Source of the DNA: Anaerococcus octavius
GTDB lineage: Bacteria > Bacillota > Clostridia > Tissierellales > Peptoniphilaceae
Length of the DNA stretch: 64,000 nucleotides
Assembly (NCBI RefSeq): GCF_900445265.1
Contig: NZ_UFTA01000002.1
Location: 806,001 to 870,000 of the forward strand
Direction of reading: 5' to 3'
The position numbers were made by a program, and so were the translations under genes. The notes under the pieces were generated by a model, which saw only the letters and a program-made list of their open reading frames with translations, made no database searches and had not been told where the DNA came from. Shown here in pieces: positions 1 through 64,000 of the stretch; position 1 is the first letter of the stretch; each line of letters opens with the position of its first letter.

Positions 1-469
1 TTATTGCTGCAATCCTTTGTTTTTGTCCACCTGATAATTCCTTAGGATACATATTTAAACAATCATATACATCCAACTTTTTAGCCAGTTTTTCGATGTT
101 TTCCATATCTATTTCTTTATTATGAATTATAAATGGCACTTCTATATTTTCCAATGCTGTCATATTTTCAATTAGTCTATAATCTTGAAAGATATTTGTA
201 ACTTCGTTTCCTCTATACTTTTCTAAATCTTTGCGGCTAAATTTATTTAAATTTTTGCCGTCAAAATTTATCTGACCATTAGTAGCTTCTACTACACCAG
301 AAATCATGTTTAACAAAGTAGTTTTACCTGAACCACTCATTCCCATTATCCCCAAAAATTCACCTTCTAACAAGTCTAAGCTAATATCATTAACTGCAGT
401 TATATATTCATTTGTAGTTCCATATATTTTATTTAAATATTTGACGACCAAAATACGTTTAAATTTCAT
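1..469 (-). CDS. ABC transporter ATP-binding protein (partial, runs off the left edge)
   Basis: The first 156 residues of an ABC ATPase are present; the C-terminal part lies outside the window. Walker A reads GMSGSGKTT (about residues 43-51), the Q-loop is IFQD (93-96) and the signature is LSGGQKQR (145-152). The order and spacing fit the LolD/MacB/BceA class of ATPases that energise FtsX-like permeases, judging by the segment ENMTALENIEVPF after the Q-loop. The ATG at 469 follows a GAGG ribosome binding site. Walker B and the partner permease cannot be seen, so the substrate (peptide, bacitracin-like antibiotic or lipoprotein) is unknown. Confidence 0.85.
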   Translation of the reverse strand, partial: MKFKRILVVKYLNKIYGTTNEYITAVNDISLDLLEGEFLGIMGMSGSGKTTLLNMISGVVEATNGQINFDGKNLNKFSRKDLEKYRGNEVTNIFQDYRLIENMTALENIEVPFIIHNKEIDMENIEKLAKKLDVYDCLNMYPKELSGGQKQRIAAI

Positions 470-502
470 TTTTAACCTCAGTTAAAATATAGTATTATAT
501 AT

Positions 503-531
503 AAAAAGTAAACTGCAAAAATGCAGCTTAC
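503..531 (-). terminator. Rho-independent terminator of the 235-aa gene
   Basis: A 10-bp stem (508-517 with 522-531, one G-U pair) closes a short loop and is followed on the minus strand by a T run. It overlaps the stop codon of the upstream gene. Confidence 0.7.
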
Positions 532-1235
532 TTTACTTCTTCAATACTTTTTGCTTGTGTCATTTCACTTATCTTTGATAAATAGTAATTATAAACTCCC
601 TCTACATCATCTGTTGATTTTAACCAAGTTGTAGTAACTTTCCCTTGGCTATTATCAAGATATGATAATATGAAATTTCCATTTTTATCATAAATTTCAT
701 ATCCATCATTCAATTCATCAGATAAAATTGTTTTATAACCACCATCTATTCTCTCTACTGTCCTAGGTAAATCTCCAAAAACTTTTATTACTTCTTTTTC
801 ACCATAAGTAAGTGGATTTGAAGTTGTAATCTTAGCAATTTTATGATCATTTATTTTATCAGTGTAATAGTTATTCTTATTAAAATTTAACCAATATCTA
901 TTATCACCATCTGATATAAATATAAATCCACCGTTTTCTTTAAGTTGACCATCTATCATTATTCCTTTATCTAAGTCATCACCGCTAATCTCAGTATAGT
1001 TTATGCTTCCATCATCTGATTTTAATTTATAATAATTAACCTCTGATCTATATTCTTTTTTTAATAGTTTCTCTACAAACTCTCTTTTTACCGCATCAGA
1101 ATTATTCATCAATTCATAAACTTTTTCTTTTTCTGTTGCATTTTCATTCTCATAATAGTTGTTATTAAATCCTACCAACGTACTTACACCTAATAAAACA
1201 ATAGCTGTTTGAATAAAAAAATTAAATTTTTTCAT
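528..1235 (-). CDS. Membrane-anchored or secreted protein of unknown function
   Basis: This 235-aa protein has one hydrophobic N-terminal segment (about residues 7-23) after a Lys start, so it is exported or anchored. No lipobox cysteine is present. The rest is a hydrophilic domain rich in Asp, Asn, Lys and Tyr with a likely beta-rich pattern, and I recognise no family. The ATG is preceded by a strong AGGAGG site. It lies between the helicase of the trio upstream (57-bp gap, no terminator seen) and the ABC ATPase gene downstream. It could be an accessory extracytoplasmic protein of that transporter, but this is inference from position only. Confidence 0.6.
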   Translation of the reverse strand: MKKFNFFIQTAIVLLGVSTLVGFNNNYYENENATEKEKVYELMNNSDAVKREFVEKLLKKEYRSEVNYYKLKSDDGSINYTEISGDDLDKGIMIDGQLKENGGFIFISDGDNRYWLNFNKNNYYTDKINDHKIAKITTSNPLTYGEKEVIKVFGDLPRTVERIDGGYKTILSDELNDGYEIYDKNGNFILSYLDNSQGKVTTTWLKSTDDVEGVYNYYLSKISEMTQAKSIEEVK

Positions 1236-1291
1236 AATATCCTCCTCTTGTAAGTAAAGAATACCACGATTTTTTTACTGATTTAATTACA

Positions 1292-3421
1292 TTAGTTGTA
1301 AGAATTAGATTTAAAATTAGATTTGTCTATATTCACATTCAGATACTTGTATGCGCCTTCTAGGTCAAGATAATTATTTATAACATATTCTGCTCTCAAA
1401 TTCTCAGGAACTAAAACCATGTACTTATTTGCAATAAGATATGCATCTAACAAAGTTTTTTCTTTAAGCAAAAATTTAAATATTTGATCTTTGCTTACCG
1501 GATTTATTCTGCTCTCATCAAAAATTTCTGGTGTATTGGGACCACAAACCATACTATCAGCTTCTGAAATAAAATATGAAGTAGATTTGCTGATTATATT
1601 AAACATAATAGCAAGCGTTCTATTTATCTTTGTAGACTGAAATGTCATAAGACCTATATAATCATCTTCTACAGAAAATGGATAGTGGTAAGGTTTTAAG
1701 GCATCATGCAACTCATAGATATATTTTTTAGAATCGTCATCAAATTCAAACTCGTTTGGGTTATCAATTATAAATCTCATTCTTTCTCTAATAATAGGAC
1801 TGATATCTACATTCCCTGCTGATAAGAATTTTGGTGGTGCTCCTTCACTTGCAGCTGAAACACGAATTTTTTTGCTGTCTCTATATATTTTATCTATTTT
1901 CCAAACTTGACCAGCTAAGAATATATTTGCCTCTTCTTGAACTTCTGGACGTATTTCTATTTCCCCAATTTTTCCACTTTCGTTATAGACAGTAAATGCC
2001 TTTGCAGTTATAAACTGATTATAAAAACTGCCCATGTACATTAGTTTATCAAGATTTATACCTGTTATAACTTCATTTTCTAATATTTCTATATATCCTT
2101 CTTCTTGCATAAAGTCAGTAATTTTTTCAAATTCTTTATCTGTAATATCAGAAAAAGTGGCTAGTGTTTTGTTTAAATATTTATACTCTTCAATAGACAA
2201 TCCATAATTTTCTAATAAGCTAGACAAAACTTGGTGGGCAAATACATCATAGGCCTTTGTAGTTGCTTCAATCTTGTCTAAAACACCATCTTCAAAAAGG
2301 CTGATTGCTGCCATTGCTTGCAAAGCATCATACACATCAGTATTTATTTGATGTAGGATTGATTTATGAGTTTTCCTTCCACTTCTGCCTAATCTTTGAG
2401 CTAAGGATAAAACTGTGTAAGGTGCACCATATTGGACAACAGAATGAACTGAACCTATATCTATCCCAAGTTCCAGAGTAGAAGTGGCAACTATAACATA
2501 ATTTTCATTTTTAGATTCTTTTGCAAATTCTTCTATTTCCTGCCTACGACTTTTGCTAACTGATGAATGATGTGCAAAAATTTTTATATCATCACCATTA
2601 TGTTTATATAAATTTGCCAACTGAACTGAAATAAGTTCTACCTTTTCTCTAGAGTTAGGAAAAATTAGCATAGGACCTTCTAATGAATAATCGTGCATTA
2701 AATTTATGTACTCATTTGAAACTTCTATTGCTTCTGTCAGATTAAAAGTATATTCAAAATCATTTTGAGTTTTATCTACTAAAATATTTGTATTTTTACC
2801 ATTATTAAAAAAAGATTTTGCCAAATTATAATTTAAATCTCCAATTGTGGCAGAAAGTCCAATCATACGAGGAGCTTCGTATGTAAATCTTAATATACGG
2901 TCTAAGAGTGATTTTAATTGTAGTCCGCGATTGCCTGATAAGAAAGAATGTATTTCATCTACAATTATATAATCAAGATCAGCAAATAAAATTTTTGCTA
3001 CTTCAGATTTTCCAGATAGCAAAGCTTCAATAGACTCTGGTGTTATTAATAAAATTCCTCTAGGAGATTCAATTAAATTATCTTTTTTTGCCTTGCTAGC
3101 TTCTCCATGCCAAGATGTAATAGGTATATTCATATCTAAACACATGTCATTTATACGTTTAAATTGGTCATTTATAAGGGCAATTAGTGGAGAAATATAT
3201 AAAATCTTTACTCCCTTATCCCAATTATCAATCTTACTTATTGCAGGCAAAAAAGCAGCTTCAGTTTTGCCAGAAGCTGTAGCTGCTGATAAAATCAAAT
3301 TATTTTCCGTATTAAAAAATGCTTTTATAGATGCATTTTGAATCTTAGTTAAAGCTGGCCATCCTTTTTCATGAATATAAAATCTAAGCTCTCTATTTAA
3401 TAATTTAAATGAATCAGTCAT
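1292..3421 (-). CDS. DEAD/DEAH-box helicase, Lhr/BrxHI-like
   Basis: A 709-aa superfamily 2 helicase. Visible motifs are the Walker A-like ATASGKTEAAF (about 47-57), DEIH (155-158), SAT (190-192), TSTLELGIDIG (313-323) and QRLGRSGR (342-349). The two RecA-like domains are followed by about 350 residues resembling the C-terminal part of Lhr-type DNA helicases. It is the last gene of a three-gene set: its ATG overlaps the stop of the BrxD-like ATPase gene by 4 bp, which indicates translational coupling. In BREX type 2 a helicase of this kind (BrxHI) also accompanies BrxD. Helicase activity is secure from the motifs; a role in phage defence or DNA repair is inference. Confidence 0.85.
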   Translation of the reverse strand: MTDSFKLLNRELRFYIHEKGWPALTKIQNASIKAFFNTENNLILSAATASGKTEAAFLPAISKIDNWDKGVKILYISPLIALINDQFKRINDMCLDMNIPITSWHGEASKAKKDNLIESPRGILLITPESIEALLSGKSEVAKILFADLDYIIVDEIHSFLSGNRGLQLKSLLDRILRFTYEAPRMIGLSATIGDLNYNLAKSFFNNGKNTNILVDKTQNDFEYTFNLTEAIEVSNEYINLMHDYSLEGPMLIFPNSREKVELISVQLANLYKHNGDDIKIFAHHSSVSKSRRQEIEEFAKESKNENYVIVATSTLELGIDIGSVHSVVQYGAPYTVLSLAQRLGRSGRKTHKSILHQINTDVYDALQAMAAISLFEDGVLDKIEATTKAYDVFAHQVLSSLLENYGLSIEEYKYLNKTLATFSDITDKEFEKITDFMQEEGYIEILENEVITGINLDKLMYMGSFYNQFITAKAFTVYNESGKIGEIEIRPEVQEEANIFLAGQVWKIDKIYRDSKKIRVSAASEGAPPKFLSAGNVDISPIIRERMRFIIDNPNEFEFDDDSKKYIYELHDALKPYHYPFSVEDDYIGLMTFQSTKINRTLAIMFNIISKSTSYFISEADSMVCGPNTPEIFDESRINPVSKDQIFKFLLKEKTLLDAYLIANKYMVLVPENLRAEYVINNYLDLEGAYKYLNVNIDKSNFKSNSYN

Positions 3422-4743
3422 ATTATTTCTATCTCATCGTCCATATTGTCAGGATCTTTTGTTATACCAAGGATATCTTTAAATCGATCTCTTATAATGT
3501 CAATTATTTCAACAGCTGGATTTTGCCTTTTTAAATCAAGTATTTCTATAAAGTCTTTAATTACAGCTCGAGGTGTTAAAAATTCATCAGCTCCAGGTCT
3601 ATTTAATTGACCTTCCATATAGGTAATTATTTCATCTTCAGAAATTTCTATAGATTCTTTGTAGTAAGCATTATAAACATTAACTAAATTTTCTAAAAGC
3701 GTATATATCTCTTCGTTAGTAAGTGGTTTTAAGGCTAAAACTGTACGATTTGTATTTACTAATTTATTATCCATACTTTCTTCGCTACCAAGTCTACTTT
3801 TTAAAGCCCCATAGGATGCTAGTCCTCTATTTTCATCAAAAACTGTTTTACGAGTTGCACCAAAGTTTATAAATAAGCCCTTAGCAATATTTGATTTTGC
3901 CTCATTGTAAATGTTTAAAATACGTTCATAATTTCTTTCGCGAATAACTGACTGTGGAATTTTATATAGGTTTACTGCTTCATCAAAATTTACAACAAAA
4001 CCACTATACCCAATGCCCAAAAATAACTCGCTCATATTTTTTAATGCATCAAACCAATTATCGTCATTAATTATTTGATTTATTCCAAGGATTTTTTTTG
4101 CTTCAGTCTTTGTAGTGATATCTCCCCTTAGCCATCTAATAGAATTGGTTTTTAAAATTCTATTATCGTTTATAAAGCCTTCATAAAATTTAACTAATGC
4201 TTGTCCAAATTCAAATGATAGTCCTACAGCACTAAAATTGGCTAATACGTTTAATATTTCATTTGTAACTTCTTTTTGATAGCTTCCTTCAATTATTTCC
4301 GATATTTCTACACCTAAATTTTTTGCGACACTTTGGAATATTTGATTTAGCCATTCTTCTATTATGGAACTTAGTACATTGCCATTTTTTATTGTTTTTG
4401 TTTTTATATTATCAATGATTTCTGTATATAAAGCAACTGCCTTTCTATCTGTAGCATAAAATCTTCTGGATGGATTCAAATCTAAGCTAGAAACAACAAA
4501 GTTTTTTTGTAGAGCAAGTTGTTCTATAGTAGCAAGCATAAAACTTTTACCAGATCCAAAGTCACCAACCCAAAAACGAATATCACTTTCTCCGTCAGCC
4601 ACTTTATCTAAAATTTTTATTACTTCTTCAACTTCTTTGTTTCTACCAACTAAAAGATGTTGGACACCCATATTGGGTACTACTCCAGCTTCTAGTGATT
4701 TTATAATAACTGATGCTTCTTTCGGATTAATTCTTGCTGCCAT
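3418..4743 (-). CDS. BrxD-like P-loop ATPase (DUF2791/BREX ATP-binding family)
   Basis: A 441-aa ATPase with Walker A GDFGSGKS (60-67) and Walker B GFVVNFDEA (248-256). The WLRGDITTKTEAKKILGI block (204-221) and the later DENRGLASYGALKSRL block (303-318) are, from memory, hallmarks of the DUF2791 family that includes BrxC and BrxD. Its start lies inside the 3' end of the TerB-C gene (17-bp overlap) and its stop overlaps the helicase start, so the three products are probably made together in fixed proportion. No pglX methylase or pglZ phosphatase is next to it, so this is not a complete BREX system. Molecular role unknown; the ATPase probably remodels a DNA-bound complex together with the helicase (inference). 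Confidence 0.8.
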   Translation of the reverse strand: MAARINPKEASVIIKSLEAGVVPNMGVQHLLVGRNKEVEEVIKILDKVADGESDIRFWVGDFGSGKSFMLATIEQLALQKNFVVSSLDLNPSRRFYATDRKAVALYTEIIDNIKTKTIKNGNVLSSIIEEWLNQIFQSVAKNLGVEISEIIEGSYQKEVTNEILNVLANFSAVGLSFEFGQALVKFYEGFINDNRILKTNSIRWLRGDITTKTEAKKILGINQIINDDNWFDALKNMSELFLGIGYSGFVVNFDEAVNLYKIPQSVIRERNYERILNIYNEAKSNIAKGLFINFGATRKTVFDENRGLASYGALKSRLGSEESMDNKLVNTNRTVLALKPLTNEEIYTLLENLVNVYNAYYKESIEISEDEIITYMEGQLNRPGADEFLTPRAVIKDFIEILDLKRQNPAVEIIDIIRDRFKDILGITKDPDNMDDEIEII

Positions 4744-6475
4744 TTACATACTCCTTTATCATGTCTATATAAAATTCATCTATTATTATTTTATCATCCT
4801 CAATAACTAGAGTCTGATCACCTATATAATCATATAAGGATTCATTGATATTTCCTATAAAGGTATTTAAAGTAAGACCTTTATTTTTTGCCAATTTCTC
4901 CATCTCATCTGTACTCATATAATCATTACATAATATTTTTTTTAAAATATTATTATAGGACTCATCATTTACTTGTACTATATCTTCGTTATTATCTTCG
5001 ATATCAATTGTATCTTCTTGATCAAAAAAATCATTTACTAAGCTTACAGTTTTATTTAAATTCTTTCTTGAAATATCAATTTTCTTATTATCTATTTTTA
5101 TTTTTTTAGGGGCCTTTTTTTGCAAACTAATTATTTGATTAATAACATCTCTTGTAAGTTCTTTTTCTTTAACTATTTTTAAAAATTGATCATAATTTGA
5201 TTTATCTATAATCTCAAGTAAGTATTTGTCATGATTATTTTTGTTTACATTATTTTTATAAATATAATATAATCCTATTATTTTATCTTCCTTTTGACCT
5301 TTTCTTTCTAATTCATTTAATATTTTTTCAAAATTATCATATCTTTCATATTCTTTTATGATATCGATTTTAGAGTCTATACTTAAATCTAGAAAATATT
5401 TTAGAAAATCTTTTAATTTATTAGGATTATTCTTAAAATAATCTCGGTATATATCATCAACCATCTTTGAATCCATATTTTTTAAATAATCATATTGATA
5501 ATTCTCTATAAAAGATAATATTTCTCTATTTTCTTTTTCCTCTAGCAAAGATAAGGATTTTTGTATAGAAATTTTTCCATAAAAGGAAAATTTTTTCCTA
5601 AGATTATTTTCACTTATAATCAAAATAGCATCTAATATGTCCTTAGATTGCTTATAAGGTTTTATGATTTTGATTAATTTTTTTGTATCAATTTGCTTAC
5701 AATCAAAAAGCTCTTTTAATGTAGATAAGTACAAATCCATAAGCAAGTTAAATACTTTTTTATTATTCCACAATACATTTGACCTTTTAGATATTTGATC
5801 TATTGCTATTTGTTCATCTTTACTAAATTTATACTTTCTTCTTAAATTGCCTTTAGGGTCCCACCATAAAGAAACTTGATTGTTATTTGTTAAATTGAAG
5901 TATTCTCTTGTTTGTTTATCTGCAGGCTTTAAATGTTTTTGTAGTTCATTTGCTTTATTTTCTAATAAAACTCTTGCTTTGTGATCTATATAATGCTCAA
6001 TAATTTTGTATGATTTTTCAGCTGATTTTTTTGATAAGGGATTATAAAAATTTAACACTTGTGTTTCGGCAATTAAATATATAGTATAATATAAGTCAAA
6101 ATTTACTGTCTCTCTTCTAAGCTTTGAAACCAACCTTGCAACTGTTGTACCATCGTCATTTAGATAAATTTCCAAGCAATCACAAAGTTTTGCGTATATT
6201 TTAAGGGCAGCTACATTTAATTGATTGATTCTCATTGCTTTTGATTTGTAATGACGATCTAGTTTAAGTATCCAATACCTATAATCTTTTATCATTGGAT
6301 GGTTATTTTTTATTCTAGGTGGGATTTTTTCTGGAAGATCTAGGCTGACGTCAATTATTCCTGATATTTCATTTGCTTCTATTTTTCTTTTAAAAGTTTG
6401 TTTTTCACCTAATTGAAGCTTAGAGATATCACTAGCTATGTTATCTATCATTTTTTTGAAATCATCATATTTCAT
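4727..6475 (-). CDS. TerB-C-domain protein, first gene of the helicase/ATPase module
   Basis: A 582-aa, Lys/Asp/Asn-rich, mostly helical protein. The C-terminal about 65 residues (from NNILKKILCND to DEFYIDMI) match the pattern I know for TerB_C domains, with a winged-helix-like layout and the NINE...DYIGD signature. The N-terminal third has a conserved-looking tryptophan/tyrosine segment (DYRYWILKLDR) in the place where a TerB_N-like domain would sit, but I am less sure of that. It lacks nuclease or methylase motifs. A promoter and an AGGGGG ribosome binding site directly upstream mark it as the head of the three-gene transcript. It may be the sensor or DNA-binding scaffold of the module (inference). 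Confidence 0.65.
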   Translation of the reverse strand: MKYDDFKKMIDNIASDISKLQLGEKQTFKRKIEANEISGIIDVSLDLPEKIPPRIKNNHPMIKDYRYWILKLDRHYKSKAMRINQLNVAALKIYAKLCDCLEIYLNDDGTTVARLVSKLRRETVNFDLYYTIYLIAETQVLNFYNPLSKKSAEKSYKIIEHYIDHKARVLLENKANELQKHLKPADKQTREYFNLTNNNQVSLWWDPKGNLRRKYKFSKDEQIAIDQISKRSNVLWNNKKVFNLLMDLYLSTLKELFDCKQIDTKKLIKIIKPYKQSKDILDAILIISENNLRKKFSFYGKISIQKSLSLLEEKENREILSFIENYQYDYLKNMDSKMVDDIYRDYFKNNPNKLKDFLKYFLDLSIDSKIDIIKEYERYDNFEKILNELERKGQKEDKIIGLYYIYKNNVNKNNHDKYLLEIIDKSNYDQFLKIVKEKELTRDVINQIISLQKKAPKKIKIDNKKIDISRKNLNKTVSLVNDFFDQEDTIDIEDNNEDIVQVNDESYNNILKKILCNDYMSTDEMEKLAKNKGLTLNTFIGNINESLYDYIGDQTLVIEDDKIIIDEFYIDMIKEYVNGSKN

Positions 6476-6505
6476 TTAAGCCCCCTTTAGAATAACCTTC
6501 CTTAC

Positions 6506-6535
6506 ATTATACCTTTTAAGTATTTTTGCGCTCAA
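6506..6535 (-). promoter_or_regulatory. Promoter of the TerB-C/ATPase/helicase operon
   Basis: On the minus strand a perfect -10 TATAAT (6506-6511) lies 18 bp downstream of TTGAGC (6530-6535). It sits just past the terminator of the preceding operon and about 30 bp before the start codon at 6475, so the module has its own promoter. Confidence 0.55.
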
Positions 6536-6559
6536 AAAAACGCTAGTTTTCTAGCGTTT
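6534..6559 (-). terminator. Terminator of the fructosamine kinase/acidic protein operon
   Basis: A perfect 9-bp stem AAACGCTAG/CTAGCGTTT with a TTTT loop is followed on the minus strand by seven T. Confidence 0.85.
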
Positions 6560-6594
6560 ATCTATAACCCAAATTTTCTAGAAATAGCAACCGA

Positions 6595-6789
6595 TTAGTG
6601 GTAGTAAGATTTTGCTAGCCCATCTTCATTTGCTAAAATATACTCATCTACCAAAAAATTGTTCTCATCACTATCTTTTATTCTGTATACTTCATAGCCC
6701 TCATAATCTCCCAGGTAGGAAATTCCACTATCTTCTTCAAATTCTTTTATAACAAATTCTAAAGCTTCATCATAATATTTGTTTTCCAT
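6595..6789 (-). CDS. Small acidic protein A, paralogue of the upstream gene
   Basis: A 64-aa cytosolic protein with about 18 Asp/Glu against 5 Lys/Arg. It aligns over most of its length with the next upstream protein: ALEFVIKEFEE against VLEFVQNEYDG, then ISYLGDYEGYEVYRI against INYLGEWESYDCYEI, then YILANEDG against FALVNENG. The two are therefore a tandem duplication. Only a weak ribosome binding site precedes the ATG, but the 7-bp gap suggests coupling with the upstream gene. I recognise no family and assign no function. Confidence 0.65.
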   Translation of the reverse strand: MENKYYDEALEFVIKEFEEDSGISYLGDYEGYEVYRIKDSDENNFLVDEYILANEDGLAKSYYH

Positions 6790-6796
6790 ACTTTGC

Positions 6797-7030
6797 CTAA
6801 CCTATGTCAAAAAAATGCACTATTTCATAATCTTCATCACTATCAGAAATCCTTACACCATTTTCATTTACTAATGCAAAAGCTCCAACACCATCAGTCT
6901 CTTCATCCGTATTTATCTCATAGCAATCATAGCTTTCCCATTCTCCTAAATAATTTATGTCTGTATAACCATCATATTCATTTTGTACAAATTCTAAAAC
7001 TTGATCTTTGCTTCTTTCTATTAAAGTCAT
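6797..7030 (-). CDS. Small acidic protein B, paralogue of the downstream gene
   Basis: A 77-aa, strongly acidic protein (about 21 Asp/Glu). The ATG at 7030 is preferred over an in-frame TTG at 7042 because GAGG lies 6 nt before it; that site overlaps the stop codon of fructosamine kinase. It shares the YLG-(D/E)-x-(E)-x-Y-(D/E)-x-Y-(R/E)-I core with its neighbour and adds an acidic C-terminal tail (SDSDEDYE). Function unknown. Confidence 0.65.
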   Translation of the reverse strand: MTLIERSKDQVLEFVQNEYDGYTDINYLGEWESYDCYEINTDEETDGVGAFALVNENGVRISDSDEDYEIVHFFDIG

Positions 7031-7038
7031 ATTTCGCC

Positions 7039-7893
7039 TCAATAATTAAGTATATTTTCCATAGTCATATTTACAGATGACTCATATAACTCACCAAATT
7101 TAATTAAATGAACCATATAAAGATATAGTCTATAAAATTCAAGTCTTAACTTACAGCCTTCTTCTAGAGGATATAATTCATTATATCTACTATAAAATTC
7201 ATCATTAAAACCACCAAATACCGTTGTAATTCCTATATCAAATTCTCTATCACCATAAAATGGACTTGGATCAAACAAAGCTGGTGATCCATCTTTTAAA
7301 AACATATAATTACCTGCCCATAAATCTCCATGAAGTAAGGATGGCTCAGATTTATGATTTAAAAGTTCTTCTTTCATTATTTCGTAGACTTTTTTATATT
7401 TTTCAAAATCATATGAAGTCCATAAATCCAATTCTATTAATTGCTTAGCTAATACATCCATTCTTTGATCTAAGAAAAGTTCAGACCATGTCTCAACCCA
7501 TTCATTAGTAAAAGATGTACTTGATCCTCTATATTCGTAGTCAAAACCAAACTTATCATTGGGACTTTTATATTTGTGCATATTTGCTACTGTTTCTGCA
7601 AGTTCGCTTTGTGATCCTATACTTCCTTCGTCTAAAAAAGATAAAAGCAAATAGGCATCACCATCACAGAAGCCATGATCAATTACTTTAGGAGCTTTTA
7701 TACCAATCTTATCAAAAAGTTTTAATCCTGCTATTTCACCATCATAAAAGCTTCCATCACAATTTCTTTGAACTAGCATATAGTATAAATTATCATTTGA
7801 GTATATTTTATAAGCATCATTTACATCATCACCACCAGAAGCTGCTCTAATATCAGTTACTTCTACTGGTAATTGTTCAATAAATTTTTCCAT
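7039..7893 (-). CDS. Fructosamine kinase family protein
   Basis: A 284-aa kinase of the fructosamine/ketosamine-3-kinase family, which phosphorylates Amadori-type glycation adducts (protein deglycation or sugar-amine use). The catalytic loop is LLHGDLWAGNYMF and the metal-binding segment is FDPSPFYGDREFDIG, as in aminoglycoside-phosphotransferase-like folds. The ATG at 7893 has an AGAAGGTG site upstream; an in-frame GTG three codons earlier is less likely. It is the first gene of an operon with two small acidic proteins. Confidence 0.85.
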   Translation of the reverse strand: MEKFIEQLPVEVTDIRAASGGDDVNDAYKIYSNDNLYYMLVQRNCDGSFYDGEIAGLKLFDKIGIKAPKVIDHGFCDGDAYLLLSFLDEGSIGSQSELAETVANMHKYKSPNDKFGFDYEYRGSSTSFTNEWVETWSELFLDQRMDVLAKQLIELDLWTSYDFEKYKKVYEIMKEELLNHKSEPSLLHGDLWAGNYMFLKDGSPALFDPSPFYGDREFDIGITTVFGGFNDEFYSRYNELYPLEEGCKLRLEFYRLYLYMVHLIKFGELYESSVNMTMENILNY

Positions 7894-7997
7894 ATATAAC
7901 ACCTTCTTATAAGCTACTTTTACCCTTACTTATATTTTACAAACTTATAAAGGTATAAAATAATTTTTACAAACCATTTTTTAAAATTGTTATATGA

Positions 7998-8003
7998 TAT
8001 AAT
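7998..8003 (+). promoter_or_regulatory. -10 element of the secreted 5'-nucleotidase gene
   Basis: TATAAT lies about 28 bp before the start codon, ahead of an AGGGGG ribosome binding site. No convincing -35 element is visible. Confidence 0.4.
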
Positions 8004-8030
8004 AAAAGAAAATCATATTAAGGGGGAATT

Positions 8031-9992
8031 ATGTTTACCAACAAAAAAGTAACACCTATTTTTTCTGCCGCACTAAGTTTAGCATTACTTGCCTCAGGGA
8101 CACATTCTTTAGGTAATGAAGCTTACGCTGCTGATCTAAATGAGAGTCAAAAATCCCAATTAGAAACTTCTTATTTTTCTAATAATGTTTCTAATAAAGC
8201 TAGCAGAATGCTTTTGGAAGAATATCCAAATTTAGCTAGCGGATCAGAATCTCAATTAAAAGATTTAGTAAATAAGTCTGATGATGTTATTAAAAAAACA
8301 AAACCAGTTGTAGAAAAACTTCATCCAGAAAGAGCCAATGAAAGCGAAAAAATCAAAAATCTAAATGATTCAATTTTTAATAATAAAGTTAAACAAGAGT
8401 CTGTTTTTCTATTATTTGAACTAACACCAAACAAGATTGAAAAAAGCAAAGATAAGTTTATTAAAACCGTAAATGATTCTATTAAAGTCCAATCAAAATC
8501 TGAATATACTCTAAATAAACTTAGAGGATATAAAACTATCTCAGTAGTTCATGTAAATGATACTCACGGCAGAGTAGAAGAAAACGAAAAAAATGAAGAG
8601 CTTGGTTTTGCTAAGCTAAAAACTTACTACGATGACAAAAATGTAGAAAATAATGCAATACTTTTAAATGCTGGAGATGTAGTTCACGGTACAACTTTTG
8701 CAACAATTTCTAAAGGTGAAAGTGTAGTTAATGTTATGAATCAAATGGGCTTTACTGCTATGACTGCCGGTAACCACGATTTTAACTACGGATATGAAAG
8801 ATTGGTAGAACTAAATAATAAAGCCAACTTCCCAATATTTGCAGCAAATGTAATAAATGAAAACGGTAAAAATATTCTAGACTCAGATAGTATAGTTGAT
8901 GTTGATGGAACAAAAGTTGGTATTTTTGGACTTACTACAGAAGAAACAAAAACAAAATCTTCCCCAGTAAATACAGAAGGACTTACATTTGTAAACTCAA
9001 TAGAAACTGCTAGAAATGAAGTAGCAAATCTTAAAGAACAAGGTGCTCAAGTAATAATTTGCCTCTCACACTTAGGTGAAGATAAAGAAAGCACAGAAAC
9101 ATCCACTTTGATCGCAGAAAACGTAGAAGGTATTGACCTTATAGTTGATGGTCATTCCCATACAGAATTACAAAATGGTAGATATGTTGGCAATACATTG
9201 ATTGCCCAAGCAAAAGCTCATGGTAACTTTATTGGTGATGTAACACTACTATTAGATAAGAACAATAAAATAGTATCTAAAAACGCTAGCCTAAAGCCAT
9301 ACAATAGAATGAAATACTTATATGCAAATAAAGATACTGCAGGTCAAATAGAAAAAGTAGCAAATGAAAATAAAAAAGTTTTAGATCAAAATGTTGGTCA
9401 AACAAGTGTAGAATTAGTTGGTACACGTGACATGGTAAGAACAAGAGAAACAAATCTTGGTGACTTTATAACAGATGCTATGATTAAAGCAACTGGAGCA
9501 GATATTGCAATCACAAACGGTGGTGGTATTAGAGAGTCAATTGAAAAAGGTACTATTACAAAGGGTGATGTATTAACAGTATTCCCATTCACAAACTTTG
9601 CAGTAACACTAGAAGTTCCAGGATCAGTTATTAAAGAAGCTTTAGAACATGGTTTATCAGAAGCACCAAACTCAGCAGGTAAATTCCCTCAAATTGGTGG
9701 AATGAATGTAAAATATGATTCTACTAAAGAAGCTGGTCAAAGAGTAACTGAGATAACAATAAATGGTCAAAATTTAGATATGAATAAAAACTATACAGTA
9801 GTTACAAATGACTTTATGGCAATCGGTGGAGATGGATATGAAATGTTTAAAGGTCAAAAAAAATTAGCAGAATATGAACTAATATCAGAAATATTTGAAA
9901 ATGCAATTAAAAAATCTAGTACAATAACTCCAGAAGCTGACGGAAGAATGCAAGATATTAGCCAAATAAATGAAATAAACAAAGCTGCATAA
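8031..9992 (+). CDS. Exported 5'-nucleotidase/metallophosphatase (UshA family)
   Basis: A 653-aa protein with a signal peptide (hydrophobic core 10-24, likely cut after AYA near residue 33). A helical, charged segment (about 35-165) precedes the calcineurin-like metallophosphatase domain: VNDTHG (175-180), NAGDVVHG (213-220), AGNHDFNYG (246-254) and later DGHSH. The C-terminal 5'-nucleotidase domain has NLGDFITDAM, TNGGGIRE and the substrate-stacking MAIGGDGYEMF segment. No LPXTG or transmembrane anchor is present, so it is secreted or loosely bound. It probably hydrolyses extracellular nucleotides to nucleosides and phosphate. It is a single-gene unit closed by a perfect terminator. Confidence 0.9.
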   Translation: MFTNKKVTPIFSAALSLALLASGTHSLGNEAYAADLNESQKSQLETSYFSNNVSNKASRMLLEEYPNLASGSESQLKDLVNKSDDVIKKTKPVVEKLHPERANESEKIKNLNDSIFNNKVKQESVFLLFELTPNKIEKSKDKFIKTVNDSIKVQSKSEYTLNKLRGYKTISVVHVNDTHGRVEENEKNEELGFAKLKTYYDDKNVENNAILLNAGDVVHGTTFATISKGESVVNVMNQMGFTAMTAGNHDFNYGYERLVELNNKANFPIFAANVINENGKNILDSDSIVDVDGTKVGIFGLTTEETKTKSSPVNTEGLTFVNSIETARNEVANLKEQGAQVIICLSHLGEDKESTETSTLIAENVEGIDLIVDGHSHTELQNGRYVGNTLIAQAKAHGNFIGDVTLLLDKNNKIVSKNASLKPYNRMKYLYANKDTAGQIEKVANENKKVLDQNVGQTSVELVGTRDMVRTRETNLGDFITDAMIKATGADIAITNGGGIRESIEKGTITKGDVLTVFPFTNFAVTLEVPGSVIKEALEHGLSEAPNSAGKFPQIGGMNVKYDSTKEAGQRVTEITINGQNLDMNKNYTVVTNDFMAIGGDGYEMFKGQKKLAEYELISEIFENAIKKSSTITPEADGRMQDISQINEINKAA

Positions 9993-9998
9993 AATAAT

Positions 9999-10028
9999 AA
10001 AAACTCCTATTATATAATAGGAGTTTTT
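9999..10028 (+). terminator. Strong terminator, 30-bp perfect palindrome
   Basis: AAAAACTCCTATTA pairs with its exact complement and runs into TTTTT. It lies seven bases after the nucleotidase stop codon and could act in both directions. Confidence 0.9.
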
Positions 10029-10147
10029 ATTGAAATATAGACGTTTTGTGATTTTTAATTATATATAAACTATAACTAAAGTTGACAATATAGCTATAAG
10101 AGACTATAATAACCGGTGTTAAGGAAATTAACATAAAGGAGAGTATT

Positions 10148-10444
10148 ATGAACAAAAAATTATTAGCATTAGCATTAGCAGGAACATTCGCATTTGCAGG
10201 ATGTGGAAACAATGCAGAAAACAAAGACGACACTGATACAAACGATACAAAAGTTGAAGAACCAGCTGTAGAAGACGAAACAAAAACAGAAGCTGATGAC
10301 GCTGCAGACAAAGCAGATGATGCTGCAGACAAAGCAGAAGAAAAAGCTGATGACGCTGAAGAAAAAGCAGACGATGCTGAACAAGAAGCTGACGATGCAG
10401 CTACAGAAGTAGAAGAAGATACTACTGATAACGCAGGCAACTAA
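10148..10444 (+). CDS. Small lipoprotein with Ala/Asp/Glu heptad repeats
   Basis: A 98-aa protein with a lipoprotein signal peptide ending in the lipobox AFAGC (Cys about residue 19). After an acidic linker it consists of roughly six seven-residue repeats of the type ADDAADK / AEEKADD, a pattern expected to form a long, highly negative helix or coiled coil. The tail is acidic. It is membrane-attached on the outer face. No catalytic motif is present; a spacer, cation-binding or cell-envelope role is possible but unproven. The ATG follows an AAGGAGAG site. Confidence 0.75.
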   Translation: MNKKLLALALAGTFAFAGCGNNAENKDDTDTNDTKVEEPAVEDETKTEADDAADKADDAADKAEEKADDAEEKADDAEQEADDAATEVEEDTTDNAGN

Positions 10445-10454
10445 TAAAGTTAAT

Positions 10455-10487
10455 AAAAAAGACGGGATAGCTTATCCCGCCTTTTTT
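10455..10487 (+). terminator. Terminator of the lipoprotein gene
   Basis: A stem GGGATA/TATCCC extended by a C-G pair is flanked by A and T runs, so it may be bidirectional. Confidence 0.85.
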
Positions 10488-10528
10488 AATTGAAATTTAT
10501 TTAATTATTTATTTTTATAATAATATTT

Positions 10529-10777
10529 TTATTTTATATCAGGGTTCTCGTATCCATTTTTAACAATTTTTTCACCCTTACATGTGTTTATTCTTTGTCC
10601 TTCAAATTCTACGATACCACAATGTTCACCATTGCTCATTGGAACATCTTCTACTAGCGATTCTTGATATTCTTTAACTTTTTCTATCTCTTCACTTGTT
10701 TTTTTGTAATTTATCATGTCTTCTTTTTCTAAATCGTCAGTTACATTCGCTAAATTATCTTTACCTTTATTTTTCAT
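10529..10777 (-). CDS. Hypothetical 82-aa protein
   Basis: A small, charged, cytosolic protein with two cysteines (EHCGIV and NTCKGE) and a helical N-terminal half. The start is supported by AAGGAGAA upstream of the ATG. I recognise no family. It stands alone after the pcp terminator. Confidence 0.5.
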   Translation of the reverse strand: MKNKGKDNLANVTDDLEKEDMINYKKTSEEIEKVKEYQESLVEDVPMSNGEHCGIVEFEGQRINTCKGEKIVKNGYENPDIK

Positions 10778-10823
10778 TTTAATTCTCCTTTTAATCTTTA
10801 TAACTATATACCCATTTTGACTA

Positions 10824-10846
10824 TTTTAAAAGATCCCGAAGGATCT
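10824..10846 (-). terminator. Terminator of the pcp operon
   Basis: On the minus strand AGATCC-TTCG-GGATCT, a UUCG-tetraloop stem, is followed by TTTAAAA. It lies 10 bp after the pcp stop codon. Confidence 0.7.
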
Positions 10847-10855
10847 AATTTAGTT

Positions 10856-11500
10856 TTAGTGAGTAGCTCCACCTGTTAGGTTCAAATCATCTTTGTTATC
10901 ATATTTTACTATAGCTCTAATCGCTGCATTTAGTCCTACTACGATATCTTCAAGGCTCATTGAAGCTGTATCTTTTTTATCTAATACTTGTTCTGTTAAA
11001 TATGGAACGTGGATAAATCCCGCTTTGATGTTTCCATATTTTTCAGCTAAGTATAAATCTTGGTACATAATGTGGTTACATACAAATGTACCTGCTGTGT
11101 TTGATACGCTTGCTGGCAGTTTTTCTTTTTTTATTTCTTCTACCATTGCTTTGATTGGTAAAGTTGAAAAATAAGCTGGTGCCCCGTCTTCTCTGATAAC
11201 TACATCTATTGGTTGGTTACCCTCGTTATCTTCTATACGAGCATCATCTTCGTTGATTGCAACTCTTTCTACTGTAATTCCATATCTACCACCTGCTTGA
11301 CCAATTGATAAAACTACATCTGGATTTACTTCTTTGATTTTTGCTTCAACTACTTCAGCTGATTTATGAAAAACTGTTGGAATTTCTAATTTTATTATTT
11401 CTGCACCTTCTATTGTATCATCTATTCTTTTTACTGATTCTATTGCTGGATTGGTTGCTTCTCCTTCAAAAGGATCAAATCCCGTTACTAATATCTTCAT
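10856..11500 (-). CDS. pcp: Pyroglutamyl-peptidase I (pyrrolidone-carboxylate peptidase)
   Basis: A 214-aa cytosolic cysteine peptidase that removes N-terminal pyroglutamate from peptides. The catalytic triad is visible: Glu78 in TVERVAIN, Cys141 in [10 protein letters not shown] and His164 in FIHVPYL, with the N-terminal [14 protein letters not shown] block. The length is normal for the family. It is the last gene of a three-gene operon with DUF969 and DUF979 membrane proteins, an arrangement known from other Firmicutes, which points to uptake of pyroglutamyl peptides or export of the product (inference). Confidence 0.93.
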
Positions 11501-11509
11501 TTATTCCTC

Positions 11510-12457
11510 CTAAAATGCCCAAAATCTCATTAAAAGTATGTGGGCAATTATCATTATTATTGAAAATAAGGTTTGCTCCTTTATTACCCCATTTCTATCT
11601 TTCATTTCAAGTAGTCCTACTGGCAGCACGTTAAAGTTACCAGCCATTGGTGTTAAAAGAGTACCACAATATCCTGCTGTCATTGCTATTGCTGCAGCTA
11701 TTGCTGGATCTGCTCCTTGGGCAATTACAAATGGAACACCTATGCCCGCGGTGATTACTGTAAAAGCTGCAAATGCATTTCCCATAATCGCAGTAAAAAT
11801 CACCATACCAAGTACATAAGCAATAGAACCTGTCCATGGATTTACTATTGGTATCATACCACCAATAATTGATGCTATTACATCACCTACTCCTGCAGCT
11901 GCAAAGATTGCACCTAAAGCTGCTAAAAGTTGTGGCAAAATTGCCACTGCACCAACTTGTTGGACCATCCTATCGGATTGTTTCATCATATCTTTAACGC
12001 TTGATTTGGTCATAATCATTACAATGATAATTGCCACTATAGCTGTAAATCCTAGCACTGATGAAGATGAATCAGGAATTAGTTTTGCTAAGATAATTGC
12101 GAGTATAGCCATAACTATAACTGGTATAAATATTTTATTACCAAGTTTATCTGATCCTTCGACTTCTACCCTCTGATCATTAATTACGGCACCTTTTACC
12201 ATAATTCCATTCATTAGAGAAATAATACCAATTATAACTACTAATATCCCTGAAATTATTGATGGGATTAATTTACCAAAAGCAAATAATACACCAAGAA
12301 TAATCCAAAATATAACTGTAGTAATCTTTTTCTCATTATCTTCTGATCTTGCCACCCTATATGCTGTATAGAAAAATTGTAGACCAATTAATACATAGAT
12401 AATCTCCAAAAATTTCGGAAAAAAGTCTGATGTTGATATACCAAATATTGTTTGCAT
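11510..12457 (-). CDS. DUF979 family membrane protein
   Basis: A 315-aa integral membrane protein with about nine hydrophobic segments and Gly/Pro-rich loops (for example AGYCGTLLTPMAGNFN near the C-terminus) typical of ion-coupled carboxylate or peptide transporters. The start codon overlaps the stop of the DUF969 gene (TAATG). Together they probably form a two-component permease serving the pyroglutamyl peptidase encoded 9 bp downstream. The substrate is not proven. Confidence 0.8.
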   Translation of the reverse strand: MQTIFGISTSDFFPKFLEIIYVLIGLQFFYTAYRVARSEDNEKKITTVIFWIILGVLFAFGKLIPSIISGILVVIIGIISLMNGIMVKGAVINDQRVEVEGSDKLGNKIFIPVIVMAILAIILAKLIPDSSSSVLGFTAIVAIIIVMIMTKSSVKDMMKQSDRMVQQVGAVAILPQLLAALGAIFAAAGVGDVIASIIGGMIPIVNPWTGSIAYVLGMVIFTAIMGNAFAAFTVITAGIGVPFVIAQGADPAIAAAIAMTAGYCGTLLTPMAGNFNVLPVGLLEMKDRNGVIKEQTLFSIIMIIAHILLMRFWAF

Positions 12458-13122
12458 TATTTATCCTCCTTAATTTTTCTATCATCAAGGATATTTTTAA
12501 CAACTCCTAGCCCAAAGCAAATTAATGCAATTGGCATTGATTTTGAAGCTATATCTGCATTTGTTACAGGGTATCCAAGGGATTCCATTTGACCGGTAAT
12601 TAATAGTACACCACCTGCTCCTATAAAAGTGTTTTGAGCAAAGAAATTACCAAAATTTTCCATAGCTGTAGCACGAGCTTTTAATTTTTCACTTTGTTCT
12701 GGTGTAATTTGACCATTTTGCTTTTCAACTGCAGCTTCTGCCATTGGGAAAATAATTGGCCTTACAAATTGTACTAGACCATAGATTCTCATTGATAAAA
12801 ATCCTGCAAGTTCCCTAAATAATAAATAAACATTTAATAAAGCACCTGGTGATAAGTTTTCACGTTTTTTAACAAGTTTTTCTGCTGATTGCTTTAATCC
12901 ATGTTGCTCAGATAATCCAATAACTGGCAAAGTTATGATAAACAAAGTTACTATTCTTTGACTTACAAAATTTTCGCCAAGTATTGCTAAAAATTTTGGT
13001 ATTGAGATACCAGCTACCATAGCTGTTACGAATCCTGATAATATAACTGTAAATACAATATTTAATTTAAAAATAAATCCTAAAACAATTATCAGAATAC
13101 CTATAAGTTTTAAATATTCCAT
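12457..13122 (-). CDS. DUF969 family membrane protein
   Basis: A 221-aa membrane protein with about five hydrophobic segments and a conserved-looking RELAGFLSMRIYGLVQFVRPII region. It is the first gene of the DUF969-DUF979-pcp operon, behind an AAGGAGG ribosome binding site and a clear sigma-A-type promoter. It is probably one half of a permease with DUF979. Confidence 0.8.
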   Translation of the reverse strand: MEYLKLIGILIIVLGFIFKLNIVFTVILSGFVTAMVAGISIPKFLAILGENFVSQRIVTLFIITLPVIGLSEQHGLKQSAEKLVKKRENLSPGALLNVYLLFRELAGFLSMRIYGLVQFVRPIIFPMAEAAVEKQNGQITPEQSEKLKARATAMENFGNFFAQNTFIGAGGVLLITGQMESLGYPVTNADIASKSMPIALICFGLGVVKNILDDRKIKEDK

Positions 13123-13150
13123 TATTTCCTCCTTTTTGAATATTTGTATA

Positions 13151-13179
13151 ATAATAGGATATTTTTAATAAAAAGTCAA
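13151..13179 (-). promoter_or_regulatory. Promoter of the DUF969-DUF979-pcp operon
   Basis: On the minus strand TTGACT (13174-13179), a 17-bp spacer and TATTAT (13151-13156) lie about 30 bp before the first start codon. Confidence 0.65.
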
Positions 13180-13348
13180 TGGAAATAATTTTATCATCTT
13201 TCTTTCACAATAAATATATATTTTTTTATTAATACACCATTAATTCTATTTTAAGTTCTACTGACTAAGTAATTTATCAATTACCAGAAATTATTTATGA
13301 AATATTTTAAAAATTATTAATGATGGATATCATCTTAGATGATGATAG
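13180..13348. other. AT-rich intergenic DNA, nothing recognised
   Basis: I see no gene, RNA or repeat here. It forms the first part of a 540-bp gap; a possible rhodanese remnant and a terminator fill the rest. Confidence 0.4.
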
Positions 13349-13618
13349 AATATAAATAATAATTTTATTAGTGATAGAAAACCAGAAAATAATGCTGATT
13401 ATTATTTTATTATCGATGTCAGAACTAATAAAGAATATAATAAGAAACAAATAGCAAATGGTATAAAAGATAAAAGCTTGCACTTTATTACAAAACTACT
13501 GCCCGAAGTGAATTTGTATCAAATATTTTATCTTAAACAGAATATAAACATAAGACCTAGAGTAAATTTATATAAGTACAAACAAAAAACATCAGACATA
13601 AATACAAATTATGCCTGA
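13349..13618 (+). pseudogene. Possible rhodanese-domain gene remnant
   Basis: The plus strand is open for about 89 codons without a usable start. It contains FIIDVRTNKEYNKKQIANGI, which resembles the start of a rhodanese domain (IDVR..EY..G.I..A). The part that should carry the catalytic cysteine is absent and the downstream sequence is low-complexity. I read it as the decayed end of a gene. The match rests on about 20 residues, so confidence is low. Confidence 0.3.
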
Positions 13619-13622
13619 TGTT
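13582..13622 (-). terminator. Terminator of the alpha/beta hydrolase gene
   Basis: A 14-bp stem with one mismatch (13588-13601 with 13609-13622) is followed on the minus strand by six T. Confidence 0.75.
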
Positions 13623-13662
13623 AAATCCAACTTTAAGGGGTCAGTTCAAACTAGGAGTTTTT

Positions 13663-14670
13663 TTATTTATCTAGAAATTCTAATATATCTAAATAAACTT
13701 TTGCCTTATCTTTTTCATTTAATATTTCATGCTCCATATCGTCGTATTCTTTATAAGTTATACTTTTATAGCCAACTTTTTTAAGGGTATCTAAAGAATT
13801 TTCCAAACCTTTTTTTGATCCTGTAACAATATCATCCTTACCTGTTGCAGAGTGAATTTTTAATTTTGGGTTTTTAAATTCATATTCACCAACTTTGTGC
13901 ATTTTGTTATTTAAGTCAATAATAACAACAACAGCTCTTTCTAAGAATTGGAACACTCTAAAACTATCATTTCTTTTTTCTATAACATTGTCCATATTAT
14001 AAGATATCCAAGTATCATCATCTTCTCCACCTGGTAATAGCGGAGTTAGGACTGCTGGTTGATATTCACCAAAATAAAAGCTAATAATATTTCCTAGAAA
14101 CTTACCAAATGAAGCTATATTACTATGTTCAACAGTTCCTATTAAAACAAGTTTTTCTATAGTATCATCATGATTTTGTAAGTACATACGAGCAATCATT
14201 GAGCCCATAGAATGACCTATCATATAAATTGGTAAGTCTGGATATTCGCTATTAATAAATGAGTTTATAACATAAGTATCATCTATTAATTCCTCGGATA
14301 ATCTCATAAAACCATTTGGATATTTTTCTGAAATACTCTTACCATGGCCTCTATGATCGTGAGCAATAACTGTATAATCATTTTCTACCAAAAATTGTAT
14401 AAAATCTAAATAATTATAAGAATGTTCAGCCATACCATGGACTATTTGAACAATTCCTTTGGAATTTTCAGCTTCATAAAGCCTTACAAAAATATCATGA
14501 CCATCAGTATTTGTAATATACATTTCTGTATGATCCTCAAAACTTTGCTTTTGTTTTGCGAACCATTTACTGCCATTATTCATTTTTTTGTAGTCACTAG
14601 TTTTCTTTAAATAATGAATTTGTGGTAGTATCAAAACTAAAATAATAATAGGAAGCAACCAAGAGTCCAT
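13663..14670 (-). CDS. Membrane-anchored alpha/beta hydrolase (lysophospholipase/monoacylglycerol lipase-like)
   Basis: A 335-aa protein with an N-terminal hydrophobic anchor (5-16) and a serine-hydrolase domain. The oxyanion region is IVHGMAEHS (76-84), the nucleophile is Ser154 in GHSMGS, and the likely acid and base are in TGKDDIVT and DDMEHEI. HDHRGHGKS follows the family pattern of monoacylglycerol lipases (Hydrolase_4). It probably hydrolyses lipid or other carboxyl esters at the membrane; the substrate is not predictable. It follows the cold-shock gene by 2 bp and is likely cotranscribed with it. Confidence 0.85.
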   Translation of the reverse strand: MDSWLLPIIILVLILPQIHYLKKTSDYKKMNNGSKWFAKQKQSFEDHTEMYITNTDGHDIFVRLYEAENSKGIVQIVHGMAEHSYNYLDFIQFLVENDYTVIAHDHRGHGKSISEKYPNGFMRLSEELIDDTYVINSFINSEYPDLPIYMIGHSMGSMIARMYLQNHDDTIEKLVLIGTVEHSNIASFGKFLGNIISFYFGEYQPAVLTPLLPGGEDDDTWISYNMDNVIEKRNDSFRVFQFLERAVVVIIDLNNKMHKVGEYEFKNPKLKIHSATGKDDIVTGSKKGLENSLDTLKKVGYKSITYKEYDDMEHEILNEKDKAKVYLDILEFLDK

Positions 14671-14672
14671 AA

Positions 14673-14882
14673 CTAATCCTCCAATTTTTGTACATTTATA
14701 GCAGACGGACCACGTGGCTGGTCTATTTTGTCAAATGAAACTTTATCACCTTGATACAATTTTTTATATTTTTCATCTGAAATTATGCTAGAAAAATGTA
14801 CAAAATAATCTATATCATCATCTGTACTTATAAAACCATAGCCTTTTTTATTATCAAAAAATTTTACTATACCTTCTGCCAT
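14673..14882 (-). CDS. Cold-shock-domain RNA-binding protein
   Basis: A 69-aa single CSD protein with RNP1 KGYGFI and RNP2 DYFVHFS, preceded by the usual GIVKFFDNK strand. Such proteins bind single-stranded RNA and act as RNA chaperones. The ATG at 14882 shares a base with the TGA of the methyltransferase gene (TGATG), so translation is coupled. It diverges from typical CspA/B in the loop DEKYKKLYQGDK, so I give no symbol. Confidence 0.85.
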   Translation of the reverse strand: MAEGIVKFFDNKKGYGFISTDDDIDYFVHFSSIISDEKYKKLYQGDKVSFDKIDQPRGPSAINVQKLED

Positions 14883-15613
14883 CACTTACCCTTTACTGCA
14901 CTAATTAATATTCTTTGACTGTCCTCTTTTATACTTGAAAAATCATCTTCATCATAAATCTTTATTTCTTCAAAACCACTTTTACTGACCATATTTTTTA
15001 TTTCTTCTATAGAATAAACTCGTTCTTGTTGATATTCGTAAATCCTGTCATAAGAACCATTTTCATTTTCAACAAAGAAATTAAGATGCATATCTACCAA
15101 GTCATCTTCATAAAAATTATCCCAAGTATAAAAAATATCTTCGTACTCATATACATAACAATTAGATCCAAAAATTTCTGTCATTTTATATTCTGAGTTT
15201 ATATCAAAAACCAATAGTCCATTGTCTTTTAAATTCTTATAGCAGTTGTTAAAAAGTTTCTTTAGCTCTTTTTGATCTGTCACATAATTTATAGAATCTA
15301 GTAATATTACGATCAAATCATATTTATTAGGGTTTTCAAACTCTAACATATCATAGTAAATAAGATTGACATTGTTATTATCATATTTACTAGCAAAAAC
15401 ATTTAGCATATCTGTTGAAATATCTAGAGCATCAATATTTTTAAATTCATCAAAAAAATATTGAGTAAGCATGCCAGAGCCTGCAGCAAGCTCTAGCATA
15501 TTTTCTTTTTTAATGTTATATTTATCAACTAAAGACAAAATATTTTTTGCATATCCTTCATAATCTATATCAAAGCTTAATTTGTCATATATATAAGAAA
15601 AATCTTCGTACAT
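14882..15613 (-). CDS. Class I SAM-dependent methyltransferase
   Basis: A 243-aa methyltransferase. Motif I is LELAAGSGML, then DALDISTDML, and motif IV-like LIVILLDSINYV. The family resembles small-molecule or tRNA/cyclopropane-type methyltransferases, and the substrate is unknown. The start codon overlaps the true stop of valS (TAATG at 15611-15615), so it is translationally coupled to valS. Confidence 0.8.
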   Translation of the reverse strand: MYEDFSYIYDKLSFDIDYEGYAKNILSLVDKYNIKKENMLELAAGSGMLTQYFFDEFKNIDALDISTDMLNVFASKYDNNNVNLIYYDMLEFENPNKYDLIVILLDSINYVTDQKELKKLFNNCYKNLKDNGLLVFDINSEYKMTEIFGSNCYVYEYEDIFYTWDNFYEDDLVDMHLNFFVENENGSYDRIYEYQQERVYSIEEIKNMVSKSGFEEIKIYDEDDFSSIKEDSQRILISAVKGK

Positions 15614-18251
15614 TATTTATCCTTAATTTCTTCTAAAGATAGTTTTGTTTTTTCTAATAAATCTTCATAGTTAGCGAGTTTTTCTCTTTCTTCATTTACT
15701 ACAGCTTCAGGAGCTTTGTTTACGAAGTTTTCGTTATTTAATTTACCACTTGCTCTTTTTATTTCGCATTCTAGCCTTTTATTTCTTCATTTAGACGTTT
15801 ACGTTCTTGTTTATAATCCATTAGATCATCTAAGCTCATTAATACTGAAAATTCATTAAATACTAGATTTACAAGATTTTCTTTATCTTTATCAAATTCA
15901 TCTTTTAAGTATATATCTACTTCATTTGAATTTGCTAGATTTTTAAACTGTCCTTTTAGATTTTCTAGTAAGTCTTTGTATTCTTCATTTTCTGCTAGGA
16001 TTATTAAATCTTGCTTAGTTTTTGCACCTACATTTAGTGTTGCTCTTTGATTTCTAATTGCAGTGATAGCTTCAATAGCAGAATTTACAGTTGCTTCTTC
16101 GCTAATAAACTCAAATTCTTCGTTAAATATTGGCCAATCTTCTACAATAAGCATATCTTTTTTATCTGGTAATGCCGAATAAATTTCTTCTGTTATAAAT
16201 GGCATAAATGGATGTAAAAGAGCTATCATTTTATTTAATACATATAATAAAACTTTTTTAACATCAGCTTTTGCTTTTTCATCTTCACCATATAATCTTA
16301 ATTTTGCAAATTCTATATACCAGTCGCAATATTCTTCCCAAATAAAGTTTTCTATTCTACTTGCTGCAAGACCAATCTCATATTTTTCAAGATTTTTTGT
16401 AACTTCTTCTATAACATTATTTAAACGTTTTAAAATCCACTTATCTTCTAAGGCAAGATTTTCTACTTTAGAGAAGTCTAGGTCATCTCCCTCGTCTATA
16501 TTCATTAAAACAAAACGAGTTGCATTCCATAGTTTATTGGCAAAGTTACGGCTTGCAATAATTCTTTTTTCATCATAACGCATATCATTTCCAGGACTAT
16601 TTCCAGTAATAAGGGTAAATCTTAAGGCATCTGCCCCATATTCGTTTACAACATCAATTGGATCTACACCATTTCCTAATGATTTACTCATCTTTCTACC
16701 TTGTGGATCACGGATAAGTCCTGTAAATAAAACGTGATCAAATGGAACTTTTCCTGTTGTATAAAGAGATGAAAATACCATTCTAATTACCCAGAAGAAT
16801 ATTATGTCATATCCTGTAACTAAAATATCTGTTGGGAAGAAATAATCTAATTTTTTATTTTCGTTTGGCCAACCTAGGGTAGCAAATGGCCAAAGTGCTG
16901 ATGAAAACCAAGTATCAAGGGTATCTTCTTCTTGGGTTACATGAACACCATTTAGCTTGCCTTCTTCATCTGGATCATCCTCTGAAACTATTATTTCACC
17001 ATCATCAGTGTAGAATACTGGGAGTCTGTGACCCCACCAAAGTTGACGAGATATAGTCCAGTCTCTGATATTATTTAGCCAGTTCATATAAGTTTTTCCA
17101 AGTGAATCTGGGATTAATTGTAGCTCTCCATCTTGGTAAACATCAGCTGCCATTTTAGCAAGTTCATCCATTTTAACAAACCATTGCTTAGAAATAAGTG
17201 GTTCTATAACAACATTTGTTCTTTCACTATAACCTACTGCATGGGTTAAAGTTTCTATTTTTTCTAGATAACCTTCATCTTCTAATTGTTCAATTATTTG
17301 TTTTCTAGCTTCATATCTATCAAGCCCAGAATATTTTCCATATTCATCTGTAATATGTCCCTTTGTATCTATTACTACACATTGACCTAGTTTATGGCGA
17401 GCTCCAACTTCAAAATCGTTAGGATCATGGCTTGGAGTAATTTTTACACATCCAGTACCGTATTCCATGTCTACATAGCTATCTTCTATTATAGGGATTT
17501 TTCTTCCAACTATTGGCAATATTACATTTTTACCTATCTTATCTTTAAATCTAGTATCTTCTGGATTTACTGCAACGGCAAGGTCACCAAACATAGTTTC
17601 TGGGCGAGTTGTTGCTATTGTTAGATATTCATCACTATTTTCAAAGAAATATTTGATATACCAAAGATTGCCCTCTTTTTCTACATGATAAACTTCGGCA
17701 TCAGAAATAGCTGTTTCTGCTTCTACATCCCAATTTACAATCCTATTACCTTGGTAAATTAAACCATCATCATACATTTTTTTGAAAACACGTTTTACAG
17801 CACGAGTTAGATTTTCATCCATAGTGAAAGAATCATAATCCCAATCACAAGAAACACCGATAGTTCTTAATTGTTTTTTAATTCTACCACCGTATTGTGC
17901 AGTCCATGCCCAAGCTTCTTCTAGGAACTTATCACGTCCTAATTCTTTTTTTGTATGACCTTCACTTCTGATTTTACCTACTACTTTTGCTTCTGTTGAT
18001 ATAGATGCATGATCAGTCCCTGGTATCCATAAAGCTTCAAAGCCTGCCATTCTCTTATAACGAATGATAATATCTTGAATAGTATTATTTAATGCATGAC
18101 CTAAGTGTAGTTGACCTGTGACATTTGGTGGTGGCATAACTATTGTAAATGGTTTTTTATCTTTATTGACATCAGCTTTAAAATATCCACCATCTTCCCA
18201 TTTTTTATAGATTTCTTTTTCAAAACCATTAGGATTATATTTTGTATCCAT
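15613..18251 (-). CDS. valS: Valyl-tRNA synthetase, one frameshift near the 3' end
   Basis: A class I synthetase charging tRNA-Val. The HIGH-type motif is [14 protein letters not shown] and the KMSKS motif is [11 protein letters not shown], with the CP1 editing domain between and an anticodon-binding domain after. The uninterrupted frame stops at 15771 after 826 residues. Shifting frame by -1 at the A4 run (15777-15780) continues with [28 protein letters not shown] and the rest of the standard C-terminal coiled coil to a TAA at 15613, giving about 879 residues, the normal length. That TAA overlaps the next start codon. I therefore read a lost A, either a sequencing error or a real lesion removing the tRNA-binding coiled coil. 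A T-box controls the gene. Confidence 0.9.
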
Positions 18252-18268
18252 CTATTACTCCTTTTCAT

Positions 18269-18470
18269 AAAAAAAGTGGTTAACACTATAGCTCTAGGAC
18301 GAGTTATCGCGTTACCACCTAAATTCCTTTTTAAATTAAAAAGACTCTTATCATACTTATGCGTATCACATTGAAATATAAATAAAAGCAACCTTCGAAA
18401 GCTTGTAGCTAAAGATTTGCACCAACCATCTTCTCTCTAAAAGCACTTACAATCTACTCCTCTTTTAATA
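18269..18470 (-). promoter_or_regulatory. T-box riboswitch leader of valS
   Basis: The minus-strand leader carries the T-box sequence AGGTGGTAACGCG (18308-18320), a Stem I with AGAGGAGTAG at its base, AGAGAG and GGTTGGTGC at the tip, and a terminator whose stem (GTGGTAAC with GTTAACCAC) ends in seven T (18269-18275). A GUU (18390-18392) sits where the specifier codon is expected, consistent with valine. Uncharged tRNA-Val would stabilise the antiterminator and switch valS on. Confidence 0.9.
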
Positions 18471-18493
18471 TTTCATATTAAATTTCTTTAATT

Positions 18494-18521
18494 ATTATAT
18501 TATCATAAATTAATTTGTCAA
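18494..18521 (-). promoter_or_regulatory. Promoter of valS
   Basis: On the minus strand TTGACA (18516-18521) and TATAAT (18494-18499) are separated by 16 bp, just upstream of the T-box leader. Confidence 0.75.
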
Positions 18522-18656
18522 AAAAGAACTTATTCATATGAAAACATTTTACAATAATCTAAAAGAACAAAAGTTAACACAAAATTATTTTTTGTATATT
18601 TCTGTAAAATTAGATAAAATTAAACAATTATCAGCAATAAATTCTATATGAAAATA

Positions 18657-18685
18657 TTTTCATATTATAAATTAAGTGTTATAAT
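18657..18685 (+). promoter_or_regulatory. Extended -10 promoter of the PPDK regulator/PPDK operon
   Basis: TGTTATAAT is an extended -10 element (TATAAT at 18680-18685); TTTTCA (18657-18662) lies 17 bp upstream as a weak -35. Confidence 0.6.
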
Positions 18686-18713
18686 AGCACTAGGGTTAGA
18701 GGAGGAGAATTAT

Positions 18714-19520
18714 ATGGAAATTTTAGTTTATATTATTTCAGATGCAGATGGAGTAGGTATATCTAGATTAGCTTCAAATACTATGCAAAAGTTTGATATA
18801 GATTACAAGGAGAAAACTTTCACTAACATTAGAACTAATGATGATCTATCTACAATACTATATCAAATAAATACTAATAATTCTCAAAAAATAATTTTCA
18901 ACTCTTTAAATGACCCAGATCACAATAAGTTTCTTAATGATTTTAGCAATAAAACAGACATCTTATCTATTGATTACACAAGCTACTCATTAAATAAAAT
19001 CAGTGATTTTTTAGGAGTAGAACCAGTAGAAGGTTTGGCTGAAGATGATTATAGAATTGTTCACCATTATAAAAGATTAGATGCTTTGGATTTTGCTATT
19101 AAATATGACGACGGTCGAGATTTTAAGGGATTAAAATATTGTGATATATGTATTATAGGAGTTTCTAGATCATCTAAAACCCCACTATCAGTATATCTTG
19201 CTAGTATTGGCTACAAGGTTATTAATGTACCTATTTTGTTAGAATCTAGGGTGCCAAGGGAGCTTTTTGAAATTGATTCTAAAAAAATATTCGGGCTTAC
19301 TTTAGATAAAAATAGGCTACAAAAAATAAGAAAAGAAAGACTCAAATCGATTAACCTATCTTCAAATTCAAATTACTCGGATATAGGTCATATTGAAAAA
19401 GAGCTTGATTTTGCAAATGAATTGATGGAAGATTTGGATTGTCAAATTATTGATGTCACATACAAATCTATAGAGGAAATTTCTGAATACATTATTAGCA
19501 GCATTGAAAATATTAATTAG
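18714..19520 (+). CDS. Pyruvate, phosphate dikinase regulatory protein (kinase/pyrophosphorylase)
   Basis: A 268-aa bifunctional PDRP (formerly DUF299) that inactivates PPDK by ADP-dependent phosphorylation of the catalytic-site threonine and reactivates it by phosphorolysis. The nucleotide-binding motif is IGVSRSSKTPLSVYLA. The ATG at 18714 follows GAGGAGGAG; an upstream in-frame ATG at 18648 lies before the promoter and is rejected. The gene ends 12 bp before ppdK, the usual regulator-target pair. Confidence 0.92.
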   Translation: MEILVYIISDADGVGISRLASNTMQKFDIDYKEKTFTNIRTNDDLSTILYQINTNNSQKIIFNSLNDPDHNKFLNDFSNKTDILSIDYTSYSLNKISDFLGVEPVEGLAEDDYRIVHHYKRLDALDFAIKYDDGRDFKGLKYCDICIIGVSRSSKTPLSVYLASIGYKVINVPILLESRVPRELFEIDSKKIFGLTLDKNRLQKIRKERLKSINLSSNSNYSDIGHIEKELDFANELMEDLDCQIIDVTYKSIEEISEYIISSIENIN

Positions 19521-19532
19521 GAAGGAAAAAAC

Positions 19533-22160
19533 ATGACTGAAAAATATGTTTACAGTTTTAATGAAGGCAACAAAGATATGAGGTCTCTTTTAGGTGGTAA
19601 GGGTGCAAACCTTGCAGAAATGACTACTATGGGTATTTCTGTTCCTTATGGTTTTACAGTTACTACTGATGCATGTACAAGATTTTATAAAGAAGATGAA
19701 AAATTATGGGAAGATTTAAATAACGAAGTATCTGAACACATCAAAGATCTTGAAAAAGAAAATGGAAAAACATTTGGTTCTACAGAAGATCCACTTTTAG
19801 TTTCTGTTAGATCTGGTGCGCCTATATCAATGCCTGGTATGATGGATACTATTTTAAATTTAGGTTTAAATGATGATGCTGTTTTGGGTTTAGCTAAAAA
19901 AACAGAAAATGAAAGATTTGCCTACGATTCTTATAGAAGGTTTATTCAAATGTTCTCAGATGTTGCAATGGGACTTGATAAAAATAATTTTGAAAAATTA
20001 TTAACTGCTAAGAAAAATGATAGAGGCGTTGAGCAAGATACAGAATTAAACGCTGATGATTTAAAAGAATTAGTAGAAGAATATAAAGAAAAATATAAAG
20101 AACTAAAAGGTGAAGATTTTCCACAAGAACCTCGTGAACAATTAGATCTTGCAATTTCTGCAGTATTTAAATCTTGGGGAAATGATCGTGCTATACTTTA
20201 TAGAAAACTAAATGATATAGATGATGCTATGGGAACAGCAGTAAACATTCAATCTATGGTATTTGGTAATATGGGAGATACATCTGGAACAGGTGTAGCA
20301 TTTTCAAGAAACCCAGCAACTGGAGAAAATAAATTATTTGGAGAATATTTAATCAACGCTCAAGGTGAAGATGTTGTAGCTGGTGTTAGGACTCCTCAAG
20401 AAATACACACTCTAAATGAAGCTATGCCAGAAGTTTACGAAGAGTTTGCAACAACTGCTAAAAAGCTAGAGGAGCACTATCATGATATGCAAGATATGGA
20501 ATTTACTATCCAAGAAGGAAAGCTATTCTTACTTCAAACTAGAAATGGTAAAAGAACTGCTCACGCAGCTGTAAAAGCTGCTGTGGATATGGTGGAAGAA
20601 GGTTTAATTGATAAAAAAGAAGCTGTCTTAAGAGTTAATCCAAAAGATTTAGATGGTTTACTCCACCCTACTTTTACTAATGAAGCTATGAAAGAAAATC
20701 AAGCTGTCGCACAAGGTCTTGCAGCATCTCCAGGAGCAGCTGTAGGAAAAATTGCTTTTACTGCAAAAGATGCAGCAAAAAGAGCATCAGATGGTGAACA
20801 AGTAATATTAGTTCGTGAAGAAACATCTCCTGAAGATTTAGAAGGAATGGTAAAAGCTAATGGTATATTAACTGCTCGTGGTGGAATGACAAGCCATGCT
20901 GCTGTAGTTGCTCGTGGTATGGGCAAATGCTGTGTATCTGGTGCTAGTGAAGTACACGTAGATGAAGATGAAGGAACAATGAGAATTGGCGATCAAGTTT
21001 ATACAAAAGATGATACAATTTCTCTTGATGGTTCAACAGGAGACGTTTATATAGGATCTCTTGAAACTCAATCTCCACAACTAGAAGGAAACTTTGGAAC
21101 ATTTATGGGTTGGGTTGATGAATTTAGAGATATGAAAATAAGGACAAACGCTGATACACCTAGAGATGTAGAACAAGCTTTAGACTTTGGTGCTGAAGGT
21201 ATTGGTCTTTGCCGTACAGAGCATATGTTCTTTAAAGAAGATAGGATTTTCCAAGTTCGTAAAATGATTTTAGCAAATGATCTTGAAACAAGAAAATCTG
21301 CATTAGATAAAATATTGCCAATGCAAGAAGACGATTTCTATCAAATCTATACACTTATGGGTGATAAACCAGTTACAGTAAGACTTCTAGATCCACCACT
21401 TCATGAATTCTTACCAAGAGGTGAAGCTGAAATTAAAGACTTGGCATTAGATCTTAATATAGAACCAGCAAGAGTTAGAGAAAGAATTGCAGAACTGGAA
21501 GAAGTAAACCCTATGCTAGGCTTTAGAGGATTAAGACTTGGCGTAAGATATCCAGAAATTTCTAGAATGCAAGCAAGAGCAATCATGCAAGCTGCTATCC
21601 ATTGCCATGAAGATGGTATAGAAGTTGTACCAGAAATCATGATTCCTTTATCAAGTGATGTAAAAGAATTAAAATATGTAATTGATGAAGTAAATGATGA
21701 AATCCAAAAAGTATTCGAAGAAAAAGGAAAAGAAATCAAATACCTTGTAGGTACAATGATAGAAATCCCTAGAGCAGCTATAACAGCTGATGAAATAGCA
21801 GAAATCACAGATTTCTTTAGCTTTGGTACAAATGACCTTACACAAATGACATTTGGTCTATCAAGAGATGATGCTGGCAAATTCTTACCTTTATACCTAG
21901 AAAAAGATTTATTTGCCAAAGATCCATTCCAAGTATTAGATCAGAAAGGTGTAGGTTTCTTAGTTGAAACAGCTGTAGAAAAAGGTAGATCAGCAAATAA
22001 AGATCTACACTTAGGAATTTGTGGAGAACACGGCGGTGAACCATCTACTGTAAAATACTTATACAACGTTGGTTTAGATTATGCTTCATGCTCACCATTT
22101 AGAGTTCCAATAGCAAAACTAGCTGCTGCCCAAGCTGCTATCGAAAAAGAAAATAAATAA
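19533..22160 (+). CDS. ppdK: Pyruvate, phosphate dikinase
   Basis: An 875-aa enzyme interconverting pyruvate + ATP + Pi and PEP + AMP + PPi. The N-terminal ATP-grasp domain begins GGKGANLAEM; the swivelling domain carries the catalytic His455 in GGMTSHAAVVARGMGK; the C-terminal PEP-binding TIM barrel ends with GICGEHGGEPS. The length matches the family. In anaerobes it often serves glycolysis with PPi saving or gluconeogenesis. The threonine two residues before His455 is the expected target of the PDRP encoded upstream. Confidence 0.97.
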   Translation: MTEKYVYSFNEGNKDMRSLLGGKGANLAEMTTMGISVPYGFTVTTDACTRFYKEDEKLWEDLNNEVSEHIKDLEKENGKTFGSTEDPLLVSVRSGAPISMPGMMDTILNLGLNDDAVLGLAKKTENERFAYDSYRRFIQMFSDVAMGLDKNNFEKLLTAKKNDRGVEQDTELNADDLKELVEEYKEKYKELKGEDFPQEPREQLDLAISAVFKSWGNDRAILYRKLNDIDDAMGTAVNIQSMVFGNMGDTSGTGVAFSRNPATGENKLFGEYLINAQGEDVVAGVRTPQEIHTLNEAMPEVYEEFATTAKKLEEHYHDMQDMEFTIQEGKLFLLQTRNGKRTAHAAVKAAVDMVEEGLIDKKEAVLRVNPKDLDGLLHPTFTNEAMKENQAVAQGLAASPGAAVGKIAFTAKDAAKRASDGEQVILVREETSPEDLEGMVKANGILTARGGMTSHAAVVARGMGKCCVSGASEVHVDEDEGTMRIGDQVYTKDDTISLDGSTGDVYIGSLETQSPQLEGNFGTFMGWVDEFRDMKIRTNADTPRDVEQALDFGAEGIGLCRTEHMFFKEDRIFQVRKMILANDLETRKSALDKILPMQEDDFYQIYTLMGDKPVTVRLLDPPLHEFLPRGEAEIKDLALDLNIEPARVRERIAELEEVNPMLGFRGLRLGVRYPEISRMQARAIMQAAIHCHEDGIEVVPEIMIPLSSDVKELKYVIDEVNDEIQKVFEEKGKEIKYLVGTMIEIPRAAITADEIAEITDFFSFGTNDLTQMTFGLSRDDAGKFLPLYLEKDLFAKDPFQVLDQKGVGFLVETAVEKGRSANKDLHLGICGEHGGEPSTVKYLYNVGLDYASCSPFRVPIAKLAAAQAAIEKENK

Positions 22161-22200
22161 TAAGTAAAAGACCTGGATTATTCCAGGTCTTTTACTTATT
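22159..22200 (+). terminator. Terminator of ppdK, bidirectional
   Basis: A 19-bp perfect stem (AATAAGTAAAAGACCTGGA with its complement) with a TTAT loop stands between convergent genes. Confidence 0.85.
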
Positions 22201-22214
22201 ATTTTGATTACAAA

Positions 22215-23967
22215 TTAAATCAAGTTATTTTCTTCTAACCAGACTTCTATATCTGTACCTTTTAATTTATCTTTTAAACCTTTAGCTGCCAATTTTGGAA
22301 TTGGAAGGTTTGGTTTTTCGTAATCATTTAGTGCACTTACTGCATTCATGAGATATCTTATATCATATCTTGATGCATAAACTTCTGGAATTCCTTTTTC
22401 AACTCCACATAATGCATAGACAGCTTCCATAGCAGTTCTACCTGAGTATTCTGTTGTAAATACTGTATCTCTGCCTGGTTTATCTAGTGTTTCTGCAAAT
22501 TGTCCCAAGAAAGCAAAGTTAACTGCTCCTTTTGGAACTACATATGGTCTATCTCCAAACTCACGTGGTTCAAAGTGGCTTGTGATATATGGCATCATTA
22601 CTGGAATTGCAGAGCAGTCTTTAGCTAGTCTGTCAATTTCTGATGTAGGAACTCCTATATGATATAGCCATTCTTTGGTAATTTCTTTACCAGTACAGTC
22701 TCTCATTGGTTTATCTATATAGTTACCTTTTTTATCTGAGAATAGTCCATATACCCAAACGCATACATCATCTTTTGGCTGACCTACGTATTGAGGTTGT
22801 CTATTTATTGTCCAACTCATTAGCCAGTTTGAGTCATGAACTGTTACTATACCGCCTGTTACAGTTTTTCCTGTATATGGGCTTCTTTGAGTGATTTTTT
22901 CGATATAGTCAATTACTTCTCCACCATGAACTGTGACTGTACATGATTCCCAATTTGTTCTTTCTACATCTGAGCAGAATTTATCTGGATGACCAAATTC
23001 GTCAGATTTTAATGCTATGTTTCTCCATAGTTCCCAACTACCACCAAGATCTGCAGTTAAAGTAGCTGGAGTATTATCATCACCATAGCTTGTAGATTAT
23101 GTCATAGATTCATTGGTAATTAAGACTAAATCATTTTCTGTTAAATCTATTGGTTTATCTTCTCACTTACTATTTTCTATAACTAATTTTGTAGCTACTT
23201 TTTCTCATCTGAGATATCAAAATCAACATCTGTTATAGTTACTCCATATTAAAATTTTGCATCTTGGTCTTTTAACCATTTTACACTATTGATTCGCATT
23301 GGTCATATTCTGTAAATTGTAGAGCTGATAAATCTGGCAATCCTCCAACATGGTAAATAAATCTGTTTAAATATGATTTCATTTCTAAAGTAGAGTTCCA
23401 GTTTTAGAAAACAAACAATGATCTCCATAAAATCCAGAAGTCGCTATTTAATGTTTCTTTACTAAATACCTCATCAATTTGCTTATTTTCCAATTAATCA
23501 TCTACAGTTATTGTTAAATCCATTATTTTTTTAAAACTTTATCACTTAGATTGAATTTATCATTATTGTATCTTTGTCCATTTTTATGGATAATACGACA
23601 TTTACTGTAGTTAGGATCATATAAATTTGTGTAAAAGAAATGGCCTAAGATTGATTGCTCAGGATCTTCAGCTGATGGAACTGCACTATAAAATTTCAAA
23701 GTGATGTCCCATTTTTCTACCACCACGAGCTACATAACCGTGGTATTCATCTTTATAATCTCCATCTAAACTACCAACCGGCATTTCTAATTGTTATATT
23801 TTCTGCTTTCATATGTGCATCTTTTACTAGAAAACCACCAGCAGATAATGTTCTTCCTATTATATATACTTTTTATCGTCTATATCCTTATGTTTTCTAG
23901 CTTTGACAAGACAACGGTCGTTACCATTTATAAAATAAACTCTATCATCATAACTTTTTTTATTCAT
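22215..23967 (-). pseudogene. Decayed oleate hydratase (MCRA family) gene
   Basis: A complete-length but broken FAD-dependent oleate hydratase, which in intact form makes 10-hydroxystearate from oleate. An ATG at 23967 with an AAGGGGAT site starts the N-terminus (YFINGNDRC). The homologous segments then continue in different frames: VYIIGRTLSAGGFLVKD, SLDGDYKDEYHGYVARGG, AEDPEQSILGHFFY and NGQRYNNDKFNLSDK. I count at least three frameshifts in the first 150 codons, plus later in-frame stops (about 23097 and 23165). Only the last 300 codons (for example NRQPQYVGQPKDDVC, PYVVPKGAVNFAFLGQ) remain open. No functional enzyme is expected; the C-terminal open frame alone lacks the FAD-binding domain. 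Confidence 0.92.
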
Positions 23968-24154
23968 AATTATCCCCTTTATGATAATACATTTTTTTAA
24001 CTTATATTAAGTTAAAATCTCTTATAAATCTATAATCCTCACTTAAAAATAATATACATATTTCATAACTTTACCAAATTGAAACATTCTTATTAAATAT
24101 TTTTTATATTGATTGTTTAATAATAAAACATATATTTATGATATCTATCTCATA

Positions 24155-24189
24155 TTATAAAAATAACCAGTCGTAGAAACTGGTTATTT
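24155..24189 (-). terminator. Terminator of the PPOX-DUF1576 operon
   Basis: A perfect 10-bp stem AAATAACCAG/CTGGTTATTT is followed on the minus strand by TTTTTAT; it overlaps the end of the 112-aa gene. Confidence 0.75.
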
Positions 24190-24526
24190 ATATATGTTTT
24201 CTTATTAAATTTATAGTTAATGTATCACCGTCTAAATTTACTTCAGCTTCGTCTATCAAATACCCTATAGTGTTCAATTCTCCTTGACCATCAGAATCCA
24301 AAAGACCATCGTAATAATCTTCATATGCACTTAACCTAGGGTGAGTAAAATACTGTCTTAAGCCAGTAATATCTATATTTTCAGCATTAACTTTACCTTT
24401 TATGATTATACTTGTAGCTTGCTCGTTTATATTTATATTAGCACTTATATTTTGAAATTCATGGAGTACAAAATATTCTACAATAACATTTAAAATTTTT
24501 CTTGCCTTATCTCTTTCTTTAATCAC
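24188..24526 (-). CDS. Hypothetical 112-aa protein downstream of DUF1576
   Basis: A small soluble protein with an alpha-beta pattern; I recognise no motif. Its start overlaps the 3' end of the DUF1576 gene by 8 bp, so the two are translated together and may work together. The segment AYEDYYDGLLDSDGQGELNTIGYLIDE is acidic. No function assigned. Confidence 0.6.
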   Translation of the reverse strand: MIKERDKARKILNVIVEYFVLHEFQNISANININEQATSIIIKGKVNAENIDITGLRQYFTHPRLSAYEDYYDGLLDSDGQGELNTIGYLIDEAEVNLDGDTLTINLIRKHI

Positions 24527-25763
24527 GCTCTCGCCTTTCCATAAAATTTTTATATAGTGGTAGTAAAACTGCAGCTACAATTCCACCAGCAAGTCCATTA
24601 TTATATAAGTTTATGCCACCGTGGATAAAAGAAGTATTTGTTGCAACTGCCTTGTGAACAAATCCTGCAAAAATACCTGGAATAAATCCAAATTCTCCTG
24701 CTATAGGAGCAAGTGTTGTAGAAAATAAAGCAGTTAAAATTGCAGTGGTACTTGATGGTTCATATTTATTTATAAGACTTGTTAAATAAACTCCTATCAT
24801 AATTGGTAATATATTTCTAGGATGTTTTCCAAAAGCAGAAAATCCCATAACGTTAAAAATGCCACCCATAATTGGTCCATTTATAACACCGTTACTCATT
24901 TTTACAAACAAAATTGCTAGCAGACCATTAATCCCCATATTTACCATTACTAAATATTTGTTAGCTTCTATAGTATAGTCTGTAATTAATTTACCACTAT
25001 GAGACATTAATTGCTTGTAACCGTTAAATCCTTGATTTTTAATAAGTCCGTAAATAATAAAACTAGCACAAAAAATAAGAATAAATGCAAAGGCAAATTT
25101 ATCGTTTCCGTCATAAACTATATTTATTACAGGCATTTCTATGTCAAACATCCTTAAAATACCAGCAAAAATAATACCAATAATTCCTAAAGTAAAGCCA
25201 ATATTATATAGAGAATACCCATCATGAAATTTTACAAAGGAAGTTGAAACAGGAATAATTATAAAACCAATTATAATGCCTGCTAAAAAACCTAATAATA
25301 AGCCTTTGATAATAGAAAAGCCTAAACCAAAAATCAAAAGACTAACCAAAGGACTTATTCCAGTGACAAAGCACATAACATGCATAAAGTTTGATATAGA
25401 TAATTTTTTTAATTTTGTATATAAGTAAACACCAATCATAAGAGGCAAAGAGTTAATAAGATTTTTTCCAAAAAAGCTAAATCCTGTTAGAGCAAACATA
25501 CCAGCTATCAACGCCCCTGTAAGAGCAGCTCCACTTTTTTCAGCAAATACTAACGAAATAAAAAGCATAAAACCAGCATTTATAAAACTTGCCCCTATAC
25601 CTCCTATCTGCATATAATCTGAAACTAAAATGCTTGGAGAACTGACAATTTTTAAAAGTCCCTGATAAATATTTGTCGGAGAATCTAAAGATAGTCCATA
25701 TACCATCATCAAGAAGCTAAAAATATATAAATCCTTGTATCTAATTTTACTTAATTTTTTCAT
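24519..25763 (-). CDS. DUF1576 family membrane protein
   Basis: About 414 residues with eleven or more hydrophobic segments and an internal repeat: FALTGFSFFGKNLINSLPLMIGVYL in the first half resembles FNVMGFSAFGKHPRNILPIMIGVYL in the second, which indicates two inverted or tandem transporter-like halves. The ATG at 25763 is chosen over an in-frame TTG. It follows the PPOX gene by 4 bp. Transport is likely; the substrate is unknown. Confidence 0.75.
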   Translation of the reverse strand: MKKLSKIRYKDLYIFSFLMMVYGLSLDSPTNIYQGLLKIVSSPSILVSDYMQIGGIGASFINAGFMLFISLVFAEKSGAALTGALIAGMFALTGFSFFGKNLINSLPLMIGVYLYTKLKKLSISNFMHVMCFVTGISPLVSLLIFGLGFSIIKGLLLGFLAGIIIGFIIIPVSTSFVKFHDGYSLYNIGFTLGIIGIIFAGILRMFDIEMPVINIVYDGNDKFAFAFILIFCASFIIYGLIKNQGFNGYKQLMSHSGKLITDYTIEANKYLVMVNMGINGLLAILFVKMSNGVINGPIMGGIFNVMGFSAFGKHPRNILPIMIGVYLTSLINKYEPSSTTAILTALFSTTLAPIAGEFGFIPGIFAGFVHKAVATNTSFIHGGINLYNNGLAGGIVAAVLLPLYKNFMERRERD

Positions 25764-25767
25764 AACT

Positions 25768-26292
25768 CTATATTTCAACTTTTTTACTTCTTAGCTCTAA
25801 ATTTCTAATATCAACTTTAAAAGTCTTAGTTATTGATAAACTTCTATTTATAGGGATATCAAAGTAATCCATCATATCTGGTGTATATTTTTGACATATT
25901 GCGCGCATGATTTCAATTTTTTTGTTTTCATCAATTACTTCAATAGCTTCACCAATTATAATAACCGATTCAAAACTAGTAGTAAAAACTGAATTAACAA
26001 ATTTACCATGATTAGAAGGATCATTAATTATTTCTTCAATTTCATTTTTATCATATAAGTGTGGTACTTCCACTTCACCTACAAAAGTAATACTTATATG
26101 ATGATTAGAATTTATAAATTCAATTTTTTGTCCCTTTTGTCCAGTGTGAAAATATAAAGTGTCCTCAACTCTCACAATAGATAAAGGAACCCCGTAAGCC
26201 TCATTATCTTTTGCTAGGCAAAGTACTCCATACTGAGCATTATCTATTATTTTATAAGCTTTTATTAAATCATTATTTTTTTTATTTGACAT
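25768..26292 (-). CDS. Pyridoxamine 5'-phosphate oxidase-like flavoprotein
   Basis: A 174-aa split-barrel protein. The segment AQYGVLCLAKDNEAYGVPLSIVRVEDTLYFHTGQKGQKIEFI follows the FMN-binding pattern of PPOX-like proteins. True pyridoxamine oxidation is not implied; members of this group reduce or bind small molecules. It heads an operon with the DUF1576 membrane protein and a 112-aa protein. Confidence 0.8.
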   Translation of the reverse strand: MSNKKNNDLIKAYKIIDNAQYGVLCLAKDNEAYGVPLSIVRVEDTLYFHTGQKGQKIEFINSNHHISITFVGEVEVPHLYDKNEIEEIINDPSNHGKFVNSVFTTSFESVIIIGEAIEVIDENKKIEIMRAICQKYTPDMMDYFDIPINRSLSITKTFKVDIRNLELRSKKVEI

Positions 26293-26356
26293 ATAAACTC
26301 CTAATAACTATTATATACCATATTTGTTCATCTAATTATAAACTATAAATAAATTG

Positions 26357-26402
26357 TTGACAATGAAAGCGTATTCATTTATTATTTAAGTAACTAGTTA
26401 CT
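26357..26402 (+). promoter_or_regulatory. Promoter and likely autoregulatory operator of the MarR-family gene
   Basis: TTGACA (26357-26362) and TATTAT (26380-26385) are 17 bp apart. A perfect 14-bp palindrome AGTAACTAGTTACT (26389-26402) covers the expected start of transcription and ends just before the CGGAGG ribosome binding site. Its place suggests repression by the MarR-type product. Confidence 0.75.
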
Positions 26403-26414
26403 ACGGAGGTTAAA

Positions 26415-26879
26415 ATGTCAAATAATCCACTAGAAGATAAGCAAATTATATTTGCAAATATATTTATATTCTCCAATCGCTTACAAACAGCATGCGAAAA
26501 AATACAAAGAGAAATAACGATGAAACAATGGTTAATGTTAGCTATAGCCTCAAGCATAGATGGGAATAAAAATCTAACTAAAATAGGGAATCTCATGGGA
26601 TGTTCAAGGCAAAATATTAAAAAATTAGCAAATCCTTTAGAAAACAAGGGCTTTATTGTATTTGAAAAGGGAGAAAATAATTCATTAAATATAATAATTA
26701 CAAAAAAATATTATGATTACTCAAAAAATATGAGTTCTAGTCATTTAAGAACTTTAAATCTTTTATTTGAAAAATTTAATGATGAAGAAATAAAGGAATT
26801 TATGAGATATTTAAAAAAATTGGAAGATGGTTTAATTAATGTAGAAACTTACGGAGAAACAATCAATGAAAGGAATTAA
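26415..26879 (+). CDS. MarR-family transcriptional regulator
   Basis: A 154-aa winged-helix protein. The DNA-binding region is NLTKIGNLMGCSRQNIKKLANPLENKGFI, with the recognition helix around SRQNIKKL and the wing in FEKGENNSLNIIITKK. It overlaps the next gene by 14 bp, so it likely controls its own operon with the DUF6544-like protein through the palindrome in its promoter. The ligand is unknown. Confidence 0.85.
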   Translation: MSNNPLEDKQIIFANIFIFSNRLQTACEKIQREITMKQWLMLAIASSIDGNKNLTKIGNLMGCSRQNIKKLANPLENKGFIVFEKGENNSLNIIITKKYYDYSKNMSSSHLRTLNLLFEKFNDEEIKEFMRYLKKLEDGLINVETYGETINERN

Positions 26880-27723
26880 AAACAAACTCATGCTTATAAT
26901 CGGTTGTTTATTTATTATTATTGGACTTTTAATTATATTTTTTAATATCCCCTATTCATCTTTAAAAAATGAATTTAATAATGATTTGGAACAAACAATT
27001 CAAAATACAAAAATAGAAAAAGATGTTTTTACAGAAGATGATTTTAGGTCATATCCACTTGCTATTCAAAAGTATATAACAAATAATGGATTTATCGGTA
27101 ATCAAAAAATGTCCTATTTAAATATTTTTTTTGAAAATACTGATTTTATACAAGATCCCAAAAAAATAAAATTAAAAATAGATTATAATCAATATAATTT
27201 TGCAAAAAGGCCAGCCAGACTCGCATACATAAATAGTTCCATTTATGGTATCCCTTTTGAAGGCTATGATTATTTTTTTAATGAAATTGGCGGAATGAAA
27301 GGTGTGATCGGAAAGAAAATACAAATTTTTAATCAAAAAGGATCCGATATAGATAAAGGGGCTTTATGCACATATCTTGCCGAATCATTATTTATTCCAA
27401 CCTCATTATTAGAAAATGATATAATTTTTGGAGAAATTGATCCATTTAATGTAAAGGCTACTATAAATTTAAAAGGAATAAGTGTAAGCGGAGTATTTAC
27501 CTTTAATGAAGAATATGAAATGATAAAATTTTATACAGAAGATCGTGCTGCAGTAAAAGATGACGGATCTGTTGATTATATTCCTTGGACAGCAAAGTGT
27601 GATAATTATAAAAAAGATAAAGATGGTATTAATTTCCCTAATAAGCTTAAAGCTATTTGGAATTATCCAGATAAAGATTTAATTTACTTCGATGGTAGTG
27701 TAAAATATTTTTCTTTTAAATAA
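26866..27723 (+). CDS. Membrane-anchored DUF6544-like protein
   Basis: A 285-aa protein with one N-terminal hydrophobic segment (8-27) and a large extracytoplasmic domain. Segments such as PLAIQKYITNNGFIG, the RPARLAYINSSIYGIPFEGYD block and YIPWTAKCDNYKK fit what I recall of the DUF6544 family, but I am not certain. It is the target gene of the MarR operon and may be a stress-induced envelope protein. Confidence 0.6.
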   Translation: MKGIKNKLMLIIGCLFIIIGLLIIFFNIPYSSLKNEFNNDLEQTIQNTKIEKDVFTEDDFRSYPLAIQKYITNNGFIGNQKMSYLNIFFENTDFIQDPKKIKLKIDYNQYNFAKRPARLAYINSSIYGIPFEGYDYFFNEIGGMKGVIGKKIQIFNQKGSDIDKGALCTYLAESLFIPTSLLENDIIFGEIDPFNVKATINLKGISVSGVFTFNEEYEMIKFYTEDRAAVKDDGSVDYIPWTAKCDNYKKDKDGINFPNKLKAIWNYPDKDLIYFDGSVKYFSFK

Positions 27724-27750
27724 AAAATAAGTCTTTAAAGACTTATTTTT
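27722..27750 (+). terminator. Bidirectional terminator between convergent genes
   Basis: AATAAGTCTTT/AAAGACTTATT is a perfect palindrome flanked by A and T runs. It serves the MarR operon and, on the other strand, overlaps the end of the DegV gene. Confidence 0.85.
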
Positions 27751-28642
27751 TATTGCCAGCCATTCTTTCCTTGCCCCAGTAAAAAATAGCAAGAGTCCCT
27801 GGACCTATATGACTTCCAATTGTTGGTCCGATATTAAATATTTTTACTCCACCATCTATATTTGGTAAAGCTTCTTCAATCATTTCTTTAGCTTCATTAG
27901 CTAGTTCCATATTATCTGCAGTTGAGATAAAGAATTGATCATTGTAATCATCACCATCAATTGCATTTTCTTTTATTCTTTCAAGTAAATTTTTTAGTAA
28001 CTTTTTTTTAGTTCTTATTTTTGCTGTTACTATCATATGTCCATCATCATCCACTTCTATCAATGGACAAATATGTAAAACTCCACCTATACTTGCCGCT
28101 GTTTTTGAAATTCTACCTCCACGTGCTACATACTCTAAATTCTCATTACTTGTATAGTTTATAACATGAAGCTTATTTTCTTGTGCCCAATTGTAAAGTT
28201 TTTCAGCATTCATCCCGTCTTTTTTTAGCTTTGACAATTTAGAAACCAATAAACCCACTCCTGCTGAAGCCATTTTTGAATCTATTGGGTAAACTTCTCT
28301 TTCCGGAAAATCTTCTTTTAGTATATTTATTGCTTCAAGTAATGATTCATATTGACTAGACATTCCTGTTGATAAGCAAATATGTACTACATCCTTACCA
28401 GATTCTAATAACGGTTTTAAATATTCTAAATATTCTCCTGTATTTATTCTTGATGTTGATGGAGTTGCTCCTTTCCTCATATTGTCATAGAAAGTTTTCA
28501 TATCCAAAGATTGACCAAAATCATCTAAGTAATCTTCTCCATTTAATTCATAATTTGCATTTATAACACTCACATCAAGCTTTTCTACATAGTCTACTGA
28601 TAAATCTATAGTAGATTCACAGCTTAATATATAATCTGACAT
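27743..28642 (-). CDS. DegV family (fatty-acid-binding, FakB-like) protein
   Basis: A 299-aa DegV fold protein. Family signatures are CESTIDLS at the N-terminus, TPSTSRINTGEYLE, HICLSTGMSSQYES and YVARGGRISKTAA. Proteins of this family bind a fatty acid and hand it to a FakA-type kinase for phosphorylation. The ATG at 28642 has AGAGGAGGATAT upstream and is preferred to an ATG 11 codons earlier. It is a single gene. Confidence 0.9.
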   Translation of the reverse strand: MSDYILSCESTIDLSVDYVEKLDVSVINANYELNGEDYLDDFGQSLDMKTFYDNMRKGATPSTSRINTGEYLEYLKPLLESGKDVVHICLSTGMSSQYESLLEAINILKEDFPEREVYPIDSKMASAGVGLLVSKLSKLKKDGMNAEKLYNWAQENKLHVINYTSNENLEYVARGGRISKTAASIGGVLHICPLIEVDDDGHMIVTAKIRTKKKLLKNLLERIKENAIDGDDYNDQFFISTADNMELANEAKEMIEEALPNIDGGVKIFNIGPTIGSHIGPGTLAIFYWGKERMAGNKK

Positions 28643-28756
28643 ATATCCTCCTCTAATTATTTTATATTTTATCATAAGTTATAGATAAGTCTACAAGTTA
28701 GCTGTCTTTATAACTCTCTTCATCTCTAAAAGCTTATACCCCAATTTTAAAAATCA

Positions 28757-29146
28757 TTAAATACTTGTAAGTATTTGCTTAGTTAAAAATTTTCTATCAA
28801 TTACTAAATCAAATACATCTAATACAAAATAATCATCATCTATTTTTAAATCTGGATAAGCATCTGCTTTTCTTATACATAAATCACTTATATCTAAAGA
28901 AAAGTCATCACATTGCCCAATTACAATGTACTGTGAAAAAGGATAAATTAAATTTTCCATTGAATCCAAGTATGGATAACCCACTTCTAAGGGTTTTTTT
29001 ATATCCACATTAATCTTATCTAAAAATTCATTTAATTGTGGATAAATATCACTTATTTTTTCAATATAAAATTTACACATAATACAATCACATATTTCAT
29101 TATAATTTTTATAAAAAAATTTAGTTTTTTCATTATTTACTTTCAT
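28757..29146 (-). CDS. Hypothetical cysteine-containing 129-aa protein
   Basis: The ATG at 29146 follows TTAGGGGATAT and is preferred to one 22 codons upstream. Near the N-terminus the cysteine cluster CDCIMC (with KFYIEK after it) could bind a metal, and the C-terminal half is acidic (DDFSLDISDLC). No family recognised. Confidence 0.5.
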   Translation of the reverse strand: MKVNNEKTKFFYKNYNEICDCIMCKFYIEKISDIYPQLNEFLDKINVDIKKPLEVGYPYLDSMENLIYPFSQYIVIGQCDDFSLDISDLCIRKADAYPDLKIDDDYFVLDVFDLVIDRKFLTKQILTSI

Positions 29147-29267
29147 AATATATCCCCTAAGTGCCTTATTAGTACTACTTTTTATGGTATCACTATATAA
29201 CGTTCTATTCAATTTTAAAAGTAATTAATGTATAATAAATTTGAAAGAAACTTTTTTAGGAGGAATT

Positions 29268-30353
29268 ATGAAATTAAATAAAGTTTTTTCTTTAGGTATG
29301 TCTCTAGTGGCTGCTTTAGCATTTACTGCATGTGGAAACAACGAAGCTAAAGATACTAAAGATTCTACAAATGAAACTGAAAGTACACAAACAGCCGAGA
29401 CAACAGAAACTAGTAAAAATATTGATAAGCTAACTGTTCAATTTGTCCCATCTCGTGAGCCAGATGAAATAATTACCGTTACAGAACCTTTAAAGGATAT
29501 GCTAAAAGACGAATTAGCTAAAGAAGGTTACAATGTTGAAAATGTTGATATATCAGTAGGTACTTCTTATGAAGCAACAGGAGAAGCTATGAGTGCTGGG
29601 ACTGTCGATGTCGGATTTATACCTGGCGGCACATATGTAACTTATGATGATGGTGTAGACGTAATACTTACCGCTACACGTGATGGACTATCTGTAGAAT
29701 CAGATGATCCTAAAGAATGGAATGACAATGCCCCTATAAAAAATATTGATGATCAAGTGACTTTTTATAGAGCATTAGTATTAGCAGGTCCTTCTGAAAA
29801 AGGAAAAGCTCTAGCTAAAAAAGTAAACAATGCAGAAGAATTAACTTGGGAAGAATTAGATGATTTAAACTGGGCAGTTATGGGACCTACTTCATCAGCA
29901 GGATACCTTTATCCATCACTTTGGATGAAAGATAAGTTTGACCACAGCATCTCAGATTTATCAAATGCTGTACAAGCTGACTCTTATGCATCATCATTCT
30001 CAAGACTAGCAACAGGTCAAGTTGATGCACTTGTGACATATGCAGATGCTAGAATGGACTATGCCGACCAATGGCAAAGTGAATTTGGCGGTAAAAATGA
30101 TATTTTTGATGATGTACAAGTAATTGGTGTAACTGACAAGATAATGAATGATACAATTTCAGTATCAAAAACTAGTAAAAAAATGACACCAGAGCTAATA
30201 GAAGCTTTACAAAATGCATTTATCAACATCGGTAAAACAAATGAAGGTAAAGAAGTAATTGCTATTTATACTCACAAAGGTTATGAAAAAGCAAATCCAG
30301 ATGACTATGAAGCTGAGCGTGAAGCCCAAAAAATGGCAAGAGATGCTAATTAA
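29268..30353 (+). CDS. phnD: Phosphonate/phosphate-type ABC transporter substrate-binding lipoprotein
   Basis: A 361-aa PhnD-type binding protein. The lipobox is FTACG (Cys about residue 20), followed by a Thr/Glu/Lys linker and the binding domain beginning LTVQFVPSREPDEI. Motifs such as GTVDVGFIPGGTY and GPTSSAGYLYPSLWM mark the ligand cleft. The ATG at 29268 follows TTAGGAGGAATT. It heads phnD-phnC-phnE-phnE-nucleotidase. Family members bind phosphonates, phosphite or phosphate esters; the ligand here is not established. Confidence 0.88.
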   Translation: MKLNKVFSLGMSLVAALAFTACGNNEAKDTKDSTNETESTQTAETTETSKNIDKLTVQFVPSREPDEIITVTEPLKDMLKDELAKEGYNVENVDISVGTSYEATGEAMSAGTVDVGFIPGGTYVTYDDGVDVILTATRDGLSVESDDPKEWNDNAPIKNIDDQVTFYRALVLAGPSEKGKALAKKVNNAEELTWEELDDLNWAVMGPTSSAGYLYPSLWMKDKFDHSISDLSNAVQADSYASSFSRLATGQVDALVTYADARMDYADQWQSEFGGKNDIFDDVQVIGVTDKIMNDTISVSKTSKKMTPELIEALQNAFINIGKTNEGKEVIAIYTHKGYEKANPDDYEAEREAQKMARDAN

Positions 30354-30379
30354 TTATTTATAAAAAATAAAAGAAAATA

Positions 30380-30418
30380 AAGACCTATGCCATATAAGGC
30401 TTTAGGTCTTATTTTTTA
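30380..30418 (+). terminator. Intercistronic hairpin between phnD and phnC
   Basis: AAGACCTA pairs with TAGGTCTT around an inner GCC/GGC stem, then ATTTTTTAA. It lies inside the operon, so it probably gives partial termination and a surplus of the binding protein. Confidence 0.65.
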
Positions 30419-30438
30419 ATAATAAAAGGAATATATTA

Positions 30439-31197
30439 ATGATAGAATTTAAAAATGTTTCAAAAATTTATGATGGTGGTTTTTTAGCTCTTAAAGATAT
30501 AAATCTAACTATTCCCGATGGTCAATTTGTTTCAATAATCGGATCTTCAGGTGCAGGCAAATCAACTCTAATTCGTACTATAAATAAAATGCATGATATT
30601 TCTAGTGGAGAGTTGATAGTAGATGGTAAGGATGTATCAAAACTTAAAGGTCAAGACTTACGTAATTACCGTCGTACTATAGGCATGGTTTTTCAAGGAT
30701 TCAATTTAGTAGAGAGAACTACTGCTCAAAAAAATGTGCTTTCTACTTTTGTACCAGATCTAAATTTTTTTCAAAAACTATTTGGTATATATACCAAAGA
30801 TATGAAAAGAAAATCCTTAGAAGCTTTAGACAGTGTAGATATACTTGATAAAGCTTATTCACGTACAGATGCTCTTTCAGGTGGGCAAAAACAAAGAGTA
30901 GCACTTGCACGTACTATCGTTCAAAATCCAAAAATAATTTTGGCTGATGAACCAATTGCAAGTCTTGATCCAGTTTCTAGCCGCCAGGTTATGAATTATT
31001 TTAGAATGTTAAATAAAGAATATGAGATAACAGTAATAATAAATATACACGATGTAGAAACTGCTCTTGAATATTCTGATAGGATACTTGGTATAAAAAA
31101 AGGTAAACTAACATTTGATGGTAACCCATCAGAGGTAAATGACAATGTTATTAGAAATATTTATTGTCAAGATCCAAAAGATATAGTTGTGGAGTAA
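30439..31197 (+). CDS. phnC: Phosphonate-type ABC transporter ATP-binding protein
   Basis: A 252-aa ATPase with Walker A GSSGAGKST, Q-loop FQGFNLVERTT, signature LSGGQKQRV and Walker B IILADEPIASLDP. The layout matches PhnC. It energises the two PhnE permeases encoded directly downstream. Confidence 0.93.
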   Translation: MIEFKNVSKIYDGGFLALKDINLTIPDGQFVSIIGSSGAGKSTLIRTINKMHDISSGELIVDGKDVSKLKGQDLRNYRRTIGMVFQGFNLVERTTAQKNVLSTFVPDLNFFQKLFGIYTKDMKRKSLEALDSVDILDKAYSRTDALSGGQKQRVALARTIVQNPKIILADEPIASLDPVSSRQVMNYFRMLNKEYEITVIINIHDVETALEYSDRILGIKKGKLTFDGNPSEVNDNVIRNIYCQDPKDIVVE

Positions 31198-31200
31198 GCC

Positions 31201-32013
31201 ATGAATAAGTTTTTTAGAGCAAAGTCTATTACCTTATCAAATGGAAAAGTAGTTGAAGAAAAAAAATCAGATGCCCTTTTGATTTCTCTCCTACTCCTTG
31301 TTTTTCTTATTATAGCTTTAAGGGTTACAGGTTATGATTCATCCTTACTTGCAAAAAATAGTCGCAATTTAACAGTTATTTTAAAAGATATATTTAATCC
31401 AGATTGGGATTATCTGCCAAAAGTTATAGGACCTACTATAGATACTATAAAAATGTCACTTTTTGGTTCTTTTTTAGGAGCTTTATTAGCCTTACCAGCA
31501 GCTTTTTTAGCAGCATCAAATATGGTAAATAATAGATTTATTAATTGGTTATTTAAATTAATGTTTACAATTTTAAGAACTTTACCTACACTAGTTATTG
31601 CCTTAATCGCAACTTACGTTTTTGGCTTAGGAACTCTAGCAGGTACATTTGCAATTTTTATTTTTTCCTTTGCCTATGTTGGTAAATTAATGTATGAAGA
31701 AATAGAAACTCAAGATCTAGGTGCATATGAAGCTATGATTTCTTTAGGTTATACAAAAGCTATGGCATTTTTTAAAGGTATTATTCCATCAATAATGCCA
31801 ACTTACCTATCTACTGCTTTATTTAACTTTGAAGGCAATGTACGTTATGCATCAATTTTGGGTTATGTAGGTGCTGGTGGCTTAGGATTATTAATAAATG
31901 AAAATATAGGTTGGCGTGATTATAACAGAGTTGGAACCATACTATTTGCCCTAGTTATTACAGTTTTTATCATAGAATTAATTTCTAGAACAATTAGAAA
32001 GAAATTATCTTAG
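31201..32013 (+). CDS. phnE: Phosphonate-type ABC transporter permease
   Basis: A 270-aa permease with about six transmembrane segments and the EAA-loop YEAMISLGYTKAMAFFKGIIPSIMP that contacts PhnC. The start lies 3 bp after the phnC stop with a GTGGAG site. It pairs with the next gene as a heterodimer. Confidence 0.92.
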   Translation: MNKFFRAKSITLSNGKVVEEKKSDALLISLLLLVFLIIALRVTGYDSSLLAKNSRNLTVILKDIFNPDWDYLPKVIGPTIDTIKMSLFGSFLGALLALPAAFLAASNMVNNRFINWLFKLMFTILRTLPTLVIALIATYVFGLGTLAGTFAIFIFSFAYVGKLMYEEIETQDLGAYEAMISLGYTKAMAFFKGIIPSIMPTYLSTALFNFEGNVRYASILGYVGAGGLGLLINENIGWRDYNRVGTILFALVITVFIIELISRTIRKKLS

Positions 32014-32022
32014 GAGGAAATA

Positions 32023-32835
32023 ATGGATAAAAAAATAGAAAAAGTTTTAAATGAAGAACCTAACTATAAAATTATTCGTACAATTCTTACAATAATAAGC
32101 ATTACCCTCCTATTTTGGTCATCAGGAGTTATGGATTTTTCAAAAGTTAGCAACCAAGGTTCAGATGTTGTAAAATCTATATTAGGTGGAATTATACATC
32201 CAGATATGACATTACTAAGTGATTTTTCTTCAGGAAGTTTATGGTATTTGATTTTTGAAACAATCTGCATAGCCTTTGTAGGAACATTAATTGGAGCTTT
32301 GATTTCCTTGCCTCTGGCATTTTTATCTTCTGCAAATATTGTTCCAAGAATTATTGCAGAAATATTCAAACTGCTTATTTTACTAATAAGAACAATACCT
32401 GCAATTGTATATGGTTTGATGTTTATAAGAGTTACAGGTCCTGGGCCTTTTGCCGGTGTTATGACTATGACTTTTACATCTATAGGTATGCTTACAAAAT
32501 TATTCCAAGAAACAATCGCTGATATCGATACAGATATTCTTGAAGCATTTGAATCACTCGGAATAAATACTTGGGGAAAAATAAGATTTGGAATCCTACC
32601 ACAACTTTTTGCAAGTTTCTTATCTACTATCATCTATAGATTTGATATGAATATACGTGACGCTACGACTCTTGGTTTAGTTGGAGCTGGCGGTATAGGC
32701 GCCCCACTTATATTTGCTATAAATGCTTATAGGTGGAATGAAGTTGGAGTAATACTGCTTTCACTAATGTTATTAGTCTTAGTTGTAGAACTACTATCAA
32801 CAAGAATCAGAAAAAAACTTGCCTATGGCATATAG
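32023..32835 (+). CDS. phnE: Second phosphonate-type ABC transporter permease
   Basis: A 270-aa paralogue of the preceding permease. The EAA-loop is LEAFESLGINTWGKIRFGILPQ, followed by GLVGAGGIGAPL. An AGGAGG site precedes it. Two PhnE genes in tandem are common in Firmicutes. Confidence 0.92.
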   Translation: MDKKIEKVLNEEPNYKIIRTILTIISITLLFWSSGVMDFSKVSNQGSDVVKSILGGIIHPDMTLLSDFSSGSLWYLIFETICIAFVGTLIGALISLPLAFLSSANIVPRIIAEIFKLLILLIRTIPAIVYGLMFIRVTGPGPFAGVMTMTFTSIGMLTKLFQETIADIDTDILEAFESLGINTWGKIRFGILPQLFASFLSTIIYRFDMNIRDATTLGLVGAGGIGAPLIFAINAYRWNEVGVILLSLMLLVLVVELLSTRIRKKLAYGI

Positions 32836-32844
32836 GAGATTTTT

Positions 32845-34386
32845 ATGAAAATAACTATATTAGAAACAAGTGATATACACGCTTATGTATCAACAAAATC
32901 ATTTACTAATCCTAACAAATACGAAAATCATTCTCTTTCAAAAGTAAAAACGTATATAGATGAAATTAAAAGAGAAAATGAAAATGTTATCTATATTGAT
33001 AATGGAGATAGTATACAAGGATCACCTCTAGGTACATTTTATAAAAATAATAATGATCTTAAAAATCTAGCATATGTATATAACCTGTTAAATCCAGATG
33101 CAGTTATTTTAGGAAATCATGATTTTAATTATGGGCAAGATTATTTAAAATCATATATAAACTACCTATACGCCCCAGTTTTATCAGCAAATACAATCGA
33201 TAAAAATAGCTTTTTAGATATTAGACCGTATATTATAAAAAATATTGAAAATATTAAAATTGGAATATTAGGACTTACTACTCAATATATTCCTCACTGG
33301 GAACGCCCAGAAAATATAAAGGGTTTGTCATTTAAATCAGCTCTAGAAACTGCAAAGTATTATCTTCCTATTCTAAAAAATGAAGAAAAGTGTGATATTG
33401 TTATAGTTTCATATCATGGAGGATTTGCTAAAGATATAGAAACAGGACTAGAACTTACAGCTCAAACTGGTGAAAATGAAGGTTATGAATTGCTATATTC
33501 TAATCTAGACTTTGATGTGTTTCTAACTGGTCATGCTCATAAAGAAATATCGGGTATTTATAACAATATAGCTGTTGCTCAGCCTGGATTTGCAGCTAGC
33601 AAAGTATCTGAGATAACCCTATATATTGATGAAAATAAAAATATAATAAAAAAAGAAGTAGAGCTAAAAGATCTAAAAGAAGTTTCCGCAAGCGAAAAAA
33701 TAGAAAATTTTATTCAAGACGATATGTATAAAGTTAACAAATATTTGAGTCAAAAATGCGGGCAAATATCACCATCTGCTCTTATAGATACTGTAAATAT
33801 AGCACAAATTTCTGGACACCCCTATATTGATTTAATAAATCAAATTCAAATGTCATATACAAATACCGATATAGCAAGTGTAGCTATTTATTCTAAAGAA
33901 GCCAAAGGTATACCTTATAATGTAACTATGAGAGATATAATTACAAACTATAGATTTAATAATACTTTAATGAAGATAAAAGTTAGAGGCAAAGAATTTA
34001 AGCAAATACTTGAGTATAACTCAAATTATTTTATGATAGATGAAGAAGGAAAACTTGTTCATAATCCAGAATATTTTATTTATAATTATGATATTTATTC
34101 TGGAGTTAACTATACTTACGATTATTCAAAAGAAAAAGGAAATAGATTGATAAGTGCGATCTATAAGGGTCATCAAATAACTGATGATGAAATAATTATA
34201 TTTGCTACAAATAACTACAGAGCCATAGGTGGAGGTGACTTTCCAGTCTTAGATGGTTCACAAGTTATATGGGAATCATCTCAAGAAATTCCTCAACTAA
34301 TTTTTGATTATATAAGTAAAGAAAAAAATGTAATTATAAATAACTATCCTAGTATAAATACAATAGGTTTTAAATGTGTAGACTAA
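32845..34386 (+). CDS. Cytosolic 5'-nucleotidase/2',3'-cyclic phosphodiesterase-type metallophosphatase
   Basis: A 513-aa UshA-family enzyme without a signal peptide. The metal site is ETSDIHAYVS, DNGDSIQGS, LGNHDFNYG and TGHAHKE; the C-terminal nucleotidase domain ends with the FATNNYRAIGGGDFP stacking loop. Its start follows the second permease by 9 bp behind TAGGAGA, so it is the last gene of the transporter operon. A phosphatase inside the cell, next to a PhnCDE transporter, suggests that an imported phosphate ester, possibly a nucleotide or cyclic nucleotide, is dephosphorylated here (inference). Confidence 0.88.
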   Translation: MKITILETSDIHAYVSTKSFTNPNKYENHSLSKVKTYIDEIKRENENVIYIDNGDSIQGSPLGTFYKNNNDLKNLAYVYNLLNPDAVILGNHDFNYGQDYLKSYINYLYAPVLSANTIDKNSFLDIRPYIIKNIENIKIGILGLTTQYIPHWERPENIKGLSFKSALETAKYYLPILKNEEKCDIVIVSYHGGFAKDIETGLELTAQTGENEGYELLYSNLDFDVFLTGHAHKEISGIYNNIAVAQPGFAASKVSEITLYIDENKNIIKKEVELKDLKEVSASEKIENFIQDDMYKVNKYLSQKCGQISPSALIDTVNIAQISGHPYIDLINQIQMSYTNTDIASVAIYSKEAKGIPYNVTMRDIITNYRFNNTLMKIKVRGKEFKQILEYNSNYFMIDEEGKLVHNPEYFIYNYDIYSGVNYTYDYSKEKGNRLISAIYKGHQITDDEIIIFATNNYRAIGGGDFPVLDGSQVIWESSQEIPQLIFDYISKEKNVIINNYPSINTIGFKCVD

Positions 34387-34390
34387 AAAT

Positions 34391-34424
34391 AGATTAGTTA
34401 TCAATTGATAGCTAATCCTTTTTT
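34391..34424 (+). terminator. Bidirectional terminator after the phn operon
   Basis: GATTAGTTATC and GATAGCTAATC pair with one G-U, followed by a T run. It stands between convergent genes. Confidence 0.8.
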
Positions 34425-34429
34425 AATTT

Positions 34430-35509
34430 TTATTTTCTTCTTAAAAGTAAATTTTCTTTTTCAAGCTTAAAAATCTTATACATAAGCCATATTATTCCAA
34501 TAGTTAATATTGTATGACCAAGACCTGAAATACCTGAAATTGCACTTAAACTAATAGTTTCTTTGCCGTCAGATACGATAGTATAAATGCCTTTTAAAAT
34601 CATGGTTACAATAAAAATGGTAAAACCTATTATATATGTATAGTATGCTTTGCTAATCTCAATAATTTTTTCATCATCATAATTTCTAACTATCAAATAT
34701 ATACCAAGTAAAGTTAAAAAACCAAGAGTTAGAATGTGAGTATGAACTAATTTTAAATAAGTCGGATCAAAAAATCCATAATATTTAGTAAATTTTCTAG
34801 AAAATGCACCAGAAAATATTCCTAAAATTGCTAAAGTTATAGATAATGCTAAAATTGAGCTTTTATTAAATTCTTTTGTAAAATATTTATATCCTAATAT
34901 AACAATAAATAAGTAAGCAATAGTTTTTGGCATCATCAAAGCACCAATCGCTGGATACTTGTCTGCAAATAATACTACAGGTATATAAAAAGCAAAACTT
35001 AGTAATATTAGCCACCACATATTTTTTAAGCCAGGTTTTTCTTTTTCTCTGTATGACCAAATTATCAAAAATATTCCTAAAATTAAAAATGGTATGTTTC
35101 TGTATATGCCCCATGCATATGGCTCATTTGCACTTCCCCAGTTATTTTGCGGCATAAGTGTAAATAATATTCTAATTGTTGCTAGAATATAAACCAAAAA
35201 TTTCTTTTTATTATCATAGTCTTTACTTTGATTTCTATAAAAATAATAATACAAAATATAAAAAATGGTCATAGTAATGCTCGTTACGAATTTCCCCCAG
35301 GAAAGAGCACTAACATTTGCTTCTAATCCACCAGGACTCAAATGTGAAATCACACGTGGAATCAAGTGAAAACTATCACCTATTCCTAAAATCATTGCCA
35401 TAATTGCAAATAACTTTGCTTGTCTGTTGTCTTCAAAAATCAATCTCAATCCCAAACTTATAACTAAAACTAAATAACTAATATCAAATATACTTTCACC
35501 TAATTTCAT
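34430..35509 (-). CDS. Polytopic membrane protein, DUF2871-like C-terminus
   Basis: A 359-aa protein with about eleven hydrophobic segments. The C-terminal part has LVHTHILTLGFLTLLGIYL, the histidine-containing pattern of DUF2871 and of heme-copper-oxidase-like folds; the N-terminal part carries GDSFHLIPRV. The ATG at 35509 is set by an excellent AAAGGAGGT site inside the tetR gene, which it overlaps by 14 bp. It is therefore coexpressed with, and probably controlled by, the TetR protein. Function unknown; heme binding or export is a guess. Confidence 0.65.
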   Translation of the reverse strand: MKLGESIFDISYLVLVISLGLRLIFEDNRQAKLFAIMAMILGIGDSFHLIPRVISHLSPGGLEANVSALSWGKFVTSITMTIFYILYYYFYRNQSKDYDNKKKFLVYILATIRILFTLMPQNNWGSANEPYAWGIYRNIPFLILGIFLIIWSYREKEKPGLKNMWWLILLSFAFYIPVVLFADKYPAIGALMMPKTIAYLFIVILGYKYFTKEFNKSSILALSITLAILGIFSGAFSRKFTKYYGFFDPTYLKLVHTHILTLGFLTLLGIYLIVRNYDDEKIIEISKAYYTYIIGFTIFIVTMILKGIYTIVSDGKETISLSAISGISGLGHTILTIGIIWLMYKIFKLEKENLLLRRK

Positions 35510-36077
35510 TAAAAATACCTCCTTTAATCCATTCAATATGGATTCTATATTTTTCTAAAAAAGTTTCTCTATCCCATTCTTCTCTATAATTTCTTTCAAT
35601 AAGACTATGTACCACAGCTCTAAAGAAAAATATTTTTTCTTCATCCACTCCCATATTTAAAGCCTCATTAAAAGCATTTTTAAAATCTTTATGAGTGTGT
35701 TCCCAATTAGCATTTAAACTTTCATCCCAATACAAATATCTATTTTTATATAATTTATAAACTTCTTTTCGAAAAATAATTTCTGCAATATCATTTCCAA
35801 ATTCTTCCAAAGATTTACTTACATCACCTTTATTATTTTTTAAAGTAGTCATAAAAAGTATATGTATATCATAAGTTTTATTATCTAATATATAAAAATA
35901 GCTATCTTCTAAATTATTAAAATATTGGTAAAAACTTCCACGAGCGATCCCCAGCCTTTCTACAATAGTTTTAACATTTACTTCTGAATAAGGCTTCTGA
36001 GAAAATTCTGAAATTAAAACATTTGTAATATTTTGCTTTTTTTCTTCATCTAAATTATAAAAAGTAGCTTTAGGCAA
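35496..36077 (-). CDS. TetR-family transcriptional regulator
   Basis: A 193-aa regulator with an N-terminal helix-turn-helix (VNVKTIVERLGIARGSFYQYFNN) and a helical ligand-binding C-terminal domain. It uses a TTG start at 36077, with AGGAAA upstream. Its promoter carries two copies of a palindrome, described separately, so it very likely represses its own operon with the membrane protein. Confidence 0.88.
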   Translation of the reverse strand: MPKATFYNLDEEKKQNITNVLISEFSQKPYSEVNVKTIVERLGIARGSFYQYFNNLEDSYFYILDNKTYDIHILFMTTLKNNKGDVSKSLEEFGNDIAEIIFRKEVYKLYKNRYLYWDESLNANWEHTHKDFKNAFNEALNMGVDEEKIFFFRAVVHSLIERNYREEWDRETFLEKYRIHIEWIKGGIFNEIR

Positions 36078-36093
36078 ATCTATTTCCTTTCTA

Positions 36094-36143
36094 ATGACTC
36101 TGTGTCATAAAACGATTATAGATGACACTGTGTCATTTGTCAA
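36094..36143 (-). promoter_or_regulatory. TetR promoter with two operator copies
   Basis: On the minus strand TTGACA (36138-36143), a 17-bp spacer and TATAAT (36115-36120) form a consensus promoter. The spacer contains ATGACACAGTGTCAT (36122-36136), a palindrome with 7-bp arms; a near-identical copy with one change lies downstream at 36094-36108. Binding at the first would block polymerase directly. Confidence 0.85.
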
Positions 36144-36145
36144 AT

Positions 36146-36167
36146 AAAAAAAGGCCTATGCCTTTTT
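36146..36167 (-). terminator. Terminator of the 54-aa membrane protein gene
   Basis: AAAAAGGC/GCCTTTTT with a four-base loop; it overlaps the stop codon and is followed on the minus strand by a T run. Confidence 0.75.
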
Positions 36168-36320
36168 ATTTTTATCTTCTTGTTTGGAACTCACTAGACC
36201 TCCAACCACTCCTAAGATAAGTCCTACTCCAATACCTACTGGTATATTTCCTCTAGCTGAACCAACCCCTGCTCCAAGTACTATTCCTACAGATATCCAT
36301 GTTCCCATTTTGTTATCCAT
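36156..36320 (-). CDS. Small glycine-rich membrane protein (54 aa)
   Basis: The ATG at 36320 follows CAGGGGGATAT. The product has one long hydrophobic stretch built of glycine-zipper-like spacing (GIVLGAGVGSARGNIPVGIGVGLILGVVGG split over two passes) and a charged Lys/Asp tail. Good ribosome binding site plus own terminator support a real gene. It resembles small membrane proteins of unknown role. Confidence 0.65.
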   Translation of the reverse strand: MDNKMGTWISVGIVLGAGVGSARGNIPVGIGVGLILGVVGGLVSSKQEDKNKKA

Positions 36321-36339
36321 AATATCCCCCTGATTTTTA

Positions 36340-36774
36340 TTATATATCTTTTTTAAAGCATATTATTCTACTGATTTCTAAAAATCCTATTGATAAATGA
36401 AATGCAAGGCTATCCTTATTATCTAGCATACAGTCACTTGCAAACTCATTTATTTTTCATTTTTTACCCACTTTTCTCAAGCTTATACCAATTCTTTTCC
36501 ATAATGATTTTTACGATAAGATTTTTCTACAAAGATTCCTTGAAGATAAGTAACAGGTGATAATTGGCAACCTTCTACATAGTCAAATCTTAAAGCAGTA
36601 TTAGCAAATCCAATGACTATATTATCCACACATTTTATGTAACATACACTGTTTGGATCATCAGTCATTTCTTCAAATTCCTTTTAAAGTTCATTTACCG
36701 AATCTCACTATACAAACTTTAACAGCCATACGAGCTAAAACTAGAGCATTTTTTTTGCTTTCTTCTCTAATCAT
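36340..36774 (-). pseudogene. Broken GNAT acetyltransferase, aminoglycoside 6'-N-acetyltransferase-like
   Basis: The pieces of a roughly 145-codon gene lie in order but in different frames: MIREESKKNALVLARMAVK (from 36774), then TDDPNSVCYIK through DYVEGCQLSPVTYLQGIFV, then stops interrupting KELV-A-EKWVK, and finally NEFASDCMLDNKDSLAFHL to the TAA at 36340. The order and spacing fit AAC(6')-type GNAT proteins. With two frameshifts and at least two stops it cannot give a working enzyme. Confidence 0.85.
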
Positions 36775-36781
36775 ATTTATC

Positions 36782-37995
36782 TTATCTTCCTAATTTATAA
36801 CTTTCATAATCTTCTAAATTTTCATTATTTATCCACTTTATAATCATAGTGGAAGCTATTTTTGAATAAACAGTTCCATTCCCGCCTACTCCACAGACTA
36901 CAAATATGTCCTTATTTTCGGGATCTACTCCCATATATGGGAGTTCATCTTTACTAATACCAAATAATGCTGCATAAGAGTAATCAGCTTTTAAGTCTTT
37001 TTTATCTACAAACATAGAGTTTGCACCTTTTATCAAGTCATTTTTATACTTTGTAGCATCTTTTTCTTTTAATTTATTTGATTTTTCATCAAATCCACCT
37101 ATCATTAGTCTACTATCAAATGTTTTTTTAAATAAGTATAAGCATCTTTGACTTCCCATATTAATAAATCTTCTTCATCTTTTATTTTTATAGACTGACT
37201 TACTGCAACGTAGGTTTTATACATTTCTACCTTTTGTAAGTTTTTTTGAAATTGATGTGGTGGATTATAACCACATGCAATGATGATTTTTTTGTAGGAT
37301 TTTTTAATTATTTCACCTGCTATTTCTAGACTTACTATATTTTCACCATTTTTATTTATAGCTTCTATAAATCTAACACCTTCAACTATTTGTAAATCAT
37401 AATTTTCACAAAAAGTTTTTAAAAGTCTAAGTACAAAGTCATATGGATTTAAGTTTATATCTGGTCCACATTTTAAACCACCATAAGCACTTATATTATA
37501 AGATTCTAATTCTTGCCTATCTACATAATTAACGTCATAGCCAATTTCTTTTTGCAGCTTTGTTTCATCTTTTACATCGTCAATTTTTTTCTTATCTGTA
37601 GCAAGTATTAAACTATCACTTTTTTTAAAGTTTTTTTGATTTATAACAAATAAGTCGTTTTCAATTGCACTTAAATCACTGACAGCTTCTTTAGATTGAT
37701 TATAAAATTTCACAGCGTTTTCTATACCTATTTGTTCACTAAATTTTTTAACTCCTTGGTCAGACATATACTGAATAAGACCAGTATTAGCAGAAGTTGA
37801 GCCAGAAGCAATCCTATTTTGTTCAATTAAAGTTACTTTGTATCCATTTTTAGAAAGTTCATAGGAAGCTAAAGCTCCAGACATTCCAGAACCAACAACT
37901 AAAATATCGGATTTTTCTCTAATATTATTGTCAATTTTTAACGAAATAGGCTCAGTATTAGCTGGCCAATATAAATTTCCAGTATGCAATTTCAT
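36782..37995 (-). pseudogene. FAD-dependent oxidoreductase (DAO family), single frameshift
   Basis: The N-terminal 290 codons carry the dinucleotide-binding motif VVGSGMSGALASYELSKNGY and the family feature STSANTGLIQYMSDQG. After AYTYLKK the frame runs into a stop, while the -1 frame continues with TFDSRLMIGGFDEK to PYMGVDPENKDIFVVCGVGGNG and the C-terminus, giving about 404 residues in all. The change falls in a run of seven A (37123-37129). A single missing base restores the whole protein, so this may be a recent lesion, a sequencing error or, less likely, a programmed frameshift at A-AAA-AAA. In intact form it would oxidise an amine, as glycine or proline-type oxidases do. Confidence 0.8.
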
Positions 37996-38061
37996 AAAAT
38001 CCTCATTAATCTTAAATTTCTCTTTTATTATAATGTCAATAAGAAAAAATATAAATACTTC

Positions 38062-38544
38062 TTACATATTATCTTTAACGCCTACTGCAACCATTCTTGC
38101 CTTTGCTTTGACTTCTCCAGCTACTTCCATAGTCATATTAATAATTGCTTTTCTTTCTGTAAGCTCTTCTAAAGTGCTTATGACTATAATTTCTTCATTC
38201 ATTGGAACTGGCTTTTTAAAATCCACTTCTATTCTTGCTGTTATATATCTTTTAATAACTGTATTCTCTGTAAGTTCTAGTCCCTTATCTTTGTGATTAA
38301 AGTAAGCTGCAGAAGCTGTTCCATGACAGTCAAATATCATAGCAATCATGCCACCAAATAAATTTTGAGGTACTCCACCAGTATATTTTCCTTCCGGTAC
38401 TATTTTACAAATACAAGTTTTACCATCTTCACTAGGATAAGACTTTAAATGCAAACCCTGATCATTTTTAGAACCACAGCCCCAACAATGTTGGAAGCGT
38501 TCTCCATATGTATCTTGAATCGCTATTCTTTTTTGATTTTCCAT
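38062..38544 (-). CDS. PaaI-type hotdog thioesterase
   Basis: A 160-aa hotdog-fold protein. The NLFGGMIAMIFDCHGTASAAY segment is the active-site helix region of PaaI-like acyl-CoA thioesterases, and CWGCG near the N-terminus (about residues 20-24) is a two-cysteine motif. The substrate is unknown. Confidence 0.8.
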   Translation of the reverse strand: MENQKRIAIQDTYGERFQHCWGCGSKNDQGLHLKSYPSEDGKTCICKIVPEGKYTGGVPQNLFGGMIAMIFDCHGTASAAYFNHKDKGLELTENTVIKRYITARIEVDFKKPVPMNEEIIVISTLEELTERKAIINMTMEVAGEVKAKARMVAVGVKDNM

Positions 38545-38626
38545 AACTGTTATCTCCTTTCTTAATTAATTCTATTCCACTCTTCTTTTAATACCCTATT
38601 AATTAAACTACAACAAAATAAAACTT

Positions 38627-39043
38627 TTATTGCCTAATATATGTGCGTACTGGATATTCAGTATTACCTTCTATCATTTCCATTTTTCTATAAAAATTAT
38701 TAGATACTTTATCATTCGCATCAGTAATTAGTAAAAATTGCCTGACATACTTAAATTTACAACTTGTTTTTTGATAGAGATTTTTACCTATAGATCTTCT
38801 ATAATAACCAGGTCTTATTATAAGATCTTGAATATACACAACATGGTATCCATCACCAACACATCTAATAAATCCTATAAGTTTATCATTTTCAAATGCT
38901 CCCAATATATAGAGAGAATTATCAATTGATTTTTCTAATATTGTTAAGTCATCAAGATATGCATACCAAGAATTCTCTTTATAAATTTCTATAATTTGGT
39001 CTATATATTCTTTACCAAATTCTTTATATATAATGTTTTCCAT
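38627..39043 (-). CDS. GNAT-family N-acetyltransferase
   Basis: A 138-aa acetyltransferase with VVYIQDLIIRPGYYRRSIGKNLYQK as the acetyl-CoA loop and ANDKVSNNFYRKMEM as the C-terminal motif. Acceptor unknown. A perfect palindrome lies 28 bp upstream and may be its operator. Confidence 0.8.
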   Translation of the reverse strand: MENIIYKEFGKEYIDQIIEIYKENSWYAYLDDLTILEKSIDNSLYILGAFENDKLIGFIRCVGDGYHVVYIQDLIIRPGYYRRSIGKNLYQKTSCKFKYVRQFLLITDANDKVSNNFYRKMEMIEGNTEYPVRTYIRQ

Positions 39044-39070
39044 TTTAAATTCCTTTTATCTAACATATTT

Positions 39071-39084
39071 AGTGTATATACACT
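39071..39084 (-). promoter_or_regulatory. Palindrome upstream of the GNAT gene
   Basis: AGTGTATATACACT is a perfect 14-bp inverted repeat 28 bp before the start codon. It may be a repressor site; no regulator gene is next to it. Confidence 0.35.
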
Positions 39085-39211
39085 TATTGCTTTTTTATTA
39101 GAAATGAGATCCATCCAACATCTATCAGCTCTAATTGTCCATAAGCTTACAGTAATTTCTGAATCGTCTCGATCTGATTATTTTATTTTTTTAATTCATA
39201 ATATTTTACAC

Positions 39212-39982
39212 TCAGTCAAAGTTTAACAAAGTATCTAAACTAAGTTTTAGAGCGTATTCAATGGAATCTCCACCAAATCCTCTAGGATCATATTTTTCTA
39301 CATTGGCCAAAGAATCTGCAGTAAATAGTATTTCTCCCCAAGCTGCTCCTCTAAACTCTGCTACTGCTGCAAGGGCTGAGCACTCCATTTCTACTACTTT
39401 GCAACCTTCATTTATGCGATATTCTACCATATCCTTAGTTTCTCTATAAAATCCATCTGTTGACCAAGTTATTACTTCCTCATACTTTAAGTTGTGACTC
39501 ATCAAGGTTTTTTCTATGACTTTTAAAGCTTTTTTATTTATATTTACAAAACGTGACGGAGGAAGATAATGGTAGCTTGTCCCTTCATCTCTTAAGGCTT
39601 TAGTTGGCACTAAAAATGTATTTTCGTCAATATCAACCAGGACCCCACAAGAACCTGTGCTTATTATTTGCTCACACCCGTAGGAGATCAGCCAATCTAA
39701 GATTTGTGCAGAGGCTGCGGCACCTACAGGAGCTTGAACTAAGCATATTTCTTCTCCTTTATAATTTATTATATAAATAGGATAGATTTTACTTATAGAA
39801 TTAAAAGTTCCTATTATATGAGCATTACAATCATTTGCCAACTTATCTAAAGCATCTGCTAAAAATGTGAATAAGCATTTCTTAGGAAGATCAAGTTCAA
39901 GATTTTCATGATTAGGCAATATTATTGATTTTTCACTATCATCATATTCTAGTATTGGATATTGGTTTTTAAATATTGTCAT
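39212..39982 (-). CDS. Nucleoside phosphorylase (PNP/UDP phosphorylase family)
   Basis: A 256-aa hexamer-type phosphorylase. The phosphate-binding region is ISTGSCGVL and the nucleoside-binding region is KVVEMECSALAAVAEFRG, where Glu-Met-Glu contacts the ribose. It splits nucleosides by phosphorolysis in salvage. Purine or uridine preference cannot be read with confidence. Confidence 0.85.
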   Translation of the reverse strand: MTIFKNQYPILEYDDSEKSIILPNHENLELDLPKKCLFTFLADALDKLANDCNAHIIGTFNSISKIYPIYIINYKGEEICLVQAPVGAAASAQILDWLISYGCEQIISTGSCGVLVDIDENTFLVPTKALRDEGTSYHYLPPSRFVNINKKALKVIEKTLMSHNLKYEEVITWSTDGFYRETKDMVEYRINEGCKVVEMECSALAAVAEFRGAAWGEILFTADSLANVEKYDPRGFGGDSIEYALKLSLDTLLNFD

Positions 39983-40028
39983 TACATTTTCACCCTAAAA
40001 TTTATATAGCAAACAAGCCTTTATATTA

Positions 40029-40505
40029 CTATTTTTCCTTTACTTCCTTTCCCTTTATATCTTCTATATCTATCACATATATATTACAAGCTTTCCCACT
40101 TTTTGATATTTGCTCATCAACCAAGTGTTCACTTGGATAATATTTCATTGCAAATTCTTTTAGAATTTCTAAAGCTCGTTTTTCATCGTCCACTTTTTTA
40201 CATTTACCAAAAGTTACAACACTTTCTACAAAGGGCGCCCAATCTTCTTCTTTTATTTTCTCCTCTCCAATAACAGTAAAACAAACTTTATCCGAGTTTC
40301 TTAAACTATCTACCTTATGACCTACTTTTGCACTGTGCATATATATACTATTATTTCCTTCATCGTATAAAAAGTTCATGGGAATAGCATAAGGATATCC
40401 GCAATCTCCATTTACAGCAAAGATTCCAATTCTTGCATTTTTAAGCAAATTTTTTATATTTTCATCAGTAATTTTATTTTTACTTCTTCTAATTTCTCTA
40501 AACAT
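40029..40505 (-). CDS. Pyridoxamine 5'-phosphate oxidase-like flavoprotein, NimA-like
   Basis: A 158-aa split-barrel protein starting MFREIRRSKNKITDENI and carrying GYPYAIPMNFLYDEGNNSIYMHSAKVGHK, close to the nitroimidazole-reductase-like (Nim) group. Members bind FMN or heme. Resistance is not claimed from sequence alone. Confidence 0.75.
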   Translation of the reverse strand: MFREIRRSKNKITDENIKNLLKNARIGIFAVNGDCGYPYAIPMNFLYDEGNNSIYMHSAKVGHKVDSLRNSDKVCFTVIGEEKIKEEDWAPFVESVVTFGKCKKVDDEKRALEILKEFAMKYYPSEHLVDEQISKSGKACNIYVIDIEDIKGKEVKEK

Positions 40506-40770
40506 AGCATCTCCTCAATATATAAAATAAATATTATCTCAATCAATGTTTATTTAACTATTAACTTTCTAAGTATAGATTAAAATCCATAATATTAAGC
40601 CAATAATTATAAATATTCCTAATGATATATGCTAGTAAATATAAATAATTAGTGTATTAGTAGTTACTTAGCTAATAATCAATTTTAACATTATATAATA
40701 AGGAAGATACAGCAACAAATGCTAATAACTCCCTTACATTCCTTATACAATTAATAATAAAGTATTCTTA

Positions 40771-41832
40771 TCATTTTCTTTCTTCATAAGTTTTATCAAT
40801 AGATAATAAATCTTTAACTTCCTCAATAGAAATATCATCCATGGATCTACATGTCCAATTAGGATTTTTATCCTTATCTATTATCTTAGCTCTGATACCC
40901 TCTTTTATAGAATTTTTATTAATCGCGTATTGAATAACCCTAAGATCTAAATCTATTGTTTCTTTATAGCTTAATTCTTTACACACAAAGTATTTTTCGA
41001 ATTGGATAGTTAGCATAAAGGGATCATGTTCTTTAAGTGTATTATAGCATTCTTTTGCAAAATAATCGTTTAGATGTTTTTCTAAGTCACTATATATCTT
41101 CTGAATGCTAGAATGAGAAAAATATTTGTTAATTTTTTCTATATTTTTATCAATGTTCGACTTACTAGCCTGTACTTCAAATTTTTTAGACTCTTTGCTA
41201 AACTGCTCTATTAGTTGATTGGATTCATAGTTTTTAGATAGGTCACAAAGTTTTGATATTAGATTTTCATAATCATTAGAGTTTATATATACATCAGCCA
41301 AATTATAACTTATCAAATCAGAAGCTACTAAGCTTGCTCCACAAAGTCCTACATATTGACCGATAGCTTGTGGTAATTTAGATATATAAAATCCTACCCC
41401 AACATCTGGGGTAAAGCCAAGACTAGTTTCAGGCATGGCCCAATTCACTGTTTCATCTACTATTATAAAATCAGAATTTATAGTTAATCCTATTCCTCCA
41501 CCCATAGTTACACCATACCAATGACTTATTATAGGTTTTTTATAATTGTTAACATATTTATCTAAATCAAATTCTATTTTGAAAAATCCATCCTTATCTG
41601 CACAATCGTCATTTATTAAAAATTCATTATAAATTTCTTTAAGATCTCCACCAGCACAAAATCCTTTTTCTGATTGGCTATCAAATAAAACAGCTCTTAT
41701 ACCATCATCGTCTTCCCATTTTTCTAAAGTTTCATGTATCTCTTTTATAGTTTCATAATTTAATGCATTTATTAGCTTAGGTCTATCTAGATAGATTACA
41801 CCTACTTTATTAATTACTTTTTCTTCAATCAT
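40771..41832 (-). CDS. Enoyl-CoA hydratase/isomerase-family protein, 3-hydroxyisobutyryl-CoA hydrolase-like
   Basis: A 353-aa crotonase-fold protein. The oxyanion-hole segments are KGFCAGGDLKEIY and YGVTMGGGIGLT, and the long C-terminal extension with NWAMPETSLGFTPDVGVGFYIS matches the 3-hydroxyisobutyryl-CoA hydrolase subgroup (ECH_2) rather than short hydratases. No valine-degradation genes are nearby, so its true substrate is open. Confidence 0.8.
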   Translation of the reverse strand: MIEEKVINKVGVIYLDRPKLINALNYETIKEIHETLEKWEDDDGIRAVLFDSQSEKGFCAGGDLKEIYNEFLINDDCADKDGFFKIEFDLDKYVNNYKKPIISHWYGVTMGGGIGLTINSDFIIVDETVNWAMPETSLGFTPDVGVGFYISKLPQAIGQYVGLCGASLVASDLISYNLADVYINSNDYENLISKLCDLSKNYESNQLIEQFSKESKKFEVQASKSNIDKNIEKINKYFSHSSIQKIYSDLEKHLNDYFAKECYNTLKEHDPFMLTIQFEKYFVCKELSYKETIDLDLRVIQYAINKNSIKEGIRAKIIDKDKNPNWTCRSMDDISIEEVKDLLSIDKTYEERK

Positions 41833-41951
41833 TTTAAAACTCCTATTAAAATTATTACTTTACATTAATTACTAATATTCTTTACTTTTTCATTTACTTA
41901 ATTTTTACCCTTTCAGTTGATTATTAAATAAATGTTAAAAAGTTTATATAA

Positions 41952-41982
41952 AAAACTTCACCTTTAGTTAAAGTGAAGTTTT
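41952..41982 (-). terminator. Terminator of the PLP decarboxylase gene
   Basis: AAAACTTCAC pairs with GTGAAGTTTT around an inner TTT/AAA pair, followed on the minus strand by a T run. Confidence 0.75.
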
Positions 41983-41990
41983 AATAATGT

Positions 41991-43358
41991 TTATTTTGTT
42001 GTTTCAATTATAATTTTTATTACCTTATCAATATCAGTACTTGGATTTAAGAAAGCTAGCCTTAAAATTACCTCTCCGTCAATACTGGATGGTATACATA
42101 ATAACTTTCCATCTAGTGCTAAATCATTTGACCAACTTGCATAGTCTTCAATCTCCCAATCTTTTCTTTTGAATACTACTATTGATAAAGTAGGTTCCAT
42201 TACTAATTCTAAGTGTTCTGTATTTTTTATAGCTTGAGCACATTTTTTAGCATTTTCTATACAAAGTTCAACGGCTTCTGTATATTTTTTGCTACCATAT
42301 GTAACAAGTGAATACCATAAAGGAAGCCCTCTCGTTCTTCTTGATAAGTGAATGGCCATATCTGATGGATTTGATTGACTATGGTCTACACCTTCTAGAT
42401 ATTCTGCATGTTGAGAAAAAGTGTTATAGACATTTTTTGGACTTCTATAAACTAAGCAACAGCAATCATATGGAGCAAATAGCCATTTGTGAGGATCTAC
42501 TATAAATGAATCCGCATTTTCAATTCCTTTATATAAATCTCTAACACTTGGTGCTAAAATGCCAGCTCCACCATAAGCTCCATCTATATGTAACCATATA
42601 TCATATTTTTGACAAACTTTAGAAATAGATTCTATATGGTCAATAGAACCTGTATTTGTTGTACCAGTCGTAGCCACAACAGCAAATACCCCTTCATTTT
42701 CTTTAATAAGTTTTTCAACAGTTTTGCCACTCATTACTCCATTTTTATCTGTATCAGCGGTCAAAACATCAACGTCCAAAACTTTTGCAATAGTTTTTAC
42801 TGATGAATGCGTATCTTTTGAAATAATTAATTTATAACCGTCACTAGGTCTTCCATTAGGATATTTACCTTCATCTTTCCATTTATTTTTTGCATTATCT
42901 CTAGCACAAGCAAGAGCTGAAAGATTACCATGTGTACCACCAGAAACAAATGTCCCAATCGCTTCTTCTGGCCAGCCTAAATTCTCTTTAATCCAATCTA
43001 TAACTTGATTTTCAGCAAATATAGATCCAGCGCCACATTCCCAAATACCTCCAAATACATTTGCTGCTGATACTACTTCATCAAATGCAACTGCAGCTCT
43101 TGTTGGAGCACAAGGTATATATGCGAAATTCATAGGATCATCTGCAGATCTTGTTGCTCTATTTAGAGTTTCAAAAATATCTAAGGCTTTTTTAGGACCT
43201 ATACCATTCTCAGTGATTGTTTGTCCTACTTTTTCTCTTAATTCTTGTGCAGTATGAGCTGTCGTTTTTGGGTCAGAACCTGAAACCGTTCTTTTTTTTG
43301 CCCATTCTAGTGTAACTTCTACTGCTTGATCATCATGAGACCAAAATTTGTTTTCCAT
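41991..43358 (-). CDS. Group II PLP-dependent amino acid decarboxylase
   Basis: A 455-aa decarboxylase. The pyridoxal-phosphate lysine is Lys291 in VDPHKWLFAPYDC, with the ring-stacking His184 in KDTHSS and the Asp of LHIDGAYGG (about 259). Its substrate could be an aromatic amino acid, glutamate or aspartate; the sequence does not decide. It is a single gene closed by a terminator and would consume a proton per reaction. Confidence 0.88.
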   Translation of the reverse strand: MENKFWSHDDQAVEVTLEWAKKRTVSGSDPKTTAHTAQELREKVGQTITENGIGPKKALDIFETLNRATRSADDPMNFAYIPCAPTRAAVAFDEVVSAANVFGGIWECGAGSIFAENQVIDWIKENLGWPEEAIGTFVSGGTHGNLSALACARDNAKNKWKDEGKYPNGRPSDGYKLIISKDTHSSVKTIAKVLDVDVLTADTDKNGVMSGKTVEKLIKENEGVFAVVATTGTTNTGSIDHIESISKVCQKYDIWLHIDGAYGGAGILAPSVRDLYKGIENADSFIVDPHKWLFAPYDCCCLVYRSPKNVYNTFSQHAEYLEGVDHSQSNPSDMAIHLSRRTRGLPLWYSLVTYGSKKYTEAVELCIENAKKCAQAIKNTEHLELVMEPTLSIVVFKRKDWEIEDYASWSNDLALDGKLLCIPSSIDGEVILRLAFLNPSTDIDKVIKIIIETTK

Positions 43359-43467
43359 AGTTCACCTCAACAAAATTTTAAAATATATTATATAATAAAG
43401 ATACAGGATATTTAAAATCATCGCAAGCACACACTTTGCAATGCTAAAGTTGATATAAACTTTTCTA

Positions 43468-44991
43468 TTAATCCTTATCTTCTATAAGTTTTTCCTTTAT
43501 TAAATATTCTCTAGCAACTTCATTAGCAGATTTCCCTTCTACATCTACTTTATAATTCATTTCTGTCATCTCTTTAGATGTAATCTTTCCCTTTAATTTA
43601 CCTAATATCTCTTCAAGCTCTGGATATTTTTCTAAAGTATCTTCTCTTATAAGGGGTGCTGCTTGATAAGGAGGAAATAATTTTTTATCATCTTCTAGAA
43701 CTTTTAATTTATTTGTAATGATTTGACTATCTGTAGAATATACATCTGTTATATCGATTGATCCATTTGATATTGCAGTATATCTTAAAGCTGGTTCCAT
43801 GGTTTTTACTCGTAAATCTAAATTATATATTGATTTTAAACCTCTATTTCCATCATCTCTATCATTAAATTCTAAGGTAAAGCCTGCAAGTGCATTATCT
43901 TCTACATTTTTTAGATCAGAAACTTTTTCTATATTATTATCTTTTGCAAATTCTTCTCTTACAGCCACTGCATAAGTATCTTGGAATTTACTTGCTGGTA
44001 AAAGAACTAATTTATCTTGTTCATATATTTTCCTCTTTGCTAGATCATATACTTCATTGGGATCATTGGAAATTTCTCCAACATCTTCTTTTAATAGTGA
44101 GCTAGTAATTGTACCTGTAAATTCTGGATAAATATCAACACTGCCAGATTTTAAAGCCTCATATAAAAAACTTGTTTTCCCAAAATTTGGTTTTAGTTCC
44201 ACTTCTATATCTGAGTTATCTTCGATTAATTCCTTATACATGTTAATAAGAATTTCAGGTTCTGCTCCAAGCTTACCTGCAGCTACTAGTTTTTTAGGGC
44301 TCTTTGCTCCAAAAGGAGTTAGGCTTAAAAGTGTTAGCAAAGTTACTGTTATTAAAGTAATAAGTATAGTTTTAGGCTTTTTATTTTGTAATAATTTTAT
44401 TAATCCACTAAATAATACAGCCAATAATGCCGAAGAAATAGCGCCAATTAATATTAATGAGTAATTATTTCTATCTATTCCTAATAGTATAAAAGATCCC
44501 AAACCACCTGCACCGACCAGTGCTGCTAAAGTTGCAGTTCCTATAATCATAATCGCAGATGTTCTTACCCCAGACATTATAATAGGCATAGCTAAACTTA
44601 GCTTAAATTTCTTTAATTTCTCCCATTTTGTCATACCAAAAGCTGTTGCAGCCTCTTCTAAAGATGGATCAATCTCTGATAATCCAGTAACTGTTGCTTG
44701 ATAAATAGGAAATAATGCATATATAACTAATGCAGTTATAGCTGGGATTTTACCTATTCCCATCAATGGAATAAACAAACCTAATAATGCAAGTGAAGGA
44801 ATAGTTTGAAAAATACCAGTTATTTGCAAAATTGTTTCATTAGCTCTTTTTTTATTTGATAATATAATTGCAAGTGGAATAGCTATCAAAATTGCAATTA
44901 TTAGAGAAATCAAAGATATTTCTAAGTGTTCATATAAGGCTATTAGCCAGTCTGCTTTTCTTTCATTAAATGTTGTTATTAAACTATTCAT
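43468..44991 (-). CDS. OpuB-type ABC transporter permease fused to its substrate-binding domain
   Basis: A 507-aa fusion. Residues about 1-205 form a ProW-like permease with five to six membrane segments and the EAA-loop LEEAATAFGMTKWEKLKKFKL. After a membrane segment (about 208-225) a ProX/OpuAC-like binding domain follows (KLGAEPEIL, FPEFTGTITSSLL, TDVYSTDSQII). Such systems import glycine betaine, carnitine or choline as osmoprotectants. The start overlaps the end of the ATPase gene by 8 bp. Confidence 0.9.
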   Translation of the reverse strand: MNSLITTFNERKADWLIALYEHLEISLISLIIAILIAIPLAIILSNKKRANETILQITGIFQTIPSLALLGLFIPLMGIGKIPAITALVIYALFPIYQATVTGLSEIDPSLEEAATAFGMTKWEKLKKFKLSLAMPIIMSGVRTSAIMIIGTATLAALVGAGGLGSFILLGIDRNNYSLILIGAISSALLAVLFSGLIKLLQNKKPKTILITLITVTLLTLLSLTPFGAKSPKKLVAAGKLGAEPEILINMYKELIEDNSDIEVELKPNFGKTSFLYEALKSGSVDIYPEFTGTITSSLLKEDVGEISNDPNEVYDLAKRKIYEQDKLVLLPASKFQDTYAVAVREEFAKDNNIEKVSDLKNVEDNALAGFTLEFNDRDDGNRGLKSIYNLDLRVKTMEPALRYTAISNGSIDITDVYSTDSQIITNKLKVLEDDKKLFPPYQAAPLIREDTLEKYPELEEILGKLKGKITSKEMTEMNYKVDVEGKSANEVAREYLIKEKLIEDKD

Positions 44992-45724
44992 CTATAAGCT
45001 CACTTTCGTTTTCAAAAAACTGGCTGACAAATTTATTTTTAGGATTATTTATTATTTCAGTTGGTGTACCAATCTGAATAATCTTACCATCTTTCATAAT
45101 ACATATTCTATCAGCTAATTTTACTGCCTCATTCATATCGTGAGTTACAAATACAGTTGTTATCTTATAGTCATTATGTATTTTAGTAACTAAATCTTGT
45201 AATTGAGTCCTACTTATAGGATCTAGAGCCGAAAATGGTTCATCCATTAAAAGAACTTCTGGATTTGCAGCTATGGCTCTTAAAATTCCAATTCTTTGTT
45301 TTTCTCCACCTGATAATTCCTTAGGAAGTCTATTTTTATATTCTTTTGGGTCCAACCCTACTTCAAGCAAAAGTTTATCAGTAATTTTAGAAATGTTTTT
45401 TTTATCCATTTTTTTCATTTCGGGGATAAGACCTATATTTTCAGCTACTGTCATATTAGGAAAAAGGGCAATTTCTTGTAAAACATAACCCATTTTTAAC
45501 CTTAATTCTCTTAGAGTATATTCTTTAATATTTTTATCATTTAAATAAATATCTCCTTCATTTTGTTCATTTAATCTATTTATAAGCTTTAGTGTAGTAG
45601 TTTTTCCGCTACCACTAGGACCGACTATTACAAAAAACTCTCCTTTATCTATATTAAAGTTTAAATTATCTAAAACTTTTCCATTATCCGGATAGGACAT
45701 AGATACATTTTGATATTTAATCAT
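44984..45724 (-). CDS. OpuA/OpuB-type ABC transporter ATP-binding protein
   Basis: A 246-aa ATPase with Walker A GPSGSGKTT, Q-loop LQEIALFPNMTV, signature LSGGEKQRI and Walker B VLLMDEPFSALDP. The ATG at 45724 follows AGAAAGGAATT and is preferred to an upstream in-frame start. It works with the fused permease-binding protein downstream. Confidence 0.92.
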   Translation of the reverse strand: MIKYQNVSMSYPDNGKVLDNLNFNIDKGEFFVIVGPSGSGKTTTLKLINRLNEQNEGDIYLNDKNIKEYTLRELRLKMGYVLQEIALFPNMTVAENIGLIPEMKKMDKKNISKITDKLLLEVGLDPKEYKNRLPKELSGGEKQRIGILRAIAANPEVLLMDEPFSALDPISRTQLQDLVTKIHNDYKITTVFVTHDMNEAVKLADRICIMKDGKIIQIGTPTEIINNPKNKFVSQFFENESELIDE

Positions 45725-45743
45725 TATAATTCCTTTCTTATTC

Positions 45744-45767
45744 ACAAATGATTTGTAATAAATTATA
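45744..45767 (-). promoter_or_regulatory. -10 element and palindrome ahead of the OpuB operon
   Basis: On the minus strand TATAAT (45762-45767) is followed 5 bp later by the 13-bp palindrome ACAAATCATTTGT (45744-45756), which would cover the start of transcription. It may be an operator for an osmotic or choline-responsive repressor; none is encoded nearby. Confidence 0.4.
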
Positions 45768-45833
45768 AAGTTCATATTTCTATAATAAAAAGACTTTTAA
45801 ATTCATACCCTAAATGTCTATCCTTGTTTAATT

Positions 45834-45872
45834 AAAAAAAGTTATTATCAGCAAAAGATAATAACTTTTTTT
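45834..45872 (-). terminator. Terminator of the flavodoxin gene
   Basis: A 16-bp perfect stem AAAAAAAGTTATTATC/GATAATAACTTTTTTT around a seven-base loop; works in both directions. Confidence 0.85.
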
Positions 45873-45895
45873 AGTTTGACATAATAATTTAGAAT

Positions 45896-46306
45896 CTAGG
45901 CAAGAAATTCTTTTGCAAATTCACTTGCAGCTTTTAAATCTTCTTCATTAGGTCTACCCTTATGTAATCCCTTAAACTCTCCCTTACAATGAAATTCTCT
46001 TTTATCGACTGGAATCCCACGCTTATCAGCTTCATTTTTAACTTTCTTAAGTGTTGAGTTTAGCATAGCCGCAGAGCCAAAGTTAACAATTTTTCCTACT
46101 TTTTCCTTATCTAAGGAAGCGATAAACTTTACCACCTCAGGATCAATGCTAAATGCATAATAAGAATTTCCTAAAAAGAGTATATCTACTTTCTCATTTA
46201 TAGGGCTAGTAATCGGTAAAGCCTTAACTCCAACGGCTTTTGCAACAGCTTCTGCAAGCTTTTTAGTATTGCCTGTTTTTGTATAATAGCGTACTGCAAT
46301 TTTCAT
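45896..46306 (-). CDS. Flavodoxin-like protein
   Basis: A 136-aa flavodoxin fold. The FMN-phosphate loop is YTKTGNTKKLAEA; the GNSYYAFSID and GSAAMLNS segments fit the flavin isoalloxazine loops. It is probably an electron carrier or flavin-dependent quinone reductase partner. Single gene. Confidence 0.85.
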   Translation of the reverse strand: MKIAVRYYTKTGNTKKLAEAVAKAVGVKALPITSPINEKVDILFLGNSYYAFSIDPEVVKFIASLDKEKVGKIVNFGSAAMLNSTLKKVKNEADKRGIPVDKREFHCKGEFKGLHKGRPNEEDLKAASEFAKEFLA

Positions 46307-46438
46307 AATATTCCTCCAATATATATTTTTATTCTAAAGTTATTTTTTCTTAATATAAGTATATTAGGAATTTAAATTTAATAATAAAAAATCAAATACT
46401 AAGTTATTTAAGAGAAACATAATATTGCTTTCCTTTAT

Positions 46439-46750
46439 TTACTTGATGTTGTGCTTTTCCATCTTTTCACTGAAAATATCAGTAATAATTTTTCTAAGTT
46501 CTTCGCGCTCTTTTTCTGGCAATTCCCCTTCTTTTTTAGCAACAGCATAAAGTTCAGGATACTGTTCTGCAATTCTTTCTATAGTCTTAGTTGTGGAATG
46601 TTTTCTTACAAAAAAGGGTATTTTTTCTATCCAACCTTCTGGAACAAGTGCTAAAATCTTATCTGCTGCTTGCTTATTGCTTACTACTGCTGTAGATAAT
46701 CCCTTATTGAGCTGCTCTTGGTCATTTTCTGAGAATTCAATTAATTTCAT
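46439..46750 (-). CDS. Hypothetical 103-aa protein
   Basis: A helical, charged cytosolic protein (Lys/Glu-rich, LPEKEREELRKIITD at the C-terminus). Its start has AGGAGGAGAT upstream. I recognise no family. Confidence 0.55.
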   Translation of the reverse strand: MKLIEFSENDQEQLNKGLSTAVVSNKQAADKILALVPEGWIEKIPFFVRKHSTTKTIERIAEQYPELYAVAKKEGELPEKEREELRKIITDIFSEKMEKHNIK

Positions 46751-46983
46751 ATCTCCTCCTAATAGTATATAAATTTATTTATCTTTATTATAAATAATTC
46801 CAGCTATATTTTAGATACCCTAGTTATAGAAAATTTAACTAAAAACACATCAAAATAAATTACATTTAATAAATAAGCCATTTAACTTTTTTAAAAAACT
46901 CTTAGAATTCAAATACTCGTGAGTATTATAAATTCCTAGAAGATTTATAAAATAAGTATTATAGTTAAAAGTAAAATATATAG

Positions 46984-47406
46984 TTATAAATCTTCTACAT
47001 CTATAACTTCAATATTATTTTCCTCTAAAATTCTTGCAAAAGCTCCTTTACCTTCTATAAGTTTTCCAGTAAATGAGCCATCATATACGTTGTTTACCCC
47101 ACAAGATGGACTTCTTGATTGTAAGATTACTAAACCAATTTTATTTTTCTTTATTATATTTAAAGCTTTTTGAGCTCCTTTTTTAAATTCATTATCTACA
47201 GATATTCCATTCTTTTGTCTAACAAGACCATTTACAATCTCAGCTGGCGGTCTTGGTATAGCTAGACCTCCTAGGACTTCTGGACACATGGCTATAACTT
47301 CATAACTTTCTACAAAATTAACTAATTTTTTATTATAATTATTGCTACCATTGTACTTACAATTTTCACCTAATAAACACGCACTAACTGCAACTTTAAT
47401 TTTTAA
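46984..47406 (-). CDS. DUF523 family protein, start codon not canonical
   Basis: An ATG at 47289 opens a 101-aa frame, but the frame extends upstream and encodes VAVSACLLGENCKYNG, the cysteine motif that begins DUF523 proteins; the later SRSPSCGVNNVYDG is also typical. The family's first residue would fall at 47406, where the codon is TTA, six bases after GAGG. No ATG, GTG or TTG stands in that frame there, so translation may start at ATT or TTA or the base may be wrong. I annotate the full family length. Confidence 0.75.
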   Translation of the reverse strand, partial: LKIKVAVSACLLGENCKYNGSNNYNKKLVNFVESYEVIAMCPEVLGGLAIPRPPAEIVNGLVRQKNGISVDNEFKKGAQKALNIIKKNKIGLVILQSRSPSCGVNNVYDGSFTGKLIEGKGAFARILEENNIEVIDVEDL

Positions 47407-47482
47407 ACAAACCTCATTCCTATATTATTTAAAACTATATAATAATTTTTATTTATTAAATATAAATACTACTAATCTAAAA

Positions 47483-47515
47483 ACCCTAGGTAGCTTTGTT
47501 TAAATAACCTAGGGT
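47483..47515 (-). terminator. Terminator of the CDF transporter gene
   Basis: CCCTAGGT/ACCTAGGG stem followed on the minus strand by TTTTT, about 35 bp after the gene. Confidence 0.75.
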
Positions 47516-47551
47516 AATTTTAAAAATATTATTTATTTACGAATAATTACT

Positions 47552-48703
47552 TTATACACCAGTAAAGTCCACATCTGGGAAAGCTTCAATTTCATATTCT
47601 GGGAATTTACTTTCTACATCTTTTACTACTCCTTCAAATATCTTTAGCCTATCATCAGCATCAAGACTTATAACAACATCAAATCTGATTGTCTTTTCAC
47701 TCTTATCTACATAAAATCCATGCAGTTGCGTAACATATTTGTGAGAAAAAACTATTTCTTTTAGTTTCTTATGCATAGCTATAACATATGGATCTTGTGT
47801 ATTAATAGAATAAACTCCTATAGCTGTCAAAATAATCTGATGTTTAAAATAAACTTCTAACTGGATATCTCTTATCATCTGATCAAGTTTATCGGAAGTA
47901 TATGTATCTGGAACTTCAATATGTATTGAACCATTCCATGTATCTGGTCCATAGTTATTTAAAACTAGGTCATAGGCTCCCTCTACTCCAGGAAAATCTT
48001 CTACGGTCTTTCTAACTTCCCTTGCTAACTCAGGGTCATTCCTTTCCCCTAAAAGTTGTGATATAGTGTTTCTTATCATATCAATTCCTGATTTTATAAT
48101 TATGATTGATATTATAGCACCTAAATAAGCTTCTAAAGACAAACCAAATGATATAAATATAGCTGCAGCTACTAGAGTAGAAGCTGAAACTATTGAGTCT
48201 AACTTAGCTTCTTGTCCAGAATTTACTAGAGAATCAGAATTTACTTTTAATCCTACATTTTTTACATAGCGTCCAAGGACTACCTTAACCACAACTGCTA
48301 CTGCTACTATAATTAAAGATGGTGTAGTGTATGTAGGTATAACTGGATTCATAATCTTTTTTATTGCCTCTACTAAAGATGTAATACCTGCATACAAAAC
48401 TATAACTGAAATAATCATAGCACTAAGGTATTCTACTCTTCCATAACCAAAGGGATGTTCCTTATCAGGATCTTTTGCCGCAAGCTTTGTTCCTACTATA
48501 GTAATTAAGGAAGATCCTGCATCAGATATATTATTTACAGCATCTAGAATAATTGCAATGGAATTTGATGCTAATCCTACTATTGCTTTTATAGCTGCAA
48601 GCACTACATTTGCTATAATCCCAACTACACTGGTTTTAACAATTTGTTTTTCACGCTCAGCAGCATTTTCATCTTGTTTTTTTAGATCTTGTAATTTTCT
48701 CAT
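47552..48703 (-). CDS. Cation diffusion facilitator (CDF) family transporter
   Basis: A 383-aa transporter with six membrane segments and a C-terminal cytoplasmic domain. The metal-site helices are LDAVNNISDAGSS and SQEAKLDSIV-type segments, and EHPFGYGRVEYL is the CDF loop signature. It exports a divalent metal such as Zn, Mn or Fe in exchange for protons. The N-terminus is charged, and the C-terminal domain is longer than in the shortest CDFs. Confidence 0.88.
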   Translation of the reverse strand: MRKLQDLKKQDENAAEREKQIVKTSVVGIIANVVLAAIKAIVGLASNSIAIILDAVNNISDAGSSLITIVGTKLAAKDPDKEHPFGYGRVEYLSAMIISVIVLYAGITSLVEAIKKIMNPVIPTYTTPSLIIVAVAVVVKVVLGRYVKNVGLKVNSDSLVNSGQEAKLDSIVSASTLVAAAIFISFGLSLEAYLGAIISIIIIKSGIDMIRNTISQLLGERNDPELAREVRKTVEDFPGVEGAYDLVLNNYGPDTWNGSIHIEVPDTYTSDKLDQMIRDIQLEVYFKHQIILTAIGVYSINTQDPYVIAMHKKLKEIVFSHKYVTQLHGFYVDKSEKTIRFDVVISLDADDRLKIFEGVVKDVESKFPEYEIEAFPDVDFTGV

Positions 48704-49129
48704 TTTATCTACACTTTCTAGCTAATCTTATTATTTTAAATTCAACTTATAAATTTTTAATACTAATTTCCTTATATACTTATACCCTATTTAGTAAAAA
48801 CGTCTTTATTTACTTATTTTAAGATAACTTTTTAAATTTAGTTCAATAGTAACTAATTTGTATTTTAACCTCTTAGCATACTTATAGAAGTTCTAAAAAT
48901 TTTTATGGAATAAGTATTATTTTTAACAAAAAGCTATAATATTTTTTTATAATTGCTTATAATAAATTTAGATTTAACTATTTTTTGATAAGTAACTTTA
49001 AATATGGTATTAGATAGCATCTTTTTCGTAATAAATTCTATATGTACAAAGAAAATTTTTATAAAAAAACTCAATTTAGTATTACTCTTTTATTTGATTT
49101 CCTTTTATAATTGACTTTATTAGGATAAA
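48704..49129. other. Long AT-rich intergenic region, nothing recognised
   Basis: Between the CDF gene and the purC terminator I find no open frame with a ribosome binding site, no tRNA and no riboswitch consensus. A short stretch (TGGAATAAGTATTATTTTTAAC, at about 48904) resembles one at about 46945, which may be chance in such AT-rich DNA. Confidence 0.45.
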
Positions 49130-49172
49130 ATAAAAAATTCGACTTAGCAGTAATAATATATGCTAAGTCGAA
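49130..49172 (-). terminator. Terminator of the purine operon
   Basis: A 12-bp perfect stem TTCGACTTAGCA/TGCTAAGTCGAA is followed on the minus strand by six T, about 40 bp after purC. Confidence 0.9.
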
Positions 49173-49210
49173 AATATAATATTTATATATACTAAGTTTT
49201 TTACCTAAGC

Positions 49211-49891
49211 TTATCCAAGCATTATTTTTTCAAGTTCAAGTGGTTCAATATATTGATCACCTTTGTATGCTCTCATATTTCCACCTGAAATTTCATCTAT
49301 TAGAGCTACTTTTCCATCTGCTAATCTACCAAATTCAAATTTGATATCATATAAGTCAAGATCTTTTTTAGCTAACTCTTCTTTAACTATTTCTCCAATA
49401 TTTAATGCTAAATCTTTTAGTTCTTCATATTCTTCTTCTGTCATAATATTTAGAAGAACTAGGGCATCTTTAGTTATAAGTGGATCTTCTCTATCATCAT
49501 CTTTTAATGTAATTTCTACATATGGATCAATTTTTGTACCGTTTTCTATATACTTTCCATATCTTCTAATAAAAGAACCTACCGCATAGTATCTAACTAT
49601 AACTTCTACGCCTTCGCCGAATACTTCTGCTTTTTTTACAACTGCTTCGTTTTTATCTAAATCAGCTGATACAAAGTGAGTTGTAAGTCCCTTATCATTT
49701 AGCTTTTCATAAAAGAATTTAGTCATAGCTACTGCTTGATGACCAGCACCTTCCATAGTAAGACCAACACTATTTGCGCCTGGATCAAATACCCCATCAT
49801 TTCCAGTTACATCATCTTTAAATTTTAATAAATATTCTTCATCATTTAATTTATAAACATCTTTTGTTTTTCCTGTGTATACTTTTTCCAT
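49211..49891 (-). CDS. purC: Phosphoribosylaminoimidazole-succinocarboxamide (SAICAR) synthase
   Basis: A 226-aa ATP-grasp-like enzyme joining CAIR and aspartate. GKTKDVYKLN, RYYAVGSFIRRYG, VEITLKDDDREDPLI and IDEISGGNMR are its signature segments. It is the last gene of the operon, 10 bp after purM. Confidence 0.97.
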   Translation of the reverse strand: MEKVYTGKTKDVYKLNDEEYLLKFKDDVTGNDGVFDPGANSVGLTMEGAGHQAVAMTKFFYEKLNDKGLTTHFVSADLDKNEAVVKKAEVFGEGVEVIVRYYAVGSFIRRYGKYIENGTKIDPYVEITLKDDDREDPLITKDALVLLNIMTEEEYEELKDLALNIGEIVKEELAKKDLDLYDIKFEFGRLADGKVALIDEISGGNMRAYKGDQYIEPLELEKIMLG

Positions 49892-49901
49892 AATTCTCTC
49901 C

Positions 49902-50921
49902 TTATAAGTTTATTTTTATTTCTTTATTACCATTTACTACTTGACCAACTTTTACAGCATCATTTCCTAATAATTCTAGGGCTTTTCTCTCATCATATTT
50001 ATCAACAAATACTACCATTCCTATTCCCATATTGAAAGTATGGTACATTTCCTCGATATCTATATCCCCCCATTGCTGAATTTTCTTAAAAATTGGATCT
50101 ATTTCAAATTCACTTAATTCAAATTCTACTGATAAATCATCTTTTAAAACCCTTGGAACATTTTCATAAAGTCCACCACCAGTTATGTTGGCAATGGCTT
50201 TTATATCAATGTTTTCATTTAAATTTTTAATATCTTTTACATAAATTTTTGTAGGTATTAAAAGTTTTTCTCCAATACTTTGATTTTCATCAAATTTATC
50301 TTCTAAGGATACATTTGCTTGATCCATACTTGCTCTTACTAAAGAAAATCCATTGCTATGAAGTCCTGATGATTTTAATCCTATGGCTATATCACCTTCT
50401 TTTAACTTTTCTCCAGTAATTATTTTTTCTTTATCTGCAATTCCTACTGCAAAACCTGCAAGATCATAATCATCATCTTGATATATACCAGGCATTTCGG
50501 CAGTCTCTCCACCTATTAAGGCAGCTTCTGCTTGTAAGCATCCTTCAGAAACCCCTCTAACTAAATCTGCCATTTTTTCTGGATTAAGTTTACCTGTTGC
50601 TATATAGTCTAGGAAAAATAATGGTTTTGCCCCTTGGCAAATAATATCATTTACACACATGGCTACACAATCTATTCCTACTGTATCATGTTTATCCATT
50701 TGCATAGCAAGCTTTATTTTTGTACCTACACCATCTGTCCCACTTAGTAAAACTGGATTTTTAATCTCTGACAAATCTGGTGCAAAGGCTCCTGCAAAAC
50801 CACCTATATCAGTTAATACCTCTTTACCATGAGTTTTTTTTACAATTTGTTTTATAAGCTCTACTTCTTCGTAACCCTTATCTTTATCTACGCCAGCATC
50901 CTTATATGTGAGTTTTGCCAT
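49902..50921 (-). CDS. purM: Phosphoribosylformylglycinamidine cyclo-ligase (AIR synthetase)
   Basis: A 339-aa enzyme closing FGAM to AIR. It starts LTYKDAGVDKDKGY and carries LSGTDGVGTKIKL and GGETAEMPG, which bind ATP and substrate. AIR is the branch point to thiamine through ThiC, encoded at the window's right edge. Confidence 0.97.
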   Translation of the reverse strand: MAKLTYKDAGVDKDKGYEEVELIKQIVKKTHGKEVLTDIGGFAGAFAPDLSEIKNPVLLSGTDGVGTKIKLAMQMDKHDTVGIDCVAMCVNDIICQGAKPLFFLDYIATGKLNPEKMADLVRGVSEGCLQAEAALIGGETAEMPGIYQDDDYDLAGFAVGIADKEKIITGEKLKEGDIAIGLKSSGLHSNGFSLVRASMDQANVSLEDKFDENQSIGEKLLIPTKIYVKDIKNLNENIDIKAIANITGGGLYENVPRVLKDDLSVEFELSEFEIDPIFKKIQQWGDIDIEEMYHTFNMGIGMVVFVDKYDERKALELLGNDAVKVGQVVNGNKEIKINL

Positions 50922-51397
50922 TATATTTCCTCAAGATTTTGATCATCTTCGATAACCTTATCTAGCATTTCTTTTTTATGATCTTTTAGTTTTTGTGCTA
51001 AGTTTTCATCTGATAAGGCTAGGATTTGAATTGCTAAAAGGGCTGCATTATCTCCACCATTTATTGCAACAGTTGCAACTGGTACTCCCTTTGGCATTTG
51101 TACCATAGATAGTAAAGCATCTAGACCTGCTGTATTGCTTCCACCAACTGGAAGTCCTATAACAGGTTTTATAGTCATACCTGCCATAACTCCAGCCAAA
51201 TGAGCTGCCATACCTGCTATTCCTATATAAACTTTCGCATCATCTTTTTGCATTGTATCTTCTAATACATTTAAAGCACGGTGGGCAGATATTACTGATA
51301 CCTCATAGTCAATATCAAACTTTTTTAATATTTTAGTAACTTTTTTTGCTATTTCAATATCTGAAGCTGAACCCATTATAACTCTAACATCTGTCAT
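50921..51397 (-). CDS. purE: 5-(carboxyamino)imidazole ribonucleotide mutase
   Basis: A 158-aa mutase with [20 protein letters not shown] and [13 protein letters not shown] as its active-site segments. GSAS replaces the usual GSDS. No purK partner is present in the operon, so carbon dioxide may be fixed directly or purK lies elsewhere. Confidence 0.93.
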
Positions 51398-51408
51398 TTT
51401 ATCCTCTC

Positions 51409-57752
<6,344 letters not shown>

Positions 57753-57763
57753 TAATAATCTCC

Positions 57764-59268
57764 TTAATGTTTAAAGTGACGTGACTTACTAAATACCATG
57801 CTCATGCCATATTCATTACATTTATCAATGGAATCTTTATCTTTAATTGATCCTCCTGGTTGTATAACAGAAATTATTCCCATTTCATGAGCAAGTTCTA
57901 CTGTATCTGGGAATGGGAAAAAGGCATCTGATCCTAAAACTGCACCAGTAAAATCCCTGTTTTTAAAATGATCTCTTATAGATTCTAACGCCCATACCCT
58001 TGATTGTTGACCAGCACCACAACCTAAAGTTTGCATATCTTTTGCTACAACTATAGCATTAGATTTTACATATTTAACAACTTTTTGAGCAAATAATAGA
58101 TCTTTTATTTCTTCTTCGCTTGGTTTTTTATCTGTTACAATTTTTATTTCATCTTCTCCAAAATCTTTACCTTGGATAAGTACTTTTCCGTTTAAGTATC
58201 TAATTTCTTCTTTGACTGTTTCATTATCAAAGTTTACTCTTACAAGTCTGACATTTTTCTTTTGTGTTAATATTTCTAAAGCTTCGTCTGTAAAATCACT
58301 TGCCGCAATTATTTCTAAGAAGATTTCATTCATTTTACTTGCTGTTTTTTCATCAACAATTCCATTTACTGCAACTATTCCTCCAAATATTGATTGACTA
58401 TCGCATTCAAAGGCTTTGATATATGATTCATAAATAGTATCTTTTTGGGCAACACCACATGGTGATTGATGTTTTAGAGCGACAACTGCATTTTCTCCTA
58501 ATTCTTGAGCTAATTCCAAAGCTGGATTTAAGTCGTTGTAATTATTGTAGCTCATTTCTTTACCATGGATTACTTCTATATTTTCCATTAATCCTTTTAC
58601 AAATGGGTCATTGTAAAGTGCAGCTTCTTGACCTGGATTTTCTCCATATCTTAAATCATTTTCTTTTTCAAATCCATAAGTCTTATATTTACTTTCTTCA
58701 CCAGTTAGCTTAGAAAAGTATCTAGCTATTACTGAATCGTAAAATGCAGTTAGACTATAAGCTTTCATTGCTAGTTTTTGTCTGTAAGCTAAGTCTATAT
58801 CATCATTTCTAAGCCTTTGTAAAAGTTCATCATAATCACCTGGATCTGTTACTATTAGAACATCTTTATGATTTTTAGCTGCAGATCTTACCATTGATGG
58901 ACCGCCAATATCAATATTTTCAATAATATCTTCTGGATTTCCTTTTTCTAAGGCTTTTTGGAATTCGTAAAGATTTACCACAACTATATCTATTGGCTTT
59001 ATATCGTGTTCATTTATTGTATTTACATGATTTTCATCATCTCTTTTATAAAGAATACCACCATGAACATATGGAGAAAGTGTTTTTACTCTGCCTTCTA
59101 ATATTTCTGGAAAGTTTGTAATTTGATCTATCTCAATGGCATTTACTCCTGCATCACTAATTTTTTATATGTACCACCAGTAGATACAATTTCTATTCCT
59201 AAATCACTTAAGTTTTTAGCTAATTCTTCTATTCCTGTTTTATCAGTTACTGAAATTAATGCACGCAC
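57764..59268 (-). CDS. purH: Bifunctional AICAR formyltransferase/IMP cyclohydrolase, one frameshift near the 5' end
   Basis: The frame from 57764 is open back to about 59160; the first ATG in it (58981) would cut off the IMP cyclohydrolase N-terminus. The missing segment lies in the other frame: a GTG at 59268 behind GGAGGAAG starts [19 protein letters not shown] up to [10 protein letters not shown], and adding one A to the A6 run (59161-59166) joins it to [14 protein letters not shown]. The restored protein has about 501 residues. KHQSPCGVA is the formyltransferase site. The shift is probably a sequencing error, since purine synthesis otherwise seems intact. Confidence 0.9.
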
Positions 59269-59810
59269 TCTTCTTCCTCCAATATTCTTATTACTTCTTT
59301 TAGTGTCTTATGTTCTACTTTTAAAACTTCTTGGCTAATTTCATCTGCATTTTTACAATGACTTATATCTACTTGTTTTTGCAAAATAATATCACCATCA
59401 TCTAGTTTTTCATTTACAAAATGCACTGTAACTCCACTTACTTTTTCTTTATTTTCGAAAACGGCATTGTGGACATTCATACCATAAAATCCCTTGCCAC
59501 CATATTTTGGCAATAAGGATGGGTGGATATTTATAACTGTAAACTCATCTAAAATTTTTTTACTAATTTTAACTAGATATCCTGCTAGCACTATTAAATC
59601 AATATTATGCTCTTTTAGATTTTTAATTATTTCATCTTCATCTTTACTTATTAGAAAATCAATATTATTTTCTTTGGCATATTTAAGCCCAGGTGCATTT
59701 TTATTTGAGACTACAAACTTAATTTGACTATTAAAATATCCACTATTTTGAGCATCAATTAGTGCCTTAAAATTACTTCCTCCTCCTGAAATAAAAACAG
59801 CTAGATTCAT
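59256..59810 (-). CDS. purN: Phosphoribosylglycinamide formyltransferase
   Basis: A 184-aa enzyme adding a formyl group from 10-formyl-THF to [34 protein letters not shown] and [14 protein letters not shown] include the catalytic Asn, His and Asp. Its 3' end overlaps purH by 13 bp and its start overlaps purF by 4 bp. Confidence 0.95.
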
Positions 59811-61150
59811 TTTTTATCCTCTATGATTGGATATTCACCAGTAAAACAAGCTGTACAGTATTTTTCTGCTTTATCGACAAGATTTAACATATTTTCAAGC
59901 TTTATAAATTCTAAGCTATCTGCACCAATTTGTTTTCTTATCTCTTCTACACTTAATCTAGCTGCTATAAGATTATTTCTATCTGGAGTGTCTACTCCAT
60001 AATAGCAAGGATATGTAACTGGTGGAGATGTCACTCTAAAATGAACTTCTTTAGCTCCAGCTTTTCTCATTCTTTTTATAAGTTTTGCACTGGTAGTACC
60101 GCGTACTATAGAATCGTCTACCAAAACTATCCTCTTACCATCTACAACAGATTTTTGAGGATTTAATTTTAATTTTACAGCTAGATCTCTTTCTTTTTGA
60201 CTTGGTTTTATAAAAGTTCTGCCCATGTATCTATTTTTTACTAAACCTTCAGCAAATGGTATCTCTGACTCTTGAGCAAATCCTATAGCAGAAGGAGTTC
60301 CAGAATCAGGGACTGGACAAACCAAATCAGCTTCTATAGGTGCTTGCCTATATAAGACTTCTCCGCACCTTCTTCTAAACATATAAGAGTTTATATTTTC
60401 AATATTTGCATCAGGTCTAGCTGTATATACATACTCAAATATACAATGCTTTTCTAATTGTTCATTTTGTGATGGATATGATTTAATACCTTGATCGTCT
60501 ATTATAATTATTTCTCCAGCTTGAATATCTCTGTAATCCTCTATATCAAGAATTTCTATTGCTGAATTTTCGCTAGAGATAATAGTATCATTTTCATCAC
60601 TTCCTATCATCAAAGGTCTAAATCCTTGATAATCCCTAAATGCAATAATCTTATCCGGCATAGTTACTACACAAGAATAAGCTCCCTGTATTACATCCAT
60701 AGTTTTTCTAATAGCTTTTATCATATCACCCTCATAGTATCTAGCTATCAAAAGTAAAATCAATTCGCTATCAGTATGGGTGTGAAAGGATATCCCATCT
60801 TCTTCCAAAATTTCCTTTAATAAATCATAATTTGTAAGATTACCATCGTGGGCTAATGCAAACTCATTATTTTTTGTAAAGCTAACTAATGGTTCGATAT
60901 TATAATCTTTATTGCAAGCTTCTGGTGAGCTTCTTACATGACCAATCCCAATTTTATAATCATTATCCTCTAAATCAGTGTCTCTAAATACTTCACTGAC
61001 TAGTCCCATGCCCTTTATCCTATTTAAAGTTTTTCCGTCAGAAAGTATGATTCCAGCTGAATCTTGCCCCCTGTGTTGGATAGAACTTAACGAATAAAAA
61101 AGCTTTTGGAACAAACAGTCTTCAGTTTTTATCGCTACTACACCACTCAT
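59807..61150 (-). CDS. purF: Amidophosphoribosyltransferase with altered glutaminase residues
   Basis: A 447-aa PurF. The phosphoribosyltransferase half is normal (IVLVDDSIVRGTTSAKLI binds PRPP), and cysteines near the C-terminus (CTACFTGEYP) could bind an iron-sulfur cluster. The N-terminal Ntn-glutaminase half keeps IQHRGQDSAGI, GHVR and TDSEL, but the protein begins MSGVVAI where family members have a Cys as first mature residue, and AHDGNL replaces AHNGNL, so nucleophile and oxyanion-hole residue are Ser and Asp. Glutamine use may be weak or lost, with ammonia as donor (inference). First gene of the operon; an AGGAGGG site precedes the ATG. Confidence 0.92.
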   Translation of the reverse strand: MSGVVAIKTEDCLFQKLFYSLSSIQHRGQDSAGIILSDGKTLNRIKGMGLVSEVFRDTDLEDNDYKIGIGHVRSSPEACNKDYNIEPLVSFTKNNEFALAHDGNLTNYDLLKEILEEDGISFHTHTDSELILLLIARYYEGDMIKAIRKTMDVIQGAYSCVVTMPDKIIAFRDYQGFRPLMIGSDENDTIISSENSAIEILDIEDYRDIQAGEIIIIDDQGIKSYPSQNEQLEKHCIFEYVYTARPDANIENINSYMFRRRCGEVLYRQAPIEADLVCPVPDSGTPSAIGFAQESEIPFAEGLVKNRYMGRTFIKPSQKERDLAVKLKLNPQKSVVDGKRIVLVDDSIVRGTTSAKLIKRMRKAGAKEVHFRVTSPPVTYPCYYGVDTPDRNNLIAARLSVEEIRKQIGADSLEFIKLENMLNLVDKAEKYCTACFTGEYPIIEDKK

Positions 61151-61185
61151 AAATAAATTCTTGTTACCCTCCTAACTTATTCAAA

Positions 61186-61224
61186 AACATAAAGAAAAAG
61201 AGAACCCTATTGTGGGTTCTCTTT
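61186..61224 (-). terminator. Attenuator hairpin in the purF leader
   Basis: On the minus strand AAAGAGAACCC and GGGTTCTCTTT (61197-61224) form an 11-bp stem followed by TTTTTCTTT, 36 bp before purF. The stop codon of the leader ORF (61223-61225) lies in its 5' arm, so ribosomes ending there could block the hairpin. Confidence 0.8.
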
Positions 61225-61348
61225 ATGCATGGCAAAATAATCCTATTGGAAATCTTAATTTTTTTATATAAGCAAAGATAGAGTATGAAATACAAGAAAA
61301 CATACTTTTATTTAAAAATGTATAGTTGTATACACGTAAATTTTTCAT
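61223..61348 (-). CDS. Leader ORF of the purine operon (41 aa)
   Basis: The ATG at 61348 has an excellent GGAGGGG site. The product, beginning MKNLRVYNYTF and ending RFPIGLFCHA, is basic and hydrophobic and matches no family I know. Its stop codon coincides with the start of the attenuator stem. The ORF is probably a regulatory leader peptide; coding is supported by the ribosome binding site and its position, not by homology. Confidence 0.55.
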   Translation of the reverse strand: MKNLRVYNYTFLNKSMFSCISYSIFAYIKKLRFPIGLFCHA

Positions 61349-61388
61349 AATACCCCTCCATCTATCCCTTAAATTTTTGTATAAGTAT

Positions 61389-61416
61389 ATTATAAATAAT
61401 TTTAAAAATATTTCAA
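61389..61416 (-). promoter_or_regulatory. Promoter of the purine operon
   Basis: On the minus strand TTGAAA (61411-61416), 16 bp and TATAAT (61389-61394), giving a leader of about 230 nt. No purine-riboswitch consensus or PurBox is evident in it. Confidence 0.65.
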
Positions 61417-61444
61417 GGAAAAATATTAAAAAAATTTTACAATA

Positions 61445-63100
61445 TTAAAATAGTCCTACAATTTCACCATCTTCATCTAAATCAATTTGATAAGCATTTG
61501 GTACTTTTGGAAGTCCTGGCATGGTTAAAATATTATCTGTATAGGCAACAATGAAACCAGCTCCGGCATTTACTCTGACATCTCTAATTGTAATTTCATA
61601 ATCATCGACAGTCATATTTTTCTTAGGATCATCTGATAGAGAATAAGGAGTTTTTGCTACACATATTGGTAAGTCTTTATATCCTAGACCTTCAATTCTA
61701 GTAATTTCTTTTTCAGCCTTTTTTGTGTATACAACTTTTTTCGCTCTGTAAATTTCTTTTGCGATTGTTTCTATTTTCTCTTTTGTAGATAATCTTTCAT
61801 CATATAAATATTTAAATTCATTATCTTTTTCGCAAAGTTCAACTAATTGATTAGCAAGCTCTACTCCACCTTCTGATCCATCAGTAAATACTGTTGTTTC
61901 AATAGCTTTTACGCCTAGTTTTTCAGTTAACTCTTGCACTAATTTTATTTCTTTTTCAGTATCAGTAGCAAATTTATTTATAGCAACTATAATATTATTT
62001 CCAAATTTTTTCATATTTTCTATATGAATTTGAAGGTTTTTAAATCCTTTTTCTAGATAGTCTAGATTTTCACTAGCTAGCATATCAATTGGCATACCTG
62101 CATGGTATTTTAGTGATCTAATTGAAGTTACAATCACTGTTGCATCTGTTTTTAGTCCACCTAATCTACACTTAATATCATTAAATTTCTCGGCACCTAG
62201 ATCTGCTCCAAAACCAGCTTCTGTAACTACATAATCAGCAATACCTAAAGCAGTTTTTGTAGCAATTAGTGAGTTACACCCATGAGCTATATTTGCAAAT
62301 GGACCACCATGAATAATTGCTGGTGTATTTTCTGTTGTTTGAACAAGGTTGGCTTTTAAAGCTTCTTTCATAATTACTGCAACAGAACCTGTAGCTTGTA
62401 TGTCGTCTACAGTTACAGGATTATTTGAATAATCGTAAGCTACTATCATTTTGCCAACTTTTTCTTTAAAATCTTGCATGCTTGTTGCAAGGCATAAAAC
62501 CGCCATCATTTCTGTTGCAACAGTTATATCAAACTTATCTTCACGAGTTACACTATCAGTTTTATTTCCTAAGCCAATTACAATATTTCTAAGAGCTCTA
62601 TCATTTAAATCTACACATCTTCTCCAAATAATTTGTTTTGGATCTATATTCTTTTCGTTACCTTGGTAAATATGATTATCTAACATTGCTGCAACAAGAT
62701 TTACGGATGTTGTGATAGCATGAAAATCACCTGTAAAATGTAGATTTATTTCATCCATTGGTAAAACTTGACTATATCCACCACCTGCTGCTCCACCTTT
62801 TCGGCCAAATGATGGTCCTAGTGAAGGCTCTCTTAAAACTGAAATAGCTTTTTGTCCAATCCTATTTAAAGCCATTGATAATCCAATATTCATAGTAGTC
62901 TTACCTTCTCCACTTGGTGTAGGATTTGTAGCTGTAACTAAAATTAACTTTGAGCCTTCTTTTTTCTTATCAGCATAGCTTAAATCTAGTTTTGCCTTGT
63001 ATTTTCCGTACTTATCATAATTTTCTACTTCTAAATCCTTACAAATTTCATCAATATCTTTTAATTCAATCTCTCTTGCAATTTCTATATCTGTCTTCAT
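61445..63100 (-). CDS. fhs: Formate-tetrahydrofolate ligase
   Basis: A 551-aa enzyme making 10-formyl-THF from formate and ATP. The P-loop-like TNPTPSGEGKTTMNIGL and the REPSLGPSFGRKGGAAGGGYSQV segment are signatures. It supplies the formyl donor used by PurN and PurH just downstream. An AAGGTTGGG site precedes the ATG. No terminator separates it from the purine promoter. Confidence 0.97.
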   Translation of the reverse strand: MKTDIEIAREIELKDIDEICKDLEVENYDKYGKYKAKLDLSYADKKKEGSKLILVTATNPTPSGEGKTTMNIGLSMALNRIGQKAISVLREPSLGPSFGRKGGAAGGGYSQVLPMDEINLHFTGDFHAITTSVNLVAAMLDNHIYQGNEKNIDPKQIIWRRCVDLNDRALRNIVIGLGNKTDSVTREDKFDITVATEMMAVLCLATSMQDFKEKVGKMIVAYDYSNNPVTVDDIQATGSVAVIMKEALKANLVQTTENTPAIIHGGPFANIAHGCNSLIATKTALGIADYVVTEAGFGADLGAEKFNDIKCRLGGLKTDATVIVTSIRSLKYHAGMPIDMLASENLDYLEKGFKNLQIHIENMKKFGNNIIVAINKFATDTEKEIKLVQELTEKLGVKAIETTVFTDGSEGGVELANQLVELCEKDNEFKYLYDERLSTKEKIETIAKEIYRAKKVVYTKKAEKEITRIEGLGYKDLPICVAKTPYSLSDDPKKNMTVDDYEITIRDVRVNAGAGFIVAYTDNILTMPGLPKVPNAYQIDLDEDGEIVGLF

Positions 63101-63215
63101 AAACCCAACCTTTCATCAAAAAACTTTCGTACATTTTCCTATAATAATTAAAGATAAATATTTTTAACTACAAGTATATTATCTAATTATAAATTTATAA
63201 ATCAATAATTTTTAA

Positions 63216-63261
63216 AAACAAAAAACTCAAGTATGCTTTGTTTTGGCAAACTTGAGTTTTT
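63216..63261 (-). terminator. Terminator of thiC
   Basis: AAAAACTCAAGT and ACTTGAGTTTTT form a perfect outer stem with a weak inner GC/GC pairing; a T run follows on the minus strand. Confidence 0.8.
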
Positions 63262-63289
63262 ATTTTTGGCTATCAAAGCCATTTAAAAT

Positions 63290-64000
63290 TTATAAAGTTA
63301 TATCTTTTCCTTCAAGAATTAAATTCATATTTCTCATAGAACACATAGCCCCACACATAGTGCATGTATCTTCCTCTTCAGGTGATGATGCTGCTCTGTA
63401 GGCTCTACACTTATCAGGATCCATAGCAAGTTCAAACATACCTTCCCAGTCAATTTTTTGTCTTCTTTTACTCATCTCAAGATCCCACTTATCAGCATCT
63501 TTTAATTTTGCAATATCTCCTGCATGGGCTGCAATTTTTGCAGCAACTATTCCCTCTTTTACATCATCTACATCTGGCAATCTTAAGTGCTCTGCTGGTG
63601 TTACATAGCATAGGAAATCTGCTCCATAACTTGCTGCAATAGCTCCACCAATAGCACTTGTGATATGATCATAGCCCGGTGCAATATCAGTTACTAATGG
63701 TCCTAGAACATAGAAAGGTGCATTGTGGCATAATTTTTTTTGTAATTTTATATTTGTTTCTATATCATTTATTGGAACGTGACCTGGACCCTCAATGATA
63801 ACTTGGACATCCTTTTCCCAAGCTCTTTTTGTAAGCTCACCTAAGGTAATAAGTTCAGCAATTTGTGCAGGATCTGTTGCATCATGAATACCACCTGGTC
63901 TTAATGAATCTCCTAGTGATAAGGTTACATCATATTCTCTTAAAATATCTAATAATTCATCATAATATTCATAAAAAGGATTTTCCCTATTATTCATTTT
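63290..64000 (-). CDS. thiC: Phosphomethylpyrimidine synthase ThiC (partial, 5' end outside the window)
   Basis: The C-terminal half of ThiC, a radical-SAM enzyme that turns AIR into HMP-P for thiamine. Visible parts are [38 protein letters not shown] and the cluster-binding cysteines in [11 protein letters not shown]. The reading frame is open at the right edge, so the first about 200 residues are missing here; the first in-window ATG is internal. Confidence 0.95.

Follow-up and report, generated by a model that had tools for sequence, protein, structure and literature searches.

The window, a 64,000-nucleotide stretch of Anaerococcus octavius DNA from a host genome of 1.91 Mb, carries three adjacent genes on one strand, sngA-sngB-sngC, in the gene order that defines the system Shango (Table 1). 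As a sequence-only reading of this DNA had noted, the minus-strand genes overlap, and our ORF coordinates agree with it in giving 4 bp for sngC/sngB and 17 bp for sngB/sngA. PADLOC profiles assigned the three products to Shango with E-values of 9e-169 (SngC), 3.3e-145 (SngB) and 9.5e-18 (SngA). The same trio was sought in relatives and found kept together in all 19 trio-bearing genomes of the genus, with conserved gene order and overlapping frames (by 4-23 and 1-4 bp, starts being taken from the longest ORF), so that the grouping is not a matter of chance. Judged by these sequence matches, the trio is almost certainly Shango, a previously known anti-phage system.

Table 1 Features at the sngA-sngB-sngC locus, with positions counted from the first letter of the window
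Feature	Position	Strand	Description and basis
sngA	4727..6475	minus	582-aa protein; ORF calling and PADLOC/Pfam profiles
sngB	3418..4743	minus	441-aa P-loop ATPase, BrxD-like
sngC	1292..3421	minus	709-aa SF2 helicase, Lhr-core-like
Putative trio promoter TTGAGC-18-TATAAT	6506..6535	minus	Position alone
FN3K-like kinase gene	7039..7902	minus	Upstream border of the slot, outside the system; Pfam Fructosamin_kin 1.3e-69
PepSY-like protein gene	528..1235	minus	Sub-threshold match, outside the system; opens a neighboring ABC transporter/two-component run

Millman 2022 is reportedly the first account of Shango. According to the available text of PMC10250203, the system in Pseudomonas aeruginosa PA14 consists of a TerB-like protein, an ATPase and a DEAD/DEAH helicase; it lowers phage plating 10-100-fold for many but not all phages and protects in liquid culture, and P. 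aeruginosa PAO1 also figures in the evidence. The part of a 2026 review that was available gives the mechanism of Shango as unknown (PMC12926258). The trio had been proposed as a candidate defense or DNA-processing system; the defense reading agrees with the Shango profiles, but the system already has a name, and anti-phage activity has been published for other copies (PMC10250203, in part). The consensus-like promoter that had been placed ahead of the genes fared less well: a TTGAGC-18-TATAAT match does stop 30 bases short of the sngA start, but promoter-type matches were not in excess (52 observed vs. 52.1 expected from shuffles), so that this putative element is proposed from its position only. 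Just upstream of the match, a hairpin with a T run was noticed by eye; it is absent from the list of the terminator scan, which was uninformative.

Pfam assigned SngB to BrxC_BrxD (3.3e-121), in line with its description as a P-loop ATPase related to BrxD, and in PADLOC it scored 482.5 bits with the SngB profile vs. 139.8 bits with BrxD. Among 19 aligned SngB rows, of which the genus supplied 15, the residues G60, D61, G63, G65, K66 and S67 (Walker A) and D254 and E255 (Walker B) were invariant. BrxD proteins are classed as ORC/Cdc6-type AAA+ in the available part of PMC12839542. For SngC, the Lhr/BrxHI-type assignment was likewise borne out by Pfam matches to DEAD (1.8e-30) and Helicase_C (1.8e-17), a sub-threshold match to WH_Lhr (4e-5; 23.5 bits vs. 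a cut-off of 27) and PADLOC scores of 561.5 bits for the SngC profile vs. 361.2 bits for BrxHI. Invariant in a corresponding alignment (19 rows, again 15 from the genus) were T48, A49, G51, K52 and T53, D155, E156 and H158, and G345, R346, G348 and R349. Residues 2-699 of the AlphaFold2 model of SngC (pLDDT 84.6) aligned best with Lhr of Mycobacterium smegmatis (5v9x), reaching Z 28.7 with an rmsd of 3.9 over 626 residues; MrfA followed at Z 22.4. The model predicts an Lhr-core helicase fold across the whole length of SngC and not just in the common helicase domains, and by alignment the ATPase motifs of SngB and the helicase motifs of SngC appear intact. SngC, BrxHI, DruE and DpdJ are placed in one helicase clade tied to defense (PMC12278908, in the text available). 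No nuclease domain was seen in the trio proteins.

SngA is the variable subunit. The TerB_C-type assignment holds (Pfam 1.6e-12, residues 449-573), and the PADLOC match of 63.1 bits pairs protein residues 225-575 with positions 269-525 of the 528-position profile, which is its C-terminal half only. TerB_C was present in all 18 SngA rows scanned with Pfam, namely 15 of the 19 genus proteins and those of G050, Vagococcus silagei and G036, while TerB_N and TerB were found in none of the 18 at 0.1; a 16th genus SngA likewise had TerB_C without a TerB_N or TerB match. Neither Pfam nor profile comparison with 22 upstream proteins revealed a hidden TerB_N in SngA, and hhalign paired the genus-type and canonical SngA groups over the C-terminal region only. 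A genome-wide TerB_N search gave a match in 0/31 genus genomes, but it carries no information, as the control genomes also gave no match. Five genus members have a still shorter SngA of 453-473 aa. Relative to RpoB (slope), SngA changes at a 9.6-fold rate, compared with 4.0- to 8.1-fold for four neighboring genes. The AlphaFold2 model of SngA (pLDDT 81.7) consists largely of helices and closes with a small winged-helix-like part at about residues 500-582. In VIA-align, its top rows were mainly winged-helix proteins, all weak (Z at most 6.3), and some weak rows covered the helical middle, such as the retinoblastoma pocket (Z 5.6); Foldseek gave no match to the model below 0.001, and when the PDB was searched by sequence, neither SngA nor SngB had a relative there. 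The model weakly suggests that the TerB_C end is winged-helix-like, and the profile results suggest that the canonical N-terminal domain was lost or replaced in the genus.

With Shango as in P. aeruginosa PA14, the A. octavius locus shares the order A-B-C, a TerB_C protein, a BrxD-like ATPase and an Lhr/BrxHI-like helicase. A Pantoea vagans plasmid copy (L136) is won by the same PADLOC Shango profiles; however, its SngA contains TerB_N, TerB (PF05099) and TerB_C instead of TerB_C only and covers almost the whole profile (positions 12-525; 309.8 bits), and the trio resides on a plasmid rather than in a fixed chromosomal slot. In a plasmid trio of Hymenobacter monticola (L137), the SngA, SngB and SngC profiles win as well, SngB is 44% identical to that of A. 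octavius, and TerB_C is the only Pfam match of SngA at 0.01; it differs in a 505-aa SngA, its plasmid location, and Fic and BRCT neighbors. A TerB_C-only SngA is therefore not private to the Anaerococcus lineage. In the SngB tree, the nearest outgroup trios sampled were L042, from V. silagei, and L065, from G050, a genome of the same order. Their SngA proteins also have TerB_C and no TerB_N match but start with a TM2 membrane domain (4.1e-10 and 4.6e-10).

Within the genus, SngB occurred in 19 of 31 genomes, the source genome included, and SngA and SngC adjoined it in each. The trio always lay upstream, and on the same strand, of a gene for a 306-aa protein (HEPNx) that is present in 31/31 genomes, at distances ranging from direct adjacency to about 10 kb; in five genomes this relation was taken from coordinates only, the fetched 20-kb stretch not reaching HEPNx. 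On the other side, an FN3K-like gene borders the trio in 15/19 genomes and is also found in 3 trio-less ones, and a PepSY-like gene comes next after sngC in 11 of the 19. The slot was read in all 12 trio-less genomes, some of them drafts, with completeness of 82-99%. It is empty in G022 and G026, with FN3K directly beside HEPNx (about 60 bp between them), and is occupied in G010 by a pirin-like gene, identified by eye. The remaining nine are without FN3K and hold other genes, by eye those for ABC transporters, macro-domain proteins, sugar metabolism or efflux. A transposase-like gene was also noticed in the slot of G001. The position of the trio in the genus is thus fixed and core-like, and its absence from 12/31 genomes marks it as dispensable.

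Among the scanned neighbors, PADLOC returned weak matches only (JAB, 3.2e-5, in a small gene; DarG, 1.7e-4, in the macro-domain gene; RTasHEPN, 0.039, in HEPNx), and hence no defense island was seen at the trio. Two candidates for additional components were rejected: the downstream HEPN-like gene as a Shango effector, because the 12 Shango-less genomes retain it and it is not system-specific, and, as a possible fourth component, the small genes that lie between FN3K and sngA, which are present in only 4/19 genomes.

The trees of the trio follow that of RpoB. For 19 genomes, SngA shared 13, SngB 12 and SngC 12 of 16 splits with the RpoB tree (12, 13 and 13 in an earlier tree build), where label permutation reached 3 shared splits at most. 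Neighboring genes gave 17/22 (HEPNx), 11/14 (FN3K) and 16/17 (F9s); they are not uniformly congruent with RpoB, Pcp sharing 7/14. All trees were quick LG+G4 builds, the RpoB tree covering 30/31 genomes (G026 without the locus). Cas1, usable in 25 of 27 genomes (G022 had no usable frame and G026 is outside the RpoB tree), shared 2/22 splits when pooled, a count lowered by the mixing of two types; separated by profile score, the types gave 0/9 and 5/10. HsdM shared 0/5 splits among 8 proteins, some of them partial and possibly from related methylase families. HsdM had matched in 15/31 genomes, 7 over the cut-off; five further genomes, whose matches were shorter or scored lower, were excluded, and two of the 10 entered had no usable frame. 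As the SngA, SngB and SngC trees resemble that of RpoB and those of Cas1 and HsdM do so less, Shango in Anaerococcus has been inherited largely vertically, much like the neighboring core genes.

Mapped on the RpoB tree, presence and absence of the trio require a minimum of three changes, one between a nine-genome side and the rest and two inside; the former may have been a gain or a loss. Descent was probably not strictly clonal, since an unequal dS in the G020/G027 pair (0.17 for SngA vs. 0.78 for SngB) suggests exchange of pieces among close relatives. The trio is under purifying selection, with pairwise dN/dS over ten pairs of 0.03-0.10 for SngB, 0.07-0.15 for SngC and 0.12-0.24 for SngA (values without a site test, and with dS above 1 in several pairs).

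Outside the genus, 25 of 398 genomes in a phylum sample, the source genome among them, had an SngB relative at 1e-30. A SngC-like frame adjoined SngB in all 24 other genomes, two of which are BREX-like. We scanned 22 upstream frames, cut at about 1.5 kb and excluding L131 (masked bases) and L133 (no frame found): TerB_C was present in 20 and TerB_N in 19, and the remaining two (L134, L135) carried SAP or PglZ domains and were the BREX-like ones. Counted by SngB and not by the whole trio, relatives occurred on 684 plasmids among 72,556 records, and 541 of these 684 are called conjugative; no phage-borne copy was matched in 50,697 phage records. Conserved Shango is described as overrepresented in prophages in the available part of a 2026 study (PMC13064858).

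Taken together, we favor, with a probability of roughly 0.75, a Shango anti-phage operon working by recognition, loading and motor action as the overall explanation. The mechanism taken alone is drawn by analogy and remains tentative, with the odds somewhat against it. SngA, with its variable helical front and winged-helix-like TerB_C end, would be the recognition or scaffold subunit; SngB would assemble into an AAA+ oligomer and act as loader or gate for SngC, in the way that a role in loading or activating BrxHI has been put forward for BrxD (PMC12839542, in the text available); and SngC would travel along the DNA of the invader and either open it or strip off its proteins, so that replication or packaging of the invader would fail. 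As no nuclease domain was seen in the trio, motor action would suffice or a host nuclease would complete the task. Counterpoints to this explanation are that SngA matches its profile only in part, with no counterpart of its front half seen in canonical SngA when profiles are compared, and that core-like inheritance leaves room for a role in the host.

Among the alternatives, the Anaerococcus copy could be aimed mainly at plasmids or conjugative elements instead of phages. Constant retention would fit a constant threat, for which plasmids and ICEs qualify, and Shango sits on some Escherichia coli islands that bear the antiplasmid system ApsAB (PMC11096173, in part); however, the published Shango tests concern phages in the available text of PMC10250203, and plasmids themselves carry SngB relatives, which makes this reading unlikely. 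A similarly doubtful option is that Shango has become a resident core module in the genus and is no longer a mobile defense: vertical within the 21-genome side of the midpoint-rooted RpoB tree and with a rebuilt SngA front half, it would have a constant job, either keeping permanent watch for foreign DNA that replicates or maintaining the host genome.

Less probable still is a Shango-derived module for host genome maintenance, such as DNA repair or replication restart. The fixed slot, the RpoB-like trees, the low dN/dS and Lhr and MrfA as the nearest solved folds of SngC would suit such a role, but nearly two fifths of the genus genomes lack the trio, SngA outpaces all four neighboring genes in its rate relative to RpoB, and the Shango literature consulted for this point treats it as defense. 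The sequence-only reading had itself raised wide conservation in a core position with a housekeeping phenotype as an objection to defense; the core-like position and largely vertical inheritance are indeed there, but the trio is missing from those 12 genomes, and we know of no housekeeping phenotype for it. Finally, a decayed type 2 BREX of which only BrxD and BrxHI are left, to which the homologous ATPase-helicase pair and its matches to the BrxD and BrxHI profiles might point, is rejected as highly improbable, given the far higher SngB and SngC profile scores, 141.3 bits for SngB with NCBIfam BREX_BrxD (NF033438) vs. a cut-off of 350, PglZ (PF08665) in 0/19 trio genomes (control search positive in 2/14) and a TerB_C protein as the upstream partner. 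PglX and PglW were not matched among the neighboring genes scanned at the locus either. The earlier description of three genes standing apart as a module, with a TerB_C protein, a pair of DNA motors related to BrxD and BrxHI, and no BREX genes alongside, was correct.

The anti-phage Shango operon as such is already known, and highly conserved defense systems at the species level have been described before (PMC13064858, in the text available). What our analysis adds is the changed SngA and, across a genus, a fixed slot and inheritance that is largely vertical. Literature searches found no relevant work on Anaerococcus with Shango or defense systems (subscription papers being mostly outside their coverage), and none on TerB-N/TerB-C with a helicase or TM2 with SngA. 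The genus offers natural variants that separate a conserved SngB/SngC motor from a fast-changing SngA, and a case in which one defense system tracks the species tree, unlike Cas1 (pooled) and HsdM of the same genus.

The Shango trio is followed, after sngC, by a PepSY-like/ABC transporter/two-component run in 11 of the 19 trio-bearing genomes, a run which we take to resemble a peptide-antibiotic sensing and export operon. In five genomes, the immediate neighbour after sngC is HEPNx, a gene found in all 31 Anaerococcus genomes. The top Pfam match of HEPNx reached only 0.012. On reading, its sequence contains an R-x4-H stretch resembling HEPN proteins, and a PD-(D/E)XK-like stretch may possibly be present as well.

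On the other side of the trio, two apparently related small acidic genes lie between sngA and the FN3K-like kinase gene, the larger of which weakly matched the PADLOC JAB profiles (3.2e-5). Such genes occur in 4/19 trio genomes, with those of the window counted by reading.

Features around the trio and in outgroup trios
Feature	Location	Strand	Description
PepSY-like/ABC/two-component run	window 1-1235 and leftward; L067 (across left edge) 6175-11235		PepSY-like protein, ABC ATPase, large permease, response regulator, histidine kinase; single run
Small acidic gene	window 6595-6789	minus	~64 aa
Small acidic gene	window 6797-7042	minus	~81 aa
HEPNx	G000:C1:799615-800532 = L067 3612-4532		306 aa, uncharacterised; ~5.5 kb left of window
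SngA with TM2	L042 (Vagococcus silagei) 7921-10002		TM2 membrane domain at start
SngA with TM2	L065 (same-order genome) 10373-12493		TM2 membrane domain at start

In G020, G027 and G029 (L051, L052 and L050), dS differed several-fold between the genes of the locus (permease 0.06-0.08 versus SngB 0.29-0.92), which we read as a sign that close relatives have exchanged alleles. In the two nearest outgroup trios sampled, the TM2 domain at the start of SngA suggests a Shango tethered to the membrane.
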